Source: Candidatus Bathyarchaeota archaeon | GTDB taxonomy: Archaea > Thermoproteota > Bathyarchaeia > TCS64 | Direction: 5' to 3' | Assembly (NCBI GenBank): GCA_018396865.1 | Contig: JAGTRB010000017.1 | Location: forward strand, 1 to 34,986 | Length of the DNA stretch: 34,986 nucleotides | Shown: piece by piece, positions 1 to 34,986 of the stretch | How the letters are laid out: each line of letters opens with the position of its first letter | How positions within the stretch are numbered: position 1 is the stretch's first letter | The notes under the pieces: generated by a model | Databases searched by the model: none | What the model was told of the DNA's origin: nothing | What the model saw: only the letters and a program-made list of their open reading frames with translations | Program-made: the position numbers and the translations under genes

Positions 1-493
1 GGGCCGTTACCCCTATCTTCCCAGAGCTTCTTCCACTTGGGAAGGAGGCTGCGACTATCCTCACGCTTAGTATATCTCCCTTAGTGACTGCTCTCCCACT
101 CTCCTTACCCCTAAGAACCCCCTGCTTCTCATCGTAGGAGATGAAGTCGTCCATAAGCTGCGATACATGGAGTAGAGCATCGACCGGCCCTATCCTTAGG
201 AAGACCCCGAAGTCTGCGACCTCCACCACCTCCCCCTCCACCACCTCATGCATCTCAGGGAAAAAGGCTAGGAGGGTGAAGAGAACCTGGTGATGAGTTC
301 CACCATCCCCGGGCATTATCCTACCCACTGGGTTCACCTCGAGGTCTATTACCTTTATCACATATCCTAGATCCTCATCTACAAGCCCCTCATACTTGCG
401 CTTCAGCTCCTCTAGGGCTGCAGCCTCAAGGGGCTTCCCGAACTTCGAAGGCTCTATTCGGATGGTGTCCCTGAGGGTCAGAATGTTGAACAT
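1..493 (-). CDS. rpoE: DNA-directed RNA polymerase subunit E' (Rpb7-like), partial
   Basis: This is the 5' part of archaeal RNA polymerase subunit E', the Rpb7 homologue, which forms the stalk with subunit F and binds emerging RNA. It was found by translating the reverse complement; the gene runs off the left edge, so about 164 residues are visible. The N-terminal part begins MFNILTLRDTIRI and continues through the tip domain (VNPVGRIMPGDGG). An S1 RNA-binding domain follows, with GEVVEVADFGVFLRIGPVD and LLHVSQLMDD. An in-frame ATG at 511 would add six residues (MEAVPD). The TATA-like run at about 532-539 would suit a leaderless start at 511, while the family usually begins at MF, so the start is uncertain. 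The partner spt4/rpoE2 gene usually lies downstream, which here is outside the window. Confidence 0.93.
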   Translation of the reverse strand, partial: MFNILTLRDTIRIEPSKFGKPLEAAALEELKRKYEGLVDEDLGYVIKVIDLEVNPVGRIMPGDGGTHHQVLFTLLAFFPEMHEVVEGEVVEVADFGVFLRIGPVDALLHVSQLMDDFISYDEKQGVLRGKESGRAVTKGDILSVRIVAASFPSGRSSGKIGVTA

Positions 494-539
494 ATCAGGA
501 ACCGCTTCCATTAAACCGCCATAGGGAGGATAAAAACGT

Positions 540-1292
540 TTATTGATTTTGAGGCTTTTTTAGCTCTAGAAAGACCTCGAAGGGATACTGAGTCATCTCC
601 CCTTTCAAGCTCTCCCTCCACTCATCTCCAATCGCCACGATTATATAGATACCTGCAACCTCGGCTTTCTGCTCCTCAACCATATCGATCAAGCACCTCA
701 ACTTCTCGCCCGTCCTGATCACATCATCGATGATCAGTATGCTATCCTTCTTCTTCAGCGAGGCCTTCGGCACGTAAAGAGTTCTCTTTAGAGCCGAGCC
801 CCTAAGGACATAAGTTCCCTCAATATACTCGCTTATCCCAACCTCCTTTCTCTCTTTAGCCACGACCAGGTTGACCTCCAGAAGGTTTGCTACAAGGGTT
901 GCTACAGGAACTCCATCCACGGCGGAGGTTAACACTTTCGTCACCCTGCTCCCCGCGAACTTCTCGAGGGCATAGTTAGAGGCTATCTTCAGCCATGTCA
1001 TCTCAGACACAAGGGGTGTGTTATCAATATATCCATCTTCGTCGAACGTTATCCTTCTCTTCAAAGCCTCCTTTATGTTAGTTATCTCCATCAACTTCTC
1101 ATAAAGTTCTTGAGCCCTCTCGAAACTGGGCAGCACATGCCCTCTCATATACCTGCTGAGAATTGGAGGGCTGAGGCCTAGATGTTTTGAGAGCTCCTGA
1201 TAGGTTTGGCTCTCACTGGCGACTCTAAGAAGGTCAGTTATCATCATCCTATACCTCAGCTCTCTAACCCTCGTCTCTTCCACCCCTCTCAA
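540..1292 (-). CDS. gfcR: HTH-phosphoribosyltransferase transcriptional regulator (GfcR/PyrE-like family)
   Basis: The protein has 250 residues. A helix-turn-helix lies at about residues 25-55 (YQELSKHLGLSPPILSRYMR). A type I phosphoribosyltransferase fold follows, with the PRPP-binding signature ILIIDDVIRTGEKL at about 186-199. This domain order is that of the archaeal PyrE-like regulators that include haloarchaeal GfcR, a transcription factor of sugar catabolism; orotate phosphoribosyltransferase itself lacks the HTH. DNA binding controlled by a phosphoribosyl-type ligand is inferred, not shown. The gene lies 7 bases downstream of tRNA-Lys on the same strand, so readthrough from the tRNA promoter is possible, and it ends about 28 bases before the rpoE start. 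The A+T-rich 3' end of this gene overlaps the likely rpoE promoter. The regulated genes cannot be named from this window. Confidence 0.82.
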   Translation of the reverse strand: MRGVEETRVRELRYRMMITDLLRVASESQTYQELSKHLGLSPPILSRYMRGHVLPSFERAQELYEKLMEITNIKEALKRRITFDEDGYIDNTPLVSEMTWLKIASNYALEKFAGSRVTKVLTSAVDGVPVATLVANLLEVNLVVAKERKEVGISEYIEGTYVLRGSALKRTLYVPKASLKKKDSILIIDDVIRTGEKLRCLIDMVEEQKAEVAGIYIIVAIGDEWRESLKGEMTQYPFEVFLELKKPQNQ

Positions 1293-1299
1293 GATCTAA

Positions 1300-1391
1300 C
1301 GGGCCTGAGGGGATTTGAACCCCTGACCCCCGGGTATCCTCGACTTCACGTCTTAAAAGCCCGGCGCTCTACCTTGCTGAGCTACAGGCCC
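1300..1391 (-). tRNA. trnK-UUU: tRNA-Lys(UUU) with an 18-nt intron
   Basis: The minus strand folds as a full cloverleaf. The acceptor is GGGCCTG/CAGGCCC with discriminator G, the D stem GCTC/GAGC, the anticodon stem CCGGG/CCCGG, and the T arm AGGGG-TTCAAAT-CCCCT. The anticodon loop CTTTTAA (anticodon UUU) is interrupted between positions 37 and 38 by 18 nt (1337-1354 or nearby). The insert forms a bulge-helix-bulge: loop bases CUUU pair with GAGG, and a small GAC/GUC hairpin closes the intron. The spliced length is 74 nt. CCA is not encoded; GTTAG follows. TATA-like sequence lies about 25-35 bases upstream (1410-1427). The gene is just upstream of the HTH-PRT regulator. Confidence 0.93.
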
Positions 1392-1510
1392 AACATAATT
1401 CAATAAACCTTTAAAGATTTAAAAGGTTTCGGACCATGGTTCGAGGACAAATTAACAAAACGATTCCCAGGGTAGTTAAAATGAGAATAGGTCAGATCCC
1501 CCCTGGAAAA

Positions 1511-1524
1511 GCCTTTTAAAAGGC
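1511..1524. promoter_or_regulatory. Perfect 14-bp palindrome with TATA-like core upstream of tRNA-Gly
   Basis: The sequence gccttttaaaaggc is a perfect palindrome with a TTTTAAAA core. Its centre is about 31 bases before the first GCGGCCG (1549) and 48 before the second (1566). A TATA box here would start transcription near 1543, just before the first copy. A second A/T run (gatattttt, about 1532-1540) would instead start near 1563, just before the second copy. Which one is used decides where the tRNA-Gly precursor begins. Confidence 0.45.
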
Positions 1525-1565
1525 TGAACCGAGATATTTTTAGGCCGTGCGGCCGAAGCTCTTCG

Positions 1566-1672
1566 GCGGCCGTAGGCGAAGCCTCGGCGGAGTCCAGCCT
1601 GGTAAGATTTCAGCCCCCCAAGATCCTCGGGGAGAGCTGAAGACCCGGGTTCAAATCCCGGCGGCCGCACCA
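1566..1672 (+). tRNA. trnG-CCC: tRNA-Gly(CCC) with anticodon-loop intron and an extra insert near position 8/9
   Basis: The cloverleaf has acceptor GCGGCCG (1566-1572)/CGGCCGC (1662-1668), discriminator A1669 and encoded CCA (1670-1672). The anticodon stem is TCAGC/GCTGA and the T arm CCGGG-TTCAAAT-CCCGG. The anticodon loop is interrupted after position 37 by 14 nt (1621-1634). The intron has an ideal bulge-helix-bulge core, with loop bases 32-35 CCCC pairing with GGGG. The spliced loop CCCCCAA gives anticodon CCC with an unusual C33. A second insert of about 17 nt (about 1574-1590) separates T8 from A9-GTCC and contains hairpin AGGC-GAA-GCCT; its excision signal is not canonical. An identical GCGGCCG at 1549-1555 is an alternative 5' end. 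Glycine identity also fits the acceptor sequence and discriminator A. Confidence 0.8.
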
Positions 1673-1790
1673 AAAATAGAGAAGCCGAATAAGTTCCTCG
1701 GAAACAGTCCTCTGAGATATAGCTATTTTAGGGTTTGAGATGAAGGAGATTCGTTAAGATTTTAGAGGGCTTCACTACTTTAATTGCATA

Positions 1791-2327
1791 ATGGTTTTGG
1801 CTTTGAGTGGTTTGAGGCTCGAATCGGCGGCTCTGGTTCTACTAGCCGCCTCATTAAATGTCGCTTTTCTATATGGCATCATAATAAGACCAATTATATA
1901 CTATACCATTTACACTCCTCTAAATTATAATGAAATTATAGATTTTTCGGTTGACAATTTAAATGTTGAGTTTAAAATCTCTAATAAAGGTCTTTCTGAT
2001 GCCGCCATATATTTAGTGATAAGGTTCTATAACGCAACTCCAAATGAACATCCCAATAAAGAATATGAAGAGAGAGAGGAAGGAGAGATCATTATACCTA
2101 TGATTTTGAAGCCTATTAAGGAAGAATATGAATCGATACGGATGAAATTCAGTAATAATGGAGACCCTAGTTATATATTTATAATGATTTCTGTTGAGGC
2201 GAATAGAGAAATAGATCAGATATTTAATTTCAATAATAGTTTTATGTTATCTAACCCTCAAAGACCGACAGCCATTCTCCTAAAGCGGCTTTCAGAGGGA
2301 AAATATATGAGAGTTACAAGTAGATAA
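1791..2327 (+). CDS. Membrane-anchored protein of unknown function, AT-rich
   Basis: I do not recognise this 178-residue protein. Residues about 13-37 are hydrophobic (ALVLLAASLNVAFLYGIII), which suggests a signal anchor or one membrane segment. The rest looks like an extracytoplasmic beta-rich domain (DFSVDNLNVEFKISNKGLSD, then alternating hydrophobic strands). It resembles in style the small archaeal surface proteins with CARDB- or Ig-like folds, but I see no specific family motif. Base composition is clearly more A+T-rich than the neighbouring genes, which hints at different selection or acquisition. An ATG follows an A/T-rich upstream region without a clear Shine-Dalgarno. An inverted repeat 18 bases after the stop looks like a terminator. 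Confidence 0.6.
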   Translation: MVLALSGLRLESAALVLLAASLNVAFLYGIIIRPIIYYTIYTPLNYNEIIDFSVDNLNVEFKISNKGLSDAAIYLVIRFYNATPNEHPNKEYEEREEGEIIIPMILKPIKEEYESIRMKFSNNGDPSYIFIMISVEANREIDQIFNFNNSFMLSNPQRPTAILLKRLSEGKYMRVTSR

Positions 2328-2344
2328 TAAATTAAAATATTATA

Positions 2345-2374
2345 AGATTAAACATCTTGGGGATGTTTTAATCT
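2345..2374. terminator. Near-perfect inverted repeat, possible terminator hairpin
   Basis: Left arm agattaaacatc (2345-2356) and right arm gatgttttaatct (2362-2374) pair along 12 base pairs with one extra base, around loop ttggg. It lies 18 bases after the stop of the AT-rich 178-residue gene and about 125 bases before the zinc-ribbon gene, so termination or mRNA-end processing is the simplest role. There is no long U-tract directly after it. Confidence 0.5.
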
Positions 2375-2500
2375 AAATCTGATTAATGAGGCAGATAGAT
2401 AACCCTAAGATGCCAGAGGAGACGAATTGAGACCTTCCCTACCTCTTTTCCCATGAAAACAAGAGATTTTATATCTAAGAGAAGGCCTTAAAGAGATTTG

Positions 2501-2815
2501 ATGAGCTGCCCAAAGTGTGGAAAAGAACTCCCAGAGGATGCAAAGTTCTGTCCCCAATGCGGGGCTAGGATTGAGACGACGAGGGTTGAAGAGTTTCAGA
2601 TATCCGCCGATGACCTAATAAAACGCGTAAAGGAGCTGATCCACGAAGGTAACATCAGAAGGATAGTTGTCCGGAATGAGGCAGGAGAGACCCTGCTTGA
2701 GATCCCAGTCACTGTCGGGCTCCTTGGAGCCCTACTAGCCCCCTACCTCGCCGCCTTAGGGGTAATCGCGGCGATGGTGACTAGATGTAAGATAGCAGTG
2801 GAGAGAAAGGGCTAG
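2501..2815 (+). CDS. Zinc-ribbon DUF4342 membrane-associated protein
   Basis: The protein has about 104 residues. The N-terminus is a one-CxxC-pair zinc ribbon (SCPKCGKELPEDAKFCPQCG, residues about 3-22). The rest matches the DUF4342 pattern in which a short helical part (DLIKRVKELIHEGNIRR) precedes a glycine/alanine-rich hydrophobic segment (VTVGLLGALLAPYLAALG). The hydrophobic stretch, about 68-90, probably dips into or spans the membrane. The molecular function of DUF4342 is unknown; fusion to a zinc ribbon is seen in archaea. The ATG at 2501 is preferred over the TTG one codon earlier. A TATA-like box ttttatatct (2467-2476) lies about 28 bases upstream, which fits a leaderless transcript. 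Confidence 0.75.
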   Translation: MSCPKCGKELPEDAKFCPQCGARIETTRVEEFQISADDLIKRVKELIHEGNIRRIVVRNEAGETLLEIPVTVGLLGALLAPYLAALGVIAAMVTRCKIAVERKG

Positions 2816-2981
2816 TTTAAATCCAACATCCTGGATACCAGGAAACATGGGTTGAGGCCCCTTAACTTTTTCTTCATAAATCTTAGAGGCCTAAAATTTA
2901 AAAGGAGTGTTTGGAATATCGAGAAATAAAACTTCCAATTTCTTCTCCCTTAATATTCTATCCTAATCCTTATTTTTTCGG

Positions 2982-3944
2982 TTATGGTCTTCTTGCTTCT
3001 AGGGGAGGTGTTTTCTCGGATCCTATACTGAAGCCCCCCCGGGCCTCAAGCAGATATCGATAGACGCCTTCTCTTGTTGGGATAAAAGGGAGGAAATATG
3101 TGGCCTTGGTCTCTGCTGCCACCCCAACCATCTTCTCGATGGTAGCTATGGGCTCTACCTCCCCCACCATGTAGACCCGGGCAGTCAAATTCTCCCATAT
3201 GGTGTGAAACCTTGCGGGGTTATATAGCGTGACTGCTATATAACACGGCTCTCCAACCTCGAGGGATTCTACCTCTCTACCCCCCAGATCCATCCATCCT
3301 GAGTATATATAATTCAGATGCGGGATCCTGATCAATGGGTAGCACGTTGTTGAGAAGGGAAGCCATGCATTTAGAAAGGCTATGTGTACGAGGGCCCTTC
3401 CAACGATTTTGACCTCCACCTCCCCTCCATACCTCTCAGATGCCTCAAGTATTAATCCTCTGAAGGTGGCCTCATCCTTGACTGAGAGGAGGATTCTTCT
3501 CTCCAAAAGCCTTATGCTAGAAACCTTCTCTCTACCGAAACGGAAGTAGCCCCCAGCGACCAAGCTCCCCTCAAGATAAAGATTCACCTCGATGTCCGAT
3601 ATCTCGGGCTGATGGACGGTTATGGGGCTTAGGATGACGCTTATGAGCCACCTCCTGACGTACTCCGGCGTCTGGGTCACAGGACCTCCAACAATCGAGG
3701 CGAGTGGGGTCGACAATCCCAATCCAACCTTCAGCTCCGGATCAGAGCCGTTTAGAATGCTCCTTAAATAACGAGCCGCCTCCCCCTCCTCCACCTCAAG
3801 GTATACGGAGAGCCTCGATACCTCTTGGTGCATATTGTAAAGATTTCCCAGCTCCCTCCCGACGAGAACTGCCACGAAGAGGATAATAATATACATAATC
3901 GTTCGTGTATCTCCTTCTCCCTCCCCACTCAGCTGCCCGAGCAT
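2982..3944 (-). CDS. Single-pass membrane-anchored protein of unknown function
   Basis: The protein has 320 residues and I do not recognise it. One membrane segment lies near the N-terminus (IMYIIILFVAVLVG, about 16-29). The long remainder appears to be outside the cytoplasm. The middle part (about 95-175) alternates beta strands and includes HQPEISDIEVNLYLEGSLVA, reminiscent of LEA/WHy-like repeats. The C-terminal part (about 225-310) ends in GVYRYLLEARGGFSIGSEK and looks like an immunoglobulin-type beta sandwich. A polar N-terminal tail (GEGEGDTRT) precedes the anchor, so the start may be a later Met. Base composition matches the neighbours. It stands alone between a convergent gene (2815) and a divergent one (4071). 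A cell-surface or secreted-interaction role is only a guess from topology. Confidence 0.65.
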   Translation of the reverse strand: MLGQLSGEGEGDTRTIMYIIILFVAVLVGRELGNLYNMHQEVSRLSVYLEVEEGEAARYLRSILNGSDPELKVGLGLSTPLASIVGGPVTQTPEYVRRWLISVILSPITVHQPEISDIEVNLYLEGSLVAGGYFRFGREKVSSIRLLERRILLSVKDEATFRGLILEASERYGGEVEVKIVGRALVHIAFLNAWLPFSTTCYPLIRIPHLNYIYSGWMDLGGREVESLEVGEPCYIAVTLYNPARFHTIWENLTARVYMVGEVEPIATIEKMVGVAAETKATYFLPFIPTREGVYRYLLEARGGFSIGSEKTPPLEARRP

Positions 3945-4070
3945 TGGCTCTCTGAGTTATCTATTGAGCGGCTCAATATTACGCTTCTCTTACGCTAGAG
4001 GGGCCCCTACCTTTGACCTTTAGAAAAACCGCAGAAATTCTTTTATCTCCCATGCCCATTAGTTCTCGGA

Positions 4071-4645
4071 ATGGATTTAACTCCTCTAGTAACTTCATTC
4101 GTTCTCTTCACCGTGATGGAGCTTGGTGATAAGACCCAGATAGCGGTGGTTACCATGTCGTTGAGGGATAGGCCTTGGGGTGTCTTCATTGGGGCTATTG
4201 CCGCCTTCGCGCTTATAGATGGGTTCAGTATAGCCCTAGGGGGGCTCTGACATCCATCATCCCGTCATTCTGGATCAATCTTGGGTCAGGCATATTATTT
4301 ATTCTCCTCGGCTTAATCTGCCTGTTCCGGGAAGAGAATGGTGGCATTCAGACTAATCATAAATGCACGGTTGCTTATGCTTTCAGCGTTATACTCCTGA
4401 TGGAGCTTGGCGATAAAACACAGTTAGTATCCATAATACTATCAGCAAGATATTCAAGCCCTCTTATGGTGTATATTGGAGTTATCTCTGCATCAATAAT
4501 CCTCACTGGATGTGCCGTATTTATAGGCAGAAACATGTTTAGGTTAATTCCTAAGCGCTATTTAAGATACATAACATCTCTTTTATTCATGTTATTCGGT
4601 TTAGTGTTTCTAATAAATGTGTTTTTTGGAGTAAATATATTTTAA
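4071..4645 (+). pseudogene. GDT1/TMEM165 (UPF0016) family cation transporter, split by a frameshift
   Basis: Two frames encode one UPF0016 protein. Frame one starts at ATG 4071 (MDLTPLVTSFVLFTVMELGD) and ends at TGA 4248-4250. The second frame continues GALTSIIPSFWINLGSG to TAA 4645. Both copies of the family signature ELGDKTQ are present, one in each half, within hydrophobic helices. UPF0016 proteins are membrane Ca2+/Mn2+ exporters with two three-helix repeats. The break lies at ctaggggggctctga, where one extra G would restore the frame. This could be a sequencing error in the G6 run, a real mutation, or a -1 slip on GGG GGG. A TATA-like box (ttttatc, about 4040-4046) lies 25-30 bases before the ATG, so the gene still looks expressed. 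Confidence 0.8.
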
Positions 4646-4688
4646 ATGTCTTGAGGCTGGGAGATCGTGTTAATGTTTAGTATGCATT

Positions 4689-5762
4689 TCATCTATCTCT
4701 TTTACCCTCTATAAACTCTTCAACCCATCTCCTTGCAACATCGTCTGTGACTTGGACTGGTGGATGCTTGAATGCGTAGGAGGAGATGCTTATTAGGGGG
4801 CCCGATATCCCCCTGTCTAGAGCCAGCTTGACCGCCCTTATGACATCTATGACCACCCCTGCGCTGTTAGGAGAGTCCTCCACGGAAAGCTTTGCTTCAA
4901 GGGTCATGGGCAGCTCCCCGAAGCCTCTCCCATTTATCTTTATATAGCAGATCTTCTTGTCCCCGAGGAAGGGGACATAATCGGATGGACCTATGCGGGT
5001 CGGGAACGAGTATGGGAGCAGGCTCTTAACGGCCTCCGTCTTGCTTATCCTTTTTGAGCTTAGCCTCTCCTCTCTTGTCATGTTCAAGAAGTCCGTGTTC
5101 CCCCCTATATTCAGCTGATAGGTCGAATCCACTCTGATGCCCCTCTCATAGAAGAGCTCGATAAGAACCCTGTGAAGGATGGTGGCCCCGAGCTGACTCT
5201 TTACATCATCTCCCGCCACTGGAAGCCCCGCTTCCTCGAACCTCCTCCCATAATCGGGGTCGGAGGCTATGAACTCCGGTATGCAGTTCACGAAGGCGCA
5301 TCCAGCCTCTATCGATGCCTCAGCATATAGTCTAGTCCCCTCATAGCTCCCGACAGGGAGATAGTTTACGAGCATATCGGCATCGCTATCCCTTAAAATC
5401 TCAGCCACATCGACCGGTTCAAAGCCATCATATGTGTGGAATGCTTCCTTCATGTGAGGGGCAACCCCATCGGATATCGGCCCGGGTAGAACCTTAACAT
5501 TCTGATGTGGGACATCGCAGAACCTCGCGCAGCTGTTTGGATCGGCCCAGATGGCCTCGGAGATATCTCTGCCGATCTTCAACTTGTTTACATCGAAGGC
5601 TGCAACGAACTTTATGTCCTTGATCTGGTATCCCCCAAAGTCCACATGCATGATCCCGGGTATATTCTCCTCAGACCTGTCTTTATAGTACTCAACTCCT
5701 TGGATAAGGGCTGAGGCACAGTTTCCAAGGCCTGCGATGGCGACTCTGATCTCTCCAGCCAA
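4689..5762 (-). CDS. ino1: myo-Inositol-1-phosphate synthase
   Basis: The protein has 357 residues, the length of archaeal/actinobacterial type enzymes. It converts glucose 6-phosphate to 1L-myo-inositol 1-phosphate using NAD+, in the cytoplasm, and supplies archaeal phosphoinositide lipids. Visible features are the NAD-binding N-terminus (VAIAGLGNCASALIQGVEYY, about 7-26), VAAFDVNKLKIGRDI, the central VNYLPVGSYEGT, and the catalytic-region motifs GDDVKSQLGATILHR and LNIGGNTDFLNM. The C-terminal part is PNSAGVVIDVIRAVKLALDRG. It sits 45 bases downstream of the thiolation enzyme on the same strand and may be cotranscribed. No truncation is seen. Confidence 0.93.
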   Translation of the reverse strand: MAGEIRVAIAGLGNCASALIQGVEYYKDRSEENIPGIMHVDFGGYQIKDIKFVAAFDVNKLKIGRDISEAIWADPNSCARFCDVPHQNVKVLPGPISDGVAPHMKEAFHTYDGFEPVDVAEILRDSDADMLVNYLPVGSYEGTRLYAEASIEAGCAFVNCIPEFIASDPDYGRRFEEAGLPVAGDDVKSQLGATILHRVLIELFYERGIRVDSTYQLNIGGNTDFLNMTREERLSSKRISKTEAVKSLLPYSFPTRIGPSDYVPFLGDKKICYIKINGRGFGELPMTLEAKLSVEDSPNSAGVVIDVIRAVKLALDRGISGPLISISSYAFKHPPVQVTDDVARRWVEEFIEGKRDR

Positions 5763-5807
5763 GGGTTCACTCCTCCATAGATTTTAAATGCTAATTGTGG
5801 AGGTTCC

Positions 5808-6767
5808 TCATTTATCTATTGCCCCTATCTCCGTTAGGAGCCGGCATACCCTGCATATGCCTCCGGAGGTTGGCTCGCCGCAGACGCTGCATACGCCTAA
5901 GAGTTCGGCGTCTATGCCCAGACGAGAAGCCAACTCTAAAGATGTCCTGTAGATTATATAGAGGGTTCCGGGGCGCCTAGCCTCCATTTGGTTCAGGAAG
6001 CTGCGTACATCGCTCCTCATTGCCTCCTCCGAGTACGGGCAGCGATGAATTTGGAACTCTATACCCTTAAGATATGCTAGGAGGGCGGACTCCCTCTCGG
6101 GGACCTCGCAGTAAGGTTTTACCCTCCTGACGAACCCCGGTAGTTTTCTCCCGGATGGATGGTTGGATGCAAGGAGCTTAAGGTCGCCTCTCATTATATT
6201 GAGGAGGGCTGTCTGAGCCATATCATCGAGGGTGTGGGCGGTCGCCAGCCTGTCAGCCTCAACAATCTTGGCCGCCATGTTGAGGGCCCTCCTCCTTAGG
6301 ACCCCGCAGTAGGAGCAGGGCTTGAGTTCTCTCCCAGCTGTCTTATCAACTATCTCGTCGAGGGTGAGGCCGAAAAGCTCCCTGAATGATAATACCAGAT
6401 GCTCTATACCTAAAGTTCTGCAGGCCCTCCTGGCATACTCTAAAGCCTCATCCCTGTATCCACATATTCCCTCATCGATGGAGACTGCTATAAGTTCAGC
6501 CCTTGGATAATGCCTCTCGATATCCACGAGGATGTGCAGCAGGTTTAGGCTATCTTTCCCCCCAGAGACCGCGACGGCTATCCTGTTGTTATGCTCGAAC
6601 ATCTCGAAGCGGGATATGGTCCTCTGCACCTTCTCCTTAACGGATTCGGTTAGGCAGGAACTGCAAAGCCTCTCTCCAGAATATGGCCTATAATAGATGG
6701 AGGGCCTTCTCCCGCATATGGTGCAGGTGGGAGGAGCCCTTCCTGGTTCAGGGGAGAGAGGCTTCAA
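5808..6767 (-). CDS. ttuA: tRNA 2-thiolation enzyme, TtuA/Ncs6 family
   Basis: The protein has 319 residues. It activates a tRNA uridine with ATP and replaces oxygen with sulfur delivered by a ubiquitin-like carrier. An N-terminal zinc finger has C15, C18, C35 and C38. The PP-loop SGGKDS is at 68-73. Three cysteines for the catalytic [4Fe-4S] cluster are likely C151, C154 (KPCSYCG) and C243 (HRCPYS). HTLDDMAQT is at about 178-186. A C-terminal zinc finger has C293, C296, C305 and C308. The target could be U54 (TtuA type) or wobble U34 (Ncs6/CTU1 type); the sequence alone does not decide. A MoaD/ThiS-like gene ending in GG lies 25 bases upstream on the same strand, which strongly supports a shared thiolation pathway. 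Confidence 0.9.
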   Translation of the reverse strand: MKPLSPEPGRAPPTCTICGRRPSIYYRPYSGERLCSSCLTESVKEKVQRTISRFEMFEHNNRIAVAVSGGKDSLNLLHILVDIERHYPRAELIAVSIDEGICGYRDEALEYARRACRTLGIEHLVLSFRELFGLTLDEIVDKTAGRELKPCSYCGVLRRRALNMAAKIVEADRLATAHTLDDMAQTALLNIMRGDLKLLASNHPSGRKLPGFVRRVKPYCEVPERESALLAYLKGIEFQIHRCPYSEEAMRSDVRSFLNQMEARRPGTLYIIYRTSLELASRLGIDAELLGVCSVCGEPTSGGICRVCRLLTEIGAIDK

Positions 6768-6792
6768 TGATATCCAGATCCCCCTATGGAAC

Positions 6793-7068
6793 CTATCCGC
6801 CGTGGGTCACCGGTATGATGACCAGCGTGTCTCCGTCCTCAACCTGGGTCTTAAGCCCCTCGAGGTTGCTTATCTCTACACCGTTGATAAGGATCAGGGC
6901 CTCAGAATGCAGGCTCTTTGGGTCGATTAGGGCCTTCCCACCCCGCAATTCAGAGAGGCTATGGATCACGTGAGCAACTTCAATGGGTGGCTTTATGGTC
7001 AGCTCGATATTCCCTCCTCCCACCACCTTGCCGAGGGTCCCCAATATTATAACCTTGACCCGACCCAA
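6793..7068 (-). CDS. Ubiquitin-like sulfur carrier, MoaD/ThiS family
   Basis: The protein has 91 residues with a beta-grasp pattern and ends VTHGG, the di-glycine tail that is adenylated and then thiocarboxylated in sulfur carriers. It lies 25 bases upstream of the TtuA/Ncs6-type enzyme on the same strand, so it is probably the sulfur donor for that tRNA thiolation (TtuB-like). Some archaeal carriers of this type are also attached to proteins (SAMPs). The start is TTG at 7068; no ATG is available before the conserved KVIILG strand. The core NGVEISNLEGLKTQVEDGD precedes the last strand. The E1-like activating enzyme is not in this window. Confidence 0.85.
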   Translation of the reverse strand: MGRVKVIILGTLGKVVGGGNIELTIKPPIEVAHVIHSLSELRGGKALIDPKSLHSEALILINGVEISNLEGLKTQVEDGDTLVIIPVTHGG

Positions 7069-7136
7069 AAAGCGCCCTCAGGGGTTTAGGCCCAGCTCGT
7101 AATGTATAAATCTACGCCTTCGAACAATATAGAGGG

Positions 7137-7421
7137 ATGGAGGTAGAGGTTAGATACTACGCGATTCTGAGAGAATTAGCGGGGAAGAGATTTGAGAAAG
7201 TAGCTCTACCGGAGGGTTCATCGGTTAGAGATGTAATAGACCTTTTGGTGAAGAGATATGGAGAGGGATTTGAGAGGTATATCTACGACAACGAGAAGAG
7301 ACTGAGGAGCTACCTCTCATATATGCTCAACGGGATTAACATAAACAGTCTAAAGGGTTTTGAGACTCCTTTGAGGGATGGAGATATACTCTCTCTCCTC
7401 CCCCCGATAGGGGGAGGATAG
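7137..7421 (+). CDS. MoaD/ThiS-like sulfur carrier, second copy
   Basis: The protein has 94 residues: VEVRYYAILRELAGKRFEKV at the start, an LLVKRYG helix, then SYMLNGININ and DGDILSLLPPIGGG. The spacing of the beta-grasp fold and the terminal GG match MoaD (small molybdopterin synthase subunit) and archaeal SAMP1-like proteins. It is transcribed away from the other sulfur carrier with only 68 bases between starts. A TATA-like box tgtataaat (7103-7111) lies about 27 bases before ATG 7137, so leaderless transcription is likely. It could serve molybdopterin or tungstopterin, tRNA thiolation or protein tagging; there is no molybdopterin gene next to it. Confidence 0.88.
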   Translation: MEVEVRYYAILRELAGKRFEKVALPEGSSVRDVIDLLVKRYGEGFERYIYDNEKRLRSYLSYMLNGININSLKGFETPLRDGDILSLLPPIGGG

Positions 7422-7442
7422 CCCCTAAAGTAGCCGTCTACG

Positions 7443-8309
7443 CTAGAGGAGGTGGACTCTTCCCTCTCTTGTGACCTTGGCAGTTGCATGTCTCAGGGCC
7501 CAGCAGCTCATGATAACGCCCACTGGCATCGTGGCCGGATGCCTAGCGGCAGCCTCCACATGTAGGTCAAGAGCTGTAGGCCCCTCTCCAAGCCCCATAA
7601 CTCCTATACCGAGTTCATTCACCCTCTGAAGGAGTTCCTCCTCCAAAGCCGCTATGTTTGGATCAGGGTTTCTCACCTGGAAGGGTTTTAGGAGGGCCTT
7701 CTTGGCAAGGAGCATACAGTGATCCTCGGTTCCCCCGATTCCGACGCCTATGAAGTAGGGAGGGCATCCTAGGGAGCCAGCCCTTGCGACGGACTCTATT
7801 ACGAACCTCTTAACTCCTTTTAGGCCCAGCCCTGGAGTTATCATCGAATGTGCAGCGACGTTACTGCTCCCACCCCCCTTCGGGAAGGCTGTGAGCTCTA
7901 ATTCGTCCCCCTCCACAAGCTCTAGGTTGATGATCGGGACCCCTAAGCCGACATTATCTCCCGTGTTTCCCTTGAAGAGGTCCACGGCGTTCGGCCTTAG
8001 AGGGATCTCCTCCGTCGCTCTTCTAGTAGCCCTAACGAGTATATCCCTCAGACTAGCCCTGACCGGGAACTCCTCCCCAACCCTCACAATGAAGCCTATT
8101 ATCCCGGTGTCTTGGCAGATGGGTTCAGAGCTTTTCCTTGCGAGTTCGATGTTCCTGAGGATAGCATCAAGCTGAGCCCTCCCTATCGATCCTTCACATT
8201 TTTCCATCGCCTTATAGAGGGCCTCAACATACTCCCGGCGGAGTTCGGAGGCTGCTCTTCTCAGAAGCTCTACGGCAGTATCCTCCAGAACCTTATCTAG
8301 TCCACCCAT
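7443..8309 (-). CDS. Class I fumarate hydratase, alpha subunit
   Basis: The protein has 288 residues and is the N-terminal-domain subunit of the oxygen-sensitive iron-sulfur fumarase, which interconverts fumarate and malate in the cytoplasm. Motifs are SEPICQDTGIIGFIVRVGE (about 55-73; the Cys is a cluster ligand), PNAVDLFKGNTGDNVG, FPKGGGSSNVAAHSMITPG, and CPPYFIGVGIGGTEDHCMLLAKKAL. GVMGLGEGPTALDLHVE and PATMPVGVIMSCWALRHA close the domain. The beta subunit lies 5 bases upstream on the same strand; in bacteria both parts are often fused. An anaerobic lifestyle fits this type. The pair faces away from a fumarate-reductase-type operon, so both probably work on the same metabolite pool. Confidence 0.93.
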   Translation of the reverse strand: MGGLDKVLEDTAVELLRRAASELRREYVEALYKAMEKCEGSIGRAQLDAILRNIELARKSSEPICQDTGIIGFIVRVGEEFPVRASLRDILVRATRRATEEIPLRPNAVDLFKGNTGDNVGLGVPIINLELVEGDELELTAFPKGGGSSNVAAHSMITPGLGLKGVKRFVIESVARAGSLGCPPYFIGVGIGGTEDHCMLLAKKALLKPFQVRNPDPNIAALEEELLQRVNELGIGVMGLGEGPTALDLHVEAAARHPATMPVGVIMSCWALRHATAKVTREGRVHLL

Positions 8310-8314
8310 TCGAT

Positions 8315-8914
8315 CTACCCTCCTAAGGAGGAAATTATAGCCTCCTTCTTGGCGGCCACCCTATCCATGGCCTCCCTGGTTAGGTTCCTTCCATGGGTGT
8401 CTATGGTGATGATCAGTGGCCCGAAATCCTCAACCTCAAAGACCCAGAGGCACTCGGGCATCCCGAGTTCCTCGAGCCAGTGGACCTCCTTCACCCTCCT
8501 TATCCCCTGGGCCCCCAGTAGGGCCGCGCCTCCCGTGAAGGCCCCGTAAACGCAGCCGTATTCTGAACAGGCCCTCATCGTCCTTTCTCCCATCCCACCC
8601 TTTCCGATTATCAATGAAGGCCTGAACGCCTCTATGAATCTATCCTCGAAGATCTCCATTCTGGAGGATGTCGTCGGGCCTGCTGCCACCACCCTCCAAT
8701 CTCCATCAACCCTCTTAACAATCGGGCCGCAGTGGAAGACGCCGTTCCCCTCGAAGTTAACCGGGGGCTTCTCACCCCTGGCGTGCATCTCCAGCGCCTT
8801 TTTATGTGCCTCATCCCTGGCCGTAATCAGGGTTCCACTGAGGTATGCGATGTCTCCAGCCCTAAGCCTTCTAACGGCCTCCTCCTGAATTGGGGTTTTA
8901 AGGCGATATTCCAT
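8315..8914 (-). CDS. Class I fumarate hydratase, beta subunit
   Basis: This is the C-terminal-domain subunit of class I fumarase. Motifs are GDIAYLSGTLITARDEAHK, NGVFHCGPIVK, AGPTTSSRMEIFEDRFIEAF, GKGGMGERTMRA and GCVYGAFTGGAALLGAQGIR; VFEVEDFGPLIITIDTHGRNL is near the end. The longest frame starts at 8947 (MMKVKIYL...). I prefer the internal ATG at 8914 (MEYRLKTP), because the family begins with a similar EYRLKTP block and the only good TATA-like sequence (8946-8954) would give a transcript starting near 8924. The downstream alpha subunit follows after 5 bases. The HdrC gene diverges 23 bases from the longer start. Confidence 0.88.
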   Translation of the reverse strand: MEYRLKTPIQEEAVRRLRAGDIAYLSGTLITARDEAHKKALEMHARGEKPPVNFEGNGVFHCGPIVKRVDGDWRVVAAGPTTSSRMEIFEDRFIEAFRPSLIIGKGGMGERTMRACSEYGCVYGAFTGGAALLGAQGIRRVKEVHWLEELGMPECLWVFEVEDFGPLIITIDTHGRNLTREAMDRVAAKKEAIISSLGG

Positions 8915-8945
8915 AGCATCACCAAGATAGATTTTGACCTTCATC

Positions 8946-8954
8946 AATATAAAT
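8946..8954. promoter_or_regulatory. Shared TATA-like box between fumarase and Hdr-Frd operon
   Basis: The sequence aatataaat reads atttatatt on the other strand, so TBP could use it in both directions. It is the only clear TATA-like element between the two annotated start regions. Transcription about 26 bases away would begin near 8976 on the plus strand and near 8924 on the minus strand. That would favour starts at 9001 (HdrC) and 8914 (fumarase beta). Confidence 0.45.
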
Positions 8955-8970
8955 CATCGATGGGAGTCTG

Positions 8971-9438
8971 ATGTTGAGCTCGAAAAGCGTATTAAATAGT
9001 ATGCTTGAAGAGTCTGAGATGGCTCTAGGGGTCTCGAGGCAGTACTACAAACACGGCGCTGAGAATATCTCCTTCAAGGCTAGGGTTGAGGAGCTGAGCG
9101 GGCAGAACATAAATCTATGCTATCAATGCGGGGCGTGCAGCTCAGGATGCCCCCTCTCGAAGGAGATGGACCTTCTGCCCTCAAAGGTTATAAGGCTTGT
9201 ACAGCTGGGAAGGGATGATCCCCTATCCTCTAGGACCATATGGGTCTGCAGCACATGTTTCGAATGTGAGGTGAGATGCCCGAGGGGAATAGACATCGCG
9301 AGCGTGATGGAGGCTCTCAGGCAGATCATGCTGAGGAGAAAGTATAGTGACGTTAAGCTGGAGAGCATAGATCCAGAGAAGCTGAGGAGCCTCCCACAGA
9401 TAGCGCTCATAAGCAACCTAAGGAAGTTGATGGCGTGA
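8971..9438 (+). CDS. hdrC: Heterodisulfide reductase subunit C-like iron-sulfur protein
   Basis: The protein has 155 residues and carries two [4Fe-4S] ferredoxin motifs, C50-C53-C56-C60 (CYQCGACSSGC) and C93-C96-C99-C103 (CSTCFECEVRC). HdrC passes electrons between HdrA and HdrB in soluble HdrABC complexes. It is the first gene of a five-gene run. The stop overlaps the next start in TGATG, so translation is coupled. Residues 1-40 are not part of the conserved core, and the start could be ATG 9001 or 9019 rather than 8971. Length and motif order match HdrC rather than the membrane HdrE or longer HdrD proteins. Confidence 0.9.
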   Translation: MLSSKSVLNSMLEESEMALGVSRQYYKHGAENISFKARVEELSGQNINLCYQCGACSSGCPLSKEMDLLPSKVIRLVQLGRDDPLSSRTIWVCSTCFECEVRCPRGIDIASVMEALRQIMLRRKYSDVKLESIDPEKLRSLPQIALISNLRKLMA

Positions 9439-10343
9439 TGTCCCTGAGGCTGGCGTACTATCCAGGATGCACTTTGAAGACCAATGCGAGAAACTACGAG
9501 ATCTCGGCCTTAGCCTCATCCAAGGCTTTAGGCATCGAGCTTATAGAGCTTCCGAGGTGGAACTGCTGTGGGACTGTCCATGCATTAGCTAAGGATGATG
9601 TTATGCATTACATCGCGCCCGTGAGAAACCTGATAAGGGTTGAGCAGTTGAAGAGTTCTGGATTGGTGGATGGTGAGAGGCTCGTCACCCTCTGTGAGAT
9701 GTGCTATAACACCCTAAAGCGTGCAGACATAGGCGTGAAGGAGGATCAAGAGAGGAGGAGGAAGCTGAGGGAGGTAATGGAGGAGGAGCCTCCATACGGC
9801 GGTGGGGGTGTGGAGGTCATCCACCTTCTCCAGCTCATTAGGGAAGTGGGCTGGGAGAGGGTTAAGAAGAGGGTGGTGAGGCCTCTAAAGGGGTTGAGGG
9901 TGGCCCCCTATTACGGCTGCCTCCTCCTCCGGCCCAGGGGCTTAGGCATAGATGACGCCAATAACCCCACCATATTCGAGCGTCTAATCGAGTCTCTGGG
10001 AGCAGAGGTCGTTGGAATACCCTTCAAGGCCAAGTGCTGCGGAAGTTACCAGACGGTACACATGGGCCATGTGGCATCTGAACTCTCCTACAGGATTCTA
10101 AGACAGGCGGTTGAGGGAAAGGCAGATGTGATAACCCTTGCCTGTCCCCTATGCGAATACAACCTAGGAGAGCGTCAGGGTGAGATAAGAGGTCTCTTCC
10201 CAGATCTTAAATACATCCCTGTTCTATACTTCACCCAGCTCATAGCCCTAGCTTTCGGCCTCGAGGACTCCGTGGGATTGGAGATGAACAATCCAGACCC
10301 GAGACCCCTTCTCAGGATGAAGGGTTTCCTTAGGGAGGCTTAA
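9438..10343 (+). CDS. hdrB: Heterodisulfide reductase subunit B-like, two complete CCG domains
   Basis: The protein has 301 residues from ATG 9438 (a GTG one codon earlier is less likely). HdrB carries two non-cubane [4Fe-4S] clusters and is the disulfide-reducing or dithiol-oxidising subunit. Both cysteine sets are intact: YYPGC near residue 11, CCG at 43-45 and CEMC at 86-89; then YYGC near 161, CCG at 200-202 and CPLC at 236-239. A degenerate copy would be expected to lose some of these, so a real thiol/disulfide site is likely. The substrate is unknown: CoM-S-S-CoB is only one option, and no methanogenesis gene is present here. It is followed after one base by the fumarate-reductase-type iron-sulfur subunit. 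Confidence 0.9.
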   Translation: MSLRLAYYPGCTLKTNARNYEISALASSKALGIELIELPRWNCCGTVHALAKDDVMHYIAPVRNLIRVEQLKSSGLVDGERLVTLCEMCYNTLKRADIGVKEDQERRRKLREVMEEEPPYGGGGVEVIHLLQLIREVGWERVKKRVVRPLKGLRVAPYYGCLLLRPRGLGIDDANNPTIFERLIESLGAEVVGIPFKAKCCGSYQTVHMGHVASELSYRILRQAVEGKADVITLACPLCEYNLGERQGEIRGLFPDLKYIPVLYFTQLIALAFGLEDSVGLEMNNPDPRPLLRMKGFLREA

Positions 10344-10344
10344 C

Positions 10345-11016
10345 ATGAACGGGGATGAGATGGTCACGGTCTATATAATGGGTAAGAAGCACAGGGTCCC
10401 CGCGAATCTGACCATCATGAAAGCCATGGAGTACGCGGGGTACCAGCTTAGACGGGGGGCTGGCTGCAGGGGGGGATTCTGCGGCGCCTGTTCAACCATA
10501 TATCGGATGAGGGGGAGCTTCAGGCTGCAGGTGGCCCTCGCATGTCAGAAGATGGTGGAGGATGGGATGATCATCACCCAGCTCCCCTTCATACCCTCGG
10601 AGAAGAAAAGGTACCGCCTCGAGAAGCTTAAACCCGACGCAGGAGTCTTCCTCGAATACTTCCCAGAGATAGCTAGGTGCCTAAGCTGCAACACATGCAC
10701 AAAGGCATGCCCTCAGGACCTGATGGTTATGGACTATGTCCAGGCTGCCCTTAGAGGGGATATAAAGACGGCTGCGGAGCTCTCCTTCGACTGCTTGAGC
10801 TGCGGCCTCTGCGCGGTTAGGTGCCCGGCTGAGATAGTGCCATACCATATCGGCCAGCTTGCCAGGAGGCTATACAGCAGATATATAGTTGGCCCCAGCG
10901 AGCAGGTCCAGAATAGGGTTATGGAGATAGAGAAGGGAAGATATGATGAGGAGATCCAGAGGCTGAAAAGTCTAGACATCAATATGCTTAGAGAGATCTA
11001 TTCTAGGAGGGAGTGA
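10345..11016 (+). CDS. Fumarate reductase/succinate dehydrogenase-type iron-sulfur subunit
   Basis: The protein has 223 residues. A plant-type [2Fe-2S] domain has C41, C46, C49 and C67 (GCRGGFCGAC, then ALACQK). Two [4Fe-4S]-type motifs follow: C112-C115-C118-C122 (CLSCNTCTKAC) and C150-C153-C156-C160 (CLSCGLCAVRC). This resembles the N-terminal half of methanogen thiol:fumarate reductase TfrB and SdhB/FrdB, but it lacks the C-terminal CCG domains of TfrB; those are supplied by the separate HdrB gene just before it. It would wire the flavoprotein to HdrB/HdrC. Spacing to the flavoprotein gene is 4 bases, with a purine-rich gaggagg ribosome site. Confidence 0.88.
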   Translation: MNGDEMVTVYIMGKKHRVPANLTIMKAMEYAGYQLRRGAGCRGGFCGACSTIYRMRGSFRLQVALACQKMVEDGMIITQLPFIPSEKKRYRLEKLKPDAGVFLEYFPEIARCLSCNTCTKACPQDLMVMDYVQAALRGDIKTAAELSFDCLSCGLCAVRCPAEIVPYHIGQLARRLYSRYIVGPSEQVQNRVMEIEKGRYDEEIQRLKSLDINMLREIYSRRE

Positions 11017-11020
11017 GGAG

Positions 11021-12661
11021 GTGAGCGGATATCCTGAATATATGAGGGAGTCCATCAGCCTAGTTGAGGAGACTAGAAGGGAAAGGGTGGGGAGATCCTT
11101 CCCCTTCATGAGCATGGAGGAGAGGAGGAGGATACTCGAGGAGTGGCATCCAGACTATAAGCCAGGGACAAAGCGCCCCCTCATGATAGGCCCCAGTAGA
11201 GGTATGATCGTCCCCCATGAGGTCGCCGACATCCTTGAGGCCCACCCCCTCATAGATCCAGATGAGATAGATGTGACGGATCTAGAGTATGATGTCGATG
11301 TTCTCGTCATAGGAGCGGGAGGGGCAGGCCTTAGCGCCGCCCTCACCGCCCAGGAATCCGGGATAGATAGAGAAGGGATCCTTATGGTTCAGAAGCTGAG
11401 GCTAGGAGACAGCAACTCTAAGATGAGCCAGGGGGGGATCCAGGCAGCTGTCGGACCAGATGACAGCCCAGCCCTCCACTTCCTCGACATAATGGGTGGA
11501 GGTCTATTCGCAAATAAGCCTGAATTGGTAGAGATCTTGGCTAAGGAGGGGCCGGATGTCATCAGATGGCATGAGTCCTTAGGTGTGATCTACGACAAGA
11601 ATCCGGATGGGACGATGAAGCTGATCTCAGGTGGGGGGACCTGCAGGAATAGGATGCATACCTGTAAAGATTACACTGGGCTGGAGATAATCAGGGTTCT
11701 TCTAGACGAGTTTCTAAATAGGGAGATACCCTACCTTGAGTTCACATGTGCTGTTGAGCTCCTCACGGACGATAAGGGGGAGGTCGTGGGCGCGGTTCTC
11801 TGGGACATGGATTCAGACGAGTACAGGGTGGTAAGGGCAAAGTCCACGATCCTCGCAACAGGTGGCTTCGGGAGGCTCCACATCCAGGGATTCGAGACCA
11901 CAAACCACTACGGCGCAACCGGAGATGGGATAGTTCTAGCCTACCATGTTGGAGCTGTCCTGAGAGATCTTGACGCTACACAATACCACCCGACAGGGGC
12001 GGCCTATCCTGAACAGCTGGTGGGCCAGCTCTGTACCGAAGCCTTGAGGGGAAGGGGGGCACAGCCTGTTAATAGGCTTGGAGAGCTATTTGTGCATCCT
12101 CTCGAGACTAGGGATGCGGAGTCGGCGGCGATAATTCGAGAGTGCTACGGGAGAGACCTAGGTGTGACGACGCCCACTGGGATGAGAGGGGTATGGCTGG
12201 ATACGCCACTTATAGACATCCTTCACGGCCCGGGGACCATTGAGAGGGAGTTCCACGCCATGTACCGCATGTTCGGGAGGTTCAACATAGATATAAGGAA
12301 GGAGCCTATACTCGTCTTCCCCACCCTACACTATATGAACGGAGGGGTGGAGATAAACCCCATGGCGGAGACGAGCATCCCGGGGCTATTCGCCGCCGGC
12401 GAGGTCTGCGGGGGCGTACACGGGAAGAACAGACTTATGGGAAACTCACAGCTCGACCTATATGTATTCGGCAGGAGGGCTGGGAGATACGCGGCTGAGA
12501 GAGCTAGGAAAGTCCAAGCTGGAAGGCCAACCCTAAACCACGTAGAGAGGTATGAGAGGTGGCTCGAGGAGGCCGGAATAAAAACCAGTCGGAAGGCCCC
12601 CCTACTCCTACCTGAGTATAGGGGCAAGAAGACCCTCGAGCATATAATAAAGCTCCTATAG
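11021..12661 (+). CDS. Fumarate reductase/succinate dehydrogenase-type flavoprotein
   Basis: The protein has 546 residues from GTG 11021. The FAD-binding Rossmann motif VIGAGGAGLSAALTA is at about 96-110, after an extra N-terminal region of about 90 residues. Family motifs are KMSQGGIQAAVG, ILATGGFGRLH, DATQYHPTGAAYPEQ, CTEALRGRGA (active-site Arg region), HYMNGGVEINPMAET and GLFAAGEVCGGVHGKNRLMG. It probably interconverts fumarate and succinate; L-aspartate oxidase and other members of the family are less likely given the neighbours. No membrane anchor subunit is encoded nearby, so the enzyme is probably cytoplasmic as in Tfr. HdrA follows 13 bases later. Confidence 0.9.
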   Translation: MSGYPEYMRESISLVEETRRERVGRSFPFMSMEERRRILEEWHPDYKPGTKRPLMIGPSRGMIVPHEVADILEAHPLIDPDEIDVTDLEYDVDVLVIGAGGAGLSAALTAQESGIDREGILMVQKLRLGDSNSKMSQGGIQAAVGPDDSPALHFLDIMGGGLFANKPELVEILAKEGPDVIRWHESLGVIYDKNPDGTMKLISGGGTCRNRMHTCKDYTGLEIIRVLLDEFLNREIPYLEFTCAVELLTDDKGEVVGAVLWDMDSDEYRVVRAKSTILATGGFGRLHIQGFETTNHYGATGDGIVLAYHVGAVLRDLDATQYHPTGAAYPEQLVGQLCTEALRGRGAQPVNRLGELFVHPLETRDAESAAIIRECYGRDLGVTTPTGMRGVWLDTPLIDILHGPGTIEREFHAMYRMFGRFNIDIRKEPILVFPTLHYMNGGVEINPMAETSIPGLFAAGEVCGGVHGKNRLMGNSQLDLYVFGRRAGRYAAERARKVQAGRPTLNHVERYERWLEEAGIKTSRKAPLLLPEYRGKKTLEHIIKLL

Positions 12662-12674
12662 GAGCCTGCGATCC

Positions 12675-15038
12675 TTGAATGAGGGGCCGAGAATAGGGGT
12701 ATGGGTATGCGAGTGCGGGGGTAACATAGGAGGGGTCGTCGACGTCGAGGAGGTAGTGGAGAGATTCAGGGGAATTGTCGCGGGGGTCTCCAAGGAGACC
12801 TTTCTCTGCTCGAAGCCCGCCATAGATAGGATAAAGGATGCGATGATTAAGCAGGGCCTCGAAAGGGTCATCTTGGCCTGTTGCACTCCTAAGATGCACC
12901 TCGAGACCTTCACGAGGAGTCTAGAGGAGGTAGGTCTTAACAGGGCCTATCTCGAGGTTGTCAACATCAGGGAGCAGTGCAGTTGGGTCCACATGGCTGA
13001 TCCAGTGGGAGCGACCCAGAAGACGATAGATCTGATAAGGGGAGCTGTTGAGAGGGCCAGACTCTCAATCCCGCTAGAGCCTCTAAGGATGAAGGTGATC
13101 CCCGAGGTCCTTGTAGTGGGGGGAGGGGTTGCGGGGATAACGGCGAGCCTGAGATTGGCGGAGTTCGGGATGAAGGTCCACCTAGTGGAGAAGAGGCCGA
13201 GCATAGGCGGCCACATGATCCAGTTTCCAAAGGTCTTCCCAACCCTCGACTGCAGCCAGTGTATTCTAACTCCGAAGATGGCCAGCGTCTCCAAGAACCC
13301 TAACATAAATCTAATCACTTACGCCGAGATCTCCGAGATCTCTGGCGTCCCAGGAGATTATACGGTTAAGGTGACCCTCAAGCCGAGGGGGGTTGATCTT
13401 GAGAAGTGCACGGGGTGCGGTGAATGCAGCCTCGTATGCCCAGTAGAGGTCCCCAATGAGTACGATGAGAACCTGGGTTCGAGGAAGGCGATATATATCC
13501 CCTTCCCCCAGAGTGTCCCCTCAGCTTATACTGTGGACTTCGCCTCATGCATTCTCTGCGGTAAATGCCTTGAGGTCTGCGCCCCGGATGCGATAATCCT
13601 CGAGGATAGGCCAAAGGAGATTGAGCTTAGGGTGGGAGCGATAATCATCGCCACGGGGTATGAGCTCTACGACCCCCTGAATCTATCTCAATACGGGTAT
13701 GGGAGGTATCCCAATGTGGTCACGGGTCTTGAGATGGAGAGGATGCTGGATGTCAACGGCCCGGGTATGGGACAACTCCTAGTTCCCAAGACGCAGAGGC
13801 CCATAAAGAGCGTTGGCTACATCCTCTGCGCCGGGTCAAGGGATCCCGAGAATGGAAAGCCCTACTGCAGCAAGGTCTGCTGCCTATACGCCCTCAAACA
13901 GGCCCAGATGCTGAGGGATAGGGGGGTAGAGGTATGGCTGCACTACATAGATATCAGAACGCCCGGGAGGAGGTATGAGGAGTTCTACAGGGCAACGCAG
14001 GAGAAGGGGGTGATGCTCGTGAAGGGGAAGGTCACAGAGATATTCCCAGAGGGTGAACAACTCCTAGTCAGGGGGGAGGATATGATGCTAAACATGATGG
14101 TCGAAAACCTCTACGACCTTGTGGTCCTCTGTCCTCCCCTGGTCACTTCGGAGGATACCCTAAGGCTAGCTAAGGGATTGAGGGTCCCAGTCGATGAGGA
14201 CGGCTTCATCCTAGAACGTCATCCAAAGCTCGACCCCCTTGCCACGAAGAGGGATGGCGTGTTCGCTGCTGGGGTCGTGACAGGCCCGAAGGATATACAG
14301 ACAACCACGTCAGAGGCCGAGGGGGCTGCGATGAAGGCAGTCAATTTCCTATCAAAAGAGCGCCTGATAGAGCCAAATAAAGCGGTTATCGACCCCTCCC
14401 TATGCGATGGCTGCGGGGCCTGCATCCAGGTCTGCCCCGAGTCAGCTATAACCCTCAGAGATGGAGTAGCCCATATAAACGGGCTTCTCTGCTCCGGCTG
14501 CGGGGCCTGCATACCCTCCTGCCCGAAGGGGGCCCTAGACCAGCAGGGATTATCTGAATCGCAGCTCATGGCCCAGATAAGGGGTATCCTAGAGCCATCT
14601 GAAGCCGAGATTAAGATAATAGCCTTCGTCGAAGGGGAAGTCGCTTATACAGCGGTCGACCTAGCAGGCCTCGCCCGTATAGGCTATCCGAGCAGCTTCA
14701 GGATCATACCCCTACCCTCGATAAGCCGCTTGAAGCTTAGCCATATTCTATACGCCTTTGCTTTGGGTGCCGACGGGGTTATGCTCCTTGAGGCCCCTGA
14801 GCATGAAGGGCCCTACGGGAGGGCTCACGCGATATCTGAGGAGAGGGCAGAGGAGTATAGATGGGGGCTTGAGGATCATGGTATCGACAGCGTAAGGTTG
14901 TGGTTCAGCAGGATATACGTCCCAGACTGGAGAAAGCTCGAGAGGGTCTTCAAGACCTTCCACAGCACCATAGAGGGGGAAGGCCCCTTAGACCCAAAGA
15001 TAAGAGCCTCCCTCAGAAATATGCTTGGATTAACCTAA
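12675..15038 (+). CDS. hdrA: Heterodisulfide reductase subunit A with a cysteine-less MvhD-like C-terminus
   Basis: The protein has 787 residues. The HdrA N-terminal domain is at about 5-105 (VCECGGNIGG, then ACCTPKMH). An FAD thioredoxin-reductase-like domain starts at VLVVGGGVAGITASLR (145-160). A ferredoxin insert has CTGCGECSLVC (245-255) and CILCGKCLEVC (292-302). CSKVCC lies at 398-403. A C-terminal ferredoxin pair has CDGCGACIQVC (577-587) and CSGCGACIPSC (606-616). In HdrABC the FAD of HdrA is the electron-bifurcating centre. Residues about 643-765 align by eye with MvhD, the [2Fe-2S] link to hydrogenase or formate dehydrogenase, but every expected cysteine is replaced. It is the last gene of the Hdr-Frd run, 69 bases before malic enzyme. 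Confidence 0.92.
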   Translation: MNEGPRIGVWVCECGGNIGGVVDVEEVVERFRGIVAGVSKETFLCSKPAIDRIKDAMIKQGLERVILACCTPKMHLETFTRSLEEVGLNRAYLEVVNIREQCSWVHMADPVGATQKTIDLIRGAVERARLSIPLEPLRMKVIPEVLVVGGGVAGITASLRLAEFGMKVHLVEKRPSIGGHMIQFPKVFPTLDCSQCILTPKMASVSKNPNINLITYAEISEISGVPGDYTVKVTLKPRGVDLEKCTGCGECSLVCPVEVPNEYDENLGSRKAIYIPFPQSVPSAYTVDFASCILCGKCLEVCAPDAIILEDRPKEIELRVGAIIIATGYELYDPLNLSQYGYGRYPNVVTGLEMERMLDVNGPGMGQLLVPKTQRPIKSVGYILCAGSRDPENGKPYCSKVCCLYALKQAQMLRDRGVEVWLHYIDIRTPGRRYEEFYRATQEKGVMLVKGKVTEIFPEGEQLLVRGEDMMLNMMVENLYDLVVLCPPLVTSEDTLRLAKGLRVPVDEDGFILERHPKLDPLATKRDGVFAAGVVTGPKDIQTTTSEAEGAAMKAVNFLSKERLIEPNKAVIDPSLCDGCGACIQVCPESAITLRDGVAHINGLLCSGCGACIPSCPKGALDQQGLSESQLMAQIRGILEPSEAEIKIIAFVEGEVAYTAVDLAGLARIGYPSSFRIIPLPSISRLKLSHILYAFALGADGVMLLEAPEHEGPYGRAHAISEERAEEYRWGLEDHGIDSVRLWFSRIYVPDWRKLERVFKTFHSTIEGEGPLDPKIRASLRNMLGLT

Positions 15039-15107
15039 ATCTGGTGAAACAGACAATTTTAAATAATCATGTTTTGCTTCTAAAAGGAGGTTTAGGAGAG
15101 GGTAGGC

Positions 15108-16463
15108 TTGAAGGTTACGGTTGAGGAGCTTCTGGCCAAGGCTGCTAAGCCCGCTAAGATAGCTCCAATTCTCCACAAGCATTATGGCGGGAAGCTCCAG
15201 GTAATGCCAAAATGTGCCATTAGGGGCATATCAGATTTTGATGTCTGGTACACTCCAGGTGTCGCTGAGCCATGTAGAATAATCCAGAGGGATAAGGATG
15301 CCTCCTTCGAGTATACTAACCGGTGGAACTTTGCGGCCGTGGTAAGCGACGGGAGCAGGGTTTTAGGCCTAGGCAACATAGGCCCGGAGGCCGGGATGCC
15401 GGTTATGGAGGGGAAAGCGCTCCTCTTCAAGTACCTCGGAGGGGTGGACGCTTTCCCCCTAGTGGTCAGGGCACATGAGCCTGAGGAGATGCTCAAGCTT
15501 CTGAAATGGATAGAGCCGAACTTCGGTGCCATAAACCTCGAGGATATCGAGAAGCCTAAGTGCTTCAGGATCCTAGAGGAGGCGAGGAAGGAGCTTGAGA
15601 TACCTGTCTGGCACGATGACCAACAGGGAACCGCGGCCGTCGTGTTAGCAGGGGTTATAAACGCCTTGAAACTGGTAGGAAAGAAGATCGAAGATGTCGA
15701 GATAACCCTGGTAGGAGCTGGAGCTGCCAATATAAAGGTCGCAGATGTCCTAGAGCTGGCCGGGGCAAAACCCGGAAAGATATACCTTGTGGACAGCAAA
15801 GGGATACTCTCCCCGGATAGGAGGGATATCCTGGAAGTTGAGAAGGATCCCTGGAAGTATAAATGGGCTGCGAAGAGCAACGCTGAGGGGAGGAGGGGGG
15901 GTATCCCTGAGGCGATGAAAGGTGCCGATGTTCTCATAGCTGCATCTAGGCCTGGACCTGGGGTCATAAAGCAGGAGTGGTTCAGGTTGATGGCGGAGGA
16001 TTCCATAGCCTTCCTCTGCGCCAACCCAATACCTGAGGCATGGCCTTGGGAGGCAAAAGAGGCTGGGGTCAAGATAGTGGGTACGGGTAGAAGCGACTTC
16101 CCTAACCAGATAAACAACTCCCTTGGCTTCCCGGCCATATTCCGAGGCGTCCTCGACGTAAGAGCTAGGACAGTAACAGACGAGATGTGCGTTGCCGCAG
16201 CAGTTGAGCTGGCCAAGTTTGCAGAGGAGAGGGGGATAACCGAGGACGATATCGTCCCAAAGATGACGGAGTGGGAGGTCTACCCGAGGGAGGCCGTTGC
16301 ATGCGCCATGAAATCCATAGAGCAGGGGGTGGCAAGGCTGAAGCCCAGCAGGCAAGAACTCATGGAGAGAGCCTCCAGGATAATCAAAGAAGCGATGAGG
16401 TCGATGGAGGCTCTAATGAAATCAGGGGTGATCCCCCCATTCCCAGAGGGCATCGAGGCATAA
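15108..16463 (+). CDS. Malic enzyme (oxaloacetate-decarboxylating malate dehydrogenase)
   Basis: The protein has 451 residues and interconverts malate with pyruvate plus CO2 using NAD(P). Motifs are WYTPGVAEPC (48-56), AVVSDGSRVLGLGNIGPEAG (77-96), the catalytic Lys in MEGKALLFK, metal ligands in INLEDIEKPKC and PVWHDDQQGTAAV (166-178), and a Rossmann site LVGAGAANIKVADVL. Length fits the short prokaryotic form without a phosphotransacetylase domain. The start is TTG 15108; no ATG or GTG precedes the conserved KVTVEELL. A TATA-like ttttaaata (15055-15063) and purine-rich aaaaggagg just after suggest its own promoter, but readthrough from hdrA is also possible. With fumarase and the Frd-type subunits it links pyruvate to succinate. 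Confidence 0.92.
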   Translation: MKVTVEELLAKAAKPAKIAPILHKHYGGKLQVMPKCAIRGISDFDVWYTPGVAEPCRIIQRDKDASFEYTNRWNFAAVVSDGSRVLGLGNIGPEAGMPVMEGKALLFKYLGGVDAFPLVVRAHEPEEMLKLLKWIEPNFGAINLEDIEKPKCFRILEEARKELEIPVWHDDQQGTAAVVLAGVINALKLVGKKIEDVEITLVGAGAANIKVADVLELAGAKPGKIYLVDSKGILSPDRRDILEVEKDPWKYKWAAKSNAEGRRGGIPEAMKGADVLIAASRPGPGVIKQEWFRLMAEDSIAFLCANPIPEAWPWEAKEAGVKIVGTGRSDFPNQINNSLGFPAIFRGVLDVRARTVTDEMCVAAAVELAKFAEERGITEDDIVPKMTEWEVYPREAVACAMKSIEQGVARLKPSRQELMERASRIIKEAMRSMEALMKSGVIPPFPEGIEA

Positions 16464-16592
16464 CCCAAGACAGCGTTATACATTAAATAGATCCTTTTTT
16501 TCCTTATTTATTAAATCAAGCATTATTTGAATGCCTAATTTACCATAGGAAATATATTAGAAGGTCGACGAACCTTATAGCTTGGGGGGTGA

Positions 16593-16814
16593 GTGAGGGT
16601 GCCATACTGTCCTGAGTGTGGCGGAAAACTTAACTGGGATAGAAAGTTCAGGCATTACACCTGTCAGAGCTGCGGTTTAACCTTTACCGATCTTGAACTA
16701 TCCGAGGCCATGGATAGACTATACCGATCGAGAGAGGATGAAAAGGATGAGAAGAGCCGTCGACAAAAGGAATATCTAGAATGGTGGTTTAAGGAGAAGA
16801 AGAATAAGAGCTAG
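16593..16814 (+). CDS. Small zinc-ribbon protein with charged C-terminus
   Basis: The protein has 73 residues. A zinc ribbon is formed by YCPECG (C6, C9) and YTCQSCG (C24, C27), of the type found in many small archaeal DNA- or RNA-associated proteins. The C-terminal half is a highly charged helix (RSREDEKDEKSRRQKEYLEW), probably coiled or extended. There is no ATG; GTG at 16593 or 16599 must be used. It lies alone between malic enzyme and the PhoU-like gene, with 129 bases before it. I cannot assign a function. Confidence 0.7.
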   Translation: MRVPYCPECGGKLNWDRKFRHYTCQSCGLTFTDLELSEAMDRLYRSREDEKDEKSRRQKEYLEWWFKEKKNKS

Positions 16815-16953
16815 AAGAAGCCGCGAAATCTCCCCTCAACTAATCCCTTATTAATTTGGAAATATGGCCCCCCTGGTGGGAGTCGGCTCCGAAATAAGGC
16901 ATAAATAGGATTTCAAACTCAATTAGGCTTGGAGAATTCATCTAAAACAATGC

Positions 16954-17637
16954 TTGAACCCTAATGTGCTGGGGTGTTGGGATGTGGTTTTACCATTAGA
17001 GGGAGAGGACAGAACCCTGAGGAACCTCGTGATGATGTGCCAAGACCACTCTAGGTTGGTTGTGGAGATGTATAGGAAGCTGCTCCAGATGATCGACGAC
17101 CTCGTAAAGGGTGAACTAGAAAGGCTAGGTAATATCATGTTGGAGGTTGAGAACCTCCACGCTAAGGCCCTTGAGGTCGGGATGAACGTGATGAAGGAGC
17201 TACATGAGACGGGGGGTATCCTGATAAACAGGGAAGAGTTCTACAGGCTGATAAGTAAATCAAGTGAGCTGACAGACTATATCGAGGAGATGAGTGTCAG
17301 GATCTACCAGATAGGGGAGAGGAGATGGGGGATCCCTAGGAATATCGGAGAGGAGTTAATGAGGCTCGCGGAAGCGGCGTTCCAAGCTCTAACTAAGCTC
17401 AGGGAGAGCCTAATAAGCCTTGGCTTCAACTCAGAGAGGGCCACAGTCCTAGCGAAAGATGTAGATGAGGTAGAGAGAAGAGTAGATTCCATATATAGAG
17501 ATCTCAGCATTATGATAATAACGAGTGATGTGGAGCTTCCTCTTCTACTGATCTTGAAGGATATAGCTGAGGAATTAGAGTTTCTGACCGACGCCGCAAA
17601 GGACGAGGCCGATATAATTAGGATCTTGGCCCTATAG
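16954..17637 (+). CDS. PhoU-like/DUF47 family protein
   Basis: The protein has up to 227 residues and is almost entirely helical, with the repeated acidic helices expected of PhoU/DUF47 proteins: LLQMIDDLVKGELERLGNIM, VENLHAKALEVGMNVMKELH, ATVLAKDVDEVERRVDSIYR and LLLILKDIAEELEFLTDAA. Such proteins often accompany phosphate transporters or bind metal clusters; no PitA or Pst gene is adjacent here, so the partner is elsewhere. The longest frame starts at TTG 16954, but the sequence before LPLEGEDRTLRN is unlike the family. GTG 16984 is a good alternative. The endA gene begins 11 bases after the stop, so the two may be cotranscribed. Confidence 0.75.
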   Translation: MNPNVLGCWDVVLPLEGEDRTLRNLVMMCQDHSRLVVEMYRKLLQMIDDLVKGELERLGNIMLEVENLHAKALEVGMNVMKELHETGGILINREEFYRLISKSSELTDYIEEMSVRIYQIGERRWGIPRNIGEELMRLAEAAFQALTKLRESLISLGFNSERATVLAKDVDEVERRVDSIYRDLSIMIITSDVELPLLLILKDIAEELEFLTDAAKDEADIIRILAL

Positions 17638-17648
17638 GCTGGTCTTCC

Positions 17649-18200
17649 ATGGAGTCTATAGCCGAGGTCGAGGCCCTCAGGGACAGCCGCCTTATAGTAT
17701 GGTCTCCATCTGAGGGGAGACGGCTGTTTAGGCTTGGTTATTACGGGAAGCCCCTCGGCATCCCGAAGCCTAAGGAGGAGTTCGAAGTTCCCCTAGTATT
17801 GGATCCCATAGAGGGAGTCTACCTCATGGAGAAGGGGTTGGTAAGGGTATATTCGGGGGAGGATGGGAGGCCAATCGAACTGGAGGAGCTTGCTGAGATA
17901 GCTAGGAGAACCCTCAAGGGATTCGAAGACAAGTATCGTGTCTACAGGGATCTAAGGGAGAGGGGGTTGATAGCAACTCCAGGTATAAAGTACGGATGTG
18001 ACTTCGCCGTCTACAGGTACGGTCCTGGCATAGACCACGCCCCATTCATAGTCCAAGTTAAAAGGTCTGAGGATGAGATCTCGGCTGACGAGATAGTTAG
18101 AGCGGGAAGGCTAGCAACGACGGTGAGGAAGACCTTTATAGTCGCTGTTGTAGATGATGGAAGGGTTCGATACCTAGGCTTCAAATGGTGGAAGCCATAG
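17649..18200 (+). CDS. endA: tRNA-splicing endonuclease
   Basis: The protein has 183 residues and is the archaeal enzyme that cuts bulge-helix-bulge structures at tRNA intron boundaries. The C-terminal catalytic domain shows YRDLRERGLIATPGIKYGCD, then VYRYGPGIDHAPFIV, with the expected catalytic triad Y122, H130 and K161 (VRKTFIVA). The N-terminal domain is about 75 residues. The single-catalytic-domain length fits either the homotetramer type or the catalytic subunit of a heterotetramer; a separate structural subunit would have to be elsewhere. The enzyme's substrates are well represented in this window: tRNA-Lys, tRNA-Gly and tRNA-Pro all have introns. The insert near position 8/9 of tRNA-Gly would need broader substrate range. 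Confidence 0.93.
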   Translation: MESIAEVEALRDSRLIVWSPSEGRRLFRLGYYGKPLGIPKPKEEFEVPLVLDPIEGVYLMEKGLVRVYSGEDGRPIELEELAEIARRTLKGFEDKYRVYRDLRERGLIATPGIKYGCDFAVYRYGPGIDHAPFIVQVKRSEDEISADEIVRAGRLATTVRKTFIVAVVDDGRVRYLGFKWWKP

Positions 18201-18320
18201 AAGGCCCTACAGATTTAGAATTATACTTCCAAAGCAATGGGGAAGACCAAGGTGAGGCCCCTCTCCAAGATAGACGTGCATTGAATATCTTTAAGAATTA
18301 GGTAATCACAGAGGAGGTCA

Positions 18321-18446
18321 ATGGCTATGGATTACCTTCTAAGATGGTTCAAAGATAATGATCTAGAAACATATAATTCAGGTTTGAACATCTACACATA
18401 TGAAGATTATGATGAAGAATGGTTTAGATGGAAGTTTCTAGGATAA
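18321..18446 (+). CDS. Small protein of 41 residues, unknown
   Basis: The sequence starts ATG 18321 with a strong ribosome site gaggaggt at 18311-18318, rare in clarity in this window. It encodes MAMDYLLRWFKDNDLETYNS, then an acidic aromatic tail ending DEEWFRWKFLG. It overlaps the next gene by 19 bases in another frame, so the two may be translationally coupled. I recognise no family. Acidic and tryptophan-rich composition would suit a small adaptor or inhibitor, but this is a guess. The coding case rests mainly on the ribosome site and the clean frame. Confidence 0.5.
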   Translation: MAMDYLLRWFKDNDLETYNSGLNIYTYEDYDEEWFRWKFLG

Positions 18447-18730
18447 CCATCATAACCTCGGCTTTTTTATCCATAGCAGTGGTTGTCAACCAGTCCGGCG
18501 AGCTGGCGGTTCAACGGCTTCATGTCGTGGGACCTAGAGGGAGAGATTCTTTTAAAAAGACAATAGAGTTCACGTTCAGAGAGCTAAATGACTTTGATCT
18601 CATAATAGGATTTAATTATGAAGAAATCGGCCTAAGCTGCCATGAAAGAAGGTTGTTCCAGGTGGGTGCGGCCTTAAAATACCATCTTGTGGGCTCTAGA
18701 CACTTATTTGAAGCTTATTTTACACGATGA
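18428..18730 (+). CDS. Small protein of 100 residues, unknown
   Basis: The sequence runs from ATG 18428 to TGA 18730. The N-terminus MEVSRITIITSAFLSIAVVV is hydrophobic but looks like a core beta strand and helix more than a signal peptide. The middle alternates charged helices (KKTIEFTFRELND) and strands (FDLIIGFNYEEIG), so a compact alpha/beta fold is likely. I recognise no family. It overlaps the end of the 41-residue gene by 19 bases and has no ribosome site of its own, consistent with coupled translation. A/T content is higher than in the flanking genes. It ends 116 bases before the convergent rfcL gene. Confidence 0.55.
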   Translation: MEVSRITIITSAFLSIAVVVNQSGELAVQRLHVVGPRGRDSFKKTIEFTFRELNDFDLIIGFNYEEIGLSCHERRLFQVGAALKYHLVGSRHLFEAYFTR

Positions 18731-18845
18731 CCTTGAGAGAAATCAGGGTTCAAAGGCCATGCGCTCTGGAGAGAGGAGGGATATAACCCTCCCCTGAATC
18801 TCGGTATCTAAGTCAGATGCCCTTCGAGAATGGGCTGAGGGGATA

Positions 18846-20273
18846 TCAGGATTTGAGCCACTCGGCATCATATTCACCTAGACCCAGCCATTTCAATATC
18901 TCCGCAGATCTCTCCGGTGCCTCCTTGAAGATCACCTTGAGGAAGGGGATCACCTCCCTGAGGGCCCTCCTCTTCGAGATGTGGGACTTCTCTGCGACGC
19001 TCTCTGCCACCCTCCTCTGATGCTCTCTGCTCACCTTGGTCCTTCCATACCGCCATATGATCTGGGGCTGCCTGAAGTAGGGGACCAACCAGAAGCCTTC
19101 CCCCTTCATCCATGAGCCTCCAATATCTCTTAGAAGGGTGTTCACCTTTCCCCAATCATTTCCCAGGTACCTGTTAGGCCTTACATGGATCCCGTTCGGA
19201 GCCTCGATGGCTGAGAATGTTCCCTTTTGAAATCCCAGCTTCTCCAGCTTAGACTCAACAGCCATCGCAAGCCCCCTACCATCAGAGCTTCTCCTTGAGA
19301 GGGCTACTCCTCCGGAAGCCCAGTCTAACACATATTTTAGGAGGCGATACTCCTGTAGCCTCTTTGTCCTGCCTTCATAAATATCCGCCCTTGAGAGGGC
19401 CTCCAGACCCTCCAAGAGATCTCTGGGGTCATCAAAAAAGTAGGGCATGTTCTCGTATATCCAGTCTACTAGGTCTTCGTGGGGCAAGTAGGCGGAGGCC
19501 AAGGCCTCCCTGGCCTCCACGAGGCTGCCCGCTGAGAAGATTCTGCCAAGGGCTTGTGATATGCTCAAAGCTCTATCTCTATCTACCATTATGGAGGCGT
19601 CCGAGGCCGAGACATGTGACCTGCCCCTAGCTAGGGCCTCTAGATCGTTTATTGCTGATCTGAGGTCCCCTTCTGAAACCTCAGCTATCCTCTCAAGGAC
19701 CTCATCTTCAACCGTTATACCCATCGTCCTCGCCACCACTCTCAACCTCTCAACGATCTGGATGAAGGGGATGGGCCTGAACTCGATGACCAACGAGGCC
19801 TCCCTTAACTGTCGAAACTTCTGCTCCCATCCCTCATGGATGCTGGTGGCGATGAGCACTATTGGATTCCTAGTCTCCTTTATTATGGAGAGGATAGCCT
19901 GAACACCTCCAGAGTCCTCCTTATCACTTATGCCCTCCAGCTCGTCGAATAGGATCATCCTACGCCTCCCCAGAACCGTAGTTTCATGGCCGTGAGCCCT
20001 TCCGATCAACGCCTCGATCCTCTTCGCAGTCCTGAAGTCGCTTGCATTCAGCTCCAAAAGGTCGTATCTAAGGTCCCTCGCCGCGGCCTCCACCGCAGAG
20101 GTCTTACCCACCCCAGGGGGTCCATAGAGGAATGCCGCTCTCTTCTCCGGAAATCCCTTATCCCAAGATTTTAGCCAGCTTAGAAACTGGCTCAGGGCCT
20201 TCTCGTTATCGGCGATCTCCCTTAGTGTTTTAGGTCTAAATAACTCGGCCCATGTTCTATCCTCTCCTCTCAT
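18846..20273 (-). CDS. rfcL: Replication factor C large subunit
   Basis: The protein has 475 residues and is the large subunit of the archaeal clamp loader, which opens PCNA with ATP. AAA+ motifs are Walker A GPPGVGKTSA (51-60), Walker B MILFDELEGI and sensor ATSIHEGWE. The RFC box TWAELFRPKTLREI is at the N-terminus. The collar domain and C-terminal tail follow, but the tail ends AEWLKS without the QxxLxxFF/LFDF PCNA-binding motif that closes many archaeal RfcL proteins. The start overlaps the stop of rfcS by 4 bases (ATGA), so translation of the two subunits is coupled. Confidence 0.93.
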   Translation of the reverse strand: MRGEDRTWAELFRPKTLREIADNEKALSQFLSWLKSWDKGFPEKRAAFLYGPPGVGKTSAVEAAARDLRYDLLELNASDFRTAKRIEALIGRAHGHETTVLGRRRMILFDELEGISDKEDSGGVQAILSIIKETRNPIVLIATSIHEGWEQKFRQLREASLVIEFRPIPFIQIVERLRVVARTMGITVEDEVLERIAEVSEGDLRSAINDLEALARGRSHVSASDASIMVDRDRALSISQALGRIFSAGSLVEAREALASAYLPHEDLVDWIYENMPYFFDDPRDLLEGLEALSRADIYEGRTKRLQEYRLLKYVLDWASGGVALSRRSSDGRGLAMAVESKLEKLGFQKGTFSAIEAPNGIHVRPNRYLGNDWGKVNTLLRDIGGSWMKGEGFWLVPYFRQPQIIWRYGRTKVSREHQRRVAESVAEKSHISKRRALREVIPFLKVIFKEAPERSAEILKWLGLGEYDAEWLKS

Positions 20274-21247
20274 CTGGCCATCTCCTTCCCGGCAAGGGCG
20301 AGCTTCGCGAGTAGGACGCTGAGCTGTATCTCAGGCCTCGACCCTTGGGTCAACCTGTAGTCCACCTCGCCTATGGCATCGGAGAGCCTTATCTTCCACT
20401 CCTCCGGGATGTTCATCCTGATGATCTCTGAGTAGACCATCCTCAGGATATCCTCCGCTGCCATCCCCTCATCCACTAGGAGGCTTCTTAGAACCTCCCT
20501 AGCCTCTATGAACTCTCCTTTCAACCCGAGACTTATCATCTCCCTCACCATCTTAGGGCTTGTCTTTCCTAACACGCTGTAGATCGCTGTGTCGTCCACC
20601 ACCCCTCCCTTCACCGCCGCCGCGGCTTGGAGGAGGTTTATAGCCTTCCTCATGTCCCCCTGTGAGGCCTCACAGATGGCCAATAACCCCTCCTCGAGGA
20701 GTTTCACCCCCTCTTTCGAGGCGATACTTCGAAGCCACCCCCTCATGTCCTCCTCGCTTAACGGATTGAATCTGAAGATGGAGCACCTGCTCTGAATCGG
20801 CTCTATGATGCTCTCCGAGTAGTTCCCAATCAGGCAGAACCTGCAGGTCTTGGTGTAGACCTCCATGATCCTCCTCAGGGCGTGCTGAGCTGGGGCTGTG
20901 AGGCTGTCAGCCTCATCCATTATGAGAATCTTGAAGGGAACCTCACCCGACATTGGAGCCGTGCGGGCGAAGAGCTTCACCTTTTCCCTGATCGTGTCGA
21001 TACCCCTCTCATCGCTGGCGTTAAGCTCGAGTATAAAGTTTCGATAAGTAGGGCCATAAAGGTCCCTTGCAAGGGCTAGGATCGCTGTTGTCTTTCCGAC
21101 CCCGGCGGGTCCGACGAAGAGGAGGTGGGGGAGGTTTCTCTCCTCTACGAACCTCTTCAGCCTAGATACTATCTCAGACTGATTCACCATCTCGTCTAGG
21201 CTCTGTGGTCGATACTTCTCCGCCCACATGGCACCACTCATCCCCAT
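20270..21247 (-). CDS. rfcS: Replication factor C small subunit
   Basis: The protein has 325 residues. The archaeal clamp loader has four copies of this ATPase and one large subunit. Visible motifs are the RFC box MWAEKYRPQSLDEMV (7-21), Walker A GPAGVGKTTA (46-55), Walker B ILIMDEADSL (108-117), the arginine-finger SRC (153-155) and sensor 2 SQGDMRKAINLLQAAA. The real start may be Met7, directly before WAEKYRP; Met1 at 21247 adds MGMSGA. A TATA-like run (attaaaatac, about 21281-21290) lies upstream. It is followed by rfcL with a 4-base overlap. Confidence 0.95.
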   Translation of the reverse strand: MGMSGAMWAEKYRPQSLDEMVNQSEIVSRLKRFVEERNLPHLLFVGPAGVGKTTAILALARDLYGPTYRNFILELNASDERGIDTIREKVKLFARTAPMSGEVPFKILIMDEADSLTAPAQHALRRIMEVYTKTCRFCLIGNYSESIIEPIQSRCSIFRFNPLSEEDMRGWLRSIASKEGVKLLEEGLLAICEASQGDMRKAINLLQAAAAVKGGVVDDTAIYSVLGKTSPKMVREMISLGLKGEFIEAREVLRSLLVDEGMAAEDILRMVYSEIIRMNIPEEWKIRLSDAIGEVDYRLTQGSRPEIQLSVLLAKLALAGKEMAR

Positions 21248-21335
21248 TATCCTCCGATAAAGTGCTGCTTAAGGAGGCTATTAAAATACCGTTTTGATGA
21301 AATGTTCAATAGTTTAAGATGGTGGGTATTTTTAA

Positions 21336-22004
21336 TCACTCTATCTTGATGCCCAGGTCTCTCTTTTTTATCATCCTACCAATCTTTATCAATAGAACCG
21401 TTATCTCCTCCACAATGTGGGCGTTCTCCAGTCCACCTCCATCGAGAGCTCTCAGATTCGGTATCTGCTCCACGAGGTTCATAACGATCTTTTTCGCCGA
21501 GGTATCGTCGCCACATACGATCACATCCCCCTCAACGGGGGCTGAGTATTCCTCAAGCCTCTTAGATGAGACGGTGTGCAGGGCTGCGATCACCCTCATT
21601 TCCGGGAGCATCTCCGCCACAATCTCCGCGGCCGAGCCCTTCTCAAGCCTTATGAGCTGAGGCTCTCCATCAAACTTGCAGGGTACTATAGGAGAGACTA
21701 TGATGGTTCCAGCCTCCAGAGAGCCTCTTATATCCTCTATTGTTGGGCCCAACCCCTCAAAGGGTATGGTTAAGACCACTATCTCAGCCATTTTAACCAC
21801 CTCTCTATTCAGCCCATAGCCAACCTTAGAATTGGATCCAAGCCCTTTGAGGATCTCGTTGATCTCCACCGCAACCTTCCAGGCCTTCTCAGCACTCCTG
21901 GAACCTATCCACACCTCATTACCTGAGAGAGCCCACCTAACAGCGAGGGGGGGACCCTGATTCCCGGTTCCCCCGACTAACGCAATCCTTCTATCCAATA
22001 ACAT
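21336..22004 (-). CDS. npdG: F420H2:NADP oxidoreductase
   Basis: The protein has 222 residues and transfers hydride between reduced coenzyme F420 and NADP. The Rossmann motif VGGTGNQGPPLAVRWALSG is at 9-27 and WIGSRSAEKA supplies the NADP phosphate contact (SR). IVVLTIPFEG, VSPIVPC and IVCGDDTSAKK are typical of NpdG/Fno proteins. Length is right. It implies that the organism makes or uses F420. It lies 66 bases upstream of the glutamate-synthase-like gene's stop on the same strand. NADPH from this reaction could feed the malic enzyme or biosynthesis. Confidence 0.9.
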   Translation of the reverse strand: MLLDRRIALVGGTGNQGPPLAVRWALSGNEVWIGSRSAEKAWKVAVEINEILKGLGSNSKVGYGLNREVVKMAEIVVLTIPFEGLGPTIEDIRGSLEAGTIIVSPIVPCKFDGEPQLIRLEKGSAAEIVAEMLPEMRVIAALHTVSSKRLEEYSAPVEGDVIVCGDDTSAKKIVMNLVEQIPNLRALDGGGLENAHIVEEITVLLIKIGRMIKKRDLGIKIE

Positions 22005-22070
22005 CAGCTCTACTATGAACTCTCCAATCGAGATATAAAAATAGGGTAATGAGGTTGTTATCAGGTCTGC

Positions 22071-23684
22071 CTAGGAGTCCAGTATGAGTTCCATCTCTTC
22101 GCTGTCTAGCTCTTCTAGGAGGGGTATTCCTGTCACCTTGTGAGCCCTCTCCGTCAGGGCAGCTATGTCTCTGCGGTCCAACAGGTCAAGCCTGAACTTC
22201 CTAGATCCTGCGAGGAGCTGCTTTAACCCTATCCCTATCCTGTCGGTGAAATAGGTGTAGAGGCCTATGGCAGGGTAAGGTATTGACTTAACCTTCTCCT
22301 TTCCAAGCCTCGCCTCGAGATCCGGTATCGCCTTGAAGAACTTTTCAGGCGTGCTCCCATATCTGTCCGAGAAGGCCTTCGGCAGCTTACCCTCCTTTGC
22401 CATCTCCTCGAAGTAGCTGCTCTTCATCACCGCGGTCAATGGGGCCCTAGCCATTACTATGGCCTTCACGTATGGCCCCTCTCCGAAGTTGCTCATGGCT
22501 ATGGATTTGTATATCTGGGTCTCGTTCATGAATCCTCCAGCCATGGATATATCCGGGACGAACCTTCCCTTCTTCTTCAATATCTGAGCACATTTCAAAA
22601 CCTGTGCCTCAAGGTATACCGTCGGGGTGCTCATCTCGTTCATCATTGGTACCGGGCTCATACCTGTTCCACCCCCAGCGCCGTCAAAGGTTATGTAATC
22701 CACCTCGGCCTCCGAAGCGACCTTCATCGTCCACGCCACCGTGGACGGCCTGTAGGCCCCCGTCTTGATGGTGACTACTCTAGCCCCACGCTCCCTAAGA
22801 GAGACCACATCTTCCACGAAGTCCCTCAGCTTGGGCATACCCACTCTGCTGTGGCGTTCGAATGTCTTAAAGACTCCTGCCTTGAAGGCCTCCTGAACTC
22901 CAGGGTCGTCAGGATCGGGGATGACGATGTATCCCCTCTCCTTTAGCTCCTTAGCCCTCTCTAGGGTGTTGAGCCTAACCTCTCCACCTATCGCCTTAGC
23001 CCCCTGCCCCCACTTCCTCTCTATCACATTCACCTCCAGCTTGGACATGACATAATCGTCGACTCCGAGCCTAGCGTCTTCGACATTTGTCTGGACCACG
23101 ACCTCGCCATGCACTCCATCCCAGAACTCCCTGAACTTTTTTACCCTATACTCCATGTCATCAGAGTGGGTGACCTTCCCGCCAGCGAACCTGGCACCCG
23201 GATCCATCCCGCACACGTTCTCCCCGATCACAATTGAGGCCCCGGATAGGGCGCATCCCACAGCTAGGCCATCCCAATTTACCTTGGCCACCGCCGTAGA
23301 CCCGAAGGCCCCGGCGATGATTGGCACCTTAAGGGGTATTCCACCAATCCTTGTAGTTATATCTGCATTCTCGAAGATCGCGAGATCAGGGTCTTGTGGT
23401 ATCCCCTTGGCGCCGAGGAGCTCTGCCATTATGTTGAAGTCCGACCAGTCCAGCCTATAGTCCTTAAGTGATGCTGCGGTACTTCTACCGAAGTAGTCTG
23501 GCATCGGATAGAGGACCTCCCTCCCCCTGAAGGCTGAGAGGCCCACCTCGCAGAGGAAGGGGCAGTCCCTTATGCAGAGGGCGCACATCCCGCTCTGGGG
23601 CGAGACATCCCTAACTCTCGTCTGTGTTCCGGTCAGGCACATCCCGTTCTGAAAGGCGGAGTTCCATTGTACTCGTTCACCCAT
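22071..23684 (-). CDS. Archaeal glutamate-synthase-like FMN protein
   Basis: The protein has 537 residues and consists of the FMN-binding barrel of glutamate synthase (GltB central domain), without an amidotransferase domain. Motifs are VPIIAGAFGSTA, GEVRLNTLERAKELKERG, DYITFDGAGGGTGMSPVPMM and DISMAGGFMNETQIYKSIAM. The N-terminus has a cysteine cluster MCALCIRDCPFLC (about 33-45) that looks like an iron-sulfur site. Archaeal relatives work with separate amidotransferase and ferredoxin-like subunits; none is adjacent here. Glutamate synthase is the usual annotation, but related archaeal proteins are of uncertain substrate. A TATA-like ttaaataat (minus strand, about 23720-23728) lies about 40 bases upstream. 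Confidence 0.85.
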   Translation of the reverse strand: MGERVQWNSAFQNGMCLTGTQTRVRDVSPQSGMCALCIRDCPFLCEVGLSAFRGREVLYPMPDYFGRSTAASLKDYRLDWSDFNIMAELLGAKGIPQDPDLAIFENADITTRIGGIPLKVPIIAGAFGSTAVAKVNWDGLAVGCALSGASIVIGENVCGMDPGARFAGGKVTHSDDMEYRVKKFREFWDGVHGEVVVQTNVEDARLGVDDYVMSKLEVNVIERKWGQGAKAIGGEVRLNTLERAKELKERGYIVIPDPDDPGVQEAFKAGVFKTFERHSRVGMPKLRDFVEDVVSLRERGARVVTIKTGAYRPSTVAWTMKVASEAEVDYITFDGAGGGTGMSPVPMMNEMSTPTVYLEAQVLKCAQILKKKGRFVPDISMAGGFMNETQIYKSIAMSNFGEGPYVKAIVMARAPLTAVMKSSYFEEMAKEGKLPKAFSDRYGSTPEKFFKAIPDLEARLGKEKVKSIPYPAIGLYTYFTDRIGIGLKQLLAGSRKFRLDLLDRRDIAALTERAHKVTGIPLLEELDSEEMELILDS

Positions 23685-24008
23685 TATCTCACCCAGGGTT
23701 CGTGGAGGATTATATCAAAGATTATTTAAGTTTTTCTTATAGGAAATATGAGGTTTTAATTTGGCCCCACAAAATTCTTACTTCATAACAATATTTACCA
23801 TGTAAATAAGATAAATAGTATAAAGTTGAAGATAATTTATTTGTGAAATATTTCTTTGCTTCCACATTTTTTCTTTTGCTACTTCCTTTAAAACTGGTTC
23901 ATGGACAAGTGATTTTAAAATGATAGAAAGTTCTGTCTTAGCTTATTCTTTTTTACTTATTTTTAAGCCTTTTGGCTGAAATTTTATCCTCGATGATGTT
24001 TTCTCTTT
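23685..24008. other. A+T-rich intergenic stretch
   Basis: No open frame, RNA gene or repeat is supportable here. The first 50 bases hold the likely promoter of the glutamate-synthase-like gene on the minus strand. The rest is strongly A+T-rich with several T-tracts (for example near 23945-23965) and leads into a decayed gene fragment. Confidence 0.6.
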
Positions 24009-24340
24009 GATGAAACCCGTCGAGATGATGAGGAGTACATGGCAGTTGAAGTTGCCATGGGGAATCCTTCACGGATCTAAAAGGGCTGATAGAAGAGATG
24101 ATGAAGCATCATGAGAGGAGGAAAGAGGTGAAGTTGGCGTTGCATCTAGGAGAGAATACAGCCTTTGTAGTAGCTGAGAAGATCACATGGAGAAGTGTCC
24201 CTTGGAGCCTTATGCATCATTAGGTTAAGAGGATGGCGGCAGAGGAAACTCTTGCACATCTAGCCTATCTTCAAGAATCTGGTGGCTCTGGATTATAGAA
24301 TTCATGATGGGGTTTCATACTTTTTATCTAAAACGATGAT
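24009..24340 (+). pseudogene. Decayed C-terminal fragment of an MBL-fold hydrolase
   Basis: Several frames together read like the C-terminal helix-wing region of metallo-beta-lactamase-fold proteins. One frame reads EEYMAVEVAMGNPS (about 24029-24070). The next begins TDLKGLIEEMMKHHERRKEV (from 24071), then TAFVVAEKITWRSVPWSLMH, is cut by TAG at 24221-24223, and continues VKRMAAEETLAHLAYLQESG to TAG 24296-24298. Another frame, HDGVSYFLS, would be the last strand. The pattern of an HHERR helix, a TA..VAEKI..R..PW segment, then AAEETLAHL.YL matches the winged-helix tail of LACTB2-like enzymes. The zinc-binding N-terminal domain is absent. At least two frameshifts and one internal stop show that it no longer makes a protein. 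Confidence 0.5.
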
Positions 24341-24397
24341 TTTCACCTCTCATATTTGATGATCTCCCTCCTTCTGAATGTTTTAACGTTCTTCTCC

Positions 24398-24790
24398 TTA
24401 AGGCTCCTTTCCGCATAGGAAATCTATGATCCTTGAGGCCTCACCCCTTACCGTTACCAGGATCGGCCCAAGGGGGGCCTCCCTGGGGTGATGGAATGAT
24501 ATACGCTTCATATAGGCCGCCTGCCTATTCAGCCCGAATCTTAGGGTATCGCCCTCTATCCTACTGGTGAGATGGGCTCTTGCCGCATCCCTCACCCTAT
24601 CTCTCCTGAGAATCTCTCTGAAGTTTTCAAGCGATCCTATCCCTCTCAAATGCCCCCTTAAAACCATCCCATCCTCCTTTTTCTCCCTCTCTATGGCTAT
24701 ATCCCCTAACAGGTTCTTTATGGCCGCTTCCACCTTTAAGGGGTCTTCGGTAGGGTTAACATAGGCCTCTACCTCGATCTCAACATTCAA
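24398..24790 (-). CDS. UPF0201 family protein, possible RNA-binding
   Basis: The protein has 130 residues. The C-terminal FHHPREAPLGPILVTVRGEA and the opening VEIEVEAYVNPTEDPLKVEAA match the archaeal UPF0201 family, an RNA-binding-like alpha/beta fold related to the ribosomal L5-like fold; exact function is unknown. It lies 23 bases after the UPF0200 kinase-like gene on the same strand; in Archaeoglobus the two families are fused in one protein, so a functional link is likely. The radical-SAM gene upstream overlaps UPF0200, making a three-gene run. The stop falls where the decayed MBL fragment begins on the other side. Confidence 0.82.
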   Translation of the reverse strand: MNVEIEVEAYVNPTEDPLKVEAAIKNLLGDIAIEREKKEDGMVLRGHLRGIGSLENFREILRRDRVRDAARAHLTSRIEGDTLRFGLNRQAAYMKRISFHHPREAPLGPILVTVRGEASRIIDFLCGKEP

Positions 24791-24813
24791 TCCTTTGAAG
24801 GGCCTCCCATAAT

Positions 24814-25374
24814 CTATTGATCGCGTTGAAGGGCCCTAATAAGCCTCTTCGCAAATCTCTCGAGGTTCTCTGGGGGGCCCTCGTTCACAATCATATAGTC
24901 TGCCATCGCTATAGCCGAACCCAGCCCAAGGGCAAGCTCACGCCTGTCCCTCCTTAAAAAATCCTCCCAGCTCAAGGGGTCATCTTTTCTACCTCTCTTC
25001 AAGATCCTTTTGAATCGCGTCTTTGGAGAAGCATGTACTGCCAGAAGGGTGACCTCGAAGTCCTCCTTAAAGGCATCCACCTCCTCTAGGCTTCTGATAC
25101 CGTCAACAAGTATTCGATCCAGAGCTCGTTCTTTGATCCTTCCAATACATCTCCTAGCAATACCTGCCTCCCCTTCCTCCCTTCTAATCCTCTCAGCTAT
25201 TAGTCCCAGGTTCTGGGCCGTTGGCTCCAGCCCCCATGTAGATGCTAACTCCCTTACGGCGTCCCCCATATTTATGATCATGTATCCCTGCCTCCCAATG
25301 TATTCCGCCAGCGTGGTCTTTCCAGAGCCTGGCATTCCCGTGATGAGAATCACAGATGCTCTATTTCTCCCCAT
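24814..25374 (-). CDS. UPF0200 nucleotide kinase-like protein
   Basis: The protein has 186 residues. The P-loop GMPGSGKTTLAEYIG is at 13-27, followed by MGDAVRELA and a lid-like region EEGEAGIARRCIGRIKE. The core DRILVDGIRSLEEVDAFK is typical of UPF0200, which resembles adenylate and dephospho-CoA kinases. The substrate is not known; a kinase role in coenzyme A synthesis has been considered for archaea, but that is not shown by this sequence. The start overlaps the end of the radical-SAM gene by 25 bases, and UPF0201 follows 23 bases later. The P-loop glycines and Lys are intact. Confidence 0.85.
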   Translation of the reverse strand: MGRNRASVILITGMPGSGKTTLAEYIGRQGYMIINMGDAVRELASTWGLEPTAQNLGLIAERIRREEGEAGIARRCIGRIKERALDRILVDGIRSLEEVDAFKEDFEVTLLAVHASPKTRFKRILKRGRKDDPLSWEDFLRRDRRELALGLGSAIAMADYMIVNEGPPENLERFAKRLIRALQRDQ

Positions 25375-26129
25375 TTAATTCTCTCCAACCCCAACTCCCT
25401 GGTCTTCACGTAGACCTCCTTGACCCCCTCCTTCACAGCCTCTTCGGCCAATTTGAGCATGCTCTCCCTGCTAGGGGGGGTTAGCATCTTCAGCTCAGGG
25501 CTAAGGATATCACCTAAATTGTCGAACTGCTGGAGCTGGTAAGCCACACACAGCTCCCTGATGCTGGAAGCGATATCTCGTATGAACCAAGGCTCATCTG
25601 AGATCTTCGGCACTATAGTGGTTCTAGCCTCAACCTCAACCCCGAAGCCCCTACAGATTTTAAGCGTCTTCTTAACCCCATTAACAGCTGCACCTCCGAG
25701 AGCTGGAACTCCTATAACTCTACCGTAGACTTCATCCTCTAGTGGAGCCTTCACGTCGAGGGCCACCCTGTCCAGCAGAGCCCTCTTAAGGAGGCTCTCA
25801 ACCACCTCTGGGAGGCTTCCATTGGTCTCGATCATGGTCTTTAGACCCAAGCTCCTGACCATCTCCAAGGCCTCCATTAGGCCATCGCGCTGTAGGAGGG
25901 GTTCCCCTCCAGAGAAGACGACCGAGTCGAGAAGAGATATGTTGACCTCGATGCGCTTCCGAAGAGCATCCAGGCTCAGATCCTCTCCATAATCTCCTCG
26001 TATCAGACTCATGTTCTGGCAGTAGGGACATCTGAAGTTGCATCCTGATAAAAAGACGACGAGTGAGACATTGCCGTACCAGTCCACTGTGGATAAATCT
26101 ACGATTCCACCCACCCTCAGCCTCCTCAT
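25350..26129 (-). CDS. Anaerobic NTP reductase activase-like radical SAM protein
   Basis: The longest frame has 269 residues from 26159. I prefer Met11 at 26129 (MRRLRVGGIVDLSTVDW), because family members begin with the VGG.VDLSTVDWYG block. The radical-SAM cluster motif CNFRCPYC (residues C40, C44 and C47 of the long frame) binds the [4Fe-4S] cluster and S-adenosylmethionine. VVFSGGEPLLQ and MIETNGSLPEV are further SAM and substrate contacts. The protein is of the NrdG/pyruvate-formate-lyase-activase type; its glycyl-radical partner is not in the window. The 3' end overlaps the UPF0200 start by 25 bases. The region 5' of it is A+T-rich and free of genes. Confidence 0.88.
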   Translation of the reverse strand: MRRLRVGGIVDLSTVDWYGNVSLVVFLSGCNFRCPYCQNMSLIRGDYGEDLSLDALRKRIEVNISLLDSVVFSGGEPLLQRDGLMEALEMVRSLGLKTMIETNGSLPEVVESLLKRALLDRVALDVKAPLEDEVYGRVIGVPALGGAAVNGVKKTLKICRGFGVEVEARTTIVPKISDEPWFIRDIASSIRELCVAYQLQQFDNLGDILSPELKMLTPPSRESMLKLAEEAVKEGVKEVYVKTRELGLERIKWGEIEHL

Positions 26130-26351
26130 ATAGATCACGACCATATCTGAGGAGTTCATTTAAATATTTAGCTTGAAAGAGGTCCCTTTACAATTTAAAT
26201 GTTCTCGTGGAAGAATTATGTTGAACATTAATTAGTATTCAAATATGTATAAATGAAATTTTAAATTTAACGGCTGAAAAATAACTTTTCAAACTTGTTA
26301 TTTGGATGTTTAGAATTCAACTCTAAATAAGTTATAGCTATACTTTAAATC

Positions 26352-27341
26352 CTACCCTGACGATTCATGATCCCTAAGTATAGGCATTGTTAGGCAGTGT
26401 ATTGAGCCGCTATTTCTGGGCTCTACGAGGCTCGGGATCTCTACCGATATCACCTCTACTCCATTTCTTTCCAGTAATTTAATTCCCTCATCTTTCCCCT
26501 CACCGGACGCGCAGATCACCCTTCCGGGCCTGACGGCGACTGCGGCGATATAGAGGCCCTTGGGCCTTTCGATTATGTTTAGGCCGATCCCCTCTTTTAA
26601 CCACTCGTAAGTGGTGTAGGCCAGTCCATTCCTAGAGACTACGGCGGTTTTAACATCGACCATGCATATGAAGCCGTCTATATGCCCTCCAAATATTGGT
26701 TCGGCGCGGACCTCAATATCTGGATCCTCAGCCCAGACCACCTCAGCCACCTGCCTTGCCCCCTCCTCATTCGCCCTCCATGAGAGCCCTATGGCCAGAT
26801 GTTTCGGCGTTATCCACATAACGCTTCCCCCCTCGATGACTCCTCTTCCATTGACGACCCTAAGCACCGGGCAGCCGATAGAGGCGAGGGTCTTCAAGGT
26901 GTACCTCTCCTCTCCCCTCCGAAGCCTGTCGTACATCCTACCTATGATTACCCCTCCGGGCACGGCGAAGGAGGGATCCCTTGTGTATATGGACTTCACG
27001 AGCCTTGGGTTGGTCCCCTCCTCAGGCATCCTCTCAATGACCTCGACCCCCTCATCCTCAAACGCCTTTTTTAGGATCTCATAGTCCCTCTGCATCTCTT
27101 CAAGGTCTGGCTTGTACTCGTATCGCCACTCCTCATAGGGTTTCTTAACGGCATCCATCTCCAACCCTGGCCTGTGGAGTAGAACCTTCCTAAGCCTTCC
27201 CACCTCAGTATCTACGCCCCACCTTTCTCCCCAAGCCCAATCAAGATCCTCCAGGAAGCTTGTCTTTAAGGGAGGATGATATCTGTAGTAGATCTCCATC
27301 AGCCTATCTCTGGCCCTCTCTAGATCCTCCAATAAATCCAC
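26352..27341 (-). CDS. Arginine/guanidine deiminase family protein (DDAH-like)
   Basis: The protein has 329 residues with the pentein fold motifs: SIYTRDPSF (about 116-124), VIEGGSVMW, FGGHIDGFICMVD (catalytic His) and NSGSIHCLTMPILRD (catalytic Cys about 316). These define enzymes that cleave or transfer guanidino groups, such as arginine deiminase, amidinotransferase and dimethylarginine dimethylaminohydrolase. The length is closer to DDAH/citrullinase-like proteins than to the larger arginine deiminase. Substrate is probably arginine or a derivative. It lies upstream of an A+T-rich gap of about 190 bases. The decayed saccharopine dehydrogenase diverges from it 167 bases away, with both promoters in the gap. 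Confidence 0.82.
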   Translation of the reverse strand: MDLLEDLERARDRLMEIYYRYHPPLKTSFLEDLDWAWGERWGVDTEVGRLRKVLLHRPGLEMDAVKKPYEEWRYEYKPDLEEMQRDYEILKKAFEDEGVEVIERMPEEGTNPRLVKSIYTRDPSFAVPGGVIIGRMYDRLRRGEERYTLKTLASIGCPVLRVVNGRGVIEGGSVMWITPKHLAIGLSWRANEEGARQVAEVVWAEDPDIEVRAEPIFGGHIDGFICMVDVKTAVVSRNGLAYTTYEWLKEGIGLNIIERPKGLYIAAVAVRPGRVICASGEGKDEGIKLLERNGVEVISVEIPSLVEPRNSGSIHCLTMPILRDHESSG

Positions 27342-27507
27342 CCCAAGATCTCTGTGAAGTAGGAATATTTAAGCTGCTTTAACCCTTTGACAGGGTTATT
27401 CTCATTACTAGAATTAATCTTCAAACCCCTAGGACATGAGACCTTAGGCTGGTTAAAACCTCATAGAGTTGGATGGAAAGAAAAATAAGCTGTTTATCAA
27501 TTAAGCC

Positions 27508-28641
27508 GTGCGGTTGAGAGTTCTTATCCTTGGCTGTGGGAATATAGGCTCTGTAGCCACCGAGGATCTCTCCAGAAAGGGCTCCATCGAGCTTGTTGTA
27601 GCCGATAAGTTGGAGGGGAGGGCTAGGTGGCTGAGAGGGTGGGGATGGATAATATTTCAGGTCTAAGATTGATGCCTCCGATGCTTTGGAGCTGAGGAGG
27701 GCCTTAAGGGATTTTGAACTGGCCTTGGGCCTCCTCCCTGGACACTTAGGATATGGTCTGGTAAAAGCCTGTGTTGACTCAGGAGTAAAGCTGGTTGATG
27801 TCTCCTATATGCCGGAGGATCCCATGACGATGGATGAGAGGGCTTTGGAGGCTGGTGTTACTATAATCCCAGACTGTGGAGTAGCGCCAGGCCTGAGCAA
27901 TATACTAGTTGGACGATCAGTTCAGAAGTTCGAGGTTCGCTCGATCCATATACTTTATTGGCGGAATCCCAGCAAGGGGCTGAACCTCCCCTTGGATATA
28001 TTATAACTTGGTCGACGGAGGATCTATTAGATGAGTATACTAGAAAGGCGAGGATAGTTAGGGAGGGAAGTTAACCGAGGTTGAGCCCCTCACGGGCCTC
28101 GAGGAAGTAGATTTCCCAGGGTTTGGCATCCTCGAGGCCTTCTATACCGATGGCCTCAGAACCCTATTAATGACCATGAAGGCTGGGGAATGTGGGAGAA
28201 TACGCTTAGATATCCGGGACATGCTGAGAAGATATGGCTGGTGAGGGACCTTGGATTCCTCGATGACGAAAGCATGTAGATAGAGGGTCTAACCATCCCC
28301 ATCAAGAGGCTCACGGCTAGAATTCTGGAGCGTAAGTTTTACAGGCCACAAGTCGAAGATATTTTGGCGATGAAGGTTGAGGTCTCCGGCAGAAGCCTAG
28401 GGGAGGATAAGAGATGCTCCCACTATCTTTTGGAAAGATATGATAGGGAAAGGGGGACACGGCGATGGCTAGGACGACGGCCTATACGGCAACCTCCGTT
28501 GCAAAAACGCTTATCTCCGGAGTCGAGCTGGGAAAGGGAGTTAGACCACCGGAGTTGATCGGCGCAGAGGAGGAGGTCTTCAAGCTCCTATTGAGTAGAC
28601 TGGAAGAACATGAAATAAAAATCAAGGGTACCGAAGGATAA
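27508..28641 (+). pseudogene. Saccharopine dehydrogenase-like protein, multiply broken
   Basis: Successive frames spell one protein. VRVLILGCGNIGSVATEDLS (from GTG 27508) stops at about 27667. The next frame, LRDFELALGLLPGHLGYGLV then VTIIPDCGVAPGLSNILVGR, stops at 28004-28006. Then ITWSTEDLLDEYTRKARIV, then LEEVDFPGFGILEAFYTDGL, then YPGHAEKIWLVRDLGFLDDE with an internal TAG, then VSGRSLGEDKR and LLERYDRERG, and finally MARTTAYTATSVAKTLISG ending at TAA 28641. Together this covers nearly the full length of saccharopine dehydrogenase/lysine dehydrogenase-like enzymes, in order, across at least five frame changes and one stop. A functional copy is not expected from this DNA. GTG is the likely original start. 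Confidence 0.9.
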
Positions 28642-28812
28642 GAAGAGAATTTCTAATAGTTCGATAGATTCGGGGGCCATTGAATGCCTATAGAAAGGAG
28701 ACTTCCAATTCAAGGGAGTCAGTCGGAAGAGGGAGCTACTTTCCCCTCACCCCTTAACCATTTATCGTCTACCTTTATAGTCATCCTCCCTACCTAGAAT
28801 CTTCTGGGGTTA

Positions 28813-30219
28813 ATGGAAGGTTTAGGGGGATGGAATGAGCTCAGAGATGAGATCCTGAGGAGGATAACTCCCAGCCGTGAGGAAGAGGAGTCCCTATGTA
28901 GGCTCTGCTCTAGGCTTGAACGGGATATAACTCGACTTCTGGAGGAAGCTGGAATTGAAGGGGTGGCGGAGGTACATGGCTCGGCGGCCCGGGGCACATG
29001 GCTAGCGGGTGAGAAGGATATCGATCTATTCCTGATACTGGATCCAAAATATGACCGCACAATATTCCAGAAGGCTCTGGATGTTGTTAAGATGTATTTG
29101 GGCTCTGGGTGGGTTGAAGCTTATGCTGAACATCCATACATAAAGTCAGTTATAGATGGCTTCGATGTCGAGTTCGTCCCATGCTATAAGGTTGAACCCG
29201 GAAAAAGGTTATATTCAGCCACCGATAGAACCCCCCTGCACACAAGATTTGTTAATGAGAATCTAAGCCCAGAAAGGCGAGGTGATGTTAGGCTCCTCAA
29301 GCAGTTCATGAAGGGGATAGGGGTATACGGTGCTGAGGTGAAGGTGGGAGGGTTCTCAGGTTATCTCTGCGAGCTACTCATCATCTGCCTGGGATCCTTC
29401 GAGGAGGTTCTACTCCGAGCCTCAAACTGGAAAAGAGGAGAGAGTATAGATATCACAGGTAAGTGGAGGGAGGATGATCTGAGAAGGGTATTCAAGAACC
29501 CCATAATCGTAGTGGACCCCGTAGACCCGAGCAGAAATGTTGCCTCAGCAGTCTCCGATACAAGCGCATGGACCTTCGTCGCCGCGGCCAGATCCTTCTT
29601 AGAGAAACCGAGGGAGATCTTCTTCTTTCACGAGGAGGAGACGAACCCAGCCTCTCTCCTAGAAGATCTTAGATGCAGAGATCCCCCCATTCTATGCATC
29701 CTAATACCCGACGAATCTCCCCCTGTTCCAGATATCCTCTGGGGACAGCTATATAAGGCTGAGAAGGCCCTATCCGGGCTCCTTGAAAGGAGGGGATTTA
29801 AGATTCTTAGGTCCTCGCCCTGGAGCGATGAGGTCTCTAGGCATATAATGGTCTTTGAGGTGGAGAGCGTTGAGATCCCGAGCACCATGAAGTTCATGGG
29901 ACCTCCAGTAGAGATGGTTGAGGACAGTGAACGCTTTCTAAGGGCGCACCTCAAGGCGGACTCTACTATCACAGGGCCATGGATCGAAGATGCGAGATGG
30001 TGGGTTGGAATGAAGAGAAAGTATAAAGATGCTCGCAAGCTCCTCAACGAGGCATTAAGTAGGGATGGAAGGGGGATAGGGATACCACGAATCCTAAATG
30101 AGAGGATTAAGAAGGGCTTCAAGATCCTATTGAACGATGAGATTAAAGATCTGTTAGAGGGAGATTTTATCAGGTTTATGGTGGACTTCATAAGGGGAAG
30201 GCCAGTCTGGCTTGAGTGA
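28813..30219 (+). CDS. cca: CCA-adding tRNA nucleotidyltransferase, archaeal class I
   Basis: The protein has 468 residues and adds or repairs the 3' CCA end of tRNAs. The nucleotidyltransferase core is HGSAARGTWLAGEKDIDLFL (about 55-74), with catalytic aspartates in DIDLFLIL and VIDGFDVEFVPCYKV. The central domain has TRFVNENLSPE and RLLKQFMKGIGVYGAE. C-terminal RNA-binding parts follow. The enzyme is needed here because tRNA-Lys does not encode CCA, while tRNA-Gly and tRNA-Pro do. The last 8 bases overlap the start of the kinase gene. The start at ATG 28813 gives the usual N-terminal helix. Confidence 0.93.
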   Translation: MEGLGGWNELRDEILRRITPSREEEESLCRLCSRLERDITRLLEEAGIEGVAEVHGSAARGTWLAGEKDIDLFLILDPKYDRTIFQKALDVVKMYLGSGWVEAYAEHPYIKSVIDGFDVEFVPCYKVEPGKRLYSATDRTPLHTRFVNENLSPERRGDVRLLKQFMKGIGVYGAEVKVGGFSGYLCELLIICLGSFEEVLLRASNWKRGESIDITGKWREDDLRRVFKNPIIVVDPVDPSRNVASAVSDTSAWTFVAAARSFLEKPREIFFFHEEETNPASLLEDLRCRDPPILCILIPDESPPVPDILWGQLYKAEKALSGLLERRGFKILRSSPWSDEVSRHIMVFEVESVEIPSTMKFMGPPVEMVEDSERFLRAHLKADSTITGPWIEDARWWVGMKRKYKDARKLLNEALSRDGRGIGIPRILNERIKKGFKILLNDEIKDLLEGDFIRFMVDFIRGRPVWLE

Positions 30220-30967
30220 GATCATCCCTTTAGAAGAGCTTCCTGAAAGAGGCCCGGCTATCCTCTTCTCCTACCCTAAACTGGATCCCGAAGAGATTCT
30301 GAAAAGGGTTGAGGAGGCTAGGGAACTCGGAATAGAGGCCATCGAGCTTAGGGGGAGACATCTCATCGATGGTCTACCTGTCCTTGGGAAGGGACATACC
30401 GGAGTCGTCCTAGCCGTAAAGACCAGAAATGGAGCGGCAGCCCTAAAGATCCGGAGGTTAGATGCGGACAGGGCCTCTTTCAGGAGGGAAGCCGAGATGC
30501 TCAGAATGGCCAACGAGGCCTCTGTTGGGCCGAGGCTTCTCGGAGCCTCAGACAACCTCATCCTCATGGAGTTCATTGAAGGTCAATACCTAGCGGAATG
30601 GCTATCAAAACCCGGCTTAGATGCCGGATGTGTTAAGAGAACCCTTGGAAGGCTAATAGGGATGGCTAGGAGACTCGACCTGAAGGGTATCGACCACGGT
30701 GAGTTGAGCAGGGCCCACCGCCACATTCTCATAGCTGGTGAGGAGCCTGTGATCCTTGACTTCGAGTCCTCAAGCACTCTTAGGAGGCCCTCCAACATCA
30801 CCTCCCTCATACAATATCTCTTCATCAACGAAAGGAACAGACACCTACTGAAAGGATGGTTAAAAATACCTGAGAGGGCAATCCTCCTAAAGGCATTGAA
30901 GAACTACAAGAGAACTTTAGGCGAAGAAGATTACGACATTCTTCTAAGCCTTATTAATTTAAAATAA
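30212..30967 (+). CDS. Predicted serine/threonine protein kinase (COG2112-like)
   Basis: The protein has 251 residues. Reduced protein-kinase motifs are a glycine loop VLGKGHTGVV (57-66), catalytic Lys in ALKIRR (K79), Glu in FRREAEML, a catalytic loop DHGELSRAHRHI with D161, and ILDFESSS as the metal-binding DFG equivalent (D183). This matches a small archaeal predicted Ser/Thr kinase family related to RIO and Bud32 kinases. Substrates are unknown. The start TTG 30212 overlaps the cca stop by 8 bases, so coupled translation is likely and a role in RNA metabolism may be suspected. The protein ends 105 bases before the convergent amidohydrolase. Confidence 0.82.
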   Translation: MSEIIPLEELPERGPAILFSYPKLDPEEILKRVEEARELGIEAIELRGRHLIDGLPVLGKGHTGVVLAVKTRNGAAALKIRRLDADRASFRREAEMLRMANEASVGPRLLGASDNLILMEFIEGQYLAEWLSKPGLDAGCVKRTLGRLIGMARRLDLKGIDHGELSRAHRHILIAGEEPVILDFESSSTLRRPSNITSLIQYLFINERNRHLLKGWLKIPERAILLKALKNYKRTLGEEDYDILLSLINLK

Positions 30968-31071
30968 AGAAAAAATTGAAACTTGAATACGAACCACTCA
31001 AAAATAAAAAGAATTTTCTTCTTATTAGAGGGATCTCATGATCGCCATCAAAATTATATGGTTATAAATAG

Positions 31072-31956
31072 TTAAATCTTTTCTCTAAGCAATATATCTG
31101 GTAGGAGAGGCTTAGCGTTCTCTCCAAGGATCTTCTCTAGACCCTTTAAGGGGATCTCCAGCTCAGGGCTCGCCGCATATCTATTGATCGACATGAGCAT
31201 ATCGAGATATTCCACCTGTCTTATTCCTGGATAGTCCGTGCCGAAGAGGATATGATCCAGAACTCCAAGATTTAAGGCCTTGAGAAGATCCTGCCAGAGG
31301 AAGTACTGGTAGCTTGGATGCCTAATATCTCCATAAACCCAGCTTATATCCATCCAGAGGTTCCTATGCTTCCTAGCTAGGTATAGGGTCTCCTCAACCC
31401 TCGGATAGCCTAGATGGGCTAGAATAATCTTCAGTTCGGGGAAGCAGGCGGCCACAACATCGATCTGTTCAGGATCCGTGTATCTAAGCAGCGCATAACC
31501 TTCAGGCATGCCAGCCTGATGGAACATAACAGGCATACCAAGATCGGAGGCAACCTCATAAACCCTGAAGGCTCTAGGATCATCGGCCCTATATCCATCT
31601 AGGGTTGGGTATAGCTTAAGGCCGTGGAGCCTTAGCTCTTCTCTCTGCCTTTTCACCTCCTCGAAGGCATCAGGCCTAGTCGGGTTCACATAACCGAAAC
31701 CCACGAGCCGCCCTGGAGTCGAGGATACATAATTGGAGACCGCCTCAGGTGGCGTCCTCTGATCCGAAAGGACGACAGCGATATCGAAGCCTGCAGCATC
31801 CAAGTCTGAGATGAACTCTTCCCTAGAGACCATAACAATCCTAGGATGCCTCGGATCGGTGTATTCAAGCATAGAGAGGTGGCAGTGAATATCAACTCTC
31901 AGCCTTTTCTCCCTCCTTTGAGCTTCCATAGAACCCTGAGTCCCAAATAAAATCAC
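31072..31956 (-). CDS. Amidohydrolase 2 family TIM-barrel hydrolase
   Basis: The protein has 294 residues. Metal-binding HxH is VDIHCHLSM (residues 22-30). LHGLKLYPTLDGYRAD, MFHQAGMP, IILAHLGYPRVEETLYL and DHILFGTDYPGIRQVEYL are the other barrel-strand ends with metal or catalytic His and Asp residues. Members of this amidohydrolase-related group include decarboxylases and lactone or amide hydrolases, so the substrate is open. The enzyme is cytoplasmic, with no signal peptide. The neighbours do not point to a pathway. The start ATG at 31956 is preceded by an A+T-rich spacer with TATA-like sequences. Confidence 0.82.
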   Translation of the reverse strand: MILFGTQGSMEAQRREKRLRVDIHCHLSMLEYTDPRHPRIVMVSREEFISDLDAAGFDIAVVLSDQRTPPEAVSNYVSSTPGRLVGFGYVNPTRPDAFEEVKRQREELRLHGLKLYPTLDGYRADDPRAFRVYEVASDLGMPVMFHQAGMPEGYALLRYTDPEQIDVVAACFPELKIILAHLGYPRVEETLYLARKHRNLWMDISWVYGDIRHPSYQYFLWQDLLKALNLGVLDHILFGTDYPGIRQVEYLDMLMSINRYAASPELEIPLKGLEKILGENAKPLLPDILLREKI

Positions 31957-32258
31957 CTATTAATATCTCCTTCAAAATTTTTGCCCCTCTTCAAAAGGTG
32001 GGTGGGATGTAAAGTTCACCTTTCAGATCAAATATCTTAAAAGAAGAAACCATCTCAAAACAATAAACCATTAAACTATAAAAGTTTATCTCCTCAAGTA
32101 AGACTATCTCCCAGAGGTTCATTAAAGATGTGAGGCTAGGCAAATCTCAATGAATAATTGATTAAAAGAGAGAATGGTAAGGCAAAGAGGCATCTCCCAA
32201 AAAACCTAGAATTCAAAAGGAAAGCCTCATATTTATGAATCCCCTTTATACGCCAATA
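31957..32258. other. A+T-rich intergenic stretch
   Basis: No gene is supportable. The left end holds the likely promoter of the amidohydrolase on the minus strand (ttaatatctcc, about 31960-31970). The right end holds the tRNA-Pro promoter. In between, only scattered A/T runs are seen. Confidence 0.55.
32230..32237 (+). promoter_or_regulatory. TATA-like box for tRNA-Pro
   Basis: The sequence tatttatg is centred about 25 bases before the mature 5' end at 32259, the normal spacing for an archaeal TATA box and a start at or near the tRNA. The neighbouring ctttatac (32244-32251) is too close to be used. Confidence 0.45.
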
Positions 32259-32364
32259 GGGGCCGTGGTCCAGCTTGGTCTAAGATTCGCGCCTGGGGAG
32301 CGCTCAAAGGCGGGAGCGCACAGTTCGTGCGAGGTCGTGGGTTCAAATCCCACCGGCCCCACCA
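32259..32364 (+). tRNA. trnP-GGG: tRNA-Pro(GGG) with a 27-nt intron
   Basis: Acceptor GGGGCCG (32259-32265)/CGGCCCC (32354-32360), discriminator A32361 and encoded CCA (32362-32364). The D arm is GTCC/AGAT with one mismatch, the same D stem as tRNA-Gly above. The anticodon stem is CGCGC/GTGCG. Loop bases CTGGGG (anticodon GGG) are followed by a 27-nt intron (32299-32325), then C38. In the intron GCGCTC/GAGCGC forms a perfect 6-bp hairpin stem, and loop bases CUGG face ACAG for the central helix with one mismatch. The T arm is GTGGG-TTCAAAT-CCCAC. The canonical 37/38 position makes it a substrate of the EndA encoded here. Confidence 0.92.
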
Positions 32365-32475
32365 TAGGATACACTACCCCTACAGGCCAACTGCGCCTCG
32401 AAGATTGATAACTGCCGAGTTTAGGGATGTAATGCGAGTGATGAGTGGGCAACTTTGGAAACGACTAGTCTGGCC

Positions 32476-33051
32476 TTATTCCAGTCCTTTAATCTTCTTT
32501 ATCAGCCAGACCATCTTCTTCGAAAAGTTCCTCGCGGTCCTCAGCCCCTCCTCGTCCCTCATAACCTCCCCCCTCTCCGTCCCAAATGCTATATTCCAGT
32601 ATGTTGAGCTCGGGATAATCATGCCTTGTTGGAGGAAGAAGAATAATAGCTGGGCTAATGTGAAGTTCTGGCCTGCTCTTCTAGCCACAATAAGAGGGCC
32701 GCCAACTTTATTTTCAAATATATCCCCCCTAGCCATTGAGATGAGGGCGGCTCTATCAATTAAGGCCTTTATCTGCGGTGTCGCCGATCCAAAATAGACC
32801 GGGGTGGCTATTATTATTCCATCGGCCTTAACCATCTTCTCGAATACCTCCTTAAAGTCATCTTTTATTCGGCATTCACCAGTCTCCCTGCAAGAAAAGC
32901 ATGCGTCGCACGGCTTAACCTCTTTGCCAGCCAACCTTATGAGTTCGGTCTTTGCCCCATCCTCAGCTGCAGCCTTCAATGCCTCTGATAGAAGAATCTC
33001 AGTGTTACCATTAAACCTTGGGCTGCCAACAATTCCAACTATATAAATCAA
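32476..33051 (-). CDS. Iron-sulfur flavoprotein / NADPH-dependent FMN reductase family
   Basis: The protein has 191 residues with a flavodoxin-like fold. GIVGSPRFNGNTEIL (7-21) binds the FMN phosphate. A cysteine motif CDACFSCRETGEC (C48, C51, C54, C60) is the compact cluster-binding pattern of archaeal iron-sulfur flavoproteins (Isf). IIIATPVYFGSATPQIKALIDR is the second FMN-binding strand. Such proteins take electrons from ferredoxin and can reduce oxygen species or act as carriers. The gene is upstream of tRNA-Pro in convergent orientation. The flavodiiron protein at the right end would fit the same oxygen-protection theme, but there is no direct operon link. Confidence 0.87.
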   Translation of the reverse strand: MIYIVGIVGSPRFNGNTEILLSEALKAAAEDGAKTELIRLAGKEVKPCDACFSCRETGECRIKDDFKEVFEKMVKADGIIIATPVYFGSATPQIKALIDRAALISMARGDIFENKVGGPLIVARRAGQNFTLAQLLFFFLQQGMIIPSSTYWNIAFGTERGEVMRDEEGLRTARNFSKKMVWLIKKIKGLE

Positions 33052-33231
33052 TCTAAGCTATCAAACCCTTTCTATCATTCCATCTTATAAATTTACGCAT
33101 TACTTATTGAAATAATCTTCCTCTGGAAGACTTCACCCTAGACATCCTAAACAAGAAGTGTGCTGACAAGTACAAAGCCTATGGCATATGCATTTGTGAC
33201 TCTGGATGAGTATGTAGAGTTATCTGAATTA

Positions 33232-34383
33232 TTAGCCTCGTTTATTCAGTTTCAATAGGGCAATGGGTACTGTCCCGAAAGCTAGTAAGAGCACTGCAAC
33301 CTTGAACATGGAGGATGTTGGCATGAGAATCGTCAGCCTCTCCGGAATGAAAGCCCCTGACCCTTCTCCGGCTTCGAACATGATGGAGAGAGATGAGACG
33401 GCCACTCCTGAAGAGCGCCCCTAATGACGTCTCTTGGGAGATCCCACTCCATCGCCATAACTATCAAAGGGAGAGAGAGGTCTCTCCCCTCTGAGAATAT
33501 GGCGTAAGCCGCTATTGAGGAGATATATGAGGCTAAAAGCGGAAGCTTCCTTACGGTTCTATGGGAGAGCCTCCCAGCAGGTATTCGGGCAAGCGAGTTC
33601 ATAAGGCCCCTAAGTGTGAACATGAACCCTATGAAGGGAAGTGGAATTCCAAGCTCGTCCGCCGCGTAGATTGAGAATAGGGTGTTGAAGATTCCATCGG
33701 CTGCTGAGAAGGTAACCCGCGTGATGGAGATAGAAGCAGCAATCTTAGATTTCATTACTATTAAAAGCGGAGATGCTCCCCCCTCTTTCTCACCCTCCCC
33801 AAAAGAGGCCTTTCCTGAACCCGTCACATTTTGCTCGGGTTTTCCCACCACAGAAGCTATGAGATAGACAAGACCAGCCAGGGGGAAGGCGGAGGTGAGA
33901 AGGAATCCAGCGATCTCAGAGGGCTTCGATAAGGAGGCCATTTATGAATGGTCCAACTATCATTGCAACGGCCACAGAGGTAAGATAGATGCCCATAACG
34001 GTCCCCCTCTTATCTGGTGGAGAAAGGTCAGACGCGAGGGATATCGCTATGGGGTTGAAGCTCATAGGAGCAAAGGCGTGAAGAAGCCTTATGAAATAGA
34101 GCCATCCAACACTTGTGGCATAGAAGTAGAAGAGGAGAGAGACGAACTGAACGGATAGTGAGAAGATTATTATGAGCCACTTCTCCAACCCCTCTGATAA
34201 TATTCCGAAAGGGATCCTCCCTACAACAACTGCTCCCGATGAGATCCCCATTAGAAGCCCGACCTCAAACCTTGATGCCCCGAGATGGGAGATGTATAAT
34301 GGTAGTGTGGGGCCTATTATGGTATTCCCCATGAAGAAGCTGAAGGCCGAGAGCAAAAGCAAATATAACCTTTTCTCAGTCAT
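33232..34383 (-). pseudogene. MFS transporter broken by two frameshifts
   Basis: Three frames make one 12-helix major facilitator protein of about 384 residues. The first, from ATG 34383, runs KRLYLLLLSAFSFFMGNTII to GPFINGLLIEAL and stops at 33916-33918. It carries the loop 2-3 region GRIPFGILSEGLEKW. The second begins in another frame near 33930 (SKPSEIAGFLLTSAFPLAGL) and includes RIPAGRLSHRTVRKLP, the matching motif of the second half. Near 33415 another shift leads to GVAVSSLSIMFEAGEGSGAF and a last helix VAVLLLAFGTVPIALLKLNK, ending at TAA 33232. The two halves and their signature motifs are otherwise well preserved, so the damage is recent or the two shifts are sequence errors. Substrate is unknown. 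Confidence 0.82.
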
Positions 34384-34510
34384 CTCAACTCAACCTCCTT
34401 AACCTCTTTTTAACCTTGTCGGAGGGGAGGAGAAGGGGCTCACTTCTGAAGGAGGGGTGAAGTAAGATCTAAATCCTTTTAAGACGGAGTAGAAGGAACC
34501 TTTTTTAGAG

Positions 34511-34986
34511 ATGTTATATACACCTGAAATATGTGATGGAGTCTATTTCGTGGGGGTTAAAGACTTCAATAGGAGGATCTTCGACGCCCTTATACCCCTC
34601 CCCAGAGGGACATCTTACAACTCCTATCTAGTCACTGGAACTGAGAAGAATGCTCTAATAGACACTGTCAATCTTGGGTTTGGGGACGAGCTTTTGGGAA
34701 GGATCAAGGAGGTTGTAGAACTGGAGGAGCTGGACTATGTGATTATGAATCACGCTGAGCCAGACCATGCGGGAGCCCTCCCCAACATACTAAGTTCATG
34801 TGATGCCAAGCTAATAGCCACGGAAAGGGGAGCTGAGATGGCCAGGCATTACTATAAGGTTCCTGAGGAGAGGGTGATGAGTGTGAGGGATGGAGATAGG
34901 ATAGGGCTCGGTGGGAAGACCCTGAGGTTCATCGAGGCCCCCTGGCTCCACTGGCCTGAGACTATGTTCACATACCTGGAAGAGGA
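34511..34986 (+). CDS. fprA: FprA-type flavodiiron protein, partial
   Basis: The first 158 residues are visible before the window ends. It is the metallo-beta-lactamase-like diiron domain of flavodiiron proteins: GTSYNSYLVTGTEKNALID, VIMNHAEPDHAGALPN with the HxExDH iron ligands, and APWLHWPETMFTYLEE with a further conserved His. In archaea these proteins reduce oxygen to water, using F420H2 directly or a rubredoxin-like donor. The flavodoxin domain would follow outside the window. F420 use is consistent with npdG at 21336-22004. The gene diverges from the MFS gene; the 127-base gap holds both promoters. The start ATG 34511 is unambiguous by family length. Confidence 0.93.
   Translation, partial: MLYTPEICDGVYFVGVKDFNRRIFDALIPLPRGTSYNSYLVTGTEKNALIDTVNLGFGDELLGRIKEVVELEELDYVIMNHAEPDHAGALPNILSSCDAKLIATERGAEMARHYYKVPEERVMSVRDGDRIGLGGKTLRFIEAPWLHWPETMFTYLEE

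Follow-up and report, generated by a model that had tools for sequence, protein, structure and literature searches.

Noncanonical introns of archaeal tRNA genes are short insertions that may accompany an intron at position 37/38, and are recognised by the splicing endonuclease EndA through a bulge-helix-bulge (BHB) motif made of a 3-nt bulge, a 4-bp helix and a second 3-nt bulge. The noncanonical positions named in the sections of a review available to us run from 20/21 to 59/60 and include 3/4, in a list that ends in 'etc.' (PMC4090602). The split tRNAs of Nanoarchaeum and Caldivirga carry complementary extra leaders that keep their exons together for BHB splicing (PMC4090602, PMC4033280), circularly permuted tRNAs combine an unusual processing order with BHB motifs, and some bacterial pre-tRNA leaders, in the context of RNase P, pair with the 3′ RCCA of the tRNA and extend an intact stem by a base or two (PMC9433436).

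The tRNA-Gly(CCC) gene analysed here lies in a window of 34,986 nucleotides (the whole stretch of DNA that was studied) from a Candidatus Bathyarchaeota archaeon, and resembles each of these systems in part (Table 1). Judging from its sequence, its intron at 10/11 belongs to a known kind, the archaeal noncanonical BHB introns. However, 10/11 is not among the positions named in those sections of the review, whose list is open-ended, and the intron is almost universally accompanied by a leader copy of the acceptor strand, a companion that was not found described in the literature searched. By analogy, split-tRNA leaders are the nearest functional parallel to this copy, but here the exons are contiguous within 1566-1672, a single transcript is expected, and the leader would pair with an exon (the 3′ strand of the acceptor) instead of an intron-like trailer. 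Unlike in the bacterial leaders, a strand of 7-8 bp would replace the 5′ strand, and unlike in permuted tRNAs, the exons follow the normal order.

Table 1. Features of the tRNA-Gly(CCC) locus and of the EndA gene in the window.
Feature	Position	Strand	Evidence or remark
Probable TATA box (TTTTAAAA)	1514..1521	+	predicted; its centre precedes the leader copy by 31 nt
Leader copy of the acceptor 5′ strand (U + GCGGCCG), proposed surrogate	1548..1555	+	8 contiguous pairs with positions 66-73 (1662-1669)
Spacer, copy to mature 5′ end	1556..1565	+	3-18 nt across 40 genes
Exon 1, positions 1-10 (GCGGCCG U A G)	1566..1575	+	full pairing with 1662-1668; U8 and G10 present
Noncanonical intron at 10/11, 17 nt	1576..1592	+	BHB; absent from several orthologues
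Exon 2, positions 11-37, anticodon CCC, C33	1593..1620	+	sequence
Canonical intron at 37/38, 14 nt	1621..1634	+	BHB CCCC/GGGG; relatives have a 14-17 nt intron at this site
Exon 3, positions 38-73 and encoded CCA	1635..1672	+	sequence
EndA, catalytic-type tRNA splicing endonuclease subunit, 183 aa	17649..18200	+	PF01974, 104.7 bits; Y...H...K motif

A previous sequence-only reading of the locus had noticed the 14-nt intron in the anticodon loop and the two occurrences of GCGGCCG (1549-1555 and 1566-1572, offset by 17 bases), both of which stand. The length it gave for a second, 5′ insert, 17 nt, also holds, but not its placement at 1574-1590, the best splice frame being the one that follows G10. 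Similarly, a hairpin noted over the gap, GCCGAA/TTCGGC, does exist (1552-1557/1562-1567), but the spacer that it uses measures anything from 3 to 18 nt among relatives; the hairpin is therefore not what is conserved, and it was dropped as a functional element. Exon 3 contains the T arm CCGGG/CCCGG, the acceptor 3′ strand CGGCCGC (1662-1668), A73 (1669) and CCA (1670-1672). The unusual C33 is real, and recurs in tRNA-Gly(CCC) genes of the same order that have no intron (L181, L183, L050), which makes it a lineage trait; its site lies at 1615-1620, and other Bathyarchaeia carry U33. A covariance-model match covers the gene, which ARAGORN misses, at 1566-1669. Two other tRNA-like genes are present in the window: a divergent neighbour of the Gly gene at 1299-1392 (- strand), called tRNA-Stop(tta) by ARAGORN, which resembles a tRNA with a 37/38 intron, and an intron-bearing gene at 32259-32361 (+ strand) with the acceptor GGGGCCG and no 10/11 intron.

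The suspicion that the 5′ insert is a noncanonical intron is borne out by a perfect 3-4-3 BHB and by orthologues that lack it. The bulges AG-G and AG-U (the hyphen marking the splice site) flank a central helix CCGU (1570-1573)/GCGG (1587-1590), with GG (1568-1569)/CC (1594-1595) as the outer helix and CGA (1577-1579)/UCG (1584-1586) as the inner stem of the intron. An intron at 8/9 or 9/10 was discarded, leaving position 10 variable or spoiling the register of the BHB. Inserts of 16-17 nt between GCGGCCGTRG and TCC were found in the same genus (G001, G002), in the same family (G004, G005, G009, G013, G017) and in a second family (G027), and the direct sequence GCGGCCGTRG-TCC in G010, G011, G014, G021 and others; G011 lacks the insert although it is congeneric with G005, which has it. 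The orthologue comparison proposed in the earlier reading thus shows that the insert is missing from some tRNA-Gly genes and that its removal restores a normal tRNA, with TRG-TCC given back as in the intronless orthologues.

A DNA pattern that did not require the leader, scanned over 257 Bathyarchaeia genomes, detected Gly genes with the 10/11 intron in four families and Trp genes in three. A covariance model (R1) added tRNA-Glu genes; this model also matches ordinary tRNAs, and therefore mainly its long matches were pursued. Two more families, outside the class, came from a Glu pattern run on 398 genomes of the phylum; in the phylum sample, the Gly/Trp pattern gave nothing beyond Bathyarchaeia. 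An exact-pattern contig scan returned mostly chance bacterial matches, the real ones being named Bathyarchaeota (one as uncultured archaeon). One pattern match (L146, in G042), which has neither a 10/11 intron nor a copy, was left out. The resulting set comprises 40 distinct genes for Gly, Trp and Glu in 12 families, two of them outside Bathyarchaeia. The central BHB helix shows 4/4 pairs in 40/40 genes, most of which were found with patterns requiring part of it, so the independent test is the inner stem, which no pattern demanded and whose variants among relatives are CGA/UCG, CGC/GCG, CGU/ACG and CAC/GUG. Among 34 distinct rows, changes on both sides occur at all three of its pairs, and the central helix has no unpaired cell. 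The tRNA-Trp genes L134, L135, L137, L138 and L139 (three families) seem to carry up to five introns and L136 four, at 10/11, in the anticodon stem, at 37/38 with a box C/D-like sequence, in the variable loop and in the T loop; the tRNAscan-SE 2.0 paper gives up to three for archaeal tRNAs. Two tRNA-Gly(GCC) genes (L148 in G044 and L059 in G053) combine the 10/11 intron with an extra insert of ~24 nt near the variable loop.

The idea of an unusual leader also survives, in that the copy goes with the 10/11 intron. A leader segment with at least 7 contiguous pairs to the gene's own 3′ acceptor strand was found in 39/40 genes with the intron vs 1/96 controls, some of which have 37/38 introns but lack a copy (Fisher p = 8e-32, with genes treated as independent despite their relatedness). 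The duplication does not, therefore, arise by chance. The number of pairs between leader and positions 66-73 is 8 in 23 genes, 7 in 16 and 6 in one. The only control reaching 7 pairs (L011) does so at a site that precedes the mature 5′ end by at least 37 nt, and among the 36 Gly genes with the acceptor GCGGCCG and no 10/11 intron none reaches 7 or exceeds 5. Genes within a family are not independent; counted per isotype and family, all 13 units have the copy. Shuffled leaders attain 7 pairs in 2.9% of cases, and leaders set against an acceptor of the wrong isotype show at least 7 in 2/80 tests. The reciprocal search, restricted to exact copies in the 257 genomes, yielded a single gene with a copy and no 10/11 intron, a tRNA-Glu (L240, G036:C11:138940-139014). 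Its family relatives retain the intron, so that a relic of recent intron loss is the likely explanation.

The pattern of changes in the copy points to pairing rather than to copying. The copy follows the isotype (GCGGYYG-type for Gly, GGGGYYG for Trp, GCUCCG or wobble forms for Glu), and between isotypes G-C, C-G and U-A replace one another in the pairing. The copies differ from their acceptor strands by 25 substitutions, of which 14 are C to U changes that keep the pairing with G and 10 of the other 11 fall at the terminal position 7. Moreover, in 34/40 genes a U precedes the copy, opposite A73, whereas mostly G stands before the true 5′ end; this U may owe something to a preference of initiators for T before G. 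The leader, central and inner helices jointly show a covariation score of 0.554 vs a shuffled mean of 0.159, with slid partners at 0.155 or less. Pairing of the leader copy with the 3′ acceptor strand is therefore strongly supported at the level of sequence. Pairing with the second copy was considered too and rejected, as it fits the Gly acceptor, where GGCC is palindromic, but not Glu.

With regard to transcription, the 40 genes have an A+T peak, of the kind typical of TATA boxes, at 27-35 nt before the copy. Control tRNAs have theirs at this distance from the mature 5′ end, which indicates that the copy is probably transcribed and close to the 5′ end of the transcript. Two TATA elements had been proposed, and it is the upstream one (Table 1) that fits the class-wide spacing.

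The central BHB helix takes up positions 5-8 of the acceptor strand, so that acceptor stem and splice motif are mutually exclusive. Forced structures, folded at 37 C and without modifications, gave mean energies of -53.2 kcal/mol for the native acceptor, -47.9 for the BHB with the copy unpaired and -58.1 for the BHB with the leader paired. Without the copy, the native acceptor fold beats the BHB in 31/40 genes, whereas with it the BHB plus leader beats the native fold in 36/40. In partition functions, the native acceptor is dominant in 37/40 genes if the leader is removed, in 24/40 if the copy is scrambled and in 1/40 if the leader is left as it is, and the central BHB helix exceeds a probability of 0.5 in 2, 12 and 21 of the 40, respectively. 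In the window gene, 3.6 kcal/mol separate the BHB plus leader state from the lower, unconstrained minimum, and the central helix reaches a probability of about 0.01; here the strand is thus freed by the leader, but the BHB is not the lowest state in the model. After splicing, the secondary-structure model still favours leader pairing in 37/40 genes, hence strand exchange would need tertiary folding or proteins.

Altogether, we consider it probable that the copy acts as a surrogate acceptor strand beside a tRNA-Gly(CCC) gene whose first intron follows position 10. As copy and 10/11 intron occur together in three different tRNAs, the copy probably keeps the RNA together during excision. In the primary transcript, the leader copy would pair with the 3′ acceptor strand, and the true 5′ strand (positions 3-8) would then be free for the BHB. 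The same pairing would tether the 10-nt exon 1, otherwise held mainly by the intron under removal, until cutting by EndA and joining by a ligase. After splicing, the true strand would displace the copy in the acceptor stem and, finally, RNase P would trim the leader. The presumed substrate shares the window with a gene for a catalytic-type EndA, and a second, degenerate paralogue (contig C4, 64.4 bits) is present in the genome. Two unlike paralogues also make up the broad-specificity (alpha-beta)2 enzyme, and the subunits encoded here would assemble in the same way; this form of EndA, which tolerates relaxed motifs, is the usual one in the TACK group (PMC7714728).

Among the other explanations, it is possible, if unlikely, that the copy is not a splicing aid and mainly blocks RNase P, as well as 3′ processing, until the intron is gone. 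Pairing of the 3′ RCCA by a leader inhibits bacterial RNase P (PMC9433436) and A73 is paired with the copy in those 34 of 40 genes, but such timing alone leaves unexplained why the copy is confined to introns that draw the acceptor strand into their BHB, the controls with 37/38 introns lacking it. Both roles are compatible. Much less probable is an element acting on the DNA (promoter or initiator) or a neutral partial duplication, such as a scar of insertion at the tRNA gene: the near-fixed distance of the copy from the TATA box and the initiator-like T before G would agree with this, yet the copy follows the acceptor sequence of each isotype, keeps its pairing through wobble and does not occur in intronless tRNAs whose promoters are similarly spaced. 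The neutral tandem duplication suggested in the sequence-only reading is likewise unsupported, since three isotypes and 12 families share the copy, which pairs through wobble and reaches U:A73. We give even less credit to the first copy as the mature acceptor strand, with everything up to position 8 removed; it does pair with the 3′ strand in the precursor fold, but many first copies have wobbles or mismatches where the second is perfectly paired, U8-R9-G10 follows the second copy only, and inspection by hand revealed no BHB around the first. The least credible explanation is a pseudogene: the general Rfam tRNA model gives the gene only 26.5 bits, in a match that begins within the intron, but the 42 tRNA matches of the genome include no second tRNA-Gly(CCC), the acceptor, anticodon and T stems are fully paired, and the gene is conserved across genus, family and order with compensatory changes.

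The surrogate acceptor strand has no counterpart in the sections consulted of the literature searched (PMC4090602, PMC8450103, PMC3218864, PMC4033280, PMC3293823, PMC12397907), and the evidence leans towards a previously undescribed class of cis-acting RNA element that would enable acceptor-consuming introns through an obligatory strand exchange, in tRNAs for Gly, Trp and Glu of Bathyarchaeia and at least two families outside. If so, similar elements are predicted for every tRNA with an intron no more than about 13 nt from its 5′ end, and the copy offers tRNA gene finders a usable signal for poorly scored genes. An ordered pathway is implied, in which splicing would be followed by strand exchange and this by the RNase P cut, and leaders would gain a structural job in splicing. 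The leader copy suggests a route by which introns may enter the one part of the tRNA in which splicing is incompatible with the acceptor stem.
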